A stretch of 64,000 bases of DNA. It comes from Candidatus Phycosocius bacilliformis (lineage in GTDB: Bacteria > Pseudomonadota > Alphaproteobacteria > Caulobacterales > Aquidulcibacteraceae). Made by a program: the position numbers and the translations under genes. Below, in pieces: positions 1-64,000 of the stretch. How positions within the stretch are numbered: position 1 is the stretch's first letter; every line of letters starts with the position of its first letter. Where the stretch lies: assembly GCF_003112735.1 (NCBI RefSeq), contig NZ_BFBR01000006.1:62001-126000 (forward strand), in the 5' to 3' direction. The notes below the pieces were generated by a model that made no database searches, had not been told where the DNA came from, and was given only the letters and a program-made list of their open reading frames with translations.

Positions 1-625
1 CATTGGCAACCTCAACGCTGGTGTGGGTGAGATCGATAGCCTGCGCACCGCCACGCTGCACGCTATAGCGGATCAGGCGGGCACCAGCACCGACATCGGC
101 CTCGATCAGGCCTGTTGCAAGCCCTGCCGCCGCAAGCCCCATGTCAATCAAGGTCAGCTCGGCCTTGTCGGCCAGCTCGATTCGCAGCCGCATGGGCGCA
201 CCCGGGTGACGACGCAGAACGATCGGTCGGGTCTGCGGACTGGTGACACGCAAAACCACCGCGCGGGGGGCGCGCCCGGCTGCGAGGACAGCCACAGGCC
301 CCGCCCCGTCCATGGGCAGACTGTGCTCGGTCTCGATGATGAGGCCCTCATCCTTATCGCCTTCAAGACCAAAACCGTCAGGGGCGAAGTCCAGCACCAA
401 TGCTTCTTGCAGGCAGGCCGGGATGAGGCCTGCTGATCCATCAGGATCAGCGACAGGCTCGCTCAACGCAGCGCGCAGATCGGTCCATTTGAAAGCCTCC
501 ACCCGGCGGTTGGGCAAGCCTGAAGCCTTTAGACTGTCGCGGGCAGCATCGCCTGCTTCCGTCATTGGCAATCCAGCCAGTACCATAGCCTCACCGGGAG
601 AAAGCGTCGGGGTGTCCAGCACCAT
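1..625 (-). CDS. sufD: Fe-S cluster assembly protein SufD (5' part only)
   Basis: This is the N-terminal part of SufD, the partner of SufB in the SufBCD scaffold that builds Fe-S clusters in the cytoplasm. The ATG at 625 shares one base with the sufC stop (TGATG), so the two are translationally coupled. About 208 codons are visible before the window edge, with no stop. The reading frame contains GLPNRRVEAFKWTDLR near residue 36, a stretch typical of SufD N-termini in alphaproteobacteria. Its place directly after sufC supports the call. The C-terminal core lies outside the window, so it cannot be judged intact. Confidence 0.85.
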   Translation of the reverse strand, partial: MVLDTPTLSPGEAMVLAGLPMTEAGDAARDSLKASGLPNRRVEAFKWTDLRAALSEPVADPDGSAGLIPACLQEALVLDFAPDGFGLEGDKDEGLIIETEHSLPMDGAGPVAVLAAGRAPRAVVLRVTSPQTRPIVLRRHPGAPMRLRIELADKAELTLIDMGLAAAGLATGLIEADVGAGARLIRYSVQRGGAQAIDLTHTSVEVAN

Positions 626-1371
626 CACGCGGCATCCTTATAGCGGTCATAACCGCCCTTTTCGAGCGCCAAGGCCAAATCTGGCCCGCCACTGTCAACG
701 ATCCGGCCACCGGCCAGCACATGCACCCGGTCTGGTTTGATATGGTCAAGCAAGCGTTGGTAATGGGTGATCACCAGCATGGCTTTATCCGGACCCCGCA
801 GTGCATTGACCCCCTCTGACACCACTTTGAGGGCATCAATGTCCAACCCGGAATCGGTTTCATCCAAAATCATGAAGCGGGGATCAAGCAGCGCCATCTG
901 ATAGATTTCCATGCGCTTTTTCTCCCCACCCGAGAAACCGACATTGAGTGGCCGCTTCAGCATGTCCTGTGTCACACCCAGTTTCTTGGCCACATCGCGG
1001 GACAGCTTCATGAAGTCCGGCACACTGACCTCGCCCTCGCCACGGGCCTTGCGCTGGGCGTTGAGTGCGGTTCGCAGAAAGGTCAGCGTGGGTACACCGG
1101 GGATTTCGAGGGGATATTGGAATGATAGGAACAAGCCCTTGGCAGCCCGCTCCTCGGGCGCAAGCGACACCAAATCCTCGCCATTGAGCGTGGCCGTGCC
1201 TTGGGTGACCTCATAGCCATCGCGGCCCGTCAGCGCATAGGACAATGTCGACTTGCCCGCCCCATTGGGTCCCATGATGGCATGAACTTCACCTGCGGGG
1301 ACTTCCAAGGTCAGGCCCTTGATGATCGGCGTACCGCCAACGTCGACATGAAGATTGTGGATTTTCAGCAT
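625..1371 (-). CDS. sufC: Fe-S assembly ATPase SufC
   Basis: SufC is the ABC-type ATPase of the SufBCD complex and powers conformational change during cluster assembly. The 248-residue protein has the usual family length. Walker A GPNGAGKST is at residues 34-42, the signature FSGGEKKRMEI starts near 146, and Walker B FMILDE with the SufC-typical DSGLDIDAL follows at 166-181. It lies after sufB and a VOC gene and overlaps sufD by one base. The 91-bp gap upstream of its ATG is the largest inside the operon. The identification is secure. Confidence 0.97.
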   Translation of the reverse strand: MLKIHNLHVDVGGTPIIKGLTLEVPAGEVHAIMGPNGAGKSTLSYALTGRDGYEVTQGTATLNGEDLVSLAPEERAAKGLFLSFQYPLEIPGVPTLTFLRTALNAQRKARGEGEVSVPDFMKLSRDVAKKLGVTQDMLKRPLNVGFSGGEKKRMEIYQMALLDPRFMILDETDSGLDIDALKVVSEGVNALRGPDKAMLVITHYQRLLDHIKPDRVHVLAGGRIVDSGGPDLALALEKGGYDRYKDAA

Positions 1372-1462
1372 GGGAAGGTCTTTCGAATTCGTGATGAGCT
1401 TGCGGCAGGATGTGGGATCGTGATTGGATTATGTTTGGCGTGGGTATTTCGATCGGGAAACA

Positions 1463-1840
1463 TCATGCACCCGCCTCAATCGGCTTGAGGATTTCGATGC
1501 GATTGCCAAACGGGTCATAGAGAAAAGCCCGCACATGGCCCGGTAATTCTGTGTCATGCTTGACGCGAAAGCCGCGCTCTCTGGCCTGCTCGGCAAGTTC
1601 GGCAACATCGGCAACCAAGAAGGCAACATGGGCCTTGTCATTGGCGCGGAAGTCCTGCTCCACACCCAAATGCACCTTAACCAAGCCAGCCTGATACCAA
1701 GCCCCGCCACGCGTGGCCATACTGGCTGGCTTGGGCACTTCGATCAGCCCCAATAGGTCGGCATAAAAGCCGCGCGCGACCGCTTCACCCCCCTCAGGGA
1801 TGGCGATCTGAACATGGTCAATGGCAGCAATTGGGGTCAC
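1463..1840 (-). CDS. VOC (glyoxalase/dioxygenase-like) protein inside the suf operon
   Basis: A small single-domain vicinal-oxygen-chelate protein. IDHVQIAIP near the start, GLVKVHLGVE in the middle and the ending FLYDPFGNRIEILKP are typical of glyoxalase-like proteins. The frame is open from a GTG at 1927, which overlaps the end of sufB, but homology-like sequence only begins after the GTG at 1840, so I use that start; no ATG is available before the domain. The gene separates sufB from sufC, where many relatives have nothing or an unrelated hydrolase. Substrate unknown. A direct role in Fe-S assembly is not implied by the sequence. Confidence 0.8.
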   Translation of the reverse strand: MTPIAAIDHVQIAIPEGGEAVARGFYADLLGLIEVPKPASMATRGGAWYQAGLVKVHLGVEQDFRANDKAHVAFLVADVAELAEQARERGFRVKHDTELPGHVRAFLYDPFGNRIEILKPIEAGA

Positions 1841-1916
1841 GGGCGATATGCTCGCTGTAAAGGGGCTTTGTGCAAAGCCATTAAGGCAAACGGGCAGATC
1901 TGAGGGTAGGACACTG

Positions 1917-3383
1917 TCATCCCACACTCCCCTCTAGGCTGATGGCAACAAGCTTTTGGGCCTCAACGGCAAATTCCATCGGCAATTCCTGCAGGACTTC
2001 ACGCACGAAACCATTGACCAGAAGCGCCACCGCATCCTCGGTCGGCAACCCGCGCTGACGACAATAAAAAAGCTGGTCTTCGCTCAACCGGGTGGTTGTG
2101 GCCTCATGTTCAAACGTCGCATAGGGCGTCTTGGCTTCGACATAAGGTATTGTGTGGGCACCGCATTGGTCGCCGATCAGCAGGCTGTCGCACTGGGTGA
2201 AATTGCGCGCCCCTTTTGCCTTGGCGTGGGCGCTGACCTGTCCGCGATAGGTGTTGTTGCTGCGCCCGGCTGAAATGCCTTTGGACACAATGCGCGAGCG
2301 GGTGTTGGCACCCAGATGGATCATCTTGGTGCCCGTGTCGGCCTGTTGGTGGCCATTGGTAATAGCGATGGAATAAAACTCGCCCTGGCTTTCCTCCCCC
2401 CGCAAGATGCAGGAAGGATATTTCCACGTCACCGCTGAACCCGTTTCAACCTGCGTCCAACTCACCTTTGAGCGCGCGCCCCGGCAGTCGGCCCGCTTGG
2501 TGACGAAGTTATAAATCCCGCCCAGACCGTTCTTGTCACCGGGATACCAGTTCTGAACGGTGGAATATTTGATCTCGGCATCCTCCAAGGCCACGAGTTC
2601 AACCACCGCCGCATGGAGCTGGTTTTCATCGCGCTTGGGCGCGGTACAACCTTCCAGATAAGAGACATAGGAACCCTTGTCAGCAATGATCAAGGTGCGT
2701 TCAAATTGCCCTGTCTCGGCCGCATTGATGCGGAAATAGGTCGACAATTCCATCGGGCAGCGCACCCCCGGCGGGATATAGACAAAGGTCCCGTCCGAAA
2801 ACACGGCACTGTTCAATGTGGCATAGAAATTGTCGCTCAACGGCACAACGCTGCCCAGATAGGCTTGCACCAGCTCTGGATGCTCACGCACGGCTTCAGA
2901 CATAGAGCAAAAAATCACGCCAGACTTGGCTAATTCCTCGCGGAAAGTGGTGGCAACAGATACGCTGTCAAATACCGCATCAACGGCAATGCGCGGAGCG
3001 CCTCTGACCCCGGCAAGGACTTCCTGCTCGCGCAAGGGAATGCCCAGCTTTTGATAGGTCGCCAGAATTTCGGGGTCGAGCTCATCAAGACTATTGAGCT
3101 CAACCTTGGCTTTGGGGGCCGCGTAATAATAAGCGTCTTGGAAGTCGATCGCCGGATAGCGCACCATCGCCCACGAAGGTTCTTGCATTGTCTGCCAGCG
3201 TTCAAACGCCCGCAGTCGCCAGTCGAGCATCCATTGCGGTTCCTCCTTCTTGGCGGAAATAAAGCGCACAATGTCGGTATTCAGGCCCTTGGGGGCCATG
3301 TCCATCTCAATTTCCGTGACAAAGCCATGCTCATATTCAGCAATACTTTCAACGGTTTCAATGGTTTCTTTAACGGCGGGCAT
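1917..3383 (-). CDS. sufB: Fe-S cluster assembly protein SufB
   Basis: SufB is the main scaffold subunit of SufBCD and receives persulfide sulfur for cluster building. The frame is open from 3476, but that extension overlaps the desulfurase gene and looks unlike SufB. The ATG at 3383 starts [21 protein letters not shown], the usual SufB N-terminus, and gives 488 residues, the normal length. The body contains [15 protein letters not shown] and the conserved stretch with SYLEGCTAP. The gap to the upstream desulfurase stop is only about 16 bp, consistent with one transcript. Confidence 0.96.
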
Positions 3384-3399
3384 GAGACGCTTCAGCCTT

Positions 3400-4554
3400 T
3401 CAGGCAGCTTGGGAGGAAAGTGGGCGACCTGCGCGCGCGGCCGCCTTGAGATAAAGATCAGCCAGGCGCGCACCATCCTCGACCTGGCTTGACCAGCCGA
3501 AGCTGGCGCGGATGGCAGAGGTTGCAGCCAAGTCGGAGAAACCGGCAGCCTTGAGCACGCGTGACATTTTCACTTTGCCGGATGAACATGCCGAGCCGGC
3601 CGAAATCGCTGCCCCGGCCAGATCAAGCGCCATGACTTGCGCAGCCCCTTCCCAGCCCTCCACCACAATACAGGACGTATTGGCAAGTCTACGGACCTGA
3701 TGGCCGACGAACTCAACCTCTGGCAAAGCAGTTGCCACAGCCAACTCAAAGCCATGGCGGGCCTCGCTGGTCAGCCGCTGGAAATCAAGGACGGCGTCAT
3801 CCCCGCAAGCGGCTCGGGCTGCTGCCGCAAAGCCAGCAATGGCTGCGATGTTTTCAGTTCCACTGCGGCCACCGCGCTCTTGACCACCACCGCTGCGATG
3901 ATTGACCACATCAATCCCGGGAGCCGAGATCAGGGCACCTGCCCCACCTGGGCCGCCAATCTTGTGGGAGGAGACCACCAACCAATCTGCCAGACCAGCA
4001 AACTGACCCACGGAGACCTTGCCCAACAGCTGGACACCATCACACAAGAGTGCCCCGCCCACAGCCCTTACTTTGGTGGAAATTAAATTGAGCGGTTGCA
4101 GCGTGCCGACCTCATTATTGGCACCTTGCACGATGACAAGGGGTTGGCCGCGCTGGTTATCAAGTTCACCAGACAGCCAGGCCACATCAACAAGCCCACC
4201 CCGATTAACCGGGATGATCTGGGCCTCGGGCCAGAGGCGGGCGGCATAAGTCCACACAGCATCATGCTCAACCGCTGAAATGAAAACGGGGCCAAAGCCC
4301 ATGGCTTTGGCGCTTTCAAGGCACAGATGCAGCGCTTCGGTTGCACCGCTGGTGAGCGTTATGGCTTCGGCTTGACATTCAAGGACTTTGGCAAGGCTTT
4401 CGCGCGCATCTTCCAGCAAACGCTTGGCCCGCCGACCTTCGCCATGCACTGAAGAGGGGTTGCCGCCCACATCCAAGGCCTCCAGCATCGCTGCCCGCGC
4501 TTCAGGCCGCAGCGGGGTGGTCGCATTGTGGTCAGCATACAGGCGCGAGGTCAT
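3400..4554 (-). CDS. Cysteine desulfurase, IscS/NifS-type
   Basis: A PLP enzyme that takes sulfur from cysteine as persulfide for Fe-S assembly. [14 protein letters not shown] at the N-terminus, the PLP lysine in [12 protein letters not shown] (K198) and the persulfide cysteine in [11 protein letters not shown] (C323) are all present. The short SACSSG loop places it in the IscS/NifS group rather than SufS. At 384 residues it has the family length. Its ATG overlaps the stop of the iscR-like gene (ATGA), and sufB follows, as is common in alphaproteobacterial suf operons, where an IscS-like enzyme serves the SUF scaffold. Confidence 0.95.
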
Positions 4555-5027
4555 TCTGCCGCCTCACGCGCAAACTGGGCCAAAGCCTCTGCCTTACCCG
4601 GCATTTGACGCGACAGGACGTCAGCCAAGGTCACCGCCCCCAGGAACAGGCTGATATGGCGGGAAAGCTCGTCCCAAAGATCGTGCGTCAAACAGCGCCG
4701 ATTGGCTTTCAGGCATCCCACGCGGACATGGGCGTCGCAGCGTGTGACCTTCAAAGGTTCTTCAACCGCCTGCATGATCGCGCCAATGGAAATTTGGTCC
4801 GGATTGGCGGCCAGACGATATCCACCACCGGGTCCGCGCGCGCTTGCGACCAAACCGCGACGGCGCAGGCGCGCAAACAATTGTTCCAGATAGGATTGGC
4901 TGATCTCTTGGCGTTCAGCAATCTCGCTCAGATTGACCGCGCGACCACGGCTTGCTGCGGCCTCGCTATTTTGAGCCAGATCCACCATCGCCATGACAGC
5001 GTAGCGTCCTTTGGTCGACAATTCCAT
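4551..5027 (-). CDS. iscR: Rrf2/IscR-family Fe-S sensing repressor
   Basis: Probable Fe-S responsive regulator of the suf operon. The start is the ATG at 5027 (MELSTKGRYAVMAM, the standard Rrf2 N-terminus); the frame extends upstream to 5087 without resemblance to the family. A winged-helix domain covers the first 80 residues, with ARGPGGGYRL as the wing. Three cysteines, C97, C105 and C112, can ligate a cluster; the spacing (x7, x6) is longer than in E. coli IscR. It is the first gene of the operon and overlaps the desulfurase by 4 bp, so autoregulation is expected. The operator was not recognised with confidence in the 189 bp upstream. Confidence 0.9.
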   Translation of the reverse strand: MELSTKGRYAVMAMVDLAQNSEAAASRGRAVNLSEIAERQEISQSYLEQLFARLRRRGLVASARGPGGGYRLAANPDQISIGAIMQAVEEPLKVTRCDAHVRVGCLKANRRCLTHDLWDELSRHISLFLGAVTLADVLSRQMPGKAEALAQFAREAAE

Positions 5028-5216
5028 GCGCTTGGCCTTTCTGTGCGTCCCTGTGACAGACCCGACATGTCCCAAGAAGGCGGCCAACCATGCGGTTTGC
5101 AGCCCTATTGCGGAAAATCTTGGCTTTTTGCTAGCAGACTATGATACGAGCCCGCTCCGGTTCATGATTGGACCTAGTATTCCCGACCCCAGAGGTCAAG
5201 AATTAAACTGAGCAAG

Positions 5217-5888
5217 ATGGCTGAACTTATCCTTACTGGCGCGGCGGGTCGCCTCGAAGCCCGATACAATCAGGCCGAATCGGAAAATGCGCCGATTGCC
5301 TTGATCCTCCACAATCATCCCAAAGCGGGTGGCTCGATGCAGGATCGGGTCACGGTCATGCTGCACAAATTGTTCGTTGAACGCGGCTTTTCCACTTTGC
5401 GGTTCAATTTCCGCGGTGTGGGTCGCAGCCAAGGCAATTTCGACAATGGCCAAGGCGAATTGTCCGATGCGGCCAGCGCGCTGGATTGGTTGCAGAGCCA
5501 GAACCCTGTTGCCCCTGTGACTTGGGTCGCCGGCTATTCATTTGGTTCCTATATCGCCCTGCAATTGTTGATGCGCCGACCTGAAATCGACGGCTTTATC
5601 ACGGTGGCGACCCCGGCCAATCATTATGATTTGTCGTTCCTTGCGCCCTGCCCGTCTTCTGGCATGATGTTTTACGGCTCCAACGACCAAGTGTCGCCGC
5701 CTGCGGACCTTGAGCGGTCGGCGTCGAAAATCCGCACGCAGAAGGGCGAGACGGTTGAGTGGGAAATGATCGAGGGCGCAGATCACTTCTATCGCAATGA
5801 ATTGGATCTGTTACGTGACCGGGCGGCAAACTATCTTGATCGGCGGCTGGCCCAACCGCGCAAAGCAGCCCCCGCGCCACGACGTTAG
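5217..5888 (+). CDS. Alpha/beta hydrolase, COG2945 type
   Basis: A 223-residue serine hydrolase fold. The probable catalytic triad is S108 in GYSFGS, D157 in GSNDQVSP and H190 in GADHFY; LHNHPKAGGSMQD near residue 31 is the oxyanion region typical of this family. No signal peptide, so cytoplasmic. It is divergent from the iscR-led operon with a 189-bp shared upstream region, an arrangement often seen near suf genes in alphaproteobacteria. Substrate unknown. Confidence 0.88.
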   Translation: MAELILTGAAGRLEARYNQAESENAPIALILHNHPKAGGSMQDRVTVMLHKLFVERGFSTLRFNFRGVGRSQGNFDNGQGELSDAASALDWLQSQNPVAPVTWVAGYSFGSYIALQLLMRRPEIDGFITVATPANHYDLSFLAPCPSSGMMFYGSNDQVSPPADLERSASKIRTQKGETVEWEMIEGADHFYRNELDLLRDRAANYLDRRLAQPRKAAPAPRR

Positions 5889-5926
5889 ATCCCTCGGCCC
5901 GGGCAGTTTACTGGCCGGGCCAGAAT

Positions 5927-8116
5927 TTAGGGCATAGGTTCCCCTTGTGCCGATGGGCCCCGCGCTTGGGCGACCCAAGGCCCTTTGCGCGACGGGATGT
6001 CATAGAAATAGACGCGCCAGCCAGCGCGCATCAGCAAAGCGCCGTCTGGGATATCCCCAGGCCCAAACACATGACTCTGGCCACGCAGATCAAGGGCAAG
6101 AATGCCTCGCCCACGCCCGCCATAAACATAGCGGGCCTGCCAATCCCCCTCACCGACCTGGCACTGGCGTGCATAGCCGAATTGGCCCGAACTGAGGAGA
6201 CGGTCGTGCGACGCCGGATCAAGACCGGCGGCATCAATTAATCGATTTGCGTCAAACCGCCCGCCAGATGTGCGGCACAAACTGGCATCACCAGTCGACG
6301 GTGTCGCCAAGATCGCCCGACCTTCCGGCCCAATCCACGCCACGGGACGGGGGCTTGCGGCCCATAGTCCAAAACCAAACACAAAGCCAATAATGGCGAG
6401 GAACCTCAGTTGCGAGCGCCACAAGCACAGCCAGAGCACGGCCAAGATGAGAATGATCGGGGCGGTGGATCCGGTCCAGCCAATCCGTGCATTAGCTCCC
6501 GGCAAGTCTGCCACCCAATGGGCGAGGTCTAATGTGATGGCGAGCCCGTTGGCCGCCCCTTGCCAAGCCCAAGCGTCGAGCCTGAATGGTGCCAAAATTG
6601 CTGCCAATGTGGCCAAAGGTGCGACCCAGAAATCCAAAATTGGGGCGGCCAGCACATTGGCAGGCAAAGACCAAGGCGCAACTCGGCCGAAGGTTGCCGC
6701 CGAGACAGGAGCCGTTGCAAGCCCGGCGACAAGACTGGTGGCAGCCGCTGCCCCAAACCATCCCACAATGCGCGTAGGAAAAATCGGCCGCGGACCGGTT
6801 GGTGATTGGCCCTCGCGGGCTTCCCAAAGCGCGACCAATCCAGCTGTGGCCAGAAAACTCATTTGAAAGCCCGGATCGATCGCACTTTCGGGCAACGTCA
6901 TCAGCACGCACATGGCCGCGATTGCCAGACCGCGCATCGAAATGGCCTTGCGATTGAGCAAAATGGCACCATAGGCGATGGCAGACATGATGAAGGCGCG
7001 GACGGCAGGCGCTTCGGCCCCGGTGAACACACAATAGGTCAATGTGAATGCTAAAGCCGCGATGGCGGCAATCTTGCGTGCGTCGAACCGCAGGGCAACA
7101 GGTGGCACAAGGGCAATCAGGCGCCAGAAGAGCAGATAGATCAGCCCACCCAAAAGCCCAACATGTAAGCCTGAAACCGAAATGACATGGGAAAGTCCTG
7201 CTGTTTGAAGCGCCTGACTGTCAGACTGACTGAGCCAAGCCCGATCCCCGGTTGCGACAGCTGCCAAGAATCCCCCGCCATGTCCCTCAGTCACCTCAAC
7301 GATATGGCGGGCAGCAGCTGAGCGCCATTCGGCTAATTGAAGGCCTGCCTTTTGCCCGATTGAGCTTGGCTGAGACACAACCAAACAAGGCTTAAGGGCG
7401 TAACCGACTCCGCCCAGCCCCTGGAACCATGCCCGTCGACTGTGATCATAAGCACCGGGAACCACGGGACCGGGAGGAGGACGTAGCATGGCCATGCAGC
7501 GGATTTGTTGACCAGGCTTTGGCGGCTCATCCTCTGCCAATGCCAGCCGAACGGCATGGGGTTGGTCACTGGGCTTTAAGCCTTCCACGGTTTCCACCAC
7601 GATGAGGGCCCGCCATTTCTCGGCCTGCGTCCGATCAATGGCTTGGACAAATCCCGTCACAATTTGAGGCTTTCCTGTATCAACCACGATGGGGGCCGCA
7701 ACAGCTTGTGCCCGCAGCAAGCCCGACGCCCCGCCCCCCAGAAAGGCGGCACTCAGCAAAGCAAACAGTCCGACAGTTGAGAGCAGGCCTGCGATCCTCG
7801 TGTCTGCCAGACGCTGTGTCCCCAAACTCATACCCAGCCATAAAGCCAGGGCGACAAGCGTTAGGCTGACCCACGCCCAGACTGGGTCATCAGCACGCAC
7901 TGAACAGCCCATTCCCGCCCCGAAGGCAAAAGCAACCGGAAGCCACAAAATCAGCCGGTCAGCTTCTTGTGCGCGCATGTTCTGCAGACGATCGCCTAAC
8001 CAGATGCGCAGACGGCTTTCCCCTTCACGGGGGCGTGTTATGAGGCGGCCATCGCCACGCCGTGTGGTCGATCCCGTCTTTGAATTTGTCTCTCTGCCAG
8101 AAGCTATCGCCATCAT
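5927..8116 (-). CDS. comEC: ComEC/Rec2 family DNA-uptake channel
   Basis: Integral inner-membrane protein of the ComEC/Rec2 family, thought to form the channel for single-stranded DNA in natural transformation. The protein has many hydrophobic segments and the family hallmark VISVSGLHVGLLGGLIY, preceded by an N-terminal DUF4131-like part (GPVVPGAYDHSRRAWFQGLGGVGY). The C-terminal metallo-beta-lactamase-like domain of Gram-positive ComEC is missing, as usual in this class. The start is uncertain. GTG 8128 and ATG 8116 overlap the divergent gltX start; ATG 7978 (MRAQEADRL) would avoid the overlap but drops about 46 residues that look family-like. Confidence 0.88.
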   Translation of the reverse strand: MMAIASGRETNSKTGSTTRRGDGRLITRPREGESRLRIWLGDRLQNMRAQEADRLILWLPVAFAFGAGMGCSVRADDPVWAWVSLTLVALALWLGMSLGTQRLADTRIAGLLSTVGLFALLSAAFLGGGASGLLRAQAVAAPIVVDTGKPQIVTGFVQAIDRTQAEKWRALIVVETVEGLKPSDQPHAVRLALAEDEPPKPGQQIRCMAMLRPPPGPVVPGAYDHSRRAWFQGLGGVGYALKPCLVVSQPSSIGQKAGLQLAEWRSAAARHIVEVTEGHGGGFLAAVATGDRAWLSQSDSQALQTAGLSHVISVSGLHVGLLGGLIYLLFWRLIALVPPVALRFDARKIAAIAALAFTLTYCVFTGAEAPAVRAFIMSAIAYGAILLNRKAISMRGLAIAAMCVLMTLPESAIDPGFQMSFLATAGLVALWEAREGQSPTGPRPIFPTRIVGWFGAAAATSLVAGLATAPVSAATFGRVAPWSLPANVLAAPILDFWVAPLATLAAILAPFRLDAWAWQGAANGLAITLDLAHWVADLPGANARIGWTGSTAPIILILAVLWLCLWRSQLRFLAIIGFVFGFGLWAASPRPVAWIGPEGRAILATPSTGDASLCRTSGGRFDANRLIDAAGLDPASHDRLLSSGQFGYARQCQVGEGDWQARYVYGGRGRGILALDLRGQSHVFGPGDIPDGALLMRAGWRVYFYDIPSRKGPWVAQARGPSAQGEPMP

Positions 8117-9554
8117 GCATGCTCCCACTGAAACGACAGGTCACACACACGAAGCCACCGGCAGTGCGATTGTGACGCGGTTTGCGCCTTCTCCGACCGG
8201 CTATCTCCATATTGGAGGGGCAAGAACGGCTTTGTTCAACTGGCTTTTTGCACGAAAAGCAGGGGGCAAATATCTGCTGAGGATCGAAGATACTGACCGC
8301 GAACGCTCAACCGAGGCTGCGGTCAATGCCATTCTCAACGGCTTGGCTTGGCTGGGCTTAGAGGCCGATGGCCCGCCCTTGTTCCAATTTGCCCGCGCCG
8401 CGCGCCACCGCGAAGCGGCCGAAAGCCTGGTTGAGCGCGGTGGGGCCTTCCGCTGTTATTTGACCCCCGAAGAGGAGACAGCCTTAAAGGATGCGGCGCG
8501 CGCCGAGGGAAAAGCTTTCCGCTCGCCCTGGCGCAATCCTGATTATGGTACGCCGCCGCCAGCGGCCCGCTATGTCGTGCGTCTGCGGGCACCGGGGGAC
8601 AATGAGCGCATTGAAGTCGCCGACAAGGTTCAAGGAGTTGTCACCACCGCCGGGCGCGAGATTGATGATTTTATCTTGCTGCGTTCAGATCTCACACCGA
8701 CTTACATGTTGGCCGTGGTGGTGGATGATCAGGATATGGGTGTCACCCATGTCATTCGCGGAGACGATCATTTGACCAATGCCGCCCGTCAAACCGCCTT
8801 GATCCGCGCCTTTGGCTGGCGTGTGCCGACTTATGCCCATATCCCGTTGATTCACGGCGATGACGGCAAGAAGCTGTCCAAGCGTCATGGTGCCTTGGGG
8901 GTCGAGGAATATCGCGACATGGGCTATCTTCCTGAAGCCATGCGCGCCTATTTGTTGCGGCTGGGCTGGTCAAAAGGCGATCTGGATATTGTCAGTACCG
9001 AGCAAGCGCTTGAACTCTTCGATCTCGAGGGCTTGGGGCGCAGTCCATCGCGGCTCGACTTTGCCAAGATGGACAGTGTGAACGCCCATTTCATCCGCTT
9101 GGCCGATGACCAACGCCTTGTAAGCCTGATGCGCGAGCATGCGGCGCGGCGTGGCCTGCCAGATTTGCGACTCGATGACGCAGCTCTGGTCCCCGCCATG
9201 GCCTTCCTCAAAGAACGTGCCAAAACTTTGCCCGAGCTCTTGACCCAGTTTAGCTTCTTGCTGGCCGAGCGCCCGCTCACGCGTGATGAGAAGACAATCA
9301 AAGCCTTATCGGAGGAAGTGGTCGCCCGCCTGGCCCGGCTAAGGCCAGTCCTTGCCGCGGTTGAAACCTGGGAACACGTCACCATAAAGACGGCGCTCGA
9401 CGACTTTGCTGCGCATGAAGGCGTGGGGTTCGGCAAGATCGGACCAGGCCTGCGCGCTGCACTGACCGGTGGCCTTCCAGCTCCGGATTTGGCAATCGCA
9501 TTACAGCTGTTGGGAAAAACAGAAAGTCTGCTGCGTCTTGATGACGTGATGTAA
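8115..9554 (+). CDS. gltX: Glutamyl-tRNA synthetase 1
   Basis: Class I aminoacyl-tRNA synthetase charging tRNA-Glu, or in organisms without GlnRS one of the two Glu-tRNA species. From the ATG at 8115 the protein has 479 residues. FAPSPTGYLHIGGARTALFNW holds the HIGH-type motif near residue 32, and KKLSKRHG is the KMSKS-type motif. The frame is open further upstream but only as a shadow of comEC. A second gltX lies at 56.0-57.4 kb. gltA follows 50 bp downstream on the same strand. Confidence 0.96.
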   Translation: MHAPTETTGHTHEATGSAIVTRFAPSPTGYLHIGGARTALFNWLFARKAGGKYLLRIEDTDRERSTEAAVNAILNGLAWLGLEADGPPLFQFARAARHREAAESLVERGGAFRCYLTPEEETALKDAARAEGKAFRSPWRNPDYGTPPPAARYVVRLRAPGDNERIEVADKVQGVVTTAGREIDDFILLRSDLTPTYMLAVVVDDQDMGVTHVIRGDDHLTNAARQTALIRAFGWRVPTYAHIPLIHGDDGKKLSKRHGALGVEEYRDMGYLPEAMRAYLLRLGWSKGDLDIVSTEQALELFDLEGLGRSPSRLDFAKMDSVNAHFIRLADDQRLVSLMREHAARRGLPDLRLDDAALVPAMAFLKERAKTLPELLTQFSFLLAERPLTRDEKTIKALSEEVVARLARLRPVLAAVETWEHVTIKTALDDFAAHEGVGFGKIGPGLRAALTGGLPAPDLAIALQLLGKTESLLRLDDVM

Positions 9555-9604
9555 ACTTCTGATGTGGAAAATGGTCAAAGATCGAAACACAAGAGGGCTT
9601 TAAG

Positions 9605-10909
9605 ATGGAAAGCAAAGCAAAACCAAAAGGTACCGCCAAACTGGAATTTGAAGGTAGGGCGATTGATTTGCCGGTTTACAGCGGTGCGACAGGCCCTGAC
9701 GTGATCGATATCCGAAAACTCTATGCCGAGACCGGTGCCTTTACGTATGATCCTGGCTTTACCTCGACCGCATCGTGCGAGAGCCAGATCACCTTTATTG
9801 ACGGCGATGAGGGCGTTCTCTTGCACCGGGGCTATCCGATTGACCAATTGGCTGAGCGGTCAAACTTCCTCGAAGTCGCCTATCTGCTTTTGGAAGGTCA
9901 TTTGCCCAACCAGGCCGAGTTCGACAAATTCAAGAACGACATCACCTATCACACCATGCTGCATGCCCAATTCGACCGCTTCTTTGAAGGGTTCCGGCGC
10001 GATGCACACCCGATGGCGGTTATGGTGGGGACAGTGGGGGCTTTATCGGCCTTCTATCACGACAGCCTCAATATTGATGATCCGGTCCAGCGCAAGATCA
10101 CCCAGCATCGTTTGATTGCCAAGATCCCAACGATTGCCGCCCGCGCCTACAAATATTGGCTGGGCCAACCGTTTGTGACCCCGCGCAATGAATTGAGCTA
10201 TGCGGCCAATTTCCTGCGCATGTGCTTTGCGGTTCCGGCCGAAGATTATGTGGTCAATCCGGTCCTGGCCAAGGCGATGGAGAAAATCTTCATCCTGCAT
10301 GCCGACCACGAACAAAATGCCTCGACCTCGACCGTCCGCTTGGCGGGTTCTTCGGGGGCCAATCCATTTGCCTGTATCGCCGCTGGTATCGCGTGTCTGT
10401 GGGGGCCTGCCCATGGCGGGGCCAATGAAGCCGCCCTCAACATGCTGAAGGAAATCGGCCATGTCGACAATATCCCTGACTTTGTCGCCCAAGTGAAAGA
10501 CAAGAATTCAGGTGTGCGTCTGATGGGCTTTGGCCACCGTGTGTACAAAAACTATGACCCCCGCGCGAAAGTGATGCAGCAGGCCTGCCACGAAGTGCTG
10601 GCCGAAGTTGGCGTGAAGGACGATCCGCTTTTGAAGGTCGCCATGGAGCTTGAAAAAATCGCGCTGAATGATGAGTATTTCGTCAGCCGCAAGCTCTATC
10701 CCAATATCGACTTCTATTCGGGCATCACATTGAAGGCGATGGGCTTCCCCGTGGAAATGTTCACCGTGCTGTTTGCTCTGGCCCGCACCACGGGCTGGAT
10801 AGCCCAATGGGATGAAATGAACAGCGACCCCGCCCAAAAGATTGGTCGCCCCCGCCAGCTCTATACCGGGGCCGAGCGGCGCGATTATGTGCCGATCATC
10901 AATCGCTAA
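9605..10909 (+). CDS. gltA: Citrate synthase
   Basis: Type II citrate synthase condensing oxaloacetate and acetyl-CoA at the entry of the TCA cycle. The protein has 434 residues. Visible motifs include the N-terminal [35 protein letters not shown] with a catalytic histidine, and [16 protein letters not shown] with the second active-site histidine. It ends in a strong intrinsic terminator, so it is probably the last gene of its transcript. Confidence 0.98.
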
Positions 10910-10933
10910 ATCCTAAAGCCTTTTAATTGGAAG

Positions 10934-10961
10934 CGCGCGGGCCAAAAGCTCGCGCGTTTTT
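10934..10961 (+). terminator. Intrinsic terminator of gltA
   Basis: A 9-bp GC-rich stem (10934-10942 with 10948-10956, one G-U pair), a CAAAA loop, then five T residues. It starts 25 bp after the gltA stop. Confidence 0.9.
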
Positions 10962-11045
10962 GTTTGGGCGATCACCTCGTGGCACCTTTCCGGCGTAAGC
11001 GCAGCACCAGACCCTTTGCGCGAGGGACAAAGTTCGCCTAAAGAG

Positions 11046-11273
11046 ATGACCATGCTTGATAAGCTCAAACCTTTTGGCGATGGTGCCGCACAAGTCCATT
11101 ATGGCACGCCGGAAATCAGCATCCTGCGGCCTGGAAAATTTGTGCGCTGCGCGGTGACGGGAAAACCCATCGCGCTTGAGGATCTACGCTATTGGTCGGT
11201 CGAACTGCAGGAAGCCTATGTGGATGCAGCCGCCGCAACCGCGCGCTGGAAGCAAGTCAACGCGCGGGCCTGA
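11046..11273 (+). CDS. DUF2093 protein
   Basis: A small conserved alphaproteobacterial protein of unknown function (75 residues). VHYGTPEISILRPGKFVRCAVTGKPIALEDLRYWSVELQEAY matches my memory of DUF2093, where ILRPG-FVRCAVTG and LRYWSV are the constant parts (quoted here in pieces: FVRCAVTGKPI, LRYWSVELQEAY). The ATG at 11046 follows AAAGAG; a second ATG at 11052 is equally possible. The upstream TTG start at 11016 is unlikely. No membrane segment or signal. Confidence 0.8.
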   Translation: MTMLDKLKPFGDGAAQVHYGTPEISILRPGKFVRCAVTGKPIALEDLRYWSVELQEAYVDAAAATARWKQVNARA

Positions 11274-11302
11274 CCGTTTCAAGCGCCATCCCGCGGCGGG
11301 CG

Positions 11303-12202
11303 GTGATCAGAAGCGGCCTTGGGTTGGGCTTCTTGGGTCTGTCCAGTCTCGTCACCGGATGCGATCGTGGCCAAGCCACCAGCGCAACCGCCCATGTCAC
11401 TCTGGATTTGGCTTCTTCCAGACGAGGTGCCGAACGGGCCGGTGCTGGCCTGCCGTTCCGCTTTTCAGGCATTCCCCAACAATCGGATAGATTGATCTGC
11501 ACCACTGTGCCCGGTGCCTCGATCAGCGTGGATGGTGCATCTACCCAGGCCGATAGCGACGGCCGTTTTGTGCTGGGCTTTGATCGCGATGCACCGCCCA
11601 CTGCGCTGATTGAGATTGTATCTGGGACGCATTCTGCCAGACTGTCGCTCGATATTGCCGCCCGCACCTCCCCCGCCAGTCAGATCGAAGGCCTGCCGGA
11701 GGAGACTGTCAACCCACCGCAGGGCATTCTCGCCCGCCTCGAGGCTGAAACCGCTTTGAAGCGAGCCGCCTTTGGCAGCCGCAATCCGATTGCGCGCGGA
11801 TTTGAAGAAAGCTTCCGCTGGCCATTGGATATTGTGCGGATCACCAGTCCTTGGGGGGCCACGCGAAGACTGAATGCGGCGGGTGAGCGGCCCCATTATG
11901 GTGTTGATCTGGGGGCACCGATTGGCACGCCCATTTATGCGCCGGCCAGCGGCTTTGTGGTTCTGGCCCAACCTGACATGTTGGTGGAAGGCGGCATGGT
12001 GGCAATTGACCACGGCCAAGGCCTCATCACCACCTATCTCCATCAGGAACGTCTGGCAGTGACAGTGGGACAACGTGTCACACCCGGCATGGTGATTGGT
12101 TATGTCGGCGCGCGAGGACGCGCCACCGGGCCGCATTTATGCTGGCGCATGCGCTGGCGGGGCCGCAATTTGGACCCCACACGTGCTGTGGGATCGTCCT
12201 GA
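11303..12202 (+). CDS. M23 (LytM) peptidase-family lipoprotein
   Basis: A periplasmic LytM-domain protein anchored as a lipoprotein. The frame opens at 11192 inside the DUF2093 gene, but the GTG at 11303 gives a normal lipoprotein signal with LVTGC, lipid-carrying Cys at residue 20. The C-terminal domain has HYGVDLGAP (H198, D202) and TTYLH (H247). The last motif reads GPHLCW instead of HxH, so the third zinc ligand position holds Cys280. The protein may be a Zn enzyme with a Cys ligand or a non-catalytic LytM factor that activates amidases. The family assignment is firm, the activity is not. Confidence 0.88.
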   Translation: MIRSGLGLGFLGLSSLVTGCDRGQATSATAHVTLDLASSRRGAERAGAGLPFRFSGIPQQSDRLICTTVPGASISVDGASTQADSDGRFVLGFDRDAPPTALIEIVSGTHSARLSLDIAARTSPASQIEGLPEETVNPPQGILARLEAETALKRAAFGSRNPIARGFEESFRWPLDIVRITSPWGATRRLNAAGERPHYGVDLGAPIGTPIYAPASGFVVLAQPDMLVEGGMVAIDHGQGLITTYLHQERLAVTVGQRVTPGMVIGYVGARGRATGPHLCWRMRWRGRNLDPTRAVGSS

Positions 12203-12275
12203 CACCGCATCGCCCCGAGCGTGCTGTGTGTCGAACGGGCTGGACTTTTACAGTCGGTCTGCCTAGCCAGCCCCC

Positions 12276-12713
12276 ATGGCTCGTGCGCGCACCACTTTGC
12301 CGCTCTTCATGCGACTGCCGCTCCTTCTGGGGCTATTGGCGGTGGCCGTGCGCGTGGCTGTCCCCTTGGGATATATGGTCGCGCCACAGGCGATGGCAGC
12401 CGGGCTGACACCGATCGTACTGTGTACCGAAGCGGGAAATGTCACCGCTTTTATGAATGCAGACGGTGAGATCCTGAGCCATGATGGCGAAGCCTTGGCG
12501 GACAAGGATAAGGGTGTTCCCTCCGACCATGACCGGCAAACCTGTGGCTTTGCCGGCCAAATTATGCCTCTGGCTGCCCAGTTTGGCCTGATGACGGCCG
12601 TGACCTTTCAGGTCAGCCAGCCCACAGACCTCATACCCGACGATTTTGCCAGCCCCGGGCGCGGTCTGGCCGCCCCTCCCCCGCCCAAAACTGGCCCACC
12701 GATCCAGATCTGA
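12276..12713 (+). CDS. DUF2946-type small membrane protein of the copper operon
   Basis: A 145-residue protein with one hydrophobic N-terminal segment (about residues 12-40), then IVLCTEAGNVTAFMNADG and HDRQTCGFAGQI, with Cys and His residues spread in a way common in DUF2946 proteins. The C-terminus is proline-rich (PPPPKTGPP). DUF2946 genes are repeatedly found beside TonB receptors and copper proteins, as here. The function is unknown; a periplasmic copper or heme-related role is inferred from context only. Confidence 0.72.
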   Translation: MARARTTLPLFMRLPLLLGLLAVAVRVAVPLGYMVAPQAMAAGLTPIVLCTEAGNVTAFMNADGEILSHDGEALADKDKGVPSDHDRQTCGFAGQIMPLAAQFGLMTAVTFQVSQPTDLIPDDFASPGRGLAAPPPPKTGPPIQI

Positions 12714-12778
12714 AACATGACCGCCCAGGCTGATGGCCACCATCAGCCTGCCCGTTTCACTTTCTGGATACATGACCC

Positions 12779-15091
12779 ATGCAACAACACTTTCCGGCGT
12801 TGTGCCGACGCAGATTTGCGACCACCCTATGCCTTCTACTTTCTGCCACCTGCCTGACCATGCCAGGCCTTGCGGTCGCGCAAGACACCACTTCAGCCGC
12901 CGACACAGAAACTCCAACTGAAACCGTCATTGTTGTCGGGCAACGCGACGCACCGATCACGGTGGTACCGCGCGGACTATCTGTCTCGCTTGGCAAAAGC
13001 GACTTTGAAGCCGTCAATGCCATCAATGTCGAAGACCTGATGAAATATGCCCCCAATTTCTTTGTCCGCAAGCGCTTTGCGGGCGATGACAATGCTGTGG
13101 TGGCACTTCGGGGGGCCAATACCGTGCAAAGCGCGCGCACCATTGTGATGGTCGATGGCTTCCTTGTCTCCAATTTCCTTGGAAACTCCTTCTCTTTCCC
13201 ACCGAAATGGAATGTGGTTGGCCCCGCCGATGTGCGCCAGTTCGACATTGTCTATGGTCCTTATTCGGCCCGCTATGGCGGCAATTCCATGGGGGGTGTG
13301 GTTTCGATCAGCACGGAAGAACCGAAGAAGACAGGTGCCTATCTCAACACCCAAGCCATGATCATGCCGTTCAAGGAATATGGCTTTGATGAGACCTTTA
13401 CCGGGTACAGCATCGAGGGCGGCGGGACTTATGTTGGGCAAGAGGGGCGCTTGCGCGTCCGAGCGGGCTTCCGCCGGTTCGACAATACTGGCCAATCCAT
13501 GACCTATAATCTCCTGACGCCGGCAACAGGCACGGCACCAGCCACCACGGTGACGGGGGCGTTTAGCGACCCCTCTCTGGCCACACCGGTGTTCGGGGCC
13601 GCTTCACCAGTAGATGTGGTGCAAAACCAGTGGCGCCTGCGCATCGGCTATGACCTTGCCGCAGACTGGACAATTGATGCCATGCTGTTTGGCTGGACGA
13701 CTGAACAGACTTTGGCCGACACCCGCACCTTCTTGCGCGACACCAATGGTGCCCCAGTTGGACAAGGCCGCGTGCGCTTCAACAATCAGCTGTGGACGGC
13801 AACCGGCCTTACCTTTTCGGCTTTCGAGCGCACCGAATATCTGGCGGGTCTTAAATTGACCGGCAAGATTGGCGGCTGGGATATGCGGACCAATGTGTCA
13901 CGCTATTGGATGCCGACGTGGAACACCAAGACTTCGCGTGACTATGTATCTGGCCAGTCAAGCGGACCGGGCACTTATCAAGTACAAGATAGTCCCGGCT
14001 GGAATGCGGTTGACCTGACATTCGATCAGCGATTTGGCAGACATGCCGTTGGATTTGGTCTGTCGGCCAATCTGTATGAAACCGCCCAACGCACCTTCAA
14101 CACCACAAATTGGCAGGCCGCAAGCGGACAGACGTTTGCGTCTTCGACGGCTGGCAAGACCGAAAGCCTTGGCTTCTGGATCGAGGATGCGATCGATCTG
14201 ACGGACACGGTTACCCTCACACTGGGTGGGCGTTATGATCGCTGGCGGGCTTTCGATGGCTCCATCAGCCGCCAGTCAGTGGCAGGCCTGCTGGCCGACA
14301 CCTATCCCACCCGCTCTGACAATTCCTTCAGCCCTAAAGCCTCGCTGCAGGCTGCAATTACTGACGACTTGACACTTCAGCTCTCGGTCGGTGCTGCCAC
14401 GCGCTTTCCAACTGTGGGGGAATTGTTTCAAGGCCGGATCGACGACATCACCCGGGAAATCGATCCGCAGAGCTTTGATCCTAATCTAAAGCCAGAACGC
14501 TCCACCGATATCAGTGTGATGGCCCGGACCCGTCTGGGGCCGGTCGATCTCACGGCCAGCCTGTTTTGTCAGGATATTGAGGATGCCATCTTCTCCTTCA
14601 GCGGTCTCAATCAATTCGGCACCGTCGTCTCAAGCTTCAAAAATGTCGATCTGGTAACCCAATCGGGCGTGGAACTCATTGGCGAGGCCAAGGACTTATG
14701 GGTGACGGGTCTTGACGTGAATGTCAGCGTGAGCCGCATGGATGCAAGGACAGTGCGCAATCTGTCCAATCGCGAGACGGAAGGCAAACGCTTCCCCCGC
14801 ATCCCCGAATGGCGGACGAGCGGCAATATTCGCTACAAAATCAGCCCAAGCTGGCGGGCTTCGCTGGGTTGGCGACAGGCCACGACACCGACCTCGGATC
14901 TCTTTGGTCGCGAAGGCAGCGTCTATGGCTTTCAGACCGAATATGTCTTTGTCGATGCCCGTTTGACCCATGACCTGACCGACAAAGTCCAGCTCAGCTT
15001 GGGCGTTGATAACATCAATAACGACCAAGCCTATGTGTCCCACCCGCTGCCCCAGCGCACCTATGTGCTGGACGTGAAGCTGAAACTTTAG
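12779..15091 (+). CDS. TonB-dependent outer-membrane receptor (probable copper receptor)
   Basis: A 770-residue outer-membrane transporter with a signal peptide ending near GLAVAQ, a plug domain (LRGANTVQSARTIVMVDG; YGPYSARYGGNSMGGVVSI) and a beta-barrel that ends NDQAYVSHPLPQRTYVLDVKLKL with a hydrophobic last strand. The barrel size and plug are normal. The substrate cannot be read from sequence, but the flanking DUF2946, PepSY and PCu(A)C genes suggest copper uptake or a copper chelate. It starts 65 bp after DUF2946 and is followed 8 bp later by the PepSY gene. Confidence 0.9.
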   Translation: MQQHFPALCRRRFATTLCLLLSATCLTMPGLAVAQDTTSAADTETPTETVIVVGQRDAPITVVPRGLSVSLGKSDFEAVNAINVEDLMKYAPNFFVRKRFAGDDNAVVALRGANTVQSARTIVMVDGFLVSNFLGNSFSFPPKWNVVGPADVRQFDIVYGPYSARYGGNSMGGVVSISTEEPKKTGAYLNTQAMIMPFKEYGFDETFTGYSIEGGGTYVGQEGRLRVRAGFRRFDNTGQSMTYNLLTPATGTAPATTVTGAFSDPSLATPVFGAASPVDVVQNQWRLRIGYDLAADWTIDAMLFGWTTEQTLADTRTFLRDTNGAPVGQGRVRFNNQLWTATGLTFSAFERTEYLAGLKLTGKIGGWDMRTNVSRYWMPTWNTKTSRDYVSGQSSGPGTYQVQDSPGWNAVDLTFDQRFGRHAVGFGLSANLYETAQRTFNTTNWQAASGQTFASSTAGKTESLGFWIEDAIDLTDTVTLTLGGRYDRWRAFDGSISRQSVAGLLADTYPTRSDNSFSPKASLQAAITDDLTLQLSVGAATRFPTVGELFQGRIDDITREIDPQSFDPNLKPERSTDISVMARTRLGPVDLTASLFCQDIEDAIFSFSGLNQFGTVVSSFKNVDLVTQSGVELIGEAKDLWVTGLDVNVSVSRMDARTVRNLSNRETEGKRFPRIPEWRTSGNIRYKISPSWRASLGWRQATTPTSDLFGREGSVYGFQTEYVFVDARLTHDLTDKVQLSLGVDNINNDQAYVSHPLPQRTYVLDVKLKL

Positions 15092-15099
15092 AGGTTGCC

Positions 15100-16488
15100 A
15101 TGCGTGCTCGTGCTGCCCCAGCCCAATCCCAGAACCCAGGTGAGCGTTTTGCCCGACTGTATCGCATGCTCTGGCGTTGGCATTTTTATGCCGGTCTCTT
15201 CTGCATTCCCTTCATCATTTTGTTGTCTGTCACCGGCAGCCTCTATCTGTTTAAACCCCAGATCGAGGCCGCTTTGGATCGGCCCTATAGCCAATTGGAG
15301 GTGACCGGCCCGCCAGTGGCTGTCAGCCAGCAGGTCGCTCTGGCGGTCAAACATATCGAAGGCTCAAGCTTCAAATCCTATCGCCTTCCAGATGGGCCGC
15401 GCGATGCTGCCCAAGTCACGGTGACCAAAGGCGGGGAAGACACCATCGTCTATGTGCATCCGACGCGCCTTGACGTGCTGAAGACGGTCCCCCGCGAGGG
15501 CCGCCTGATGGCAGTGGTGCGCACCATTCATGGCGAACTTCTGATGGGAGATAATGGGTCCTTGATCGTGGAACTGGCTGCATCTTGGGCGATTGTTATG
15601 GTGGCGACCGGGCTCTTCTTGTGGTGGCCACGTGGGGCTGAGGGCTGGCGTGGGGTCCTGTTCCCCCGCTTCCAAGCCGGGCCGAAAGTGTTCTGGCGGG
15701 ATCTGCACGCCGTCACAGGGGTTTGGGTATCCTTCTTTGCCCTTTTCCTTCTGGTGACGGGCCTGCCCTGGACCAATGTGTGGGGCAAAGGCTTTGACAT
15801 GGTGCGCGACTGGACCGGGACGGCGGTCGCCAGCAAGGACTGGACCCAAAGCCGCAGTGCAGAGCGACGTGCCACAGCCACAGCCTTCGACCATTCGGGC
15901 CATGATGCGCCATATTATATAGCCAATGTGGATGATATTGTCGCCAGTGCCCGGGCGGCCCAGTTGGCCCCACCGGTCGTGGTCTCGCCACCCCATGCGA
16001 AAAACCCCCATTGGGTGGCCCGCTCCCTCGCCGGGGATCGGATCAGCCGAACCGACATCACCTATGATGCTGGCGATGGCCGGGAAATTCGTCGCGAAGC
16101 CTTTGCCGACAAACATGTGATTGACCAAGCCGTTGGGATCGGCATTGCAGCCCACGAAGGCCAATTATTTGGCCCCCTCAATCAGGCGCTGGGTGTGTTG
16201 ACCGCTCTTGGGCTGATCATTCTGTCGGTATCAGCTTTTGTGATGTGGCGACGCCGCGCTCCGGACGGCGTGCTGGGTGCGCCCCCGCCCATACCCGACC
16301 AGAAGATCGGTGCCGGCATCGGTTTGCTGATCTTCATTTTCGCGTTGTTCCTGCCGGTCCTTGGCGCCTGTCTGATCCTCATTGCGCTGCTCGAACGGCT
16401 GGTCCTGCGCCACATTAAACCCGTCAGCACGTATTTGGGCCTTGCGAGTCCTAACGCGTCCCCCATACCTGATTTGGAGAAATACTGA
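15100..16488 (+). CDS. PepSY-associated inner-membrane protein
   Basis: A 462-residue inner-membrane protein of the PepSY-TM family. FYAGLFCIPFIILLSVTGSLYLFKPQIE is typical for the first TM segment (quoted: FYAGLFCIPFIILL). Further hydrophobic segments lie near residues 160-175, 200-220, 365-380 and 405-430, with a large periplasmic part between. Relatives often act as reductases for metal or siderophore uptake beside TonB receptors. The ATG at 15100 follows GAGGTTGCC. The stop overlaps the next gene's start by one base (TGATG). Confidence 0.88.
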   Translation: MRARAAPAQSQNPGERFARLYRMLWRWHFYAGLFCIPFIILLSVTGSLYLFKPQIEAALDRPYSQLEVTGPPVAVSQQVALAVKHIEGSSFKSYRLPDGPRDAAQVTVTKGGEDTIVYVHPTRLDVLKTVPREGRLMAVVRTIHGELLMGDNGSLIVELAASWAIVMVATGLFLWWPRGAEGWRGVLFPRFQAGPKVFWRDLHAVTGVWVSFFALFLLVTGLPWTNVWGKGFDMVRDWTGTAVASKDWTQSRSAERRATATAFDHSGHDAPYYIANVDDIVASARAAQLAPPVVVSPPHAKNPHWVARSLAGDRISRTDITYDAGDGREIRREAFADKHVIDQAVGIGIAAHEGQLFGPLNQALGVLTALGLIILSVSAFVMWRRRAPDGVLGAPPPIPDQKIGAGIGLLIFIFALFLPVLGACLILIALLERLVLRHIKPVSTYLGLASPNASPIPDLEKY

Positions 16489-17009
16489 TGAAGTCTGTTT
16501 TGCGAGTCCTCCCCTTGTCCCTCGCCATGTTCAGCCTCACAGCGTGCGAGCCTGCCAAAGCGCCACCAGCCGCAATGCTTCCTGTTGCCCAGATAGATGG
16601 GATTGATATTAGCGAGCCGCGCTTACGCTTGCCGCCCGGGGGGCGGGATGTCACCGCGGCCTATCTGACTTTAACCAACAACCAAGATGTCCCGCGCAAA
16701 CTTGTCGGGGCCGAGAGCCCCGACGCGGCCCGTATTGAGCTTCACGCCCATCTCACCGGAGCCGATGGCGTCAAACAAATGCGGCAAGTGAACGAGGTTG
16801 TGATCCCAGCCAAAGGCACAGCGGTACTGGCCCCCGGTGGGCTGCATCTGATGGTTTTTGGCATAAAGCCGGACGTAAAGCCGGGTGATCAGATCAAGAT
16901 AACTTTGACCTTTGATAATGCGCGCCGTGTAAGCTTCCCGACGCCCGTGGTCGAAAACCCGTCTCAAAGCGTGGAGGGCGATAAGGCTCATGGCGGCCAT
17001 CAACATTGA
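16488..17009 (+). CDS. PCu(A)C-type copper chaperone lipoprotein
   Basis: Periplasmic copper(I) chaperone of the PCu(A)C family, which delivers copper to cytochrome oxidase or stores it. The signal ends in SLTAC, so it is a lipoprotein. The copper motif is visible as ELHAHLTGADGVKQMRQV followed by GGLHLMVFG, matching the H-x-M pattern. The C-terminus has HGGHQH, an additional metal-binding tail. It is the last gene of the four-gene operon and the best evidence that the operon handles copper. Confidence 0.9.
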   Translation: MKSVLRVLPLSLAMFSLTACEPAKAPPAAMLPVAQIDGIDISEPRLRLPPGGRDVTAAYLTLTNNQDVPRKLVGAESPDAARIELHAHLTGADGVKQMRQVNEVVIPAKGTAVLAPGGLHLMVFGIKPDVKPGDQIKITLTFDNARRVSFPTPVVENPSQSVEGDKAHGGHQH

Positions 17010-17036
17010 TGGCCGAATGGCTGCAGGCTTGTCTCT

Positions 17037-18422
17037 CTAAAGGCCTGCAGCCGCCAAGCGGCGTTGCTGGCGGCCTTCGCGCAATCCGTGGGCGATTGTG
17101 AAAGCCAGTTCGATGGCCTGATCCGCATTCAGGCGTGGATCGCAATGGGTGCGGTAGCGGCTGGCGAGGGATTCCTCTGTCACCGGGGTCGCACCCCCGG
17201 TACATTCAGTCACATCATCGCCCGTCATTTCCAGATGCACACCACCAGGATAAGCCCCTTCAGCGCGGACAATGTCCATAAAGTCGTTGACTTCACTGGC
17301 CACACGTTCAAACGGCCGTGTCTTATAGCCCGATGCGGTTTTCAGCGTATTGCCGTGCATCGGATCCGATGACCAGACCACGCTGCGTCCAGCCTCAGTC
17401 ACTTTGCGGACCAGACGTGGCAGGCCTTGGGCGATTTTGTCAGAGCCAAAGCGGGCAATCAGCACAATGCGACCGGCCTCATTTTTCGGATTGAGCTTGT
17501 CAAGCAATGCCAAAAGCTCATCAGGATCAAGACTTGGGCCACATTTGACACCGACTGGATTGGCAATGCCGCGGCAGAATTCAACATGGGCATGGTCAAG
17601 CTGGCGGGTGCGATCCCCAATCCAGACCATATGGGCCGAAGTGTCATAATAGGCCCCGGACCCAAACAATTGGTCTTGCCGGGTCATTGCTTCCTCATAG
17701 CCCAGCAGCAGCGCTTCATGGCTGGTGAAGAAATCAACCGTGTCCGTGGCTATTCCCGCGGGACCACTCAGGCCCAGGCCATCCATGAACTCAAGGCTTT
17801 CTTCGATCCGATGGCAGAGTTTGAGATATTCAGCCGATGCCTTGCCCTGCTTCTTGGCAAATTTAAGGTTCCAGCGATTGACGTTTTCAAGGTCGGCATA
17901 GCCACCAGTTGCCAATGCCCGCAACAGATTGAGGCTGGCCGTACTTTGATTATAGGCCTCGATCAGCCGTTCAGGGTCCGGGATGCGGCTTTCGGGGGTA
18001 AAAGCCGCGCCATTGATGTTGTCGCCACGATAGGACGGCAGACTGACACCATCGATCAGCTCAGTCGGCTCTGACCGGGGCTTGGCAAACTGGCCAGCAA
18101 CCCGGCCGACCTTGACCACATGCTTGCCACCCGCAAAGGTCAACGCGACAGCCATCTGCAGGAAAACACGGAAATAGCGGGTGATGCGGTCGGCTTCGAA
18201 TTCAGCGAAGCTTTCTGCACAATCCCCGCCTTGCAACAAAAAGGCTTCCCCCTTGGAGACGCGGGCCAGCTCTGCCTTCAGTTTCTCAATTTCAGAAGCC
18301 ACCACCAGCGGCGGCTTTTTGGCCAAGCGCTGTTCAACCGCCAAAAGGGCTGACGGGTCAGGATAATCGGTGGGGATGTGGCGCGCGGGAAAGCCGCGCC
18401 ATGAAGCAGGCGTCCAAGTCAT
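17037..18422 (-). CDS. aroG: DAHP synthase, class II
   Basis: 3-deoxy-7-phosphoheptulonate synthase, first step of the shikimate pathway. MTWTPASWRGFPARHIPTDYP, LLQGGDCAESF, and VWSSDPMHGNT are standard for the plant-type (class II) enzyme. From ATG 18422 the protein has 461 residues; the TTG at 18434 is a less likely start. A hairpin (17019-17028 with 17043-17052) spans its 3' end and the 3' end of the convergent copper operon, but without a T-run. The gene symbol is the common annotation; aroF or aroH would also be used. Confidence 0.95.
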   Translation of the reverse strand: MTWTPASWRGFPARHIPTDYPDPSALLAVEQRLAKKPPLVVASEIEKLKAELARVSKGEAFLLQGGDCAESFAEFEADRITRYFRVFLQMAVALTFAGGKHVVKVGRVAGQFAKPRSEPTELIDGVSLPSYRGDNINGAAFTPESRIPDPERLIEAYNQSTASLNLLRALATGGYADLENVNRWNLKFAKKQGKASAEYLKLCHRIEESLEFMDGLGLSGPAGIATDTVDFFTSHEALLLGYEEAMTRQDQLFGSGAYYDTSAHMVWIGDRTRQLDHAHVEFCRGIANPVGVKCGPSLDPDELLALLDKLNPKNEAGRIVLIARFGSDKIAQGLPRLVRKVTEAGRSVVWSSDPMHGNTLKTASGYKTRPFERVASEVNDFMDIVRAEGAYPGGVHLEMTGDDVTECTGGATPVTEESLASRYRTHCDPRLNADQAIELAFTIAHGLREGRQQRRLAAAGL

Positions 18423-18627
18423 CTCAATTTCCAAGCCTAAAGGGCTACAGGCTCATAGCCGCCACAGGCGCTTTTGTCGAACTTGGGTGCCAGTTTGGCT
18501 GCACAATCATGCTTGTCAGCTCAAAGTGACGCGGTCGGTCTGCGGCTGCCCGCTTACCCTACCAAGCTTTAACTTGACCAACCAAACCCGTCGGTTAGGG
18601 GACAGAAAAGACAAAAGGGGCGGTAGA

Positions 18628-19728
18628 ATGCAGATGGATTTGACCAAACGACAACTTTCCTTTGGGCTTGCGGGTCTGGTCACGTCTGGTCTTGCATCCT
18701 CCGCCCTTGCTCAGGCAAGTCCGCCGGCAGCCTGGCAAAAGCTTGCCACAGAGCCTTATCGTGGCAAGCAGGATGATCTGGCCATTCTGTCAGATGGCCA
18801 GACGGCTTGGTATGGCAATGGCGCTGGAAAGCTGTACCAAAGCCTCGACGGGGGAGAGGTCTGGACAAAAATCTGGGATCAGCCTAGCACCTTCATCCGC
18901 GCCTTGGGTTTTGTGGATGCCAATACAGGCTTTCTGGGCAATGTTGGCACGGATTATTATCCAGGTGTCACCGATCCTCACCCCCTCTATCGCACAGGTG
19001 ATGGCGGCAAGACTTGGCAGAAAGTTGAGGCCGAGATGATCTCGGTTGTCAAAGGCATTTGCGGCATAGATATCCTGCCAGCACGGCGCATCTATCAGGG
19101 GGAAGCCAAGACCACTCACATCATCCATGCCGCTGGCCGGGTTGGTGGACCAGCCTTCGTTATGCGCTCTGAAGATGGCGGCGAGACGTGGAGGGTTCTC
19201 GACCTGTCCGCACATGCCGGCATGATCCTCGACGTCAAATTCCTTACCCCCTCCATCGGCTTTGTCTGTGCAAGTACCTCAAGCGACCTCGAACAGGCTC
19301 AGGCCTTGATCCTGCGCACCGAAGATGGCGGACAGACATGGCAGGCAGTCTATCGGGGCGCTCGCACTCTGGAAAACTGTTGGAAAATGTCCTTTCCAAC
19401 CCCCAAGGTTGGCTATGCCACGGTGCAATCCTATGACGAGAAGAACAGCCTTCAACGTTTTGTCAAAACGACCGATGGCGGCAGGAATTGGGTCGAGATG
19501 CCGCTGGTGGAGGATGCGGGAGCGCGCGAGTTTGGCATCGGTTTCATCGACGCCCAACGCGGCTTCATCGGCACCCGCCAGACCGGCTTTGAAACCCGCG
19601 ACGGCGGGGCAAGCTGGGTGGCAAGCCCCAGCATGGGCCCGGCGGTCAATAAAGTGCGGGGGGTAAAAACCGGCCAATCAACCCGCGCCTTCGCCATTGG
19701 CCTGCATGTCAGCCGATTGGCGTTATAG
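18628..19728 (+). CDS. Exported Ycf48/BNR-like beta-propeller protein
   Basis: A 366-residue exported protein with repeated BNR/Asp-box units: SLDGGEVWTKI, TGDGGKTWQKV, SEDGGETWRVL, TEDGGQTWQAV, TTDGGRNWVEM and TRDGGASWVAS. This is the seven-bladed propeller of the Ycf48 (photosystem II stability factor-like) family, which in non-photosynthetic bacteria has no known role. The signal peptide begins TKRQLSFGLAG, a Tat-like motif with Lys-Arg in place of Arg-Arg, and ends near SSALAQ. The ATG at 18628 follows AAAAGGGGCGG. It is divergent from DAHP synthase. Confidence 0.87.
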   Translation: MQMDLTKRQLSFGLAGLVTSGLASSALAQASPPAAWQKLATEPYRGKQDDLAILSDGQTAWYGNGAGKLYQSLDGGEVWTKIWDQPSTFIRALGFVDANTGFLGNVGTDYYPGVTDPHPLYRTGDGGKTWQKVEAEMISVVKGICGIDILPARRIYQGEAKTTHIIHAAGRVGGPAFVMRSEDGGETWRVLDLSAHAGMILDVKFLTPSIGFVCASTSSDLEQAQALILRTEDGGQTWQAVYRGARTLENCWKMSFPTPKVGYATVQSYDEKNSLQRFVKTTDGGRNWVEMPLVEDAGAREFGIGFIDAQRGFIGTRQTGFETRDGGASWVASPSMGPAVNKVRGVKTGQSTRAFAIGLHVSRLAL

Positions 19729-19777
19729 CGTCTGGCTCTTCCAAGGCATCAGGTCAGACAAAGCGACAAGACGGGAT

Positions 19778-20227
19778 CTAACTGGCAACCTGCCGGATAG
19801 TTCGCAGGTCCTTACCAAGCACTTCTTCACCGCAGTCGGCACAGGCCACATAAGGCTGGAGCACATGCCCGCATGACGTGTGAAAGGTGCGGACCTGGGT
19901 TTCCGGCTGCCCGCTCACCGCCGTTCGCCCCCAGTCCGCCAGCATGAGCATGACACCTTGCAATGCCCTGCCCTTGCCGGTCAGCACATAGTCAAATCGG
20001 ACCGGCCTGTCCTGATAGGGGCGCTGTTCCAAGACGCCTGCAGCCACTAGATGGGCCAGTCGGTCACGCAAAATGGTGCGCGAGATGCCAAGGCTCATTT
20101 GAAAGCCCTCAAACCGTTTTACCCCCAGCAGGCAATCGCGCACGATCAACAAGGTCCAACGGTCACCGACGAGACTGAGCGCACGCGAAATCGGGCAATC
20201 AACCTGATCCAGTTCCTGCCAGCGCAT
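19778..20227 (-). CDS. HxlR-family transcriptional regulator
   Basis: A 149-residue winged-helix regulator. CPISRALSLVGDRWTLLIVRDCLLGVKRFEGF is the HxlR signature (key parts: LVGDRWTLLIVRD, GVKRFEGFQ). The C-terminal extension CGHVLQPYVACADCGEE could bind zinc, as CGH plus CADC. It is divergent from the SDR/isomerase/thioesterase operon with a 105-bp spacer and probably controls it. The inducer is unknown. Confidence 0.9.
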   Translation of the reverse strand: MRWQELDQVDCPISRALSLVGDRWTLLIVRDCLLGVKRFEGFQMSLGISRTILRDRLAHLVAAGVLEQRPYQDRPVRFDYVLTGKGRALQGVMLMLADWGRTAVSGQPETQVRTFHTSCGHVLQPYVACADCGEEVLGKDLRTIRQVAS

Positions 20228-20332
20228 CTGCTTTTTCCTTACGACTTGCCGTTACGGCCACGATTGACGGGCTGTGCTGTCAGCCTTTAAGTGAGTTTAG
20301 TTTATGGACTGACAAAATGATTGGCAAGCAAC

Positions 20333-21070
20333 ATGTCTGAGAGAGGCCGGGTTTGTTTGATTGTGGGCGCGGGCGATGGCCTTGGCGGTGCTTTGGCGCG
20401 CGCCTTTGCGCGTGAAGGCCTGATCGTCTGCATGACCCGACGGCCGCGCAATCTCGACACCCTGGAGGCATTGGCCCAATCCATCCGTGATCAAGGCGGA
20501 ACCGCACATGCTTTCGGCATTGATGCGCGCGAAGAGGCCGAGATGATTGCTTTGGTCGATCGCATTGAAGCCGAGATCGGCGACCTTGACGTGGTCTGTT
20601 TCAATATTGGGGCCAATGTGCGCTTCAACATTACCGAAACGACGAGCCGGGTCTATCAAAAGGTCTGGGAAATGGCGGCATTTGCGGGCTTTGTTGCCGG
20701 GCGTGAGGCCGCACGCGTCATGAGTCCCCGCGGGCGCGGGACAATCATCTTTACCGGGGCAACCGCCAGCTTGCGCGGACGGGAAGGATTTTCCGCTTTT
20801 GCCGGGGCCAAGCATGCCTTGCGCGCGCTGGCACAAAGTATGGCACGCGAACTGGGCCCCAAAGGCGTTCATGTTGCCCATGTACTGCTTGACGGCATGG
20901 TGCAAGGCCAATTCATCGAGAGCATTGTGCCCGATTATGCAGACCGCTTGGCGCGCGGTGATATCATTGCCGTTGATGAAGCCGCCCGCAATTGGGTGTG
21001 GTTGTGGCAACAAAAGCCGTGCGCTTGGACCCATGAACTGGACTTGCGTCCCAGCCGCGAAACCTGGTGA
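20333..21070 (+). CDS. Short-chain dehydrogenase/reductase
   Basis: An NAD(P)-dependent SDR of about 245 residues. The cofactor motif reads VGAGDGLGGALARAF rather than the classical TGxxxGxG. The usual catalytic Tyr-x-x-x-Lys is replaced by FAGAKHAL, so the tyrosine position holds Phe, and IIFTGATASLRG stands at the serine position. This atypical active site is found in a group of short SDRs and leaves the reaction open. It starts at ATG 20333 (TTG 20321 is an alternative) and is the first gene of a three-gene operon. Confidence 0.83.
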   Translation: MSERGRVCLIVGAGDGLGGALARAFAREGLIVCMTRRPRNLDTLEALAQSIRDQGGTAHAFGIDAREEAEMIALVDRIEAEIGDLDVVCFNIGANVRFNITETTSRVYQKVWEMAAFAGFVAGREAARVMSPRGRGTIIFTGATASLRGREGFSAFAGAKHALRALAQSMARELGPKGVHVAHVLLDGMVQGQFIESIVPDYADRLARGDIIAVDEAARNWVWLWQQKPCAWTHELDLRPSRETW

Positions 21071-21078
21071 GGAAAACC

Positions 21079-21678
21079 ATGAAAAATCTTGAATTCATTT
21101 TCGATTTTGCCAGTCCGAATGCCTATCTGGCCTATCATGCTTTGGGCCCAATGCTGGCCCGCACCGGGGCCAAATTGGTGATCACGCCTTGCCTGCTCGG
21201 CGGCATTTTCAAGGCGACGGGCAACCAAGCCCCGATGATCGCCTTTGGCGGGATTAAGGGGAAAATGGATTATGAGATGCTGGAAATGCGCCGCTTTATT
21301 GCGCGCCATCAGCTGAGCGCGTTCAAAATGAACCCCCATTTTCCAGTCAATTCCATCCATGCCATCCGCGGATTGATCGCGGCTCAAGCCGCGGGCGTTG
21401 AAACCGCTTATATCGAAGCGGTGCTGAAAGGGTTTTGGGAGGATGGCCTGAAAATGGATGATGTCGAGGTCATCACAGCGGTCTTGGATGGTGCCGGGCT
21501 GTCAGGATCAGAGTTGATTGAGGCAGCCAATCTGCCCGAGACCAAGGCCAAGCTGGTGGCCAATACTGAGGCAGCCGTGGCGCGCGGGGTATTTGGTATC
21601 CCCAGTTTCTTTGTTGGATCAGAGCTCTATTTCGGTAAGGACCGATTGCACCAAGTCGAAGAGGCCCTCCACGCATGA
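21079..21678 (+). CDS. 2-hydroxychromene-2-carboxylate isomerase-like DsbA-fold protein
   Basis: A 199-residue DsbA-fold, GST-kappa-like protein. FIFDFASPNAYLAYHAL at the N-terminus, PHFPVNSIHAIRG in the middle and GVFGIPSFFVGSELYFGKDRL at the end fit the HCCA isomerase family. There is no CxxC motif, so it is not a disulfide oxidase. Relatives act on glutathione-linked or aromatic breakdown intermediates. ATG 21079 has GAGGAAAACC upstream; a GTG at 21067 overlaps the preceding stop. The true substrate is not known. Confidence 0.85.
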   Translation: MKNLEFIFDFASPNAYLAYHALGPMLARTGAKLVITPCLLGGIFKATGNQAPMIAFGGIKGKMDYEMLEMRRFIARHQLSAFKMNPHFPVNSIHAIRGLIAAQAAGVETAYIEAVLKGFWEDGLKMDDVEVITAVLDGAGLSGSELIEAANLPETKAKLVANTEAAVARGVFGIPSFFVGSELYFGKDRLHQVEEALHA

Positions 21679-22472
21679 GCCAAGAACCCACCCGCTTTGA
21701 TGATCTCATGCGAAAGGTAACGCCTGAGGGTGACAGCTTTCGTGTCGATGTCGGTCCAGACTGGATGCAGGGCCGCACCTTGTATGGGGGCATCACGGCG
21801 GCTCTATGTCTGCGGGCCGTTCGGCTTGCTTTTCCTGATTTGCCGGCCCTGCGCTCGGTTCTGGTTGCCTTTGCTGGCCCCAGTGCCGGGGATGTCAGCA
21901 TTCGGCCGCGCCTGTTGCGCCGCGGCAAGTCTGCCGCCTTTGTCACGGCGGATCTGTCGAGTGAAGCAGGCTTTGGTGTCCAAGCCAGCTTCTGCTTTGG
22001 AGCGGTGAGGCCGTCGGCCTATTCTCTGCAACAACTGGCCATGCCTGACCTTCCCAGCCCCGAAAGCGTGCTTCTGCCGCGCGACCGGATACGCCCATCT
22101 TTCACAGATCATTTCGATATGGGTGTGGCTGGGGGTGTGCCACCAATGTCTGGTGCCGCAGAGTCAGACATTTATTGGTGGCTGCGCCCTCGTGACAGTC
22201 ATCCGGATTTTGTTGAGTTGGCACTGCTGGCCTTGGCCGACGCGCCCCCGCCTGCCGCGCTGGGGTTGTTTAAGGCCTTTGCCCCGATCAGCACCATGAC
22301 ATGGATGGTCGATTTCCTCAGCGACGATTTGACCAGCCCAGGCGACTGGCACGCTGCCTATCTGAAAAATGAGCACACAGGCGATGGCTATTCAGCCCAA
22401 AATGCCTATCTGTGGGCTTCTGACGGCCGCCCCCTCTTGGCCAGCCGCCAGACAATTGCCCTGTTTGGCTGA
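21675..22472 (+). CDS. Acyl-CoA thioesterase-like double hotdog protein
   Basis: A 265-residue thioesterase family protein. QGRTLYGGITAALCLRAV in the N-terminal half and GDWHAAYLKNEHTGDGYSAQNAYLWASDGRPLLASRQ in the C-terminal half (key parts: GDWHAAYLKNEHTGDGY, LWASDGRPLLASRQ) are the two hotdog domains of TesB-like enzymes. It likely hydrolyses acyl-CoA esters in the cytoplasm. ATGA overlap with the isomerase gene shows translational coupling. With SDR and isomerase it may serve degradation of an aromatic or fatty substrate, which is inference. Confidence 0.84.
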   Translation: MSQEPTRFDDLMRKVTPEGDSFRVDVGPDWMQGRTLYGGITAALCLRAVRLAFPDLPALRSVLVAFAGPSAGDVSIRPRLLRRGKSAAFVTADLSSEAGFGVQASFCFGAVRPSAYSLQQLAMPDLPSPESVLLPRDRIRPSFTDHFDMGVAGGVPPMSGAAESDIYWWLRPRDSHPDFVELALLALADAPPPAALGLFKAFAPISTMTWMVDFLSDDLTSPGDWHAAYLKNEHTGDGYSAQNAYLWASDGRPLLASRQTIALFG

Positions 22473-22497
22473 TCGCGCCGAAACTTAGATCACGTCC

Positions 22498-23043
22498 TCA
22501 CGGGCGTCGCGGGATCACCACAATATCTTCGTGGCGCACAGCCATACCATCCTCGGCGCGTTGCTTCGGTGGAGTGAAGTCGGGTTCAACCAGACCTGTG
22601 CGGCGACAGGGTCCTGTATAGGAGTCAGTTGTCACAAATGGACGGGGCTTTTCCAGCATGGAGACCAATCGCGTCATCAAGGATGCGGTGGAAAAGGGCT
22701 TGGCAATGAATTCAGTCACACCTGCCTCTCGGGCCTCGAACACGTAGGGCAAGTCGCTGCGTAGCGACAACAGCATAATGCCCGACGTTCGGTTTGCTCC
22801 CAATCGGCCCGCCCGAATGAAGCGGGTTATCGCTAAGGCATCCAGATTGGGAATACCTGAATCAAGCAGGATCGCCGAAAATGGCACCGAGCGAACCGAT
22901 TCCATAAAGCTTTTGGTATCGTAAGCTTCGGTGATCTGATGAAATTTGTGATACAAGAGGATGGAGCGGATCGCGCTGCGCATCTGGGGATTGGATTCTG
23001 CCAACAGGATCGTGGCCATTCTGGTTTGCGGGGACGGGCGCAT
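22498..23043 (-). CDS. Single-domain response regulator with short C-terminal tail
   Basis: A receiver-domain protein without a recognisable output domain. From ATG 23043 the phosphoacceptor is D61 (AILLDSGIPNLDAL), the conserved lysine K115 (AKPFS) and the Thr/Ser position S93. The acidic pair that binds Mg is reduced to E16-S17, which may weaken phosphorylation. The tail contains YTGPCRRTG and TPPKQRAED, resembling the GPDRR-type tails of alphaproteobacterial CheY-like proteins. No kinase is adjacent. ATG 23052 is an alternative start. A 14-bp perfect palindrome lies upstream. Confidence 0.85.
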   Translation of the reverse strand: MRPSPQTRMATILLAESNPQMRSAIRSILLYHKFHQITEAYDTKSFMESVRSVPFSAILLDSGIPNLDALAITRFIRAGRLGANRTSGIMLLSLRSDLPYVFEAREAGVTEFIAKPFSTASLMTRLVSMLEKPRPFVTTDSYTGPCRRTGLVEPDFTPPKQRAEDGMAVRHEDIVVIPRRP

Positions 23044-23089
23044 CGGCACCATTCCTCAATTCCGGGGTGGAAGGGACACGCACGACCGA

Positions 23090-23103
23090 TTACTGATCAG
23101 TAA
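23090..23103. promoter_or_regulatory. Perfect 14-bp palindrome upstream of the response regulator
   Basis: TTACTGATCAGTAA is a perfect inverted repeat 47 bp upstream of the likely start of the response regulator gene and 63 bp from the end of the gor gene. Position and symmetry suggest an operator. No regulator is known to me for it. Confidence 0.4.
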
Positions 23104-23165
23104 CACCCAAGCGTTACAGATTAGCTAACGCCGCGGAATTGCGCTTCGTCGGTCTTGCACCTGTC

Positions 23166-24548
23166 CTATGCCACCGACGGCACCCACTTTTCCTTCATGG
23201 TCACCAATTCTTCGGCCACCGTGGGGTGGACCGCGCAGGTGGCGTCAAATTGGGCCTTGGTTAGCCCATGTTTCACCGCAATGCCGACGGCTTGGATGAT
23301 TTCTGCCGCATCAGGCCCAACGATATGGCAGCCGATCACCACATCATCAGACGGGCGCACAACCAGCTTCATCATCATGCGGGTTTCTTCATTGGGCATA
23401 ACATAGCGCATGGGTCGGAAGGTGGTTTTGTAGATATCAACCGGGCCATATTTTGCCCGCGCGTCGGCTTCAGACAGGCCAACCGTGCCTGTCGGGGGCT
23501 GGGAAAACACCGCTGTGGCGATCGTGTCATGATCAAACGCCATGGGGGTGCCTCCAAAGACGGTGGCGGCAAAACACGCCCCTTCCCGGATTGCAACCGG
23601 GGTCAAATTCATCCGATTGGTCACATCACCAACCGCATAGATGGAGGGCACGCTGGTCTTGGAAAATGCATCGACCACAATTGCGCCATTGGGCTGGCGG
23701 GCCACTCCAGCGGCCTCACAGCCCAAGCCTTCACTATAGGGCTCACGTCCCACAGCCAGCATAAGCGCCTCACTGGTCACGCTTTGGCCGTTAGCCAAGT
23801 GGATATGCAGCCCCGCTTCTGTCTTTTCGATGCTTTTCAAGATGGTGTGCGTCACAACCCGAATGCCCTTGCGCTTGAGTTCGCCATGAACATGCACGCG
23901 CACATCATCATCAAAGCCGCGCAGAATGGTATCGCCGCGATAGAGCAAGGTGACATCAACCCCGAGCCCTTTGAGCAGGAAGGCAAATTCCACCGCAATA
24001 TAACCACCCCCGGCAATCAGGATTGATTTCGGCAAATGATCGAGGAGGAAAATCTCATTGGATGTGATGGCATGTTCAATACCTGGCACATCTGTGGGCA
24101 CGACAGGCCGCCCACCGGTGGCAATCAGGATCGTGCCTGCGCTGATCACCTCTCCGCTCGACAGGCGTACCGCGTGGGGGCCAATGATTTCCGCCCGTGC
24201 CTCATGAATGGTGACACCCGAATTACGCAAGTTGCGGGCATAAATCCCGCTCAACCGATCCACTTCCGCGGCAACATTGTCCCGCAAAGTCGGCCAGTCA
24301 AACCGCGCGCCCTCAAAAGTCCAGCCATAGCCGGGGGCGATATCGGCCATCTCATGGCCAAATTCTGAGGCATAGATCAACAGCTTTTTGGGCACGCAAC
24401 CCCGGATCACGCAGGTCCCGCCAATGCGATATTCTTCTGCCACCGCCACGCGCGCGCCATATGCCGCACTCATCCGCGCGGCCCGCACCCCACCCGAGCC
24501 CGCACCAATGACAAACAGATCAACATCATAGGCAGGTTTCTGGGTCAT
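23166..24548 (-). CDS. gor: Glutathione-disulfide reductase
   Basis: FAD-dependent enzyme that reduces GSSG with NADPH. The 460-residue protein has the FAD motif GAGSGGVRAARMSA, the redox-active GGTCVIRGCVPKK, the NADPH site GGGYIAVEFA, and the C-terminal HPTVAEELVTM with the active-site His-Glu pair. It lacks features of mercuric or dihydrolipoyl enzymes. It starts at the ATG at 24548 and stands alone as a transcription unit. Confidence 0.96.
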   Translation of the reverse strand: MTQKPAYDVDLFVIGAGSGGVRAARMSAAYGARVAVAEEYRIGGTCVIRGCVPKKLLIYASEFGHEMADIAPGYGWTFEGARFDWPTLRDNVAAEVDRLSGIYARNLRNSGVTIHEARAEIIGPHAVRLSSGEVISAGTILIATGGRPVVPTDVPGIEHAITSNEIFLLDHLPKSILIAGGGYIAVEFAFLLKGLGVDVTLLYRGDTILRGFDDDVRVHVHGELKRKGIRVVTHTILKSIEKTEAGLHIHLANGQSVTSEALMLAVGREPYSEGLGCEAAGVARQPNGAIVVDAFSKTSVPSIYAVGDVTNRMNLTPVAIREGACFAATVFGGTPMAFDHDTIATAVFSQPPTGTVGLSEADARAKYGPVDIYKTTFRPMRYVMPNEETRMMMKLVVRPSDDVVIGCHIVGPDAAEIIQAVGIAVKHGLTKAQFDATCAVHPTVAEELVTMKEKWVPSVA

Positions 24549-24635
24549 GGCAGGTCAACTTTCTCTCAAGATCGTGACCGTCCATGTAGGGGCCGAGGCG
24601 GGTGAATGCTAGGTGTGGGGGTGGATAGGGTTGGG

Positions 24636-24974
24636 TCAAAGTCTCCAGTATCTCGCAAAATTCGGATGGCGTTCATGAAAAGCCCTAAGCTCTCGCCCGT
24701 TCAATGGCTTCAAGCTGCGGTCAGGCTGGAGCATGTAGATACAGCCTTCAATCGGGGTTGACGCCTCACCCACAATAATCGCTTGCTCGATTGCGACGTA
24801 ACAGGTTTCATCAAGAATTTGACGTTCAATGGCTTTAATCTGCTCCAAAACACGCACGTCAGTAGGATCAAGATCCCTCGCAGATTTTAGAAAACCCAAG
24901 CGCTCGCGGGGGTCCAAAGCCCGTTCGGCCATGGCCCGCATCGCGGCAGCTAAAGGCTTATTCATTTCAGACAT
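24636..24974 (-). CDS. Hypothetical protein, soluble, 112 residues
   Basis: I do not recognise this protein. From ATG 24974 it starts MSEMNKPLAAAMRAMAERA and has an alpha-helical N-terminal half (DPRERLGFLKSARDLDPTDV) and an ending RAFHERHPNFARYWRL. No TM segment or signal. It follows the small 65-residue gene and the MmeI-like gene on the same strand with 64 bp spacing, so it may be part of the same accessory cassette. A frame open to 24998 gives an alternative start. Confidence 0.55.
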   Translation of the reverse strand: MSEMNKPLAAAMRAMAERALDPRERLGFLKSARDLDPTDVRVLEQIKAIERQILDETCYVAIEQAIIVGEASTPIEGCIYMLQPDRSLKPLNGRELRAFHERHPNFARYWRL

Positions 24975-25038
24975 CGTCCTGCACCTTCTGGGCCCCACCT
25001 CTTGTCCCTTAAACTCTCGAAATAACTAAATACATTTA

Positions 25039-25236
25039 CTACTGAGAGTAAAATTCTGTTAGAATCCCGGCTTGATCCACGATTCCTTCAGCCTGAAGCT
25101 GGACAAGAGCGGCCTCCTTTGAGCTCGCACGTTTTGCGTCGACGGCCGCAGCCAATTCCCGAAATCGGATCACAGCCTGGGGGGAGTTCAGGTCTAACAA
25201 GGGTTTGAATATAATATCATTTTTCCGCGCCGACAT
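25039..25236 (-). CDS. Hypothetical small protein, 65 residues
   Basis: Unrecognised. The ATG at 25236 has AAGGA seven bases upstream, a good ribosome site. The sequence is charged and helical (AVIRFRELAAAVDAKRASSKEAALVQLQAEG). It lies 35 bp downstream of the MmeI-like gene on the same strand. It could be a cassette partner; nothing in the sequence shows a function. Confidence 0.5.
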   Translation of the reverse strand: MSARKNDIIFKPLLDLNSPQAVIRFRELAAAVDAKRASSKEAALVQLQAEGIVDQAGILTEFYSQ

Positions 25237-25271
25237 TTCATTTCCTTACAAGCAAGTTTCGCCACACGCCC

Positions 25272-28200
25272 TCAAGCCCGATACCGACCTTCACCCGTGC
25301 GGCGGATGCGGCCATAGGTGGCAAGCGTCAGGAGAATTTGACTGACGCGAGGCTCAATCCGTTTGCCGCCGCCTTTAAAGACGCGTGCCAATTGTGATGG
25401 GGTAACGTCCTCGCCCAAGTCGCGGACCGCGCTTTCCACTTCAAAGGGTTGGGAGTCGCGATCTTTTGGCCAGATCGGCAAGTTCGTGCTTGTCGGAGCG
25501 CTGGGGAGGCCAAGGTCCAATTCCCCCGTGGTGCGTGTATCGCCGGGCCTGCCAAAGCGGGAAATTTGAAACGCGGGCCGCAGCCAACGCACCTGCCCCT
25601 TCGCCTCTTCTGCGCGGCGCATTTGGTTGAGTTCCACGAGGCGAGCCAAAATCTCTTGCTCACCCAAATCCGCTGGCCAGCCATAGGCTTCGGCGACGGC
25701 GACGTCCAAACGCTGATGCAAATGCTGTAAAATATAGACGCGGCCACGACGGGCTTGGACTTCTTCGTCAGGGGAAAGCTCGGGAATTTTCTCCAGAAGA
25801 TTATAGAGGCCCGTCAGCGTCAAATCGGGGTTTTCAGCCAGCACCAGCTTGCGCGTCGCGTCCAATTCCTCGGCTATGGCCCCAATCATGGCCCTTTGGG
25901 CGTCTGTGGCATCGGGGAATGGGAAAGGATCAAAGCAGCGGGATTTGACGTAGACTGCTTCACGATCATAAACGCCCAGCATGCCTGAGTTAGCAAAGTA
26001 CCATAGATAATGGGCTCGGCTGGATAGGATACCCAGCACATCGGCAGCGTCAGAGCCAAAGGCAATCAATTTGTTATCCGGCAGGATACTCGCGTCGAGG
26101 AATTGAAATACGCGGTGCTTGGCCGTCTCCACGGTAACGATATAGCGGGCAAGCCCCTCGAGCGCTGGACGGATTTCGTCCCGGGTCCGTCCAAAGAGCC
26201 ACCAACGATTTCGAATATCTTTGTCCCGATTGTCATCACGTTCTGGCTTGACGTTCTTTAGGACATGTTGAAACGCATCTGGGAACTGGGCCCGAGCTGC
26301 GTCTTCGGTCAATCCAAAGAAATCGATCACAAATAGATCTCGAGATTTTCCGGCGATGTCTCGGCCATTTCGATATGGTCGAATGATCTTCTCTATACCT
26401 TTGACTTGCCCCATGCCGAGGAGTTCAGCTTCAGATTTTTTCAAGATGAATCCGCCACCAAAAAGCATCACTCCCCGGCTCGCGAGGCCCTCATTGGCCC
26501 GCAAGGCCAGCGCCTTGCTCAAATCCACCCCAATCGTCAGGTCAGGATTCACTCGCCCGAATTGCTCCACCACCTGAATCTGGGGCGTGTCGGTCTCAAG
26601 CCCTGTTTCGTGCACCACTTTCAGCACTTTGCCTTCATGCAGTCCCGCTTGGGCCACTGTCATGGCGATACGCACGCTGGCCGCGTCCTTGGTGGCTTTG
26701 GTCCAAGGGTGATCGGCAATGGCGAACAGGATGGAGAGGGGCGATTTTCCGCTTAAGTGGCGCTCGACCACGCGGCGCTGAAACACCTGGGTGATCGAAT
26801 TGGTGGTCACAAAGCCAAAGCGGCGCAAGCGGCTGTTCTTGGCGGTCAGAATGTGTGCGGCGCGATCCCACCAATACATCACCAAATCGGCACTATCATT
26901 CATGGCCGGATGGGCCTTCCAAAGGGCTTCGGTATAGGGTCCCCCCAGATTGGCCCGAATATCCTTGCCGCCAATAAAGGGAGGATTGCCAATGATAAAT
27001 TCCGCCTCTGGCCAAGCGGGTTGGCGCGGATTGGGAAACACCTCCTGCCCGTCTTTGACCTGCGGAACAGGATAACCATCCCAACTCAAGACTGCGTCCA
27101 TTTTGGTGATATTGCCAAAGGCTTGCAGGATCGGCTCTGCCGGATGGCCCTCGCGGTTGCGATAATGCTGCTGAAGGTGGCCCAGCCATAACACAAGCTC
27201 GGCAATGCTGGCTGCACGCGGATTGACTTCTAGGCCCAAGAATTGGTCGGGCGTCACACCCTCCCCCTTCAAAAAGGCCAAGCCCTCTTGGCCGCCTAAA
27301 GCCTCCATCGCATTGAGGACTTCGCCTTCCAGCCGCTTCATCAAGTCCAAGGCGACATAGAGGAAATTGCCCGTGCCACAGGCAGGATCGAGCACGTGAA
27401 GACTGCAGAGTTCGTGGTGAAAAGCCTTCACAAGGCTGATCGCCCGCTCCCCATCGCCTTCAGATTTGGCATGTTCGGCCTTGCGCAACACATGGTCCCA
27501 ATCCTCTTTCAGCGTACTCAGAATGGTGGCCTCTACCAAACGCTCCACATAGGGGCGCGGGGTGAAATGGGCCCCCAGTCGTGCCCGCTCTTTGGGGTCG
27601 AGGGCTTGTTCCAACAAAGTGCCGAAAATGGCAGGCTCTACTTCGCGCCAATTCTTGCGGGCTGCGGCCAGCAACTCCCCAATCTCGGCCCGCTCCAACT
27701 CAAAGACGGTGGTCGACGCAAACAGCCCCCCGTTGAAGTGGCGGACCTTGGCATCAATGGCCAGGCTATCGCCGCCCTTATCCATCGCCTCCCACAGGTC
27801 CTTGAGGTTTCGGGCAAAGCGGTCTGGCCGCTCAAGACTACGGGTCAAGAGGTCGGTGAAGCTTTTCGGCGGCAAGAGGCCTACATCTTCGGCAAACATG
27901 GTGAAGATGCAGCGCATCAGGAACAAAGCGACGTCTTCAGGGGCAAAGGATTTAGCTTCTAACGATTTTGACACTTCGGCGAGGCGAACTGCGATTTCGC
28001 GCGTGGCAACGGCGGCGCGCGTGGCTGGGTTGAGGCTGTGCGGGTCGGTCCAAATCGCTGCGAGGCGCTTACGAACCACCTCGTCGCGCAAGTCATCAAG
28101 TAAAATGCGATTGTTCAAGCGGTCAGGAAAGGACGAATAGCCCCTGCCCGTTCCGGTCCAATCGGCATAAAGTTCGATGCATCGACCAACATCCACCACA

Positions 28201-28637
28201 ATCAAAAAGGGGGGTGCCTTATGGTCAGGCGGTAACATGGCCACATAATCGCAGGCTTGAGTGAAAGCATTGCGCATCAACGCATCCCACGCTGGCTTGC
28301 GAGACAAACTGGCCACTGCATCCATAGATGGCGTGCTTAACTGCTCGTAATGGGGAACGTATTTGGCATTATCGGCTCGCCAACGGCTCTGTTTAGCTTC
28401 AAGGATGAAGTGGTCGCGCTTATAAAGGTCAATACGCTTTGGCTGCGCCGTCGGCTGGCCCACCGGCCTGACTGCGCGCTCAAAAACATAATCATTCAGC
28501 TCAGTCGTTGCCGCAGAAGGGTCTGGCCTCGCCACCCCAAGCACTTCCGTCAACTCACTTAAAAACGCCTGATAATTCGCGCGTTCAGCACCACCTTCCC
28601 GGCCCGACCAGCGGTCCAGAAAATAGTCCAAATCCAT
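25272..28637 (-). CDS. MmeI-like fused restriction endonuclease/N6-adenine methyltransferase (Type IIL/IIG)
   Basis: A 1121-residue single-chain restriction-modification enzyme. A PD-(D/E)xK nuclease motif is D70-x9-E80-A-K82 (RIDLYKRDHFILEAK), the same spacing known for MmeI. A helical linker follows. The methyltransferase has motif I DPACGTGNFLYVAL at 415-430 and motif IV NPPF at 550-553, typical of gamma-class N6-adenine methylation. The part after about residue 750 is the likely target recognition region, with LHQRLDVAVAEAYGWP near residue 930. A C-terminal extension of about 150 residues (winged-helix-like) exceeds MmeI (about 920 residues). No frameshift is visible. The recognition site cannot be read from sequence. 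Confidence 0.88.
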   Translation of the reverse strand: MDLDYFLDRWSGREGGAERANYQAFLSELTEVLGVARPDPSAATTELNDYVFERAVRPVGQPTAQPKRIDLYKRDHFILEAKQSRWRADNAKYVPHYEQLSTPSMDAVASLSRKPAWDALMRNAFTQACDYVAMLPPDHKAPPFLIVVDVGRCIELYADWTGTGRGYSSFPDRLNNRILLDDLRDEVVRKRLAAIWTDPHSLNPATRAAVATREIAVRLAEVSKSLEAKSFAPEDVALFLMRCIFTMFAEDVGLLPPKSFTDLLTRSLERPDRFARNLKDLWEAMDKGGDSLAIDAKVRHFNGGLFASTTVFELERAEIGELLAAARKNWREVEPAIFGTLLEQALDPKERARLGAHFTPRPYVERLVEATILSTLKEDWDHVLRKAEHAKSEGDGERAISLVKAFHHELCSLHVLDPACGTGNFLYVALDLMKRLEGEVLNAMEALGGQEGLAFLKGEGVTPDQFLGLEVNPRAASIAELVLWLGHLQQHYRNREGHPAEPILQAFGNITKMDAVLSWDGYPVPQVKDGQEVFPNPRQPAWPEAEFIIGNPPFIGGKDIRANLGGPYTEALWKAHPAMNDSADLVMYWWDRAAHILTAKNSRLRRFGFVTTNSITQVFQRRVVERHLSGKSPLSILFAIADHPWTKATKDAASVRIAMTVAQAGLHEGKVLKVVHETGLETDTPQIQVVEQFGRVNPDLTIGVDLSKALALRANEGLASRGVMLFGGGFILKKSEAELLGMGQVKGIEKIIRPYRNGRDIAGKSRDLFVIDFFGLTEDAARAQFPDAFQHVLKNVKPERDDNRDKDIRNRWWLFGRTRDEIRPALEGLARYIVTVETAKHRVFQFLDASILPDNKLIAFGSDAADVLGILSSRAHYLWYFANSGMLGVYDREAVYVKSRCFDPFPFPDATDAQRAMIGAIAEELDATRKLVLAENPDLTLTGLYNLLEKIPELSPDEEVQARRGRVYILQHLHQRLDVAVAEAYGWPADLGEQEILARLVELNQMRRAEEAKGQVRWLRPAFQISRFGRPGDTRTTGELDLGLPSAPTSTNLPIWPKDRDSQPFEVESAVRDLGEDVTPSQLARVFKGGGKRIEPRVSQILLTLATYGRIRRTGEGRYRA

Positions 28638-28698
28638 AGATTGTTTTTGGCGTTAAAGCGATCAGGCGTCAAGATGATGGGGCATGTGTACTTGAACC

Positions 28699-29418
28699 CT
28701 AAGCCCCCACCACATCCACCCCATCTTCGTGACCGAACAGCACGGTGCGGACGGTACGGGGGAAAGGGAGGAAGAGGCCGTTTTCAACGACACCGGGTAT
28801 GGTGTTTAGCGCAGTGGCTGTTGCGGCCGGATCGGGGATAACACCACAGGCGCAATCAAGGATGAGGTTGCCATTGTCGGTCACATAGGCCCTGCCGGGG
28901 CTGCCGGCTTCGCGCAGCTTGATGTCTGCGGTTTGACAGCCTGTTGCCCGCAGCACGTCAAACACTTTTTTGGCGGTGATCGTAAAGCCAAAACTGACGA
29001 CTTCCACCGGCAGCGCAAACGCGCCCAATTGGGCAACCTGCTTGGACCTGTCGGCAATCACCACCATATGATCGCTGGCATGGGCGATGATCTTCTCCCG
29101 CAACAAGGCCCCGCCACCGCCCTTGATCAGATTGAGATGGGGATCAATCTCATCGGCACCATCCACGGTTAGATCAATGCGGTCGGCCTGATCAATATCA
29201 ATCAAGGCGATGCCCAAACTGGCGGCCAAACGGCGACTGGCTTCCGATGTGGGCACAGCACCAATGGTAAGGCCCTCTGCCACGCGATCTGCCAACATGG
29301 CGATGAAATGATTGGCGGTTGACCCGGTGCCAAGGCCAACAATCATGCCCGATTCCACATATTCAAGCGCCGCAGCGGCGGCCTGCATCTTGGCAAGATC
29401 CGTGGCAAGCCCGCTCAC
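28699..29418 (-). CDS. rpiA: Ribose-5-phosphate isomerase A
   Basis: Interconverts ribose-5-phosphate and ribulose-5-phosphate in the pentose phosphate pathway. Hallmarks are GLGTGSTANHFI, DLTVDGADEIDPHLNLIKGGGGALLREKI (key: DGADEID, KGGGGALLREK) and TDNGNLILDC. The start is GTG 29418, 3 bp after the glmU stop; an in-frame ATG lies ten codons in, but the GTG retains the usual N-terminal helix. Co-transcribed with glmU. Confidence 0.95.
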   Translation of the reverse strand: MSGLATDLAKMQAAAAALEYVESGMIVGLGTGSTANHFIAMLADRVAEGLTIGAVPTSEASRRLAASLGIALIDIDQADRIDLTVDGADEIDPHLNLIKGGGGALLREKIIAHASDHMVVIADRSKQVAQLGAFALPVEVVSFGFTITAKKVFDVLRATGCQTADIKLREAGSPGRAYVTDNGNLILDCACGVIPDPAATATALNTIPGVVENGLFLPFPRTVRTVLFGHEDGVDVVGA

Positions 29419-29421
29419 CCT

Positions 29422-30795
29422 TTAGTCCCCCGACGGTGGTGAGGCTTTAGCCGCTTTGGCGGCGGCCTTGCGGGCACGGAATTTGGTGGCCCAGCCGTCG
29501 AGATTGCGCTGTTCAGACCGCTCAACTGCCAATGCGCCGGCTGGGACGTCTTTGGTGATGACAGAGCCTGATCCCGTCATCGCCCCCTCACCCACACTCA
29601 CCGGGGCAACCAACATGGTGTCTGAGCCGATAAAGGCATTGGCCCCGATCTCGGTATGATATTTATCGAACCCGTCATAATTACAGGTGACGGTGCCCGC
29701 CCCGATATTGGTCTTGGCCCCCACGGTGACATCGCCCAGATAGGTCAGATGATTGGCCTTGGCCCCGGCCCCGATCTTGGCCTTCTTGGTCTCAACAAAA
29801 TTGCCAATATGGGCGTTTTCGCCAATGTCGCTGCCCGGCCGAATGCGGGCATAAGGCCCGATCAAAGCGCCGCGGCGGATGATGCAGTCTTCCAAATGGG
29901 AGAAGGCGCGGATGACGGCCCCGGTCTCAACCACCACTTTGGGGCCAAACACCACGTGAGGCTCCACCACCACATCGGCGGCAAGCTGGGTGTCATGGCT
30001 GAAATGGACCGTTTCGGGTGCAATCAATGTCACCCCCTCTAGCATGGCCTGATGGCGTCGGGCGGCCTGAAAGCGGGCCTCGGCAACAGCAAGTTCAACC
30101 CGGCTATTGACGCCCAAAACTTCAGCTTCTTGTGCGGGAACAGCCTTGGCCTTATGGCCACGGGCGCGGGCCAAGGCCACAACATCGGTCAAATAATATT
30201 CGCCTTTGGCATTGTCATTTTTAACCTCTGCCAACAACTCAAACAGCAGGGGCGCAGGTGCGGCCAGTACGCCTGAATTACACAGCCTTACGGTCAATTG
30301 CTCAGGGCTTGCTTCTTTGGCTTCCACGATGGCGGCAAGATCGCCCTCAGGGGTTTCAATCAGGCGACCATAGGCTCCGGGGTCCTCGGCCTCAAAGCCC
30401 AGAACCGAAACAGCATAACCTTCAGCAAGCGTGGTGAAAACGTGATCAGCAGTGGCCGCGCCGATCAAAGGCGTATCGGCATAGAGCACGATGGCATCGC
30501 CGCTAAATCCTGCCAGCGCGGCTTGGGCAGCGCGCACGGCATGAGCTGTGCCCAAAGGCGGGTCTTGCAGGGCGGTTGTGCCGGGTCCCAAAAGCGCCTC
30601 GGCCCGTGCCCGCGCATCTGGATTATGCGCGCCCACCACCACGACAATCTTCTCACATCCAAGACCGCGGGCCAGTGCAATCGTCCAGTCCAACATGGGT
30701 CGTCCACCGACCGGGTGCAGCACTTTAGAGAGCGACGATTTCATCCGCGTGCCGTGTCCGGCAGCAAGAATGATGGCAGCGCGTGACCGGGACAT
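29422..30795 (-). CDS. glmU: Bifunctional UDP-GlcNAc pyrophosphorylase / GlcN-1-P acetyltransferase
   Basis: Makes UDP-N-acetylglucosamine for peptidoglycan and LPS. The N-terminal uridyltransferase has [26 protein letters not shown] (key: LAAGHGTRM). The C-terminal half is a left-handed beta-helix of hexapeptide repeats ([31 protein letters not shown]; key: [22 protein letters not shown]). At 457 residues it has normal length. It is followed by rpiA with 3 bp spacing. Confidence 0.97.
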
Positions 30796-30968
30796 GAGGC
30801 TTCCTTCTGCTGTTCAATTGCTGATTCGGCTTGCGCCGAAGGGTTCAGCCTTCTAGCCCTCGTAGCTGTCGGCGGGCCAGAGGGAAACAGGAAAATCCTT
30901 GGTAAGAACCGATTGGATTACGTCTGGCCGGTGCCAGTGCGGACCAGAAGCAAAGGGATGGCACGGCC

Positions 30969-31664
30969 ATGGGTGACAGTCTGGCGCGAGATCTACGCGG
31001 CTTTGCCATTTCGTTTGATCTCGACGGCACACTGGTGGACACTGCCCCAGATCTGGTACGCGCCACCAATGCCGTGATGGATCGGGCCGGATTGCCGCAA
31101 ATCTCGCTCACAAGTGTGCGCGGCATGATTGGTCAAGGCGCGCGCGCGCTGGTGATCAAAGCCGGCCGAGCGGCCGGGGTAGAGTTTGACGAGGCTGCGC
31201 TGGCCGTCCATGTCGCCCATTTCCTTGAGGTGTATCAGGCTGGGCTGACGGATGAGAGCGTGCCGTTTGACGGCGTCATCGCCACATTGGAGGCCCTCGC
31301 CGCCCGTGGTGCGATTTTGAGTGTTTGCACCAATAAACCAGCTCATCTGGCGATGCCGGTCCTGCAAGCTTTTGACATGGCCCGCTTTTTTACTGCCATC
31401 ATTGCCAATGGTCAGGCCGGGGTCAACAAACCTGATGGGCGTCATTTGAGCTATACAATCGAGACCAGCGGCGGGCATGTGGGGCGCGCGCTTATGGTGG
31501 GTGACAGCATCACCGACGTCCAAGCAGCCCGCAATGCCGGGGTTCCTGTGGTGTTGGCCAGTTTCGGATATACCATAGAAAAAGCGTCCGCCTTGGGGGC
31601 GGACGCTGTCTTTGATCACTATGCCGAACTGCCCGATTTGGTCGGGCGATTCCTGCCGGCTTAG
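30969..31664 (+). CDS. gph: Phosphoglycolate phosphatase, HAD family
   Basis: HAD phosphatase that removes 2-phosphoglycolate. The nucleophile motif is SFDLDGTLVDTAPDL (first Asp about residue 17), the second motif VCTNKPAHL and the third GDSITDVQAARNAG. At 231 residues it has the family length. It is divergent from glmU. A hairpin (31584-31606) lies inside the last codons and is coding. Confidence 0.92.
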   Translation: MGDSLARDLRGFAISFDLDGTLVDTAPDLVRATNAVMDRAGLPQISLTSVRGMIGQGARALVIKAGRAAGVEFDEAALAVHVAHFLEVYQAGLTDESVPFDGVIATLEALAARGAILSVCTNKPAHLAMPVLQAFDMARFFTAIIANGQAGVNKPDGRHLSYTIETSGGHVGRALMVGDSITDVQAARNAGVPVVLASFGYTIEKASALGADAVFDHYAELPDLVGRFLPA

Positions 31665-31665
31665 C

Positions 31666-31869
31666 TTATGCCGCTTCGGTCACTGCCCGGCGACGGGGCA
31701 GGCCGTTGATCATGTCAGAGCGCACATCGGTGCGGCCCGAACGCATGGCTGGCACAAAGCCTTCTTCCACGAGATCCACGCTCACGTCATAACCGCGCTC
31801 GCGCCAATACTCTTGAATCTTCAGCTTCAAACGGCGTGCGCCGTCATTCGTGCAAAAATCGCCTTCCAT
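31666..31869 (-). CDS. Small conserved hypothetical protein, 67 residues
   Basis: MEGDFCTNDGARRLKLKIQEYW and the ending with GFVPAMRSGRTDVRSDMINGLP match, from memory, a short protein conserved in Caulobacterales and Sphingomonadales without known function. ATG 31869 has GAGG six bases upstream and fits the relatives; ATG 31881 four codons earlier is less likely. It is convergent with gph, ending 1 bp after it. Confidence 0.78.
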   Translation of the reverse strand: MEGDFCTNDGARRLKLKIQEYWRERGYDVSVDLVEEGFVPAMRSGRTDVRSDMINGLPRRRAVTEAA

Positions 31870-32441
31870 TGTGGTCCTCATTGGTCTTGTTTTTGATTAG
31901 TGGGACAAACCTTCGTAAGCAGCGGTTTGTTTGGGATGGCGGCTTTAACAACACAAACCTGTCACATTCAAGGCGAATTTCGAAGTTTTTTGATCGCATC
32001 CGCGTGACCAAAAAATCATCCCCGCGGGGCTTGACATCAGTTTTTCTGAAACCTGCCTGAAATGGGCCAATTTTCAGCAAGAAATATGCTAATTTGCCTC
32101 GCTCCTTGGATAAATCTTGGCCAAATTTGCCAAATATGGACCCGATAGACAGGTCATTCTCTTGCGTCATTCTAAATCATAGGTGAATTGCATTTTTGCA
32201 TGGAACCGATTTTTGCACTGAAATTGCCAAGATTCACCCCTGTTTTCGATCAAGCCGAGCGCACGTGCATGACAATCGAGCCCTTCTTCCGACCCAGACA
32301 AGACAGCCAGAGATTCGCCAATCAGGCCCAATTTGCCTGCAGCCCGGCGCGATGATTGGCACCTGCCCCCCTTGACGGCACCGCCGCCAAAGGCCAATAC
32401 GCCGCCTCTCGCACGCAGGTTCCTATAACCGTGAGGCGACG
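31870..32441. other. Intergenic stretch without a supported gene
   Basis: About 570 bp between a small minus-strand gene and tRNA-Val. Two minus-strand open frames (31844-32170, 32167-32397) look non-coding: low similarity to real proteins, AT-rich upstream half, overlap with the 31869 gene. A CCCCGCGGGG palindrome lies near 32025. I see no clear promoter. Confidence 0.5.
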
Positions 32442-32515
32442 GGCGATTAGCTCAGCGGAAGAGCACTGCATTCACACTGCAGGGGTCACTGGTTCAATCC
32501 CAGTATCGCCCACCA
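32442..32515 (+). tRNA. tRNA-Val (CAC)
   Basis: A 74-nt cloverleaf with acceptor GGGCGAT/ATCGCCC, D-arm TAGCTCAGCGGAAGAGC, anticodon stem CTGCA/TGCAG around loop TTCACAC (anticodon CAC), T-arm ACTGGTTCAATCCCAGT and encoded CCA. The accessory stretch begins directly at its 3' end. Confidence 0.95.
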
Positions 32516-32823
32516 TTAAATCAATAACTTAGCTGAGAACCAAAACGGGAACAAAAATTTGGTCCCCATATGGTCCCCATTTGACCAAATTTCGCCCCAC
32601 GCAGATAAAATTGGAAAGCCCTAGGGTTGGACCTGACAAAACTGACAGAAGTGCCGTAAATGGGAATAGTCACCCCACCATACGCACCCGCGCATATATC
32701 TGGCATAAACATCATCCGCCCTCAAAGCAGATTGGCGGGCTTTACCCCGCCATACATCGTACGCGCGAACTGGTCTGAAATTCGCTCTTGCTCATACTCG
32801 CAATGTCGCAGCGAATTGAGTCT
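32516..32823. other. Non-coding stretch after tRNA-Val with short repeats
   Basis: No convincing gene. At 32560-32580 TGGTCCCCATA and TGGTCCCCATT form a direct repeat around a CCATATGG palindrome. A GGCGGG-CTTTAC-CCCGCC hairpin lies at about 32733-32750. CGCGAACTGGTCTGAAA (32764-32780) recurs with one change at 33471-33487. It looks like an old integration scar; I find no second copy of the tRNA 3' end. Confidence 0.4.
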
Positions 32824-33258
32824 CTATTTATCTTCATCGTTGGCAGTAGCTTCTGGTGCCTTTGCTGCAGCTTCTTTTTGTGGCGCCTCACGTTCCCACT
32901 TCTGCGCAAATTTACGCTCATGATCCGCACCCTGTTGAAATCCAGAGTCAAAGGCCACTAATTGCATTCCGGCAACAAAGAGTGAAAGAGCGCCGACCTT
33001 AATGAATGCGAACGTCAAGACGCTGAGTTCGGGGAGCAAATTGTCAACAAAGAAGAGAATTATCGCGACACAAAAACATATCACAAAGATTTCCATAAAG
33101 AAGGTTGGCGGCTTACGTCCATTCTGACCATCCGGGACAGGTTGCCGAACAAATCCAAGCTTCCAAAATAGCGCGGAAACAGCGAAAGCTAAAACCAAGA
33201 AGCCTAAATCTACTTGCCAAGGAAATTCAGAGTTCCATCCAATACTGCTATCGTCCAT
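32824..33258 (-). CDS. Hypothetical membrane protein with charged C-terminus
   Basis: Unrecognised. From ATG 33258 (MDDSSIGWNSEF) it has 144 residues with three hydrophobic segments: DLGFLVLAFAVSALFWKLGF, MEIFVICFCVAIILFFVDNL and FIKVGALSLFVAGMQLVAF. The last 40 residues are charged and Ala/Glu/Lys-rich (KWEREAPQKEAAAKAPEATA). It sits alone between two near-identical 17-bp direct repeats. Lower GC than the core genome. The TTG at 33276 is an unlikely start. Confidence 0.6.
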   Translation of the reverse strand: MDDSSIGWNSEFPWQVDLGFLVLAFAVSALFWKLGFVRQPVPDGQNGRKPPTFFMEIFVICFCVAIILFFVDNLLPELSVLTFAFIKVGALSLFVAGMQLVAFDSGFQQGADHERKFAQKWEREAPQKEAAAKAPEATANDEDK

Positions 33259-33581
33259 AGCCGCTCTCCAAGGCAACTTCTATCAAATCTAATCGTAGGT
33301 CCTCAGAACTTCATTCATTGGTTCGAACGCGTCAAATCACAAACCTAGTCGGACCGATAAATCAGGTATCTGTCCCATTCATCGTTTACTCGTACTTAAC
33401 GAACCTATTTAGCAAATGCATGGTTGCCAGCGTTTCCCGTAACAGCCATCTACCCAACTCATTTTCCGCACGCGAAGTGGTCTGAAAACTCAAACGCGAT
33501 CCGGACAAATCGGCAATCCAAGCCACATCATACGTCACGCGCGCACTTGATGACATTTCAGCCCCCTTCGGGCGTAGGGCT
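33259..33581. other. Intergenic stretch, no supported gene
   Basis: Contains the second 17-bp repeat (33471-33487). Otherwise I see no gene, terminator or promoter that I can support. Confidence 0.4.
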
Positions 33582-33800
33582 TCAGAGATTTAACCCCAGA
33601 ATCTCTAGGCTTGCGCGCTTGATAGCGCGGTCCTGCTTCCGGGCTGTAACCTCATAGTCCATTATTCGCGCCTTTAGCATTGTCGCCTGAATTGCCTCGT
33701 TTGCTTGGGGAGGGTCTGCCATAAGGGCCTTAACCCTCGCTCCTTCGATCTCCTGAAGTAAAGCCGTAATGAGGTTATCTCGGACATTGGGTGACGGCAT
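33582..33800 (-). CDS. Hypothetical small protein, about 72 residues
   Basis: Unrecognised. From ATG 33800 (MPSPNVRDNLITALLQEIEGAR) it is soluble and helical with many Arg, Lys and Ala; GTG 33815 is an alternative start. It lies in the accessory stretch after tRNA-Val. No neighbour explains it. Confidence 0.4.
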   Translation of the reverse strand: MPSPNVRDNLITALLQEIEGARVKALMADPPQANEAIQATMLKARIMDYEVTARKQDRAIKRASLEILGLNL

Positions 33801-33893
33801 TCTCAATTCGGCCACTCGCGTCCTAATGTCTGCGCGCCTAGCCAGCCTCCCAGCCGCCCGCCTGTCGCCATTATGGCCCGCAGCGCGATAGGG

Positions 33894-33980
33894 CTATAGC
33901 TGGGTGTCGCCTTCTGCTAGGCCGCGCAAGAGCGCCTCCACCAAAGCAGGAACAGAGTCCTGAATGTAATTATTTGCCAT
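33894..33980 (-). CDS. Possible 28-residue ORF
   Basis: ATG 33980 opens MANNYIQDSVPALVEALLRG and stops at 33894. It has a protein-like composition and an amphipathic helix but no good ribosome site. It may be real, or a fragment of a decayed gene on the same strand as 33582-33800. Confidence 0.2.
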   Translation of the reverse strand: MANNYIQDSVPALVEALLRGLAEGDTQL

Positions 33981-34052
33981 CAATGAAAGCCGCCTCAGAG
34001 TACTGCAAACTGGCTTCTCTTATTAATCCCTAATTAACCATGAACCAGCGCA

Positions 34053-34328
34053 ATGATAAGCGGGCGCAAAGTTCGCCTTTCCACCATAGAAAATGGGTAT
34101 ATCAATATGATCAGCTTCACTATTACGGCCAAAAGCAACCAAAACACTATTACTTTCACCACGCATGTTTTGCTTGGTGAATTAGGTCCCGCAAACGCCA
34201 AATTCGCAACCGAGGAATGGCTTGAAGACATGACTTCTGATGCCATCTCACTTGGAAAGTGTGCATTTGAAGACGATCACAAGCGAAAGCCGCCAGCAAA
34301 TTGGAGCTGGCAGGCGTCGAGAGACTAA
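34053..34328 (+). CDS. Hypothetical protein, about 91 residues
   Basis: Unrecognised. ATG 34053 or ATG 34107 (MISFTITAKSNQNTITFTTH). It is hydrophilic, ending KRKPPANWSWQASRD. It overlaps an antisense frame (34034-34246) that looks membrane-like; at most one is real and I prefer this one for its more natural composition. Lower GC than the flanks. Confidence 0.35.
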   Translation: MISGRKVRLSTIENGYINMISFTITAKSNQNTITFTTHVLLGELGPANAKFATEEWLEDMTSDAISLGKCAFEDDHKRKPPANWSWQASRD

Positions 34329-34345
34329 CGGCTTACAAGCAGGGC

Positions 34346-34699
34346 CTACCACCGCACACCCAGCCCACGCCGCACGATATGAGGCGCATGGGCGATGATG
34401 GCTAGATAGGCGCGTGTCGCCCGGCTGGGGACAGTCCCCCGCTCCCATGATCGGACGCTATCGACTGATAAGCCATAAATTGAGGCGAAGTCCTCACGCG
34501 AAAGGCCCTCACGCTCCCGAAGCGCTTTGACATCGATTGCATCGGGCACTTGTGCCGATCCTAGCGCCTCAAGGATTGGCGTACGGTTTTCAGCCTTCCA
34601 AGGCAGGCGACGCAACAGGCGGTGGTCACTGTGGCCGAAGTATATCGGGTAGGTGGTGCCTTCGGTTTTTGAAACGAGCAAACGCCCGCTCCAAAACAA
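34346..34699 (-). CDS. HTH (XRE/HigA-like) DNA-binding protein
   Basis: A 117-residue protein with a helix-turn-helix at about residues 60-90: LREREGLSREDFASIYGLSVDSVRSWERG. The ending ATRAYLAIIAHAPHIVRRGLG resembles HigA/NadS-type antitoxins or regulators. The N-terminal 50 residues are unlike the family and the only start is a TTG, so the true start is unclear. It follows the HsdR-N-like gene by 5 bp on the same strand. No toxin gene is adjacent. A 36-residue fragment similar to its C-terminus lies at about 35620-35730. Confidence 0.65.
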   Translation of the reverse strand: MFWSGRLLVSKTEGTTYPIYFGHSDHRLLRRLPWKAENRTPILEALGSAQVPDAIDVKALREREGLSREDFASIYGLSVDSVRSWERGTVPSRATRAYLAIIAHAPHIVRRGLGVRW

Positions 34700-34704
34700 T
34701 TGAA

Positions 34705-35493
34705 CTATCCATCCGCGATCGACGCTGACTGTGCTAACGCCCTACTGGCGTTCCGTGACAGTTTCTGTTCGGCCTTTTTTATGCGCGCTTTCGCCTCTAC
34801 GACTTTATCGCCCTCGATAACATCACGCTTGAGGACCTCATGAGACAGGATATCCAGGATGGTAGTGGCTTCCGCCTTTACATCTGGAAACAACCTGCGA
34901 ACCTCCTTTCGGACAGCTCCCACAACCCCATCCGTGAGGACGCATTGCGCAATGACAAACCTATTCAGAACTTGCGCATTTTGGTGGAAAGAGTTCATTG
35001 CGTCGCTGGCTTGTCCTTCTTTGGCGAGCAAAAGGAGCTTTGCTAGATCATCTTCCTTTCGGGCAGAAAGCTCACCCAGTTTAAAGCTTGTGACTTCTTC
35101 GTGCTCTATTGGCTGACTGAAACGCAAGCGAAACACGCGCCATTCGACCGCATTCGTAAGGATTACCCATTCAATCCCTTGATGGGCGCCATAGTTTACC
35201 GCCTGTCGCAAATGAGTGGCGTTTAGGTCAGTTCCGGCACTCTTTACTTCAATCAAAAATCGGATCTTGCCTTCGAGTCTAACTGCAAGATCGCAGAACG
35301 TGCCCCTAATCTGTTGTTCGCTAGTTAGCTCTTGGTATTTGTCGTATCCAAAAAGTTCCGCAAGCATGTCCTTTACGACTGTTACCGTATCCGCTTCAGA
35401 CACATCACGCTCGCGCTGAGACACTGCAACATTTTGAAAAACTTTCAATTTGGCAACAATTCTATCCACAAATCTCTTTGGCAGTCTCGACAT
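34705..35493 (-). CDS. HsdR N-terminal-domain protein (stand-alone PD-ExK nuclease-like)
   Basis: A 262-residue protein resembling the N-terminal domain of Type I restriction enzyme HsdR, but without helicase. A PD-(D/E)xK core is visible: D68 (FCDLAVRL) and E82-V-K84 (FLIEVKSAG), followed by VNYGAHQGIEWVILTNAVEWRVFRL (key: GIEWVILTNAVEW). ATG 35493 has GGAGG six bases upstream; the frame beginning at 35514 uses TTG. The C-terminal 70 residues are charged and helical. Such free-standing proteins are often found on islands; nuclease activity is not established. It is followed by the HTH gene. Confidence 0.8.
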   Translation of the reverse strand: MSRLPKRFVDRIVAKLKVFQNVAVSQRERDVSEADTVTVVKDMLAELFGYDKYQELTSEQQIRGTFCDLAVRLEGKIRFLIEVKSAGTDLNATHLRQAVNYGAHQGIEWVILTNAVEWRVFRLRFSQPIEHEEVTSFKLGELSARKEDDLAKLLLLAKEGQASDAMNSFHQNAQVLNRFVIAQCVLTDGVVGAVRKEVRRLFPDVKAEATTILDILSHEVLKRDVIEGDKVVEAKARIKKAEQKLSRNASRALAQSASIADG

Positions 35494-35908
35494 TTCATCC
35501 TCCCAAAAGGTCAACCCGAAAAATCAGCCTGAATTGCCTTAAGGTGTCAAGCGGCACTGAAGATTCCTAAGGTTGATTTGATTTTCTAGGTAAGAATCCA
35601 AATATCCCCGCTTGCCCAGACCACCGCACGGCCAACCCACTCCGCACATTGTCAAACGCTTTAGCTACGAGGATCATAGAGGCGCGCTTTTGCTCAGTTT
35701 GAAACGAACCCCGCCCCCCATTGTCGGAGGTGATCGGTGGAAACACCGTGATTTGCCCCCAATCCATTCGAAACCAATCCCACCTGCCCGTTTGCGCCAC
35801 GCACCTCCCGCTAACCGCCGGTCTCGTCATCATGCCGCAACCCGAACTCCATTGTGGCTCCACACAAGCGTGGGCGTCTTGTCCTGTTTGCGAAAGGATC
35901 GGACCGCC
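35494..35908. other. Intergenic stretch with a decayed HTH-like fragment
   Basis: No intact gene. On the minus strand, about 35625-35732, a 36-codon stretch aligns without gaps to the C-terminus of the HTH gene at 34346 (both end VR-x-GL-x-VRW; nucleotides GTGCGG-x-GTGGG are shared). It looks like a remnant of a duplicated antitoxin-like gene. The rest has no features I can support. Confidence 0.45.
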
Positions 35909-36784
35909 ATGATGCGCCACAGCCCCAAAGTCACCACAGATGGAAGGAAGGCTGAAAAGAAGCCGCGGACCACACGCACGAAACAAAATGCTGCTCTTGT
36001 CAGTCTGTCAGCTCTCATGGTTGCCTGTACGACTTTACCAGATGAACAGACCCCTTTTCGCCAAAACCATCCTGAACTGACAGAGGCCTCTGGCTTCCGC
36101 GCGAAAATTCTGGCCAGTCCGCCCCCTGAGCCCGCCATTGAAAGAGGTGCTGCCCTTGTCATCGACCCCATCCGCCTGTCTGCGGAGCATGCGACCGCTG
36201 CGGGCATAACGGCCGATCAAGCCGCTATTCTCAAGCTCGCCCTTGGCCGCCACGTGTGCACAGCCTTGTCAGATCAATTCGACATTGTGGCAGCTGACGG
36301 CGCGGCACAGGCCGCATCCGCATACCGTCTCAAGGCCGAAATATCCGAGGTCATTGCAACTGGCCGTGTTGGGGCCGCAATTGGCAATGCCACAGCCATG
36401 GTGTCACCACTCACCGGTGTCCGCCCGCCCGTTGGCCTCGGGGCGCTGACGGTTCAGTTTGAATTGTACGATGCCTCAGGTCGCGCGACGGCGGCCATGT
36501 TGTGGCGGCAAAAGGCTGATGTCATCAGCTCGGAGGCTTCTGTTTCCCCCATCGGGGATGCCTATGCGCTGACCGAATCCGCCGGGACCGCTTTCGCCGA
36601 TCTTCTGAGCCAGCCGTCGAAGGGTTCCAAGGCGGTCAAAAGTCTAAAGCCAGCGCTTTTGTCAAAGCCGGACCCAGCATGTGAGGGCTTTGGTGGCTCG
36701 CGCGCCCGAGACGCGCTGGGCTTGTTGCCCATCCCCCCTCTGCCGCCGGAAGTGACTGAGCGCAAACGAAAGCCCAAGCCTTAA
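35909..36784 (+). CDS. DUF3313-family lipoprotein
   Basis: A 291-residue exported lipoprotein of unknown function. ATG 35909 leads to a basic N-terminus (RKAEKKPRTTRTK) and a lipobox ending ALMVAC. ALVIDPIRLSAEHATAAGIT and the domain around AYRLKAEISEVIATGRVGAAIGNATAM match DUF3313, a periplasmic lipoprotein family. An open frame extends 297 bp upstream but shows no coding-like sequence. The C-terminal 60 residues are proline- and lysine-rich. Confidence 0.75.
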   Translation: MMRHSPKVTTDGRKAEKKPRTTRTKQNAALVSLSALMVACTTLPDEQTPFRQNHPELTEASGFRAKILASPPPEPAIERGAALVIDPIRLSAEHATAAGITADQAAILKLALGRHVCTALSDQFDIVAADGAAQAASAYRLKAEISEVIATGRVGAAIGNATAMVSPLTGVRPPVGLGALTVQFELYDASGRATAAMLWRQKADVISSEASVSPIGDAYALTESAGTAFADLLSQPSKGSKAVKSLKPALLSKPDPACEGFGGSRARDALGLLPIPPLPPEVTERKRKPKP

Positions 36785-36814
36785 GAGATCGGTGAACAGG
36801 CAGCTTGCCATGGC

Positions 36815-37717
36815 CTATTCCACCGACGTTGCGGTTTGCTCAGACTGGACAAAGCGGCGGGTAAACAAGGCCTCCTGGCGGGCCTCATAATCTTTGAACT
36901 CAGTTCCACACAGGCGGTCCCAAAAGCGAAAATAGAGCCCGTAATTACCACCAGAGCGCTGATGGTGCATGTAATGGTGATAACAGGTCGTTTTCCAGCC
37001 AAGAATGGGCCATCTATGCCACGTGCGCGGGTAAATCTCAAAACCCATATGGCCGAGAAGATTGAACAAGGTCACCCCAAGACTGAAGGCCACAAGGCTG
37101 GCAGGATGCCATGGGATCACCAAGAGGATTACAAGGGCAAGTAAGCTATTGAGATCTTGGATGACCGATTCCACCGGGTGAAAGGAAAAGGTGGTAAAGG
37201 GTGTCGGCTCAACGCTATCATGGTGGACGCGGTGAAACAGGGGAAAGAGCTTGGGATGGTGCAAGGCCCGATGCGACCAATAAAAGCATGTGTCGTGAGC
37301 CAGGAAGAGAGCAAAGGTCGTTGCAACGACATAAATGAGCCCGCCAGGGCCGTGAATATCGCGATACATGTTGGCTTGTAGGGCCTCGTTCGACAAAACC
37401 AACCACAGGCCCGTCGCAATAGACAAGACGTTAGAGGACAGCGAAAAAGCAACCTCGCGCCAAATCTGCTCGCCGCTGTGGGATGGCTTGCGCGACAATT
37501 TCCGATTGGGGAACCATTTGGCTAAACCCCATGTGAAGATGGCAAAGAAAATGCCTCCATAGAGGAAGTATTCTCCATTGCTGGCCAAAACCATCGGCCA
37601 AATATCTGCTGAGCCGACATCAGATTTGGCCATTTGGGCAGCAGGTGTCAGCAGGATGATGAGGATTGCCAGCACAATTCCACCACTTGCGGCAACCGGA
37701 AATCGAAACCCACGCAT
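36815..37717 (-). CDS. Fatty acid hydroxylase / sterol desaturase family membrane protein
   Basis: A 300-residue integral membrane di-iron enzyme. His motifs are HDTCFYWSHRALHH, HRVHHDS and HYHYMHHQRSGGNYG, the three clusters of the family, with several TM segments before and between. It probably hydroxylates or desaturates a lipid. The substrate cannot be inferred. It starts at ATG 37717 and stands alone. Confidence 0.9.
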   Translation of the reverse strand: MRGFRFPVAASGGIVLAILIILLTPAAQMAKSDVGSADIWPMVLASNGEYFLYGGIFFAIFTWGLAKWFPNRKLSRKPSHSGEQIWREVAFSLSSNVLSIATGLWLVLSNEALQANMYRDIHGPGGLIYVVATTFALFLAHDTCFYWSHRALHHPKLFPLFHRVHHDSVEPTPFTTFSFHPVESVIQDLNSLLALVILLVIPWHPASLVAFSLGVTLFNLLGHMGFEIYPRTWHRWPILGWKTTCYHHYMHHQRSGGNYGLYFRFWDRLCGTEFKDYEARQEALFTRRFVQSEQTATSVE

Positions 37718-37948
37718 GCATATCTCCTTGATCGTGCATAAGCCCAGTGCGCTTTGACGGTGGAGGGAGAATGGAGACGCGATGGCGTTTTGCGGGAGGC
37801 AGAACCCAAGACAGCCAAAAGTGGGCCTTAGGTTTTCAACAAAAAATCAGAGAATAACGCGCAAACAGCAACAAGTCGCTTGCATGAAAGTGCAAACCAA
37901 GCCGGGAGGCTCACCAAAGACCTATCGACCGCGCATGATACTCAAGGA

Positions 37949-38602
37949 TTAGTGCGCACCTACCGGCTCGGCTTTAGCGCAATTCTTCACAGGCTGCGGC
38001 AGGTCTGCGGCCATATTGGAGAGCCAGCATTCATTGAAGACCGAGCAATAACAGGCTTGGACGCGGGCGTCGAAGCGAATCCGATCTATCGTCTCCCAGC
38101 GCTTTTGCCCATCTTTCGAGGCTGGATAGGACCATTTGAGGATGCGGCGGACCTCGCCCTGCGACAAAACACTCTGATTGATGGGGGTTGTCGTATAGGT
38201 GATCTGGCCTGTCCCCGTGTCGTTTACGAACTCGGACAATTCGCCATAGGTTTTGCCGCCGCTTTCAAGCTTGGTCCACATTACGCGCGCCGGCCCGGTG
38301 CCAACATTGGTGATGGTGAATTCCAAGGCTCGCTCGCCTGAATCGGTCACATTGCCGCTATCAAATTGCAAGATGGGCGTGGATTGGGCGCGCACCAGAC
38401 GCTCATTCTCTTTCACCAGCGCTTCCATGGTTTGGCCAGTGTGGAGCGATACGAACAGGGAACCTGCCGATACCAACAGGATGGCAACGGCCATTACGAT
38501 GTCAAACCAACGATGACCCGTACCATGGGCATGGGCATTATGAGCCGTTTCAGGGGCCTCAATCATCAGCGGACTCTCTGTTTCATCAGACAATTTAGAC
38601 AC
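37949..38602 (-). CDS. Hypothetical single-pass membrane protein
   Basis: A 217-residue protein with one TM segment (IVMAVAILLVSAGSLFVSL, about residues 35-54) after a His-rich cytoplasmic start (HNAHAHGTGHRW). The outside part has ALEFTITNVGTGPARV, an immunoglobulin-like start. Similar proteins occur in sphingomonads and caulobacters without known function. Four cysteines near the C-terminus (ACYCSVFNEC). Confidence 0.72.
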   Translation of the reverse strand: MSKLSDETESPLMIEAPETAHNAHAHGTGHRWFDIVMAVAILLVSAGSLFVSLHTGQTMEALVKENERLVRAQSTPILQFDSGNVTDSGERALEFTITNVGTGPARVMWTKLESGGKTYGELSEFVNDTGTGQITYTTTPINQSVLSQGEVRRILKWSYPASKDGQKRWETIDRIRFDARVQACYCSVFNECWLSNMAADLPQPVKNCAKAEPVGAH

Positions 38603-38777
38603 TCAAGACCAAAGGGCTATCCACGCCAGCTAACCAGCCCCGTCAGACCTGTAAAGCCAAAAAATCGCCAATGTCCAAAATGAGAGCGCCCGACACCGTG
38701 CGTGGCGATCGCGTAGGCTGGTTGTGCGCAGCACACCAAAACAAGTACGCGCGCGGGGTTGCGGCAAGATTGTCCCG

Positions 38778-39698
38778 CTACCCCCGCAAAAATGCCAAAA
38801 CCGGTACGAGGCTTTGGGCTGGATCTTCCTCATGTGGGACATGGCCAAGACCCGGGAAGGTCACAAGTCGGGCTTTGGGCAGGGCTTTCAAATAATCTTG
38901 CGCATTGGCTGGAGGAATCAGCGCGTCCCTATCACCCCAGAGCAAGAGAACGGGCTGAGAGATAGTGGGAAGAAGCTGACGGGGGTCTTCCAGAACTGTC
39001 TGCGCCATGCGGGCCAACAAAGCTTTGCGGCTGCCGGGGGCCAGTGTCAGATCATAATAGCGATCCAGCACAACATCGTCCAAGCGACTGGGATCGCCAT
39101 AGGCGGCTTCGATATTGGGACGGTATAGGGCTTTGGGCAGCACATAAACCATAAGCGACAAAGTCAGAGGCACGTCAGCCTTTTGGCCATAGTTAAATCC
39201 CGGACTGGCAAAGCCATCAGGTGCAATGAGAACCAACCGGCTCACACGTTCTGGATGCCGGGCAGCCAACCCCCAGGCCAACCTGCCACCAATCGAATTG
39301 CCGATGATGACGGCGCGCTTGATCTTCAGCCGATCCATCAAGCCCAAGATCAATGCTCGGGTGCGTTCATCGGTGTAATTCCCAGTGGGATCAGGTGAGG
39401 ACAGACCGGAGCCTGGTAAGTCAAGGCGCACCACACGATAGGATTGGCTGAGACTTTCAACCCAGCCATCCCAAGTTTGCAGGCTGGACCCAAAGCCATG
39501 CAGCAGGATGATGGCCGGGGCGGTCTTCGCCCCGCTTTCGCGCACATGCAGACTTACCCCGTCAATATCGATTAAATCCGCACGCGACTGCAGATACTTC
39601 GCCTCAAGCGATACGCGTGATTGATCAGGGGTCCATGCATAGGCCCCAAGGCTCATCAGGATCACCAGGCCTAGAACCGCAAGTAGACGCATCCCCAT
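38778..39698 (-). CDS. Alpha/beta hydrolase, membrane-anchored or exported
   Basis: A 306-residue hydrolase. ATG 39698 has GGGGGA seven bases upstream and leads into a hydrophobic segment (LLAVLGLVILMSLGAYAW), so the enzyme is exported or anchored. HGFGSSLQTWDGW is the oxyanion region, GNSIGG the nucleophile elbow (Ser), WGDRDALIP the Asp region and GLGHVPHEE the His. Substrate unknown. The longer frame to 39794 is unlikely. Confidence 0.88.
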   Translation of the reverse strand: MGMRLLAVLGLVILMSLGAYAWTPDQSRVSLEAKYLQSRADLIDIDGVSLHVRESGAKTAPAIILLHGFGSSLQTWDGWVESLSQSYRVVRLDLPGSGLSSPDPTGNYTDERTRALILGLMDRLKIKRAVIIGNSIGGRLAWGLAARHPERVSRLVLIAPDGFASPGFNYGQKADVPLTLSLMVYVLPKALYRPNIEAAYGDPSRLDDVVLDRYYDLTLAPGSRKALLARMAQTVLEDPRQLLPTISQPVLLLWGDRDALIPPANAQDYLKALPKARLVTFPGLGHVPHEEDPAQSLVPVLAFLRG

Positions 39699-39813
39699 GC
39701 TTGTTCCCCCAATTCTTCTCGACTTCTCGCCAGCGCAGGCTTGGCTGGACAGGACAGAGTTTGCTCTTATCTTGCAGGTAAGCAGCCTGTGCACAACAGA
39801 TTGGAGGTCCTGG

Positions 39814-40158
39814 ATGCGTCACGTAACGCCAATGTTAGCTGGTTTGCCACCAAAGCGGATCGGAATGCCTTTGGTTGCAGCATTCTACCTGTTTGTGAGC
39901 GGTTGTGTTGCACCATCAGGCTTTTCCAACACAGTCCCCAATCCAGACGATGCAAAATATCATTCGCCCAATTGTCGGGCGATGCGTGCCATGGCTTCCG
40001 ATCACGACTTCCGCGCCGCGTCCCGAACCGGACTGGCAATCGCGGCAGAAACTTCTCGAGAGCGGCTTAGAGAATTACCGTCGACCCGGGTGCTGGCAGC
40101 GGAACAAGAACGCGGTGCGCTTATTACCGCCGGCATGACCTATCATTGCACTTCATGA
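39814..40158 (+). CDS. Hypothetical small lipoprotein
   Basis: A 114-residue protein. ATG 39814 has GGAGG seven bases upstream. A hydrophobic stretch ends in FVSGC, a plausible lipobox, with Cys at residue 31. The mature part (KYHSPNCRAMRAMASDHDFRA) is not recognised. It is divergent from the hydrolase. Confidence 0.6.
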   Translation: MRHVTPMLAGLPPKRIGMPLVAAFYLFVSGCVAPSGFSNTVPNPDDAKYHSPNCRAMRAMASDHDFRAASRTGLAIAAETSRERLRELPSTRVLAAEQERGALITAGMTYHCTS

Positions 40159-40180
40159 TGATCAGCCATTGGGACCGCGA

Positions 40181-40777
40181 TCAAGTCCTTCCCCTGCGCC
40201 GCCATTCCCACGGGGCTTCAAAGTTTCCAGTCCAGATGCCAACCCGCCGATTTCGAGCCTCATATTCATGCGACCGATAGTCTTGAGAATAGCGGCCAAA
40301 GGCCAATGCGTGGCCATTGCGGACCATCCAGGCCTGCAAGTCTTCCCCAGCTAGAGAACAACGCGCGACGATACGGTCATACCGATCCTTGCCGGTGGGC
40401 TGACAGGATACAGGGCGGGCACCAACTTTGTCTGACAAGGCAAAGGCGGCGCGTTGTCCACAGCGATATGGCTTGCCGGACTGGTCCTCGCACAATTGTC
40501 GGGTTTCGGGGGCATCAATGCCAAACAAGCGGATGCGTTCACCCTGCACCTCCAACGTATCGCCATCAATCACAGATGCACGGCCGACAATGGGGGTTCC
40601 AACCACACCCACACGGGAATCTCGCGCCTGGGCATCTCGCGCCTGGGCAGTTCCGCCATCGGCAATCGAGATACCGAGCAATGCGAGTATGAGCAGACCG
40701 CCCCCGGAGAAGGCAGGGGCAAGTATCTGGCTATTCAAACGCAGGTACTGGTTAAATCGAAACACGATTGCAGGCAT
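40181..40777 (-). CDS. Thermonuclease (SNase)-family nuclease
   Basis: A 198-residue exported or membrane-anchored staphylococcal nuclease-like enzyme. VIDGDTLEVQGERIRLFGIDAPE (key: DGDTLEV, RLFGIDAPE) and KDRYDRIVARC are the catalytic segments with Arg and Asp residues. A hydrophobic segment near residues 22-38 gives export. The linker AQARDAQARDS comes from a 13-bp tandem repeat. The function is cleavage of DNA or RNA outside the cytoplasm. Confidence 0.87.
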   Translation of the reverse strand: MPAIVFRFNQYLRLNSQILAPAFSGGGLLILALLGISIADGGTAQARDAQARDSRVGVVGTPIVGRASVIDGDTLEVQGERIRLFGIDAPETRQLCEDQSGKPYRCGQRAAFALSDKVGARPVSCQPTGKDRYDRIVARCSLAGEDLQAWMVRNGHALAFGRYSQDYRSHEYEARNRRVGIWTGNFEAPWEWRRRGRT

Positions 40778-40874
40778 AGCAGCTTGAAGGTGAACAGGTG
40801 ATGAGGCCCTGCACCATCATTTGCCAGTCGGTTCAATGACTGCTGGAATCAAACTCTTGTGAATGGCGCTCCGA

Positions 40875-41552
40875 CTAAGTCTCAAAGCCAACAAACGTTG
40901 CGGCCTCAGCAACGCTTTTGCGCTCTGACACCACGGCATTCGCCGGGAACGTCTCATCGGGCCAACCAAGCGCAATGGCCTTCATAATCACCTGGTCGTC
41001 AGCAATCCCCGCATGTTCGCGAACAACAGGTGATTGCATAATGCCTTGGCTGTTGATGACCGCGCCAAGCCCACGCGACCATGCCGCATTGACCAGCGCA
41101 GTGGCCACCGCCCCGCAGTCAAAGGCGGTATCATCGCTGCCAGCCAGCACTTTGTCATAGGTGATGATGACACATACCGGGGCGTCAAACTGGCGGAAGC
41201 CGCGCAAAACCCAGTCCTGCCGCGCAGGTTGATCATCCCGGGCAATGCCCATCGCGGCAAACAATTGCTTTGCCACACCAATCTGACGCTCTCGGTGAAC
41301 GCCTGCAAAAGGCTCACCAATGCGAAATTCGCGCGAATGCGGGATGCCAGCCAAATTGCGCTCTGTATTGCCGGCCCGAATCCGATTGAGCGGCTCGCCG
41401 GTCAACACATAAAAATTCCAAGGCTGGGTGTTCATGGAGGATGGCGCACGCATCGCCAGTGTCAGAATTTCCTCAATAAGCGCCCGCGGCACCGGATCAG
41501 GCTTATAGCCGCGAATGCTGCGCCGCCCCAGAATGACCTCATCAAAGTCCAT
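40875..41552 (-). CDS. Nitroreductase family oxidoreductase
   Basis: A 225-residue FMN-dependent nitroreductase. RRSIRGYKPDPVPRALIEEIL and APSSMNTQPWNFYVL are the FMN-binding N-terminal parts, and AWSRGLGAVINSQGIM is the conserved later part. Natural substrate unknown. It follows the acyl-CoA dehydrogenase but is separated from it by a terminator, so it has its own promoter. Confidence 0.9.
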   Translation of the reverse strand: MDFDEVILGRRSIRGYKPDPVPRALIEEILTLAMRAPSSMNTQPWNFYVLTGEPLNRIRAGNTERNLAGIPHSREFRIGEPFAGVHRERQIGVAKQLFAAMGIARDDQPARQDWVLRGFRQFDAPVCVIITYDKVLAGSDDTAFDCGAVATALVNAAWSRGLGAVINSQGIMQSPVVREHAGIADDQVIMKAIALGWPDETFPANAVVSERKSVAEAATFVGFET

Positions 41553-41583
41553 GACCTACCTCCTTATGCACTGTGCGCGGACC

Positions 41584-41613
41584 AAAAAGGCCAACCAGTT
41601 CTGGTTGGCCTTT
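41584..41613 (-). terminator. Intrinsic terminator after the acyl-CoA dehydrogenase gene
   Basis: A 13-bp perfect stem (41586-41598 with 41601-41613) with a two-base loop; on the minus strand it is followed by five T. It ends the acyl-CoA dehydrogenase transcript. Confidence 0.85.
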
Positions 41614-41645
41614 GGTCGTGCATGATCCTCTTGGGAATGGCCTGA

Positions 41646-42800
41646 TCAGGCCGCGGCTTTGTCGCCGGCGCTCAAAGCCGCATAGCGCTTCAAATGCCAG
41701 TCAGCACTACCGGCTTGGGTGTCGATCATGGTTAGGCGTTTGAAATAGTGGCCGATGGCCAGCTCATCCGTCATACCCATGCCACCGAAAATCTGGATGG
41801 CATTTTGACCGACAAAGCGCCCACCGCGACCAATTTGGGTTTTGGCAGCGGCACAGGCTTTTGCCCGCTCCAACGCATCATCTTCGCCACAGCGGATTGC
41901 TGCCAGATAGGCCATCGAGGTTGATTGTTCGGTCCACATGAACATGTCGACCATACGGTGCTGCAGGACTTGGAACGAGCCGATGGCCACGCCAAATTGC
42001 TTACGCTGGCGGGCATAATCAACCGTCATGGCATGGGCCACCCGCATGGCACCGACAGCTTCGGCACATAAAGCCGCGATGACATTGTCTTGGGTCTCTT
42101 CCAGAGCAGGGAGAATGCCATCCACGGGGCCAATTACGGCATCTGCCCCAACCGAGACATTTTCCAGATAGACATCGCTGGCGCGCAGACCATCGACGGT
42201 TGGGTAATCCTTGGTCGACACACCGGCAGCAGACTTAGATACGAGGAAAGCCGAGAGACCAGCGCGCTCGCGCTGGCCGCCAGCCGTCCGGGCAATCACG
42301 ATCAGCGTATCGGCCTGAGGGCCACCAATCACCACCGCCTTATGACCATTGAGGATGTAGCCCGCGCCATCCTTTTTCGCCGTGGTGCTGACGTCAGCCA
42401 AATCATAGCGGCTCTTGGGCTCTGCAGCTGCCAGAGCGTAAATCCCCTCGCCTGTGGTGATCCGGCCGCCATGCTCTTCATGTTGTGCGGCCGAGCCCGC
42501 CAAGCGAAGCAAATTGCCGCTGGCGACAACGGAGGGAATGAAAGGCTCAACCACCAAGCCTTTGCCAAACTCTTCCATAATGACCAGATTGTCGATCGCG
42601 CCGCCGCCAAGGCCGCCCATGGATTCTGGCAAAGGGGCCATCATCAGCCCCATTTCGGCCAATTCGGCCCAAATTTCAGGTCGCCAGCCAGCCTCGGACT
42701 GGATGGCCTTACGACGCGTGTCGAAATCATATTTCTGCTGGACCAGCTTTGCGATGGAATCCCGCAGCATGTTCTGTTCGTCGGTGAAATTGAAATCCAT
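41646..42800 (-). CDS. Acyl-CoA dehydrogenase, pimeloyl-CoA dehydrogenase small-subunit type
   Basis: A 384-residue flavoprotein of the acyl-CoA dehydrogenase superfamily. MDFNFTDEQNMLRDSIAKLV and the end QIFGGMGMTDELAIGHYFKRL match the small-subunit group of pimeloyl-type enzymes, whose partner large subunit is usually adjacent but is not seen here. The catalytic glutamate is not obvious where MCAD has it. Role in fatty or dicarboxylic acid breakdown is inferred. Confidence 0.88.
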   Translation of the reverse strand: MDFNFTDEQNMLRDSIAKLVQQKYDFDTRRKAIQSEAGWRPEIWAELAEMGLMMAPLPESMGGLGGGAIDNLVIMEEFGKGLVVEPFIPSVVASGNLLRLAGSAAQHEEHGGRITTGEGIYALAAAEPKSRYDLADVSTTAKKDGAGYILNGHKAVVIGGPQADTLIVIARTAGGQRERAGLSAFLVSKSAAGVSTKDYPTVDGLRASDVYLENVSVGADAVIGPVDGILPALEETQDNVIAALCAEAVGAMRVAHAMTVDYARQRKQFGVAIGSFQVLQHRMVDMFMWTEQSTSMAYLAAIRCGEDDALERAKACAAAKTQIGRGGRFVGQNAIQIFGGMGMTDELAIGHYFKRLTMIDTQAGSADWHLKRYAALSAGDKAAA

Positions 42801-42935
42801 GTGGACGTTCCCTGAGTTCGCGCCTGTTCAGGCCTGCTTTATGGCTGAATTGATAGCGCGTTTGGCGGGCGATGCTAGGGGGTGAAGAAGGTTTAATTCA
42901 GGTCATTGCAGATAGAGCGAAACTGAAAATGACAA

Positions 42936-42957
42936 AGGGCGGACCCTCGCCCGCCCT
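42936..42957 (-). terminator. Probable terminator hairpin after valS
   Basis: A 7-bp GC-rich stem (42936-42942 with 42951-42957) just after valS on the minus strand; a T-rich stretch follows at short distance. Weaker than the other two in this region. Confidence 0.5.
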
Positions 42958-42983
42958 CTGCTGAGACAAATGCGGCTGCTCCA

Positions 42984-45704
42984 TCACCCCAGACGGGCGA
43001 GAGAGGCCTCATATTTGGCCCGTTCGGCCTCGTAACTGGCCTTGCGCTCACGCTGTTCTTCAATCACGTCGGCTGGGGCCTTAGCAACAAAGCCTGGATT
43101 ATCGAGTTTGCGGGCAACTGTTTCGATCTCTTTGGTACAGCGGGCAATTTCCTTACCCAGGCGGGCTTTTTCCGCACCAATATCCATCACCCCGGCCAAG
43201 GGGATCGCCACAATGGCCTCACCCAGAACAAAGGTGACGCTGCCAGCGGGGGCAACATCGGCGACCACCGAATATTCAAGCCGGGCCAAACGATCGATTT
43301 CGGCCTGATAGCGTTCAAGCCGTTGAGCTGTCGCCTTGGAAGCCCCGATCAACAAAGCGGGCACTTTGGCCCCGGCAGGCACATTGGTTTCACTGCGCAA
43401 AGAGCGCAAGCCCGTCACCAGATCGACCACCCAGCCCACTTCTGCTGCCGCAGCCTCATCAATCAGCGACACTTCCAGGCGTGGCCAGGATTGCCCAATC
43501 AACATGCCAGCACGTTTGGGCCCAAATTCGGCGGTTTTGTCCCACAATTCCTCGGTGACAAAAGGCATGAACGGATGAAGGATTTTCAGGATCTGATCGA
43601 GGACCCACGCCACTGTTTTGCGGGTTTCAGCCTTGGCAGCCTCATCCTCACCATTGAGCAGGGGCTTGACCAATTCCAAATAGAGATCGCAGAAAACACC
43701 CCATACGAAGGCGTAATTGGCCTGTGCGGCTTCATCAAAGCGATGGCTGGCGAGGGCTGCCTCAACCCCATGGGCGGTCTTGGTCAGTTCTGAGATGATC
43801 CAGCGGTTGAGCGTATGGGTCACTTCGGCGGGATCAAATGCCTCCCACAAAGTGCATTCATTCATTTGGGCAAAGCGGGCCGCATTCCACAATTTCGTGC
43901 CGAAATTGCGATAACCCTCCACCCGCTTGTCACTCATGCGGATGTCACGGCCGGGACCTGCAGCAATCGCCAAAGTAAAGCGCAAAGCATCGGCACCATA
44001 AGTGTCGATCAACACGGTCGGATCAATGATATTGCCCTTGGACTTGGACATTTTCTTGCCGTGCTCATCAACCACACGAGAATGGATGACCACAGTTGAG
44101 AATGGTGCCTTACCGGTAAAGTGACAGCCGAACATCATCATCCGGGCAACCCAGAAGAAGATGATGTCAAACATCGTCACCAATGTGCTGGTGGGATAAA
44201 AGCGCTCAAGCTCCGGGGTTTGCTCGGGCCAGCCCAGCGTCGAAAACGGCCATAATCCTGATGAGAACCAGGTGTCGAGCACATCCTCATCTTGGTGCAA
44301 CACCACGTCCTTGCCATGCTTGGCGCGCGCGGCAGCCTGCGCCTCAGCCTCGCTCTCTTCAACATAAATGTTGCCGTCTTCATCATACCAAGCCGGAATC
44401 CGATGACCCCACCACAATTGGCGCGACACACACCACGGCTCGATATTGCGCATCCATTGATAATAGGTCGCAGTCCAGCTTTCAGGGACGAATTTGGTTT
44501 CCCCACTCTCCACCGCTTTAAGCGCATTGACCGCAAGCTTGGCGGCATCCACATACCACTGGTCAGTCAACATGGGCTCGATGACCACATCGGACCGCTC
44601 GCCCAAGGGCTGTGTGATTAGCTTGTCTTCGACTTTGAGCAACAGGCCGCGCGCATCGATATCGGCGACCACTTTCTTGCGGGCTTCAAACCGGTCAAGG
44701 CCGCGATAGGCCTGAGGTATATAGTCAACGTCCAGCATTCGGCCCTTGGTATCGAGCAGAACGAACATATCGATATTGTGGCGTCGGGCGACTTTATAGT
44801 CGTTGAAATCGTGCGCCCCGGTGATTTTCACAGCCCCCGAGCCAAAGTCTGGGTCAGGATACTCGTCTGCGATGATGGGGATCAGACGGTCAGCCAATGG
44901 CAATAAGCAGCGCTTGCCGACAATTGGGGCATAGCGTTTGTCATCGGGATGAACGGCCACGGCTCCGTCGCCCAGCATGGTTTCAGGCCGGGTCGTTGCG
45001 ATGGAAATATAGTCACGCGTTTCATACTCAGTTGGCTCGCCATTTTCGTCAAAGGCGATGGGAAACTGATAGGTCTCGCCATTTTCCAGCGGATATTTGA
45101 AGTGCCAAAAATGACCAGCACGTTCTTCATTGACCACTTCGAGGTCAGAAACCGCCGTTTCGAAATGCGGGTCCCAATTCACCAAACGCTTGTCGCGATA
45201 AATGAGGCCCTCTTTGTACAATTGCACGAAGACTTTTCGGACCGCTGCGGACAAGCCCTCATCCATGGTGAAGCGCTCCCGGCTCCAGTCACAGGATGCG
45301 CCGAGCCGCTTGAGCTGGGTCGTGATGGTCCCCCCGCTTTCGGCCTTCCACGACCATACGCGCTCAAGGAATTTCTCCCGGCCCATTGTCCGGCGGCTTT
45401 CGTTTGTACCAGACTGTGCGAGTTGGCGTTCCACCACCATTTGAGTGGCAATTCCCGCATGGTCGAGACCAGGTTGCCACAGCACGGATTTCCCGCGCAT
45501 GCGCTCAAACCGGCACAGAATATCCTGCAAGGTGCAATTGAGCGCATGACCAATGTGCAGAGAGCCCGTTACATTGGGAGGCGGAATGACAATCGAAAAG
45601 GTTTCGGCGTCTGGGTCCTGCTTGGGCTTGAAGGCACCCGATTTCTCCCACGCATCATAAAGGCGCGGTTCAGAGGTTTGGGCAGAAAAATGACTGTCGA
45701 GCAT
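42984..45704 (-). CDS. valS: Valyl-tRNA synthetase
   Basis: Charges tRNA-Val. Class I signature PPNVTGSLHIGHAL at the N-terminus and KKMSKSKGN in the catalytic core; the C-terminal anticodon domain and coiled-coil are complete (906 residues). Starts at ATG 45704 (MLDSHFSAQTSEP). It follows popZ with 147 bp between, which hold a terminator. Confidence 0.97.
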   Translation of the reverse strand: MLDSHFSAQTSEPRLYDAWEKSGAFKPKQDPDAETFSIVIPPPNVTGSLHIGHALNCTLQDILCRFERMRGKSVLWQPGLDHAGIATQMVVERQLAQSGTNESRRTMGREKFLERVWSWKAESGGTITTQLKRLGASCDWSRERFTMDEGLSAAVRKVFVQLYKEGLIYRDKRLVNWDPHFETAVSDLEVVNEERAGHFWHFKYPLENGETYQFPIAFDENGEPTEYETRDYISIATTRPETMLGDGAVAVHPDDKRYAPIVGKRCLLPLADRLIPIIADEYPDPDFGSGAVKITGAHDFNDYKVARRHNIDMFVLLDTKGRMLDVDYIPQAYRGLDRFEARKKVVADIDARGLLLKVEDKLITQPLGERSDVVIEPMLTDQWYVDAAKLAVNALKAVESGETKFVPESWTATYYQWMRNIEPWCVSRQLWWGHRIPAWYDEDGNIYVEESEAEAQAAARAKHGKDVVLHQDEDVLDTWFSSGLWPFSTLGWPEQTPELERFYPTSTLVTMFDIIFFWVARMMMFGCHFTGKAPFSTVVIHSRVVDEHGKKMSKSKGNIIDPTVLIDTYGADALRFTLAIAAGPGRDIRMSDKRVEGYRNFGTKLWNAARFAQMNECTLWEAFDPAEVTHTLNRWIISELTKTAHGVEAALASHRFDEAAQANYAFVWGVFCDLYLELVKPLLNGEDEAAKAETRKTVAWVLDQILKILHPFMPFVTEELWDKTAEFGPKRAGMLIGQSWPRLEVSLIDEAAAAEVGWVVDLVTGLRSLRSETNVPAGAKVPALLIGASKATAQRLERYQAEIDRLARLEYSVVADVAPAGSVTFVLGEAIVAIPLAGVMDIGAEKARLGKEIARCTKEIETVARKLDNPGFVAKAPADVIEEQRERKASYEAERAKYEASLARLG

Positions 45705-45756
45705 GTGGGTTCCAGATCATATTGATGGGCGGGGGCGCTTTGACCCAGCCTGCCAA

Positions 45757-45788
45757 CAAAAGCGGCGCTGGCATATCATGCCAGCGCC
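45757..45788 (-). terminator. Intrinsic terminator between popZ and valS
   Basis: An 11-bp perfect stem (45764-45774 with 45778-45788), three-base loop, then a T-run on the minus strand (complement of 45758-45761). It closes the popZ transcript, so valS has its own promoter. Confidence 0.85.
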
Positions 45789-45851
45789 TGTTCTTTGAAG
45801 ACTTTCTGCTGTTGGAAGAATGAGCGCGCTATCGAGCTCAGCAGGATGGCA

Positions 45852-46439
45852 TTAGAATGAGCGCCGCGCAATGCGGGCAACTTCAGCCTCGACCTTTTCT
45901 GCCACGATCCGCGGCAGATTAGCATCCAACCAATCTTTCAACATTGGCTTTATCAACTCACCCACCATCGCTTCGACCGTATTTCCGGAAATGAACACGC
46001 CGGGCAAGGTGGTGTTGGGTGCAAGACGGGCGAATTCAGTCGAAGCACGGTCTGCAATCGGATCGCTAACCAGACCTTGATCGAATGGGAAGCTGGGCGC
46101 GGGCTTAGGTGCTGGTGCGGCCATAACCGGTGCAGGGGGTGGCATTGGGGCCGGTTCCGGCTCCGCCCAGCGGTCTTCGACAATGATCTCATCAAGCGCC
46201 ACTTCAGGCTCGTCGACAGGCAACGCATCAAAGTCAAAGTCGGGCGATACCGTTTCAGGCATCTCCATAACAGGCTCATTCAGCTCAAGAACCTCATCCT
46301 CGAAGTCAGGGGCAGCCTGAACAGGTGCTGGCGCAGCATCTTCTGCAGCCGGCGCGCTCTCGTCCTCAGAAATAATCCGACGGATCGAGGCCAGGATCTC
46401 TTCCATCGTTGGTTCGGCTTGTGCGTCTGCTGCGCTCAT
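45852..46439 (-). CDS. popZ: Polar organizing protein PopZ (DUF2497)
   Basis: PopZ forms the polar matrix that anchors the chromosome origin through ParB and recruits cell-cycle kinases. From ATG 46439 (GGGG six bases upstream) the 195-residue protein has the N-terminal helix EPTMEEILASIRRIISEDE, an acidic proline-rich linker, and the C-terminal oligomerisation helices NTVEAMVGELIKPMLKDWLDANLPRIVAEKVEAEVARIARR (key: GELIKPMLKDWLD). This architecture and place next to valS are typical. The linker is long and Pro/Ala-rich as in dimorphic relatives. Confidence 0.93.
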   Translation of the reverse strand: MSAADAQAEPTMEEILASIRRIISEDESAPAAEDAAPAPVQAAPDFEDEVLELNEPVMEMPETVSPDFDFDALPVDEPEVALDEIIVEDRWAEPEPAPMPPPAPVMAAPAPKPAPSFPFDQGLVSDPIADRASTEFARLAPNTTLPGVFISGNTVEAMVGELIKPMLKDWLDANLPRIVAEKVEAEVARIARRSF

Positions 46440-46536
46440 TTCATCCCCACTGTGTGCGAATCGCACCTGAAGTTCAGTAAGCTAACGTGGATTAGCAATT
46501 AAAGTCTAGCGATGCGGCGAATCTGACAACAATTCG

Positions 46537-47145
46537 TTAAAATGTAAAAACAGGTTCGGCAGCAAAGCCAGGTAATTCTGGAACAAACGCATCAAAAACA
46601 ATGCGTCCAGCCACAGTCGACCCGCTCTTTGTAAGAATATTGGCAACCCCGACAGCCCCTTTGTGAATCACAAGGCATAGCCGTCCGCCCTCTGAAAGAA
46701 CCTCTGTCCAACTGTCAGGGTAGGTTTGCACTGCCCCATCGACAAACACCACATCAAACGGGCCAGCCGGTGGGTTTGTCAGCTTACCCGTCACACAGGT
46801 GACGCCGGCAATATCGGTTGGAACTTCATCCACCAAAGTCACAGCACAGCCCAATGCGGCAAAGACCGCTGCGCTATAGCCGGCCCCACCACCGATCACC
46901 AATACGCGCTCACCGGCCAGTACTCGGCCCGCTTGGGCTAATTTGGCAAAGTCGCGCGGCTTCCACAGAAGTCGGCCAGATGGGGTTGGGATTTCCACTT
47001 CGGCATAGGCAAATTCGCGCTTTTCCGGGATTACGAACGCCTCGCGCGCCACTTTACGCATGGCTGACTGTAGCGCTAGGTCGCTGACATCATTGGTGCG
47101 AACCTGACTTTCGATCATCGTGTCGCGTGCTGCGGCGAAATCCAT
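46537..47145 (-). CDS. Protein-L-isoaspartate O-methyltransferase family protein
   Basis: A 202-residue SAM-dependent methyltransferase of the PIMT family. ATG 47145 gives MDFAAARDTMIESQVRTNDV, the usual start in alphaproteobacteria; the upstream extension is a false readthrough of tRNA-Cys. SAM motif VLVIGGGAGYSAAVFAAL, VVFVDGAVQ. In many relatives a tolC gene follows, then popZ and valS. Here popZ follows directly after 97 bp. Probably repairs isoaspartyl proteins or is a divergent member. Confidence 0.87.
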   Translation of the reverse strand: MDFAAARDTMIESQVRTNDVSDLALQSAMRKVAREAFVIPEKREFAYAEVEIPTPSGRLLWKPRDFAKLAQAGRVLAGERVLVIGGGAGYSAAVFAALGCAVTLVDEVPTDIAGVTCVTGKLTNPPAGPFDVVFVDGAVQTYPDSWTEVLSEGGRLCLVIHKGAVGVANILTKSGSTVAGRIVFDAFVPELPGFAAEPVFTF

Positions 47146-47367
47146 GACGCTTCCCCATCGGTGCAAACGTGCCAAGCAGGCATAATCAGCATGCCCACTG
47201 CCCTGCTCACCCCTTACAAGTAATCGGGTCAAACGAGCAAGAATGCACGGCTGCCCAAACCAGTTGGCACAGCAATCAGTTGCAGCTTCAACCTGCACAC
47301 ATTCATTGCCCGTCAAGGCATGCTCTGTTACATCGCCGCACCCACCCGCTTTCTTTCGCGTCTCGAG

Positions 47368-47441
47368 GGCCTCGTGGCGGAGTGGTGACGCAGCGGATTG
47401 CAAATCCGTGTACCCCGGTTCGATTCCGGGCGAGGCCTCCA
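47368..47441 (+). tRNA. tRNA-Cys (GCA)
   Basis: A 74-nt cloverleaf with acceptor GGCCTCG/CGAGGCC, D-arm GTGGCGGAGTGGTGACGC, anticodon stem GGATT/AATCC around GCA, T-arm CCCCGGTTCGATTCCGGG and encoded CCA. Single-copy type in many bacteria. Confidence 0.94.
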
Positions 47442-47487
47442 TCACACGCCCTGATCCTAAATCTGACCGATTAGATCATGCGTGAGC

Positions 47488-47949
47488 TCAATCGGCCACA
47501 AGTGGCTTGTCTCCCATCAGATAGCGTGGACCCGCCCCAAACCGCGCTGCACGATCCTGTGGATTATAGAGTGCGCACTGGGCCAAAGACAAACAGCCGC
47601 AACCGATGCAGCCGCCCAACTTGTCACGTGTCGCCACCAATGCGGCGATCTTGGCATCCAATTCAGCAGCAATCGCCTCGCTTATGCCCTGCCAATCTTG
47701 CGCCGTAGGTGCCCGCCCACGCGGCAAACGAGCCAATTCGGCTTTAACTTGTTCGAGGCTCAGTCCCAAATGCTGAGCGATCTTGATGAAGGAAAGCCGG
47801 CGAATATCAGAACGGGCATAGCGTCTTTGATTGCCTGAGGTGCGGTGGGCGATAATCAAGCCGCGGGCCTCGTAGAAGCGGATCGCCGATACCGATAGGC
47901 CGGTTCGGGAAGCCATATCGCCAATGGTCAGCCCTCTGTCATCGTCCAC
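47488..47949 (-). CDS. soxR: Redox-sensing MerR-family activator SoxR
   Basis: SoxR carries a [2Fe-2S] cluster that senses redox-active compounds. GTG 47949 has GGAAGGA seven bases upstream, giving 153 residues, the normal length; the frame to 48015 uses TTG. MerR HTH at 8-30 (LTIGDMASRTGLSVSAIRFYEARGL, key: IGDMASRTGLSVSAIRFYE). The four cluster cysteines are C114, C117, C119 and C125 in CIGCGCLSLAQC, as in E. coli SoxR. It is divergent from a VOC gene with a soxbox between. Confidence 0.95.
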   Translation of the reverse strand: MDDDRGLTIGDMASRTGLSVSAIRFYEARGLIIAHRTSGNQRRYARSDIRRLSFIKIAQHLGLSLEQVKAELARLPRGRAPTAQDWQGISEAIAAELDAKIAALVATRDKLGGCIGCGCLSLAQCALYNPQDRAARFGAGPRYLMGDKPLVAD

Positions 47950-47976
47950 TGCAAATTCCTTCCAGATAAAACTTGA

Positions 47977-47994
47977 CCTCAATCTAGGTTGAGG
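47977..47994. promoter_or_regulatory. Soxbox operator (SoxR site)
   Basis: CCTCAA-N6-TTGAGG, arms identical to the E. coli soxS operator, preceded by a TTGACC -35 at 47974-47979 with the 19-bp spacing typical of MerR promoters. It lies between soxR and the VOC gene and probably controls both directions. Confidence 0.85.
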
Positions 47995-48093
47995 TTGCAC
48001 GCTGTGTTTTGTCAAGTGACCGTCAGATTTTCTGGGCGCGATCCGATCCGGTCACATCAACCACATGCGTCCCACTCAAGAGGTATCATACAA

Positions 48094-48468
48094 ATGACCC
48101 AAGCTTATCTTGAACATGTCAACGTGACCGTGGCCGATGCCAACAAGACCGCCGCATTGCTCGTGGACTTATTTGACTGGCACATCCGATGGTCTGGGCC
48201 GGCGCGCGATGGCGGCTATACGGTTCATGCCGGGACAACCGACCACTATCTTGCGGTCTATCAGCCAAGCGACGGCCAAAGCCGGAACTTTCCCAAAGGT
48301 GCTCCGCTCAATCATGTGGCCATTGTGGTGGATGACCTTGATGCTGTGGAAGCCAAAGTTATCACTCGAGGCCTAAAGCCGTTCAATCATGGCGATTATG
48401 ATCCAGGCCGCCGCTTTTACTTCTTCGATGATAATGGCATCGAGTTTGAGATTGTGTCCTATCGTTGA
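48094..48468 (+). CDS. VOC (glyoxalase/bleomycin resistance-like) protein, probable SoxR target
   Basis: A 124-residue VOC protein. ATG 48094. YLEHVNVTVADANKTAALLVDLF, TVHAGTTDHYLAVYQ, PLNHVAIVVDDLDAVE, FYFFDDNGIEFEIVSY are the four strands of the family with metal-binding His/Glu positions. Located behind the soxbox promoter, so likely induced by redox-cycling drugs; a detoxification role is inferred. Confidence 0.87.
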   Translation: MTQAYLEHVNVTVADANKTAALLVDLFDWHIRWSGPARDGGYTVHAGTTDHYLAVYQPSDGQSRNFPKGAPLNHVAIVVDDLDAVEAKVITRGLKPFNHGDYDPGRRFYFFDDNGIEFEIVSYR

Positions 48469-48634
48469 GCGATAGGCGCTTGGACTGGCGCGACGCGGAA
48501 AGTAGCTGCGCTTGTGTGCGGTGTTGGGCCGACTGGGAATAAGGTCGAAGACAGTAAGCCCTATTCAACTTGGGTCGCTGACTCCCCAGATGTGGTGAGC
48601 CCAATACTGCAAGACGACCTGAAAGGACCTGCGA

Positions 48635-49267
48635 ATGTTGATTGATCTCTTGAACTGGCGCTATGCCACCAAGAAAATGGACCCGGCCAAATCTGTGCCG
48701 GCAGAAAAAGTGGACGCCATTGTTGAAGCGATCCGTCTGGCCCCGACTTCCAGCGGCCTGCAACCTTTCGAGGTGATTGTCGTGACCAATCCAGACGTGC
48801 GTGCGCAAATCCAAGCGGCAGCATGGAATCAGGCCCAAATCACCGATGGATCGCACCTCCTGGTGCTGGCTGCCTGGGACAATTACACCACCGACCGCAT
48901 CAATATGATGTTTGACCTTGTCAATGACGAGCGCGGCTTCAGAAACGAGGGTTGGGAGAATTATCGCCAGATGTTGTTGGCGACCTACCCCCAGCGCACC
49001 GCTGAGGTCAATTATCAGCATGCCGCCCGGCAGGCCTATATCGGGCTGGGTGTCGGATTGGTGGCGGCTGCAGAAGCCGAAGTCGATGCCACCCCGATGG
49101 AGGGCTTTGACCCCGAGAAAGTCGACCAAATCCTTGGCCTCAAGGAACGCGGTTTGCGCAGTGTTGTTCTGGTGCCGCTGGGTTACCGACAGACCGACGG
49201 CGACTGGTTGGTGAATCTGAAAAAGGTGCGTCGTCCAAAGGCGGCGTTTGTGCAAGAGGTGGTTTAG
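48635..49267 (+). CDS. NAD(P)H nitroreductase, NfsB-like
   Basis: A 210-residue FMN nitroreductase: NWRYATKKMDPAKSVPAEKV, LAPTSSGLQPFEVIVV, the middle HAARQAYIGLGVGLVAAAEAEVDATPMEGFD (key: DATPMEGFD) and GLRSVVLVPLGYR are typical of the NfsB/YdgI group. It lies 166 bp behind the VOC gene on the same strand and may be co-induced through SoxR, or start from its own promoter. Confidence 0.88.
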   Translation: MLIDLLNWRYATKKMDPAKSVPAEKVDAIVEAIRLAPTSSGLQPFEVIVVTNPDVRAQIQAAAWNQAQITDGSHLLVLAAWDNYTTDRINMMFDLVNDERGFRNEGWENYRQMLLATYPQRTAEVNYQHAARQAYIGLGVGLVAAAEAEVDATPMEGFDPEKVDQILGLKERGLRSVVLVPLGYRQTDGDWLVNLKKVRRPKAAFVQEVV

Positions 49268-49324
49268 TCTCGACTGTTTTGGCCCTGACTTGGTTCACTG
49301 CCATACCCAATGGTAAATAGAATA

Positions 49325-49339
49325 TTAACCGAACATTAA
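49325..49339. promoter_or_regulatory. CtrA-type box TTAA-N7-TTAA
   Basis: TTAA at 49325-49328 and 49336-49339 with exactly seven bases between; a further TTAAC half-site at 49353-49357 and a GANTC (CcrM) site at 49345-49349. This layout is typical of cell-cycle promoters in dimorphic alphaproteobacteria. Confidence 0.6.
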
Positions 49340-49435
49340 GGTTAGAATCATATTAACCGACCCTGTCTTCTCCGGAAGACACCCCACCATACCCGATCTT
49401 GACGGGGAGCCTGTGCAGGCTCCCCGCCTTTTTTT
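49340..49435 (+). ncRNA. Candidate small RNA with UNCG hairpin and terminator
   Basis: After the CtrA box, a GTCTTC-TCCG-GAAGAC hairpin (49365-49380; RNA loop UCCG with C-G closure, a UNCG-type tetraloop) is followed 23 bp later by a strong terminator. No ORF lies between. A short transcript of about 70 nt from a CtrA-controlled promoter is plausible; alternatively it is only the 3' end of the nitroreductase transcript. The exact 5' end is unknown. Confidence 0.4.
49404..49435 (+). terminator. Strong intrinsic terminator
   Basis: A GC-rich 10-bp perfect palindromic stem (49404-49413 with 49416-49425, in practice 8 bp around a TGTGCA loop), then GCC and seven T. Confidence 0.93.
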
Positions 49436-49569
49436 AGTCTGGTCTTTTGATGGGTTGTGGCGCATCTTTTGCCCAAGCCTCCTCAATAGTTGCAGTTGCT
49501 AGCTGCATTCAATTGCTGCGGGAGGCTTGCACGACGCGAAGGTGGCGGTATAAGGCGCGCCTCACGTGT

Positions 49570-49645
49570 TCCCCGATAGCTCAGTTGGTAGAGCAAGCGA
49601 CTGTTAATCGCTCGGTCGTAGGTTCGAGCCCTACTCGGGGAGCCA
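49570..49645 (+). tRNA. tRNA-Asn (GTT)
   Basis: A 76-nt cloverleaf with acceptor TCCCCGA/TCGGGGA, D-arm TAGCTCAGTTGGTAGAGCA, anticodon stem GCGAC/ATCGC region around GTT, T-arm CGTAGGTTCGAGCCCTACT and encoded CCA, followed by five T (natural terminator). Confidence 0.95.
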
Positions 49646-49672
49646 TTTTTCTCCAGAACAATCTCACATCGA

Positions 49673-51490
49673 TCAGGCGGCTTCAGCGTTCATGCGAGCC
49701 TGCATCTCCCACAATTCGGCATAGACCCCGCCCTGGGCCAGCAAGGCGGTATGGGTGCCGCGCTCTGCCACCAAGCCATCGCGCAAGACGATGATTTCAT
49801 CGGCATCGGCCACCGTCGACAGCCTGTGTGCCACAACCAAAGTTGTCCGCCCCTTTGCCGCATCCTCAAGCGCCTCGCGCACCTCAGCCTCGGTCACTGA
49901 ATCAAGGCTGGAGGTTGCTTCATCCAAGACAAGGATCGGAGGGTTTTTGAGCAAGGCCCGGGCAATGCCGACCCGCTGACGTTCACCACCGGACAATTTC
50001 AGTCCCCGTTCGCCCACTTTGGTGGCCAGTCCCATCGGGGCTGCTGCGATCAAGCCCTCAAGGCGCGCCATACGGGCCGCTTGCTCAATCTCCTCCGGGC
50101 TGGCATCAGGCCGTCCGTAGGCAATATTATAAGCCAAAGTATCATTGAACAGGACCACATCCTGCGGCACGAGGCCGATGGCGGCGCGCACACTGGCTTG
50201 GGTGACCTCACGCAAATCCTGTCCATCAATCCTCACAGCCCCGCTCTGGGGGTCATAGAAGCGGAACAAGAGCCGCACGATGGTCGATTTGCCCGATCCA
50301 GACGGCCCAACAATGGCAACAGTCTTGCCGCTGGGAATAGCAAAGGAAACCTCGCTCAAACCAGCATGGCGGCCATCATGGACGAAGCCGACACGGTCAA
50401 ATTCGACAGTGCCGGACGTGACAGCAAGGGGTGCCGCGTTAGGCTTGTCTGCAATGTCTGGCACTTCATCAAGGAGAGCATACATCGCCTCCATATCGAT
50501 TGAGCTTTGCTTGATCTCCCGCCAGGCAAAGCCCAAAATGTTCAGGGGACCATAGAGATTGAGCATGACCAGCGTGACGGCCGCAATGTCGCCTGCCCCC
50601 ATTGTCCCATGCGAAATGGCGTAGCCCGCTGCAGCCACCATGACTGCCAGACCGAGATTCTGAATGAACCCTTGTGCGGCATTGAGACCCTGCAGCGTCG
50701 CATTGGATTGCACGGAAGCGCGCGCATAGGCGCGAACGGCTTGATTATAGCGTTCAGTCTCACGCGCCTCAGCGGCGAAGGCTTTGACCGTCTCGAAATT
50801 CATCAACGAATCGACAGCCCGACCCGTGGCCTCGCTGTCGGCATCATTCATGTCGCGACGATATTTGAGCCGCCACTCGGTAATGGCCAATGTGACGATG
50901 ACATAGATCACGACAGTCGATGCGGCGATTAAGGCAAAAAACCCGCCATAGCGAAGCCAAAGAACAGCAGCGGCCATGACAAGTTCAATCAGCGTCGGGC
51001 CGATATTGAAGGCAACAAAGCGGGTTAAAAAGTCGATGGCCCGCACACCGCGTTCAATGGTGCGCCAGACTGCGCCAGTCCGTTTGGACTGGTGAAAGCG
51101 GATTCCAAGCGAATGCACATGGCCGAACACCGCAACACCTGCACGGCGCTGAGCCTCCTCACTGACAGGCTGAAACAAGGTATCGCGTAATTGCGGCGCG
51201 GCCGAGCCAAAAAAGCGCATGGTCGCCCAAGTTCCAATTGCGAGTAGAAACACAAAGTCCCAACCCACGGAATTGGTCTTCCCCAGTGCGTTGACCGCAT
51301 CTGCCAATATCAAAGGGGCACCGACGATGAAGACCTTCGACACAAGCGTGAGCGCCAGCGCCAATCCGACGCGCACCCGCAACTCAGTGGTATCCAAGCC
51401 ACCAATCAGTTTGATCAGCCGCGTCAGCGCCTTGCCAATGGGGGAAACTTCGTTTGCGCTGTCGAATGCAGCATGTTCGCCTTTTCTCAT
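49673..51490 (-). CDS. ATM1-type ABC transporter (fused permease and ATPase)
   Basis: A 605-residue half-transporter of the ATM1/HMT1 group, in bacteria linked to glutathione conjugate or metal detoxification. From ATG 51490 there are about six TM helices, then ATPase motifs Walker A GPSGSGKST, signature LSGGERQR and Walker B ILVLDEATSSLD. The frame extends to 51637 but passes through a 15-bp tandem repeat and has no family similarity. It is divergent from the LOG gene. Confidence 0.93.
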   Translation of the reverse strand: MRKGEHAAFDSANEVSPIGKALTRLIKLIGGLDTTELRVRVGLALALTLVSKVFIVGAPLILADAVNALGKTNSVGWDFVFLLAIGTWATMRFFGSAAPQLRDTLFQPVSEEAQRRAGVAVFGHVHSLGIRFHQSKRTGAVWRTIERGVRAIDFLTRFVAFNIGPTLIELVMAAAVLWLRYGGFFALIAASTVVIYVIVTLAITEWRLKYRRDMNDADSEATGRAVDSLMNFETVKAFAAEARETERYNQAVRAYARASVQSNATLQGLNAAQGFIQNLGLAVMVAAAGYAISHGTMGAGDIAAVTLVMLNLYGPLNILGFAWREIKQSSIDMEAMYALLDEVPDIADKPNAAPLAVTSGTVEFDRVGFVHDGRHAGLSEVSFAIPSGKTVAIVGPSGSGKSTIVRLLFRFYDPQSGAVRIDGQDLREVTQASVRAAIGLVPQDVVLFNDTLAYNIAYGRPDASPEEIEQAARMARLEGLIAAAPMGLATKVGERGLKLSGGERQRVGIARALLKNPPILVLDEATSSLDSVTEAEVREALEDAAKGRTTLVVAHRLSTVADADEIIVLRDGLVAERGTHTALLAQGGVYAELWEMQARMNAEAA

Positions 51491-51526
51491 TTTATGCACA
51501 TAGTCAGTCTTGAACGAAAAGGAATA

Positions 51527-51556
51527 GCCTATCTTCTGCTGGCCTATCTTCTGCTG
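51527..51556. repeat. 15-bp tandem repeat, two copies
   Basis: GCCTATCTTCTGCTG occurs twice head to tail, in the 171-bp spacer between the ATM1-type gene and the LOG gene. It may be part of a regulatory region or a replication slip. Confidence 0.9.
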
Positions 51557-51661
51557 GTAAGGGCTGATGCATCCCAGACTGAAAAAAGGCATAGAGCCCA
51601 GCCTGTGGGAACTAGGTTCGACTGAGTCGCCATCCAAACAGGATGGCTTGAGGAATTGACG

Positions 51662-52216
51662 ATGAGCAAATTAACATCTGTCTGCGTCTATTGTGGGGCT
51701 TCGAGCCAGGTAGACCCTGCCTATCTTGATCTGGCCACACGGACCGGCCAAGCCATCGCTGCACGCGGCATTCGGCTTGTCTATGGCGGCGGCAATGTCG
51801 GACTGATGGGGGCGTCTTCTAGGGCTGCTAAAGCCGCTGGCGGTGAAGTTTTGGGTATCATGCCGCATTTCTTGACCAAATGGGAAAAACCAAATCCAGC
51901 CATTGAAACCCGTATGGTCGACACAATGCATGAGCGCAAATGGGGGTTGTTTGCTGAGTCTGATGCCTTCATCGTGCTGCCAGGCGGTATTGGTACATTG
52001 GAAGAAGTGGTTGAAACGCTTTCTTGGCAACGCTTGGAGTTACATCAAAAGCCGGTTGTCTTGATTGACCGAGCCTTCTGGCAGCCCTTCATCGACTTCA
52101 TCGAGGGTACGATCGAGTCGAAGTTCACGCCCGAAGCATTTCGCCAGTCCTTCTTCACCGCCGAAACCCCGGAAGAAGCACTTGACGGCCTCCAAGCGGC
52201 GTGTGCAGCGAGCTGA
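51662..52216 (+). CDS. LOG-family Rossmann protein (cytokinin riboside 5'-monophosphate phosphoribohydrolase-like)
   Basis: A 184-residue TIGR00730 protein. YCGASSQVDPAYLDLA, YGGGNVGLMG and the hallmark LPGGIGTLEEV are all visible. It hydrolyses nucleotide 5'-monophosphates; in plants this activates cytokinins, in bacteria its role is nucleotide salvage or unclear. ATG 51662, with TTG 51656 as an alternative. Confidence 0.93.
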   Translation: MSKLTSVCVYCGASSQVDPAYLDLATRTGQAIAARGIRLVYGGGNVGLMGASSRAAKAAGGEVLGIMPHFLTKWEKPNPAIETRMVDTMHERKWGLFAESDAFIVLPGGIGTLEEVVETLSWQRLELHQKPVVLIDRAFWQPFIDFIEGTIESKFTPEAFRQSFFTAETPEEALDGLQAACAAS

Positions 52217-52867
52217 CACCCCTCCTGTTGGCGAAAAATCTCTGTCTGCCATCTATCATGCATTGGCCGACCCTATAGCCAACCTGTCCCCCCCCTCGTG
52301 ATTGGGGTTTCGCAAAAATGCCGCCACCACATGTGCGCGCAGACAGCCAAATTGTGTCTCACTGCCCCTCGTTGACACAACCGTCGAGGGAACCCATGAA
52401 ACAAGTCAAAACAAAATAAAACAGAATAAATTTGAGTATATTTTTGATATACAATGATTAAATTTTGTCAAAAATAATGTTAAAATTTTAGATTTTCAAT
52501 TTTTTGGGGAAAATTGGCGGTTTTATGCAGCATAAACCACTGTTTTACAATCTATTTTTCTAATTAACTGTAATTGAAGATTTATTTTATGTCATCTTAA
52601 CATTAATATCCAATTTGCAACCGATTACGAAATTTACTTTACAGTACTTTCGCCAAGGAGATACCCTTAACAAAGCCTCGGCTCGCTTGGCAGGGGAAGG
52701 TCTCTAACGGGGGAAGCGGACATTTGCCGGACTGTGTCGCCGAAAGCCTCTGCGCGCGCGAAGCGGTTCCTGCATCTCAAGCCGGATTGAACGATCGATG
52801 CGCAGCCAGCTGATGGGGCCAGAATATGGCCCCTCGGCAAGACGAGAAAGAACTTCGAGGAATGATT
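52217..52867. other. Long AT-rich intergenic region upstream of the TetR array
   Basis: About 650 bp without a convincing gene. From roughly 52395 to 52650 the DNA is strikingly AT-rich with A/T runs, unlike any other part of the window. A near-perfect palindrome (GGTTTtATGC-A-GCATAAACC) lies at 52519-52538. The stretch resembles a regulatory region or horizontally acquired DNA. Confidence 0.6.
52519..52538. promoter_or_regulatory. Near-palindrome in the AT-rich region, possible TetR operator
   Basis: GGTTTTATGCAGCATAAACC: two arms of nine bases, one bulged base. It lies about 330 bp upstream of the first TetR gene. Its use as an operator is a guess from symmetry and place. Confidence 0.3.
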
Positions 52868-53602
52868 ATGGCAGCTCAGGACATACGCGGAAGCGACAGC
52901 TGGACCTTCGATCTTCATGTTCAGCGCTGGCTAAACGCGCCTGCGCGCCGTCATGATGTCGCAACGCGCGCCAAGCGTATCCTGGCGAGCGTGCTGCAGG
53001 AATGGCAAGAAGTCGGCTATCTGGAAGCTCAAATCTATCGGATTGCCAATCGGGCTGGCATGTCAACCGCGACACTCTATCGACTGTTTCCAGACAAGGG
53101 CCAACTCAGCTGTGAGGCCCTGCAAATGGGGCATGAAATCCTGATTGATCTCATCACCCAAGTTGATCACCACCCCAATCCAATTCAAGATCTGACTGAA
53201 ATGGTGCGAACCTACGCCATGGCATATCTCCAACCTGGCGTGCAGCAACTCATGCTAAGCCAGACTTTGATGCTGCTGGAGCCAGAGATTGAAGCCAGGG
53301 TCAATGATATTGCGTCAGCGAGCCAAAACCGAATTAACAGCTATTGGCACGAGAAGATTCAGTCGCTGATCGATGAAGATCTGATTCAAGCTGAAAGTTT
53401 GGACTGGCAACGCTGCCGCCTGATTGGTGCAATGGAATCACGCACGCTGGGTCGGTTCTTCTGGAATTATCCGTCCCACTCGCCTGACGTAAGTTGGCAT
53501 CATGATGCCCAAAACATCGTGATGGACTTCTTCAAGCTCTACGGCACGGAGAAGTTCAAAACCTTAAGCCGTACCTACAATTGGAATTGGACGACTGAAT
53601 GA
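52868..53602 (+). CDS. TetR-family regulator, member A of a regulator pair
   Basis: A 244-residue TetR-like regulator. ATG 52868 has GAGG seven bases upstream; ATGs at 52826 and 52862 are possible. The HTH ends with the signature STATLYRLF (residues 66-74). It is longer than a usual TetR (about 200). The ending DFFKLYGTEKFKTLSRTYNWNW shares a pattern (F-F-x-x-Y-G-T-x-x-F) with the other three TetR domains here. The middle VLQEWQEVGYLEAQI is closest to the N-half of the fused gene at 54447. Its stop overlaps the next gene by 4 bp, so A and B are co-translated, perhaps as a heterodimer. Confidence 0.87.
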   Translation: MAAQDIRGSDSWTFDLHVQRWLNAPARRHDVATRAKRILASVLQEWQEVGYLEAQIYRIANRAGMSTATLYRLFPDKGQLSCEALQMGHEILIDLITQVDHHPNPIQDLTEMVRTYAMAYLQPGVQQLMLSQTLMLLEPEIEARVNDIASASQNRINSYWHEKIQSLIDEDLIQAESLDWQRCRLIGAMESRTLGRFFWNYPSHSPDVSWHHDAQNIVMDFFKLYGTEKFKTLSRTYNWNWTTE

Positions 53603-54348
53603 CTGATGTCCTGCCGTTGACACGGGGCGATGCCTTTGTCTTGGCGAAAGTCGAGGCGTTGCTTCAACCTGTGCCCAATCGGCTGGACACGTCAAATCGA
53701 CGCAGCCGCATTGTTGCCGCTGCGGCTTATGAAAATCTGCACAATAATTTTGCGAAGCTGAACGTGCGCGATGTAGCCAAACGCGCTGGTGTCTCGACAG
53801 CCACGCTCTATCGCATTTTTCCCGATGAAAGAACGCTTTATCGGGCCGGCTATGATCTGGCTAATGATCTTTATCGACAATGGCTGTTTCGCGAGAGTAA
53901 TCACCCCAATCCATTGTTTCGCTTCAGCGAAATGCTCTCAGCCTGGGTTGAAATGTGGCCCCGGCCAATGGGGAAAAACATCCGTCCAGGACGCTTTGTC
54001 GAGCTTGACCGGCGTGATGCCATTACATCGGTCTCGACGACAACGTTTTTCAAAACTGCTTTGAGCTTCTGGCTCGGCCAAATCCGTCGATTGACAGAGG
54101 AGCGCTACCTTGATTTTGAGCCCACATACGCCACCATGGAGGAACTTTCAGGGCCGCTGGAAGCCCTGATCTTCTTTCCCACGATTCTAACCTGCCAAAC
54201 TTTCCGCTTTGAAATGAGTGCCTTTGAATATGCATGGCGGACAATTGATGATTTCATGCGCATTCACGGAACACCTCATTTCCATGCGACACGACGACGG
54301 TTGAATTGGGATGATGATCTTGTTGCATTCAGACTAAAGTTTAAGTAA
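53599..54348 (+). CDS. TetR-family regulator, member B of a regulator pair
   Basis: A 249-residue TetR-like regulator, starting inside the stop of gene A (ATGA). RLDTSNRRSRIVAAAAYENL and RAGVSTATLYRIFPDERTLY correspond closely to the C-half of the fused protein (RLDPTNRRNRILAAAIHENF, RAGVSTATLYRVFGDDRSLY). The end reads DFMRIHGTPHFHATRRRLNW, again parallel to DFFQLYGTPHFHACLQKHGW. No ligand domain signature is recognised. Followed by 98 bp, then the fused gene. Confidence 0.87.
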   Translation: MTDVLPLTRGDAFVLAKVEALLQPVPNRLDTSNRRSRIVAAAAYENLHNNFAKLNVRDVAKRAGVSTATLYRIFPDERTLYRAGYDLANDLYRQWLFRESNHPNPLFRFSEMLSAWVEMWPRPMGKNIRPGRFVELDRRDAITSVSTTTFFKTALSFWLGQIRRLTEERYLDFEPTYATMEELSGPLEALIFFPTILTCQTFRFEMSAFEYAWRTIDDFMRIHGTPHFHATRRRLNWDDDLVAFRLKFK

Positions 54349-54446
54349 CCGTCAAGTTACAGCAAAACGGGTTCTTGCGTGCGTTCATTTTAAGCCCGGT
54401 AAATCATAACCTAGGATAACATAGGGCTCTCAAGCACGCAGAAATC

Positions 54447-56024
54447 ATGGAATCACGCGCCCTGCCGCCTGGGTGGCCCCGTCACTTTGCGGCCCAGATC
54501 GACCAATATCTTTCCGGCCAATCCCGCCGTGCCAACTCTGAAGCCCGCTTCCGGACAATTCTGGCAGCGGTTTTGCAGGAATGGGCAGACGTTGGCTTTC
54601 TGCGTGCGAATATCTCTGCGATTGCCGAGCGGGCTCGCGTTTCAACGGCAACCCTTTACCGCCTTTTCCCAAGCCGCGAGACCCTGAACCTTGAGGCGCT
54701 TGCTTTTGGGCATGTCATTCTGATGCAAGCGATGGAGACACGCCCTCGACATCCAAATCTGTTGCGAAACCTCGTTCACATGGTCAATCACTACACCGAG
54801 ATCCTGTGTGAGCGGCATTTCCGTCAATTCTCGCTGGGCCAAACATTCATGGTCCGCCAAGATGCCGACCAACGCGAAGAGGCCAGCCGCATCGCCTTTT
54901 CTGGTCATCGGGCCTTGCACGGCCTGTGGATCGATGAAGTTCGGCGGCTGATCGACGAAGGCTTTCTGCGAGATGGTGATGTGGACCACATGATGTTCCG
55001 CCTGATTGGGCCAATCGAGGCGCGCGCTCTTCATTGGTACCAGGCCGGACGTGGCTATTATCAGCCGTCCAAGAGCTGGCTGCATGAGGGTGTTGATGTG
55101 GTCGAAGGCTTCTTTGCTGTATATGGCACGCGTAAATACAAAATATTCCGAGACACCTACAGCTGGGACTGGAACAATCTGGCTGCTGTATCAGCCAGCT
55201 TTCGCGACCCACCCGTCAGAATTGCAGGGGGAATCCAGCGCTGGGACAGCCTGCCTCACATTGGCCAACTTGAGCAAGCCTTGGCTCAAAAAGCCGTTCC
55301 CCAAGACTTCATTGTCTTCGTATTTCGCGAGCTTAAGGCCATGTCCAGCCGCACCAACAACCGGCTTGACCCAACCAATCGGCGCAACCGCATCTTGGCA
55401 GCCGCGATCCATGAAAACTTTGAGCGCGGATTTGAAAATCTCTCGATCGCGGGCATCGCCCGACGGGCGGGGGTTTCAACGGCTACGCTTTACCGCGTCT
55501 TTGGGGATGACCGTAGTCTCTATGATGAAGCCCATATGCTGGGTCTGTCATTTTTCTGCGCCTGGGTCGCTCAAGACAGCCCGCAGGTCAACCCGATCGC
55601 ACGCATGGCGGATTATCTGATCAGACCTCTATTGACCTATATGGATCCGCGCAGCCTGCGCTTGGGCTCCATTCAATTTGGCCTGATCGCGCGCACGGAA
55701 GAAGGTGAGGTCTTGCCCACCTCGCCTTTGCTCATCCGCTATATCTACGGCTTCTGGGACCGTCGCTTCGCCCGATTGCGCGCCGAAAACTTCCTGTCAG
55801 AGCCAACAAGCTGGAAAATGATCATGGATGTGTTTGGCCCAGTTCAAAGCATGTCTTGGGGGCTAAAGAGCAACTCCGGTCAAACGTGGCTTCCCAGCAC
55901 AAGCTGGTACGAAGTCTGTTGGCGCGTGGCAGAAGACTTCTTCCAGCTTTACGGCACACCCCACTTTCACGCCTGCCTTCAAAAGCACGGCTGGAACAAG
56001 GAATTACCCGGCTTTAACAGCTAA
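54447..56024 (+). CDS. Double TetR regulator (two TetR domains in one chain)
   Basis: A 525-residue protein with two complete TetR units. N-half: HTH signature STATLYRLF at 66-74 and the ending GFFAVYGTRKYKIFRDTYSWDW at about 221-242. C-half: HTH signature STATLYRVF at 344-352 and DFFQLYGTPHFH near 505-516. The halves match genes A and B respectively, so this is best explained as a fusion of an A-B pair after duplication. One chain could bind DNA like a dimer without a partner. No frame interruption is visible. The linker (about 245-305) is not like TetR. Confidence 0.88.
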   Translation: MESRALPPGWPRHFAAQIDQYLSGQSRRANSEARFRTILAAVLQEWADVGFLRANISAIAERARVSTATLYRLFPSRETLNLEALAFGHVILMQAMETRPRHPNLLRNLVHMVNHYTEILCERHFRQFSLGQTFMVRQDADQREEASRIAFSGHRALHGLWIDEVRRLIDEGFLRDGDVDHMMFRLIGPIEARALHWYQAGRGYYQPSKSWLHEGVDVVEGFFAVYGTRKYKIFRDTYSWDWNNLAAVSASFRDPPVRIAGGIQRWDSLPHIGQLEQALAQKAVPQDFIVFVFRELKAMSSRTNNRLDPTNRRNRILAAAIHENFERGFENLSIAGIARRAGVSTATLYRVFGDDRSLYDEAHMLGLSFFCAWVAQDSPQVNPIARMADYLIRPLLTYMDPRSLRLGSIQFGLIARTEEGEVLPTSPLLIRYIYGFWDRRFARLRAENFLSEPTSWKMIMDVFGPVQSMSWGLKSNSGQTWLPSTSWYEVCWRVAEDFFQLYGTPHFHACLQKHGWNKELPGFNS

Positions 56025-56048
56025 TCCTTCCTGTAGTGCTGGCTTGGG

Positions 56049-57383
56049 CTAAGCGACCTGACCTGCCAAACGGGCCGCTGCCTTTTCATAACCAATCAGC
56101 ATGAACATCAGCTTCATTTCAGGACCATGGTCCTGGCCTGTCAGGGCTTGGCGCAACGGCATGAAGAGAGCCTTGCCCTTTGCCCCGGTCGATGCTTTCA
56201 CCGCCTCGGTAAAGCCCGACCAGCTGTTCTCATCATAGGGCCCTGCAGGCAGCAGGTCGGCTGCGGTGGCGATAAACCCACCATCCTCTATCTTGGGCGT
56301 TATCGGACCGCGTACCACGTCGGCCCATTGGGTCACATCATCAAAGCGGGACAAATTGCCGCGAACCGCCAACCAGAAAGCCTCACCCAGATCACAATTC
56401 AAAGCTGACAGGCGCGGCTTCATCACCTCATAACTAGCATGTTGCAGCAATTGGGCATCGAGGCGACGCACATCTTCGGGGTCAAAACGGGCTGGCGCTC
56501 GGCCGATCTTGGCAAAGTCAAACCCGGCAATCAGTGCATCAAGACTGTCAACCGCCTCAATCGGATCAGATGTGCCGATCCGAGCCATCAAGGACAGGAC
56601 TGCCAAGGGGGCAACACCGGACTCCCGCAGGCTTTCCACTGACAGCGAACCGATACGCTTCGACAGGGTTTCTCCATCAGCCCCAACCAGAAGCGGGAAA
56701 TGGCCGAATTCTGGACGCGTGCCACCGGTCAATGCCTCAAAAATTTCTGCCTGCGCGCCAGTATTGGTGACATGATCCTCACCCCGGATCACATGTGTAA
56801 CGCCAAGGTCCACGTCATCGACCACCGATGGCAGCGTGTACAAATAAGCCCCATCGGCCCGGATCAGGACCGGATCGGACATGGAAGCGGTATCCACCGT
56901 CTGCTCACCCCGGATTAAATCTTGCCAAGCCACGCGCTTTCCCGACAGCTTGAAGCGCCAGTGCGGCTTGCGGCCTTCGGCCTCGTAAGCGGCCTTTTCC
57001 GCCTCGCTCAGCGACAAAGCGGCACGATCATAAATAGGCGGCAGTTTACGCGACAAAGCGATCTTGCGCTTGCGGTCGAGTTCTTCAGCCGTTTCATAAC
57101 ATGGATAGAGCAAGCCCATCGCAATCAGCTTGTCGCGCGCCTTGTCATAAACATCAAAGCGCGCAGATTGGCGGGCCTCTTCGTCCCATGTCAGGCCAAG
57201 CCACGTTAGATCGGTACGGATCCCATCCTCATAGGCCTTAGTCGAGCGGGCGGTATCGGTATCATCAATACGCAATAGGAACGTACCGCCGTGCTGGCGC
57301 ACGAACAGCCAATTGCGCAGTGCGGTGATGACATTGCCAACGTGAAGCTTACCGGTGGGCGAAGGTGCAAATCTGACTTTCAT
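56049..57383 (-). CDS. gltX2: Glutamyl-tRNA synthetase 2
   Basis: A 444-residue second GluRS. FAPSPTGKLHVGNVITALRNWLF (HIGH-type) and ETLSKRIGS (KMSKS-type) are both present. TLPSVVDDVDLGVTHVIRGEDHV is typical of the GluRS2 group. In alphaproteobacteria one enzyme mainly charges tRNA-Glu and the other tRNA-Gln, before amidation by GatCAB. It is convergent with the double TetR gene (24 bp apart) and divergent from lexA. Confidence 0.94.
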   Translation of the reverse strand: MKVRFAPSPTGKLHVGNVITALRNWLFVRQHGGTFLLRIDDTDTARSTKAYEDGIRTDLTWLGLTWDEEARQSARFDVYDKARDKLIAMGLLYPCYETAEELDRKRKIALSRKLPPIYDRAALSLSEAEKAAYEAEGRKPHWRFKLSGKRVAWQDLIRGEQTVDTASMSDPVLIRADGAYLYTLPSVVDDVDLGVTHVIRGEDHVTNTGAQAEIFEALTGGTRPEFGHFPLLVGADGETLSKRIGSLSVESLRESGVAPLAVLSLMARIGTSDPIEAVDSLDALIAGFDFAKIGRAPARFDPEDVRRLDAQLLQHASYEVMKPRLSALNCDLGEAFWLAVRGNLSRFDDVTQWADVVRGPITPKIEDGGFIATAADLLPAGPYDENSWSGFTEAVKASTGAKGKALFMPLRQALTGQDHGPEMKLMFMLIGYEKAAARLAGQVA

Positions 57384-57500
57384 ATCCGTGTCCTGTTGGG
57401 CGGTGGCTTAGCAGCACCTGCGCCGCGGCGCGAGGGGGTTAGGTGCAGGACGGGTCCACACGGCTGATGAAAATTTACCCAGGCTATAGACGCAAAAACG

Positions 57501-57515
57501 GAACAGAGTTAGAAC
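57501..57515. promoter_or_regulatory. LexA operator 1 upstream of lexA (GAAC-N7-GAAC)
   Basis: GAAC at 57501-57504 and 57512-57515 with exactly seven bases between; on the other strand this reads GTTC-N7-GTTC, the alphaproteobacterial SOS box. Confidence 0.85.
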
Positions 57516-57526
57516 ATCTTAACTTT

Positions 57527-57541
57527 GTTCGTGGATCGTTC
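57527..57541. promoter_or_regulatory. LexA operator 2 upstream of lexA (GTTC-N7-GTTC)
   Basis: GTTC at 57527-57530 and 57538-57541, seven bases between. It lies 11 bp after operator 1 in the opposite orientation and about 55 bp before the lexA start. Confidence 0.88.
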
Positions 57542-57596
57542 ACGGCAAAAGGTATTTTCGACAGGGTCGGTTGCGATCTGAAACGGGGGAAAAAGG

Positions 57597-58307
57597 ATGC
57601 TGACGTCCAAACAGCGGGAGCTTTTGCTCTTCATTCATGAACGTTTGAAGGAAACCGGCGTGTCACCTTCATTTGATGAAATGAAGGATGCGCTGGATCT
57701 GGCTTCTAAGTCCGGCATCCACCGTCTGATCACAGCGTTGGAAGAACGTGGGTTTCTCCGGCGGCTTGCCCATCGCGCACGTGCGCTTGAGGTTTTGAAA
57801 CTGCCAGACAGCGCCACCACGGCAGCCCCACCCAAAGGTCGTCAGCCCTTCTTGCCAACAGTAGTCGGCACCAGGCCAGCTCCCGTTCCAGCCCAAGTTT
57901 CAGCCCCTGCCCCGGCACCAGCGACTCCGGCCAATGACATCGCTGTTTTGGGCCGGATTGCCGCGGGTGTGCCGATTGAAGCAATCCAACATGAAGTAGA
58001 TCGGATTGCCGCACCTGATCACCTCGACCCTGCCTTGCATTTTGCCCTTGAAGTCAAAGGTGATTCAATGATCGATGCGGGCATTTTGGAAGGTGATTTT
58101 GTAATCATTCGTCGCACAGATGATGCCCAATCGGGCGACATCGTTGTGGCGCTGGTGGATGAGGAAGAGGCAACTTTGAAGCGTTTGCGTCGGCGCGGCC
58201 AGTCTATCGCCTTGGAAGCAGCCAACCCGCGTTACGAAACGCGCATTTTCGGACCCGATCGGGTTAAGGTTCAAGGTGTTCTGGCAGCACTTTATCGGCG
58301 ATATTAG
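57597..58307 (+). CDS. lexA: SOS repressor LexA
   Basis: Represses the SOS regulon and cleaves itself when RecA is activated. HTH in the first 60 residues ([26 protein letters not shown], key: [10 protein letters not shown]), cleavage site A123-G124 in RIAAGVP, catalytic S157 (GDSMIDAGI) and K195 (EEATLKRL). The linker of about residues 70-115 is long and Ala/Pro-rich, giving 236 residues. Two LexA boxes upstream show autoregulation. ATG 57597. Confidence 0.97.
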
Positions 58308-58419
58308 GGGCGGTAGACCGAAGAAAGCTCTTCAATTCAAACGACCGGTTGGCACAAGAAGCGCCTGAGACGATTTCAACAGGCGCTTGCCTCGTCGCCG
58401 TTCGACGTGTTGCCGCTTC

Positions 58420-61400
58420 CTAAAACTCGGTGACGAGATCAACCCCTGATGCGCTCTTCAAGGCACGACGGGCCGCGACATCGATCGGAAATCGCCCTGG
58501 GGCCTGGATTTCCACTTCCCGACCATCAGGCAGTTCCAGCACGATGCGCAATTCGCCAAAGCTGGAAGCCGTGGCCCCGCGCAGCGTTTCGGTGACTTTT
58601 GCCAATTCATCGACCCCAGCCCCGCGCGCCAGAAAAACTTTGATGCCTGCGCAGCCTGAAATGTCGGCCTGATCAAGCAGTTCAATCTTTTCAGCAGACA
58701 ATTTCAAATCACCATCGCGCAAGCGTGCCTTGGCCCGGAAACTGATCGACGTGCCCGGCTCGAGATGATCGCGCGCATCGTGCAGCGTCTCTGGCATGAC
58801 CATAACTTCAAACTCGCCGGTGGGATCGCTCAATGTCACCCAAGCGAACTTGCCGCCATCGCGTGCCGGACGTTCCTTGCGCGCCCGCACCACCCCAGCC
58901 ATGCGGAAAATGGCATCAGAGCCCTGCATGCGGGCAGCAATCTCAGAGAAAAACACCGTCTGGCGACGACGCAGCGCATCGGTCAAATCATCCAATGGAT
59001 GCCCTGACAAGAACAGGCCCAAAGCGGCAAACTCATTGTCCAAGCGTTCTTGAGCCGACCATGGCTTGACCTGCGGCAAGGGCGCGCGCGGGGGAGGCGC
59101 AGCATCGCCAAACAGGCTTGTCTGTGCGCTTTGCCGATCCGCAGCTGCAGCATTGGCATGGGCTACAAGCTGATCAGCAGCGGCAAAAACCAATGCCCGA
59201 TTGGGCTCAATGGAATCAAACGCCCCGGCCTTGGCCAATGTCTCCCATGTGCGTCGCCCAAGAATGCGCGGATCGACCCGCTCAGCCAAATCGTGCAGCG
59301 ACGAAAACCTGCCCCCCGTGTTGCGGATGTCCACCAATTGGGCCATCGCTGCCACACCCACCGATTTGATGCCCCCCAATGCATAGCGAATGGCATCATC
59401 CTGCACAGAAAAGTCAGCCTCTGAATAGTTAAGATCAGGCGATAAAACCTTGATCTTCATGGATTTTGCCTCTTGCATAAAGGCGCCGAGCTTGTCGGTG
59501 TCATCTATATCGAGAGACATAGAGGCAGCCATGAACTCAACTGGATGATTGGCCTTCAGATAGGCAGTCTGGTACGCGATCACCGCATAGGCGGCAGCAT
59601 GGGATTTGTTGAAGCCATAGCCCGCAAATTCGCTCACCAATTCGAAGATACGGTCCGCAAGCTCACCGTCCACCCCGCGCGCAACTGCGCCCGATACAAA
59701 TCGATCCTTTTGCTTGGCCATTTCCTCCGGCTTTTTCTTGCCCATGGCACGGCGCAAAAGGTCGGCCTCGCCCAATGAATAGCCTGACAGGATCTGGGCG
59801 ATCTGCATCACCTGTTCCTGATAAATGATGACGCCTTGGGTTTCCTTCAAAACAGAAACGAGACTTTCATGAAGATAATCAGCCTCTTTGCGGCCAAACT
59901 TCACATCGCAATACGTCTCAATATTCTTCATCGGGCCAGGACGATAGAGCGAAATCAAGGCAATGATGTCATCAAGACTATCGGCGCGCATTTTGCGCAG
60001 CGTATCGCGCATGCCCTGACTTTCCAGTTGGAACACGCCCATGGTCTTGCCCGATGCCAAAAGCTCATAGGTTTTTCGGTCATCAAAGGGCAAGGTGTCC
60101 AGATCGACGTCAATGCCGCGCTGTTTGAGAAAATCCAACGCGCGCTGAATCACTGTCAGGGTTTTCAGTCCCAGAAAGTCGAATTTCACCAAGCCGGCCG
60201 GTTCAACCCATTTCATGTTGAATTGGGTAGCCGGTAGATTTGAGCGGGGGTCCTTATACAGGGGAACCAGCTCATGCAGAGGCCGGTCACCAATCACCAC
60301 GCCAGCAGCATGGGTTGACGCATTGCGATAGAGGCCTTCGAGCTCAATCGCGGCATCGAGCAAGGTTTTCACGTCTGCATCACGCGCGCGCTCTTCCTGC
60401 AAACGCGGCTCATCCTTGATCGCTTGCGCCAAAGTAACCGGGGCGGCAGGATTGTTTGGCACCATTTTCGCCAGGCGATCTACCTGGGTGTAGGACATAT
60501 CCAGCACCCGGCCGACATCGCGCAAAGCCGCCCGTGCCTGCAGGGTCCCAAAGGTAATGATCTGGGCGACCCGATCTGCACCGTATTTTTTTTGAACATA
60601 ATCGATGACTTGGTCGCGCTTTTCCTGGCAGAAGTCGATGTCGAAGTCCGGCATTGACACCCGTTCAGGGTTGAGGAAGCGCTCAAATAAGAGTCCAAAA
60701 GCCAGCGGATCTAGGTCGGTAATCGTCAACGCATAAGCAACCAGCGAACCCGCACCCGACCCCCGCCCAGGCCCGACCGGCACCTTATGTTCTTTCGACC
60801 ATTTGATGAAATCAGCCACGATCAGGAAGTAGCCAGCAAAGCCCATCCGGTTGATGACTTGGATTTCATGCTCGAGGCGTTGTTCATAAATCGACCGGTC
60901 GACAACAGGTGGCCGCTTGGCCAGACGGGCCTCAAGCCCGGCACGGGCTTGGCTGGCCAATTCTTCCGGCTCATCGCGCCCCTCAGCCGTCGTATAGCGG
61001 GGCAAAATGGGCGCGCGGGTTCGCGGCCGGACGGCACAGCGACGGGCGATATCCACACTATTTGCCAAGGCTTCAGGCAGATCGGCAAACAATGCCACCA
61101 TCTCTTCCTCGCTGCGGAAGCAATGATGCGGGGAAACCCGCTCGCGCTTGTCATCGGCGACACGCGTGGCCTGCCCGATACACATAAGAATGTCCTGAGC
61201 ACGATGTCGTTCAGGGCTTTCAAATCGCACATCATTGGTGGCCACCAAGGGCAGTGCGCGATCATAGGCCAGATCAATCAAGGCGGGCTCAACTTGCGCT
61301 TCATCGGCCATGCCGTGACGCTGGAGCTCGACATAAAGCCGATTGGGGAAAGCCTTGCCGAGCTTGTCGAGCAGAAGTTCGGCTTCCTGGCGCAAATTGG

Positions 61401-62004
61401 CCAATAATGCGCGCGACAACAGCCCCTCACGCCCCCCGGTCAGGCAGATCACACCCGCATTGTGCGCCAGCACTTTCTCCAGTGGAACATGGGGAAGACT
61501 GCCAGCGGGCACATCCAGAAAAGCCAAACTCGACAATGCCATCAGATTGGCCCAGCCGGTCTCATTCTGGGCAATAAGCGCAAGCGCGCCATCAGGCCCC
61601 GGCATAGCACCGGGCTTGGGTGCCAAAAAGGCGACAGGCACCGTCAGCCCCATAATGGGCTGAATACCTTTTTCGGCGAGTGCCTCAGAAAACTCGAGCG
61701 CACCAAACAGATTGGGATCAGAAATACCAACAGCGACACAACCGGCCTTGGCAGCAACCCCGGCCAGCTTTTTGACCGTCATCGCCCCATCGAGCAAGGA
61801 ATAGGCTGACCGCACCCGCAGATGAATGAAACCGGGCCCAGCCACCACCCTTGCTGCCCCACCAAGCCCATCACTCGACCCACCACTCGACCCATCACTG
61901 GGCCCACCATTCGGACGAGACCGCGCACCCTCGCCGACAGATCCAGCATGGCTGCCCGCCCCGCCATCCGCCACTGCCTGCCCAGACTGCGCCTCGTTGC
62001 TCAT
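58420..62004 (-). CDS. dnaE: DNA polymerase III alpha subunit
   Basis: Replicative polymerase. From ATG 62004 (GTG 62016 possible) the protein has 1194 residues. FIHLRVRSAYSLLDGAMTVKKL starts the PHP domain; the palm carries MPDFDIDF with catalytic Asp residues; later VGPGRGSGAGSLVAYAL and helix-hairpin and OB domains. The N-terminus has about 55 extra residues rich in Gly and Ser, from a 12-bp repeat (positions 61868-61904). It lies behind the 28-residue SOS-linked ORF. Confidence 0.96.
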   Translation of the reverse strand: MSNEAQSGQAVADGGAGSHAGSVGEGARSRPNGGPSDGSSGGSSDGLGGAARVVAGPGFIHLRVRSAYSLLDGAMTVKKLAGVAAKAGCVAVGISDPNLFGALEFSEALAEKGIQPIMGLTVPVAFLAPKPGAMPGPDGALALIAQNETGWANLMALSSLAFLDVPAGSLPHVPLEKVLAHNAGVICLTGGREGLLSRALLANLRQEAELLLDKLGKAFPNRLYVELQRHGMADEAQVEPALIDLAYDRALPLVATNDVRFESPERHRAQDILMCIGQATRVADDKRERVSPHHCFRSEEEMVALFADLPEALANSVDIARRCAVRPRTRAPILPRYTTAEGRDEPEELASQARAGLEARLAKRPPVVDRSIYEQRLEHEIQVINRMGFAGYFLIVADFIKWSKEHKVPVGPGRGSGAGSLVAYALTITDLDPLAFGLLFERFLNPERVSMPDFDIDFCQEKRDQVIDYVQKKYGADRVAQIITFGTLQARAALRDVGRVLDMSYTQVDRLAKMVPNNPAAPVTLAQAIKDEPRLQEERARDADVKTLLDAAIELEGLYRNASTHAAGVVIGDRPLHELVPLYKDPRSNLPATQFNMKWVEPAGLVKFDFLGLKTLTVIQRALDFLKQRGIDVDLDTLPFDDRKTYELLASGKTMGVFQLESQGMRDTLRKMRADSLDDIIALISLYRPGPMKNIETYCDVKFGRKEADYLHESLVSVLKETQGVIIYQEQVMQIAQILSGYSLGEADLLRRAMGKKKPEEMAKQKDRFVSGAVARGVDGELADRIFELVSEFAGYGFNKSHAAAYAVIAYQTAYLKANHPVEFMAASMSLDIDDTDKLGAFMQEAKSMKIKVLSPDLNYSEADFSVQDDAIRYALGGIKSVGVAAMAQLVDIRNTGGRFSSLHDLAERVDPRILGRRTWETLAKAGAFDSIEPNRALVFAAADQLVAHANAAAADRQSAQTSLFGDAAPPPRAPLPQVKPWSAQERLDNEFAALGLFLSGHPLDDLTDALRRRQTVFFSEIAARMQGSDAIFRMAGVVRARKERPARDGGKFAWVTLSDPTGEFEVMVMPETLHDARDHLEPGTSISFRAKARLRDGDLKLSAEKIELLDQADISGCAGIKVFLARGAGVDELAKVTETLRGATASSFGELRIVLELPDGREVEIQAPGRFPIDVAARRALKSASGVDLVTEF
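61868..61904 (-). repeat. 12-bp repeat in the 5' end of dnaE
   Basis: Three imperfect 12-bp copies encode SDGSSGGSSDGLGG in the N-terminal extension of DnaE: AGTGATGGGTCG, AGTGGTGGGTCG, AGTGATGGGCTT. Copy number may vary between strains. Confidence 0.7.
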
Positions 62005-62145
62005 GCCATCACCCACATCCGCCTGCTACATCCTGCCCGCCATCGCTGCACCCGCACGCAAGACAAGCTGAATCGACACAAACGGATGTGACAGGACTTC
62101 GCGGCGTCTGTCAGCCCCTGCCGACAGAAAACACCCCATTCATCC

Positions 62146-62232
62146 TCACCCGATGACAGCGCCCCAACCCCAAGCCATCAGGGTGAAAGCGAGAATGGCA
62201 GCAAACGCAGCAGCATCTTGAAGTTGGGCCAT
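62146..62232 (-). CDS. 28-residue SOS-linked membrane peptide (SidA-like candidate)
   Basis: ATG 62232 with GGGAGAGG five bases upstream opens MAQLQDAAAFAAILAFTLMA and continues WGWGAVIG to a TGA at 62146. One predicted TM helix covers about residues 8-26. A LexA box (GTTC-N7-GTTC) lies at 62246-62260, 13 bp upstream. Caulobacter SidA is an SOS-induced 29-residue inner-membrane division inhibitor acting on FtsW/FtsN; size, topology and regulation agree, but I could not compare sequences. It is 141 bp upstream of dnaE on the same strand. Confidence 0.62.
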   Translation of the reverse strand: MAQLQDAAAFAAILAFTLMAWGWGAVIG

Positions 62233-62245
62233 GATCCTCTCCCAT

Positions 62246-62260
62246 GTTCTTGCTTCGTTC
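62246..62260. promoter_or_regulatory. LexA box upstream of the 28-residue ORF
   Basis: GTTC at 62246-62249 and 62257-62260 with exactly seven bases between. It overlaps the region where the promoter of the small ORF and possibly dnaE must lie. A further GTTC occurs at 62273. Confidence 0.75.
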
Positions 62261-62336
62261 TATTCTTGTTTTGTTCTCATGGCAAGGGCTCTTTTGCAGC
62301 TCCCACCGCACATGCGGACCTGCTTCAATCTAGGCG

Positions 62337-63029
62337 TCAATCTTCAACAAGACGGCCGGATTCGATACGGAAAACCCGGTCCATTTGGCGGGCCAGGTCG
62401 AGATTATGGGTGGCGACCAAGGCCGCGCTGCCCTCGTCTCGTGTTGCCTTGCGGAAGATGTCGAACACAAAGCTGGAGGTGGCCGGGTCGAGATTGCCGG
62501 TCGGTTCATCGGCAATCAAGAGTGCGGGCTTATTGGCTAAGGCGCGAGCGATCGCCACTCGTTGCTGCTCCCCGCCCGATAATTGGCCAGGCTGATGGTG
62601 CTGGCGATCTTGCAGACCCATGGATGACAAGAGCGCACCCGCCCGCGCACGCGCAGCCTCAGTAGCCACCCCGCCGATCCATTGTGGCAGGGCCACATTA
62701 TCCAGTGCGCTAAACTCGGGCAGCAGATGGTGGAACTGATAGACAAAGCCCAATGCCTGCCGCCGTAAAGCTGTGCGGGCAGCGTCTGGAAGGCTGGTAG
62801 CATCCTGTCCAGTCAGCTCTACTGTGCCACCTTGGACAGCCTCAAGAAGGCCCGCAGCATGCAAGAGCGAGGATTTGCCAGAGCCCGATGGGCCAATCAG
62901 AGCCACGATCTCGCCCGGATTGACCACCAGATCGACACCTTTGAGAACTTCAAGCTCCCCAGCTCGGGTGTGATAGGCCCGGCGTAATTGGGTTAGACGC
63001 AAGACGGGTGGACGGACCTCATCACTCAT
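62337..63029 (-). CDS. lolD: Lipoprotein-releasing ABC ATPase LolD
   Basis: ATPase of the LolCDE complex that releases outer-membrane lipoproteins from the inner membrane. Walker A GPSGSGKSS, signature LSGGEQQR and Walker B LLIADEPTGNLD are all clear; VYQFHHLLPEFSALDNVALP is typical of LolD. 230 residues. It overlaps lolC/E by 8 bp. Confidence 0.94.
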   Translation of the reverse strand: MSDEVRPPVLRLTQLRRAYHTRAGELEVLKGVDLVVNPGEIVALIGPSGSGKSSLLHAAGLLEAVQGGTVELTGQDATSLPDAARTALRRQALGFVYQFHHLLPEFSALDNVALPQWIGGVATEAARARAGALLSSMGLQDRQHHQPGQLSGGEQQRVAIARALANKPALLIADEPTGNLDPATSSFVFDIFRKATRDEGSAALVATHNLDLARQMDRVFRIESGRLVED

Positions 63030-64000
63030 AGCGCAAAGCCTCTACCGGATCGAGCTTGGCTGCACGCCAAGAGGGCGGCAAGGTCGCCAATATGCTGGCC
63101 AGTGCGGCGAACACGGCCGTCGTTATCACTTCATGCCATTCCACTTTGGCGGGGATCTGACTTAAGAAATAGATGTCGGCATTGAAAACAGGGCCAAAAA
63201 CGAACTCTACTGCCTTCTGGATCGCTGCAATATTGAGACAAAACAATGTCCCGCCGAGCGCCCCTGCCAGCGTGGCCAGAATGCCGACACTGGCACCTGC
63301 CATCATGAACACGCGCATGATCGAACCGCGCGTGGCTCCCATCGTGCGCAAAATGGCAATGTCTCGCCCCTTATTCTTCACCAGCATGACAAGCCCAGAA
63401 ATGATATTCATGGCCGCAATCGCCACGATCAACATCAAGATGAGGCGCATCACATTGCGCTCAATCTGCAAAGCAGACACCAGGCTTTCAGACTGCTGAC
63501 GCCAATCGCTCACGTAACGGCCTTGGCTGAATTGGGCGACTTGCAGGGCAAGCTGGTCGGCCACATCTGGATCTTGGATGCGCAATTCCACTGTGTCCCA
63601 ACTGGTTTCTTTAGAAAAAAACAATTGGGCTTGTTCGATCGGCATATAGATGAAAGTGGCATCATACTCGCTCATGCCAATGTCAAATATCGCCGAGACG
63701 ACATAATCCTTTACCCGCGGGGTGGTTCCAAACGGGGTGGAGGCCCCTTGTGGCGAGATCAATTGCACCACATCGCCCGGCAAAACGCCCAAAGCCTCCG
63801 CGAGGCGCGAGCCCATGGCAATTTCATCGCCGCCATACTCGCCTTTTCCCCAGGTATTCAAATTGCCGCCGACTAGATTGGCCGACACCAGTTTTAAGCG
63901 GGCCAGATCGTCTCGGGCAAGCCCGGTCACAATCGCCCCACGCGCCAGATTACCGCCCTGCCCTACCGCCATCACTTGGCCTTCGACCTTGGGCATGACG
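63022..64000 (-). CDS. lolC: Lipoprotein-releasing permease LolC/LolE (3' part only)
   Basis: Membrane subunit of LolCDE, read on the minus strand and cut by the window edge; the frame is open to the end. The visible C-terminal part of about 325 residues has a periplasmic domain (GGDEIAMGSRLAEALGVLPGD), TM helices around IVAIAAMNIISGLVMLVKNK and the ending WRAAKLDPVEALRYE, hallmark of this family. ATG 63996 is internal, not the start. Alphaproteobacteria usually have a single LolC/E-type protein, so the symbol is nominal. Confidence 0.93.
   Translation of the reverse strand, partial: VMPKVEGQVMAVGQGGNLARGAIVTGLARDDLARLKLVSANLVGGNLNTWGKGEYGGDEIAMGSRLAEALGVLPGDVVQLISPQGASTPFGTTPRVKDYVVSAIFDIGMSEYDATFIYMPIEQAQLFFSKETSWDTVELRIQDPDVADQLALQVAQFSQGRYVSDWRQQSESLVSALQIERNVMRLILMLIVAIAAMNIISGLVMLVKNKGRDIAILRTMGATRGSIMRVFMMAGASVGILATLAGALGGTLFCLNIAAIQKAVEFVFGPVFNADIYFLSQIPAKVEWHEVITTAVFAALASILATLPPSWRAAKLDPVEALRYE

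Follow-up and report, generated by a model that had tools for sequence, protein, structure and literature searches.

The window, a 64,000-nucleotide stretch of the genome of Candidatus Phycosocius bacilliformis, a bacterium of algal blooms (assembly of 3,325,274 bases in 21 contigs), carries an array of TetR genes. Strain BOTRYCO-2 is an ectosymbiont of Botryococcus braunii, with a published genome of 21 contigs, 3,332,539 bp and 56.91% GC (PMC5946039). Open reading frames and Pfam TetR_N matches bear out the predicted layout—two single-domain genes, A and B, overlapping at ATGA and followed by one two-TetR gene, D1—and give four domains in total (Table 1). Each passes the 24-bit gathering cut-off of TetR_N (A, 33 bits; B, 30.3; D1 N-half, 37.9; D1 C-half, 39.8). 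No curated NCBIfam subfamily fits the array TetRs, all matches falling far below their own cut-offs.

Table 1. Features of the TetR array and its upstream region (window coordinates).
Feature	Coordinates	Strand	Evidence
AT-rich conserved non-coding element upstream of A, candidate promoter/operator	52413..52650	+	Alignment of 8 genomes, blastn
Gene A, single A-type TetR, 244 aa	52868..53602	+	TetR_N E 5e-8; clade with fused N-halves; dN/dS 0.08–0.18
Gene B, single B-type TetR, 249 aa, ATGA overlap with A	53599..54348	+	TetR_N E 4e-7; B clade inside B + C-half clade
D1, fused double TetR, 525 aa	54447..56024	+	Two TetR_N domains, E 9e-21
HTH of D1 N-half, residues 31–77, STATLYR recognition helix at 66	54537..54677	+	Model helices 31–49, 56–62, 67–73; region identities
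D1 inter-domain linker, approximately residues 246–286	55182..55305	+	pLDDT < 50 at 246–267
HTH of D1 C-half, residues 309–351, STATLYR at 344	55371..55499	+	Model helices 309–327, 334–341, 345–351; TetR_N 316–361

An alternative in-frame ATG for A lies at 52826; orthologues agree with the tabulated start. The D1 frame has neither frameshift nor internal stop, and other genomes, among them the complete UKL13-1 chromosome, also contain full-length doubles, which excludes an assembly artefact. As originally predicted, A, B and the fused N-half all have STATLYR from residue 66; the motif is repeated in the C-half. The C-terminal pattern proposed as F-F-x-x-Y-G-T-x-x-F is present in all four domains (FFKLYGTEKF in A, FMRIHGTPHF in B, FFAVYGTRKY in the D1 N-half and FFQLYGTPHF in the C-half) in a looser form than claimed, F-F/M-x-x-Y/H-G-T-x-x-F/Y, as the B sequence illustrates.

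Over aligned residues, A is closest to the N-half (36% identity) and B to the C-half (31.5%), ahead of A–C (31%), N–C (27%), A–B (25%) and B–N (25%); shuffled z scores are 69 for A–N, 61 for B–C and 28–41 for the remaining pairs. Phylogeny agrees. An IQ-TREE analysis of 45 single domains (C20 PMSF), with 21 A-type rows (A and N-halves) and 18 B-type rows (B and C-halves), recovers the B-type clade at 100/100 and the A-type clade at 96/97. Gene A forms a clade (100/98), as does gene B (96/93), the latter nested among the B and C-half sequences. With the distant rows removed, the A-type/B-type split reaches 100/100. The suspected pairing by descent of A with the N-half and B with the C-half is thereby borne out; A does not group with B.

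The D1 model (mean pLDDT 86, pTM 0.85) has both halves folded, each with TetR helices 1–9 and an all-helical C-terminal domain (helices 4–9). The original prediction held that these domains exceed standard TetR length, and the model agrees, placing an extra helix at each end of both halves (N-terminal, 13–23 and 288–300; C-terminal, 229–238 and 505–514). These end helices, together with the FFxxYGT motif at the helix 9/10 junction, explain the long domains. The double from Ca. P. spiralis is modelled with lower confidence (mean pLDDT 74.9, pTM 0.72), both halves again folded. D1 and nine other doubles of the genus share one layout, with two complete TetR domains per chain.

Each of the nine genomes of the genus (Aquidulcibacter/Ca. 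Phycosocius) has family members, among them those of Aquidulcibacter paucihalophilus TH1-2, Hyphomonadaceae bacterium UKL13-1 (complete chromosome), Ca. P. spiralis BOTRYCO-1 and several MAGs. The array occupies one conserved locus across these nine genomes, with variable content. Gene order is constant—ABC transporter (−), LOG gene (+), array (+), gltX (−), lexA (+) and dnaE (−), neighbour names that are read from sequence and not HMM-tested—and in Ca. P. spiralis a contig edge truncates the locus on its left. The claim that no effector gene adjoins the array is correct. The source genome, G007 and G008 hold A, B and D1; G003 adds D2. G001, a MAG, has A, an 831-aa B–D1 triple, D2 and D3; G002 has A, B, an N-half-only gene and D2; G004 has A, an N-half-only gene and D2 with one TGA, and lacks B. 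G006 is reduced to A and B with no doubles, G005 to a single double gene. Arrays thus range from two to eight TetR domains. D1 orthologues in G001, G003, G007 and G008 are 50–56% identical, and the A/B overlap is ATGA or GTGA in six of the seven A–B pairs checked. The triple (L083:5378-7873) arose where the B stop was lost by one base, TAA in G003 reading TCA in G001.

Five of eight genomes carry a conserved small ORF of 28 codons (MISLYLSTQLNRLLNHLAGRTEEALKRG in UKL13-1, L084:10716-10802, with equivalents in L083, L047, L088 and L087) in the gap that separates B or A from the following array gene, constant in length and with synonymous changes; the window, L085 and L082 lack it. The ORF may encode a small protein or act as a leader of the gene that follows. 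The read-through of the G001 triple passes over this ORF in a different frame. Separately, D2 of Aquidulcibacter sp. LE19-59.1B (L088:10001-11584) has one in-frame TGA in a genome without B, and its array seems to be in decay.

Outside the genus, related doubles occur only in two sister-genus genomes, G011 (498 aa) and G013 (597 aa). Scans of 398 genomes of the order (E 1e-14) and 385 of the class (E 1e-15) add no other double and otherwise return single ordinary TetRs only, and no relatives turn up on plasmids or phages. The sister-genus doubles sit in gene contexts other than that of the array. Judged by eye, one of them (L050:1459-2955) lies near HMG-CoA-lyase-like and CoA-transferase-like genes, and the other (L051:6824-8617) near a transporter-like gene.

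Could such variable arrays be debris of tandem duplication, ordinary TetR paralogues drifting without joint function? The spread in domain number, the nonsense codon in D2 of G004 (whose whole array may be decaying) and the absence of any doubles from G006 would fit. Against this, dN/dS is well below 1, at 0.07–0.33 for A, B and D1 in every comparison with estimable dS, the locus is fixed in the genus and an upstream element is conserved. Full-length doubles give 0.11–0.17 in three estimable pairs. These ratios show A, B and D1 to be under purifying selection, and we regard drift without function as very improbable.

Both HTHs are retained in every intact member. Recognition helices are nearly alike within a pair (mean identity 76% for A–B, 82% for N–C), whereas helices 4–7 share only 18% (A–B) and 15% (N–C). 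Genes lacking a partner deviate at the recognition-helix signature. The N-half-only genes of G002 and G004 carry TPATLER and TSATLDR in place of STATLYR, with 21–22 of 100 otherwise invariant sites changed; A of G004, whose partner B is gone, reads STASLYQ, with 13 of 82 invariant sites changed, compared with 0–5 in most others. The partner-loss signal is not clean, as A of the source genome has 10 of 79 invariant sites changed despite the presence of B. The pattern is suggestive, and only that, of decay at STATLYR once a partner is lost.

The original prediction also held that a duplicated A–B pair became the single chain. This direction is not supported, since the rootings tried place fused genes either side of the split pair. 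In the 45-domain tree the fused gene of G005 is sister to the split genes in both halves (94/88 and 95/90), and concatenating the halves, with the sister-genus doubles as root, again places it with the split clade (92/97). Forcing all doubles to be monophyletic on the concatenated tree gives p-AU 0.035; the program warns of few replicates here, and the branch leading to the outgroup is 2.3 changes per site long. When each half is used to root the other, p-AU for this constraint is 0.17 and 0.19, not significant. On the unrooted double/split tree the AU test is uninformative, the two trees being identical. Profile scores of the sister-genus doubles add to this picture. Their first halves prefer the A-type profile over the B-type (89 versus 77 and 88.5 versus 71.8 bits), and the second half of G011 prefers the B-type (53.7 versus 32.2 bits), biases that exceed the spread in 135 other TetR matches (s.d. 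7 bits) and suggest that the fused order is older than the genus. All ten doubles have a spacing of exactly 78 residues from GTxK to NRLD, which speaks for a single fused ancestor.

Taken together, the G005 placement, AU tests, half-specific profiles and constant spacing make fission the better reading: we favour, short of proof, the split A + B pair being the product of a fused ancestor, and think this probable. That ancestor would have duplicated, one copy then splitting into A and B, with lineage-specific losses and one stop-loss refusion to follow. The converse, in which A and B are ancestral separate genes and the doubles stem from a single fusion of a duplicated pair, with the same function as we propose below, we hold to be possible and appreciably less probable. 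Unrooted, doubles and split pairs do form opposite sides of one branch; one fusion would equally yield the 78-residue spacing; and the B–D1 stop loss of G001 demonstrates that fusion occurs at this locus. A single fusion sits poorly, however, with a G005 fused gene that groups with the split genes in each half and again on concatenation, with the rejection of an all-doubles tree under the sister-genus root, and with a fused order that seems to predate the genus.

Targets had been predicted to lie elsewhere or in the AT-rich region. The latter does hold a conserved non-coding element of 240 nt, which aligns in blocks of 70–94% majority identity across the eight genomes that keep A. Four words within it are invariant: TAAATTTGA (52427), TTAACTGTAATTGAA (52564), ATTTATTT (52580) and TTACTTT (52634). 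By blastn the element matches seven congeners (68–75% over approximately 160–180 nt) and none of 32 more distant relatives. It is kept across species whose synonymous sites are saturated. An Rfam search of 51500–56500 gives no match, and palindromes or repeats in the element are not clearly above those of shuffled columns. TTAACTGTAATTGAA occurs once in the genome, with one further copy at two mismatches. The element is the best candidate for an A–B operator and promoter, from which the array may regulate itself.

Elsewhere in the window, positions 32001–36000 have a lower G + C content (0.50–0.52) and adjoin a tRNA-Val (32441–32515); this is a possible island. An ORF at 34705–35514 resembles, by eye, a restriction-enzyme N-domain.

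We consider it likely that the array belongs to a family of asymmetric TetR pseudo-dimers, akin to Mce3R, built either as one chain or as coupled A + B and descended from one fused ancestor by later fission. The locus would encode such pseudo-dimers from two old paralogous halves, A-type and B-type: in D1 the two would be tethered in a single chain, and in A + B they would be translationally coupled proteins expected to heterodimerize. Each complex would place two HTHs on DNA through a nearly identical recognition helix, and a shared A/B four-helix interface would bring together two different ligand-binding domains, so that one asymmetric sensor may control one near-symmetric DNA reader, presumably by ligand-dependent repression. 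A and B would probably bind the AT-rich element upstream of A, in autoregulation, as well as unlinked targets.

TetR proteins are normally homodimers. A and B could accordingly be independent homodimeric TetRs, with the doubles dimerizing N–N and C–C into two symmetric repressors, an arrangement that follows the norm of the family and that near-identical recognition helices, suited to symmetric sites, would serve. We judge it unlikely. It does not fit the ATGA/GTGA coupling of A and B or the apparent decay of partnerless survivors, it leaves the constant spacing in doubles without a reason, and an equivalent model has been tested and rejected for Mce3R (PMC11667970). By comparison, an obligate A–B heterodimer, as first proposed, is plausible from the translational coupling, the parallel trees of the two halves and that same partner-loss pattern.

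Single-chain double TetRs are already known from Mce3R; the coexistence of split and fused forms is the new part. Searches of open-licence full text for heterodimeric or double TetRs yielded only Mce3R and the engineered scTetR, with no paper found on a natural heterodimeric TetR and, among natural doubles with a solved structure, only Mce3R. Whether the genus holds a natural obligate A + B heterodimer beside a single-chain form, the two interconverting by fission and stop-loss fusion, we rate as evenly balanced. If it does, asymmetric ligand sensing could be separated from near-symmetric DNA reading by direct comparison of A + B with D1. Having both forms in close relatives makes it testable why the halves must differ, whether tethering alters response or affinity, and which way fusion and fission went. 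A and B would also supply a natural orthogonal subunit pair for sensor design.

Among known systems, ordinary homodimeric TetRs are the simplest comparison. Each array half is likewise a TetR by TetR_N, and the D1 N-half superimposes on MLR_4833 (3bhq; Z 18.0, 197 residues, RMSD 2.7), which like an Agrobacterium protein (3c2b) scores Z 17–18. An ordinary TetR forms one symmetric homodimer, however, whereas the array has two subunit types, fused or co-encoded. The engineered single-chain scTetR (PMC1797012) resembles D1 in having two TetR domains per polypeptide and acts as a tethered dimer, but it is a laboratory construct; D1 is natural, and its halves are strongly diverged.

The closest counterpart is Mce3R (Mycobacterium tuberculosis Rv1963c, 9b7y), the best full-length match to D1 in the PDB in both sequence and fold, which similarly joins two non-identical TetR domains in one chain with both HTHs kept. 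As to a possible common descent of the two as double proteins, the profile match (E 6e-10) comes mostly from the HTHs, and in phmmer the best pairings are crossed (C-half to M1, N-half to M2). Foldseek aligns D1 with Mce3R over 495 columns (E 4.3e-5, RMSD 11.7) and VIA-align over 362 residues in both halves (Z 16.2, RMSD 7.8); the Ca. P. spiralis double gives Z 15.3 over 361 residues, again in both halves (RMSD 7.5). The high RMSDs mean that the halves are not superposable in detail, and the domain arrangement may differ. Mce3R is the sole solved chain to match both D1 halves among the matches listed, in VIA-align lists that are full of single-domain N-half matches and so barely probe the C-half. 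The two proteins share 14–16% identity and differ in build: 406 aa with domains of approximately 200 aa in Mce3R, against 525 aa with domains of approximately 240 aa and extra end helices in D1. The two HTHs of Mce3R differ, while the recognition helices of D1 are nearly alike, and the papers searched yielded no description of a split A + B counterpart. Cryo-EM of Mce3R revealed an asymmetric M1–M2 four-helix bundle, one ligand domain and a nonpalindromic operator, and its authors cite work predicting 204 double TetRs for Actinomycetes (PMC11667970). The single-chain dimer proposed for D1 thus has a solved precedent in Mce3R, by analogy with which the N- and C-halves of D1 may pack through a four-helix bundle of their own.

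Follow-up and report, generated by a model that had tools for sequence, protein, structure and literature searches.

What is encoded by the short open reading frame (ORF) that lies between lolD and dnaE in Candidatus Phycosocius bacilliformis, and could its product be the SOS checkpoint of cell division in this organism? To our knowledge, the SOS division inhibitor has not been identified in most alphaproteobacteria. In Caulobacter, the main SOS-induced inhibitor is SidA, a LexA-controlled inner membrane peptide of 29 amino acids which binds FtsW and FtsN and acts on FtsW/FtsI/FtsN to block division while sparing FtsZ (PMC4211646). A sequence-only reading of the 64-kb stretch of DNA analyzed here (the window) had proposed a SidA relative at this locus from size, topology, and control. 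The features of the locus are as follows.

62337..63029, minus strand: lolD, the upstream neighbor (TIGR02211, E 2.4e-74, below the strict cut-off of the model)
62280..62285, minus strand: predicted −35-like element TTGCCA, 17 nt ahead of the −10-like element
62262..62276, minus strand: LexA box 1, GAACAAAACAAGAAT, inside the promoter spacer (conserved in the genus, one base off in L001)
62257..62262, minus strand: putative −10-like element TAGAAC, placed by spacing, overlapping both boxes
62246..62260, minus strand: LexA box 2, GAACGAAGCAAGAAC, a perfect GAAC-N7-GAAC (motif scan, order-wide conservation)
62236..62243, minus strand: ribosome-binding site GGGAGAGG (from the sequence)
62146..62232, minus strand: 28-codon ORF for a putative SidA-type peptide with a single transmembrane (TM) helix, MAQLQDAAAFAAILAFTLMAWGWGAVIG (ORF reading, codon conservation, homology)
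58420..62016, minus strand: dnaE (DNA polymerase III alpha), 129 nt downstream of the ORF (NF004226 above cut-off)
57597..58307, plus strand: lexA, the presumed repressor (profile match, own boxes)

The gene order on the minus strand is therefore lolD (63029–62337), promoter region, ORF (62232–62146), and dnaE (62016–58420). The length of the ORF, its ribosome site, and its placement are exactly as had been read, and the perfect GTTC-N7-GTTC box (GAAC-N7-GAAC on the minus strand) stands exactly 13 nt ahead of the ATG. The ORF was found in all nine genomes of the genus, including that of the window, with 93–100% identity. Each of the eight relatives differs from the window at 9–14 of 84 bases, at third codon positions throughout save a single first-position change common to two of them. 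As many as 18 of the 28 codons vary among the nine genomes, only two of them with a change of amino acid, and 0–2 of 28 residues are changed per relative (6–9 expected by chance). Conservation in relatives had been named beforehand as a check, and the codons are under strong purifying selection within the genus. By this record the ORF is a real gene. Searches of Pfam and PHROGs with the peptide gave no useful match.

Box 1, which was absent from the sequence-only reading, is a second box between the −35-like and −10-like elements. Together with the −35 region it is largely kept in the genus, amid intergenic DNA that drifts. Box 1 has GAAT at its end, at the start of the −10-like element, a possible reason why this box is imperfect. 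A scan for the sigma-70 consensus reported nothing at the position of the TTGCCA/TAGAAC promoter. The box motif occurs three times in the window, where 1.5 occurrences are expected, and at least three were obtained in 19 of 100 shuffles; the box taken alone is weak evidence, but its conservation makes it compelling. Of the 48 loci collected, 47 carry GAAC-N7-GAA[CT] in the 130 nt ahead of the start, compared with 0.67 expected from shuffles, and many of these loci share the order cTTG[ac]c, 6–8 nt, GAACAAAAnnnGAATA, and then a second GAAC-N7-GAAC.

In the whole genome the motif occurs 43 times. Since these matches include those ahead of recA, ssb/uvrA (divergent), ruvC, and lexA, the sequence evidence indicates that the motif is the LexA box at work in this organism. 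It also precedes a gene of the YifB family and one, upstream of a second DnaE, that resembles ImuA weakly, with a score below cut-off. The lexA gene, some 4 kb away from the SidA-like gene, is probably autoregulated, considering that two LexA boxes (57501–57515 and 57527–57541) stand between gltX and lexA.

To compare the peptide with SidA, we used the SidA equivalog model NF033228 (cut-off 35 bits), position-specific scoring matrices (PSSMs), and hhalign. NF033228 gave no match to the window peptide at E ≤ 10 and none to the same-genus sequences at E ≤ 0.01, and among 200 sampled genomes of the order its matches above cut-off were confined to Caulobacteraceae (f3). In Caulobacter vibrioides DSM 9893 (G126), the ORF upstream of dnaE scored 70–72 bits; this SidA match (G126:C11:325784-325870) is directly before dnaE (325724–324924). 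The locus numbers of sidA (CCNA_02004; PMC10769358) and dnaE (CC1926; PMC1839093) are compatible with this adjacency, which is shown directly by the sequence.

With a PSSM built from Caulobacteraceae, f4, and f5, none of 5000 shuffles and none of 225 TM windows scored as high as the window peptide, a result with a mild leak in that its register came from the joint alignment; hhalign on independent alignments avoids this leak, and the residue register was the same in both comparisons. With f4 alone, the peptide again scored above 5000 of 5000 shuffles. The matrix from Caulobacteraceae SidA alone was marginal, the score being reached by 210 of 5000 shuffles and six of 225 TM windows.

For hhalign, four alignments were made: Caulobacteraceae SidA (A1), the window group (A2), the intermediate family f4 (A3), and other alphaproteobacteria (A4). 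Probabilities were 77–90% for A1 versus A2, 89–93% for A2 versus A3, 93–94% for A1 versus A3, and 94–95% for A1 versus A4, and none of 65 unrelated TM segments of FtsW/RodA reached any of these four scores. A2 versus A4 was weak, with two of 65 nulls reaching the score in one direction. Taken as a group, A4 is related to A1 and A3, although this may not hold for each of its members. The alignment to SidA that had been called for thus stood in the profile comparison, above the TM nulls, was marginal in the single-sequence PSSM test, and did not stand in the curated model, which misses the peptide. The link between the window peptide and SidA is good, and strongest through intermediates. A relation formerly drawn from size, topology, and control now finds support in position, profile comparison, promoter layout, and codon conservation.

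Because the curated model does not recognize it, we describe the window peptide as a strongly diverged relative of SidA that falls beyond the curated family. As it fails the NF033228 test, it should not be filed under that entry; that it works like SidA seems the better-supported statement.

The likeness to SidA covers length (28 vs. 29 amino acids), a single TM helix, a position directly upstream of dnaE, a LexA-box promoter with the same box-in-spacer layout, and an aligned motif, [RQK][ED]..A[LF].....F..M. The top 19-residue Kyte–Doolittle mean is 1.88, compared with 2.08 for C. vibrioides SidA. The differences are also clear. The basic N-terminus is missing: Caulobacter SidA carries two Arg close to this end, and the window peptide contains neither Arg nor Lys, so that topology is not assignable by charge; and the C-terminal half has WGWG where SidA has CxVAxLVA.

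We consider it likely, from the gene, its promoter, and its relatives, that this ORF is the local sidA, encoding a LexA-repressed one-helix inner membrane peptide that halts septal wall synthesis via FtsW/FtsN. By analogy with Caulobacter SidA, SOS-induced arrest of the septal wall through FtsW/FtsN is its most likely molecular function. With LexA bound to the two overlapping boxes, the TTGCCA-N17-TAGAAC promoter would be occluded over its spacer, −10-like element, and start region. RecA filaments would lead to cleavage of LexA, upon which the promoter would open and the peptide be made. It would then insert in the inner membrane and keep the FtsW/FtsI/FtsN septal-wall complex inactive, delaying division with FtsZ undisturbed. 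PF01098 proteins are present in the genome, and one of them is probably FtsW because it adjoins a murD-like ORF.

Other small membrane proteins offer partial parallels. DidA of Caulobacter, compared here by description, is likewise a small single-TM division inhibitor which is induced by DNA damage and acts on the FtsW/I/N complex (PMC4211646), but it has 71 amino acids, is SOS-independent (DriD), and binds FtsN in two-hybrid assays. YneA, SosA, and ChiZ are single-TM, SOS-induced inhibitors of septal wall synthesis, which a 2026 study modeled on FtsW TM7 (PMC13396833); they are larger, carry a LysM domain in YneA and ChiZ, and belong to other phyla, with no known homology.

The peptide might also be an SOS membrane peptide of the same descent with another target, for instance a depolarizing or toxic one like DinQ of Escherichia coli. 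LexA-controlled single-TM peptides with different roles are known, DinQ being a single-TM peptide under SOS regulation (PMC3567139), and the C-terminal half and N-terminal charge are unlike those of SidA. However, DinQ is a toxic inner membrane peptide with antisense RNA control and no known relation to the window peptide, and profile homology and position are shared with SidA. In an analysis not aimed at such features, no antisense RNA or toxin arrangement came to light. We therefore give this alternative little weight.

The position of the gene raises the further question of whether the replicase itself is SOS-induced. No intrinsic terminator was found in the 129 nt between the ORF and dnaE. 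In four sequences from three genera of the same family (L034, L036, L047, L050), the promoter with its LexA box is kept approximately 60–85 nt before dnaE without the peptide ORF, a layout that suggests LexA-controlled dnaE. Considering the short gap, the lack of a terminator, and a promoter that outlives the ORF before dnaE, read-through from the peptide gene is plausible, and the transcript probably continues into dnaE.

The same facts would also fit an ORF that has no part in division and acts as a leader peptide or translated 5' region, serving to bring dnaE under LexA or to couple its translation; the promoter can evidently serve dnaE alone. Yet it is the amino acid sequence and not the codons that is conserved. 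In L011, a member of the same family, the peptide is kept behind a thiolase gene (L011:1356-1600), away from dnaE, together with a LexA promoter and ribosome-binding site of its own, and the member found before dnaE in Caulobacter has been studied by experiment as a division inhibitor (PMC4211646). A mere leader is accordingly improbable, and we prefer the reading of the ORF as a local sidA.

An imperfect palindrome (CTGTCAGCCCCTGCCGACAG, 62108–62127) between the peptide gene and dnaE is largely kept in the genus. It is possibly a second operator or an RNA element of dnaE.

To investigate the distribution of the gene, we read the DNA ahead of dnaE across a sample of the window's order, to which Caulobacter also belongs. 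ORFs of about 28–32 codons, each with a ribosome site and a single hydrophobic helix, precede dnaE in the sampled genera of f4 and f5, in Caulobacteraceae (exception: L108, genus g16), and in part of the window's family, f1. No such ORF was found at dnaE in the sampled f2 genera or in f1 genera g5, g8, g9, g10, g11, and g14. The search between lolD and dnaE of related genomes that had been suggested thus turned up the ORF before dnaE in most of the Caulobacterales sampled.

The survey was extended to 80 genomes from the rest of the class, in which ORFs were picked by anatomy: upstream of dnaE, a LexA box and then a TM ORF of 24–42 codons with its ribosome site. This arrangement was detected in 18 of the 80 genomes (12 of 61 families), compared with 0.03 expected from shuffles, and the antisense strand of the same genomes gave no matches. 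Examples of the peptides are MTNFLKDFLALSSVVGVLWAVTVWSAIVGSALT and MMDWVKDAFGLATLVGLWGAFAAWGEIISTVVGG. A box with a single-TM ORF of about 31–38 amino acids was seen before dnaE in other alphaproteobacterial families at L180, L182, L187, L190, L194, L200, L201, L202, L204, L214, L216, L217, L219, L221, L248, and L251. A chance ORF next to a chance box, for which only the non-significant box count in the window speaks, is already refuted by purifying selection in the genus, order-wide recurrence, and this class-wide excess with an empty antisense strand, and has practically no probability left.

The SidA group is much wider than the curated model and is mostly missed by current family models. 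In the literature searched, the coverage of which was incomplete, no earlier report of SidA relatives outside Caulobacteraceae turned up. We lean, by a narrow margin, toward the view that SidA, rather than being peculiar to Caulobacter, is one remaining lineage of an ancient family of alphaproteobacterial SOS peptides of about 30 residues coupled to dnaE, in which one LexA promoter would raise the replicase and stop division together, and which has stayed unannotated because its sequence drifts fast. The rule of position and promoter (a LexA box in the spacer, a TM ORF of about 30 codons, then dnaE) points to candidates that sequence search misses and opens the checkpoint to direct tests in many species.

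Elsewhere in the window's genome, near-consensus LexA boxes, GAACAAAACAGGAAC (L140, around 1500) and GAACAAAATAAGAAC (L164, around 1500), are located beside small ORFs of 72 and 117 amino acids, which are possible further SOS genes.
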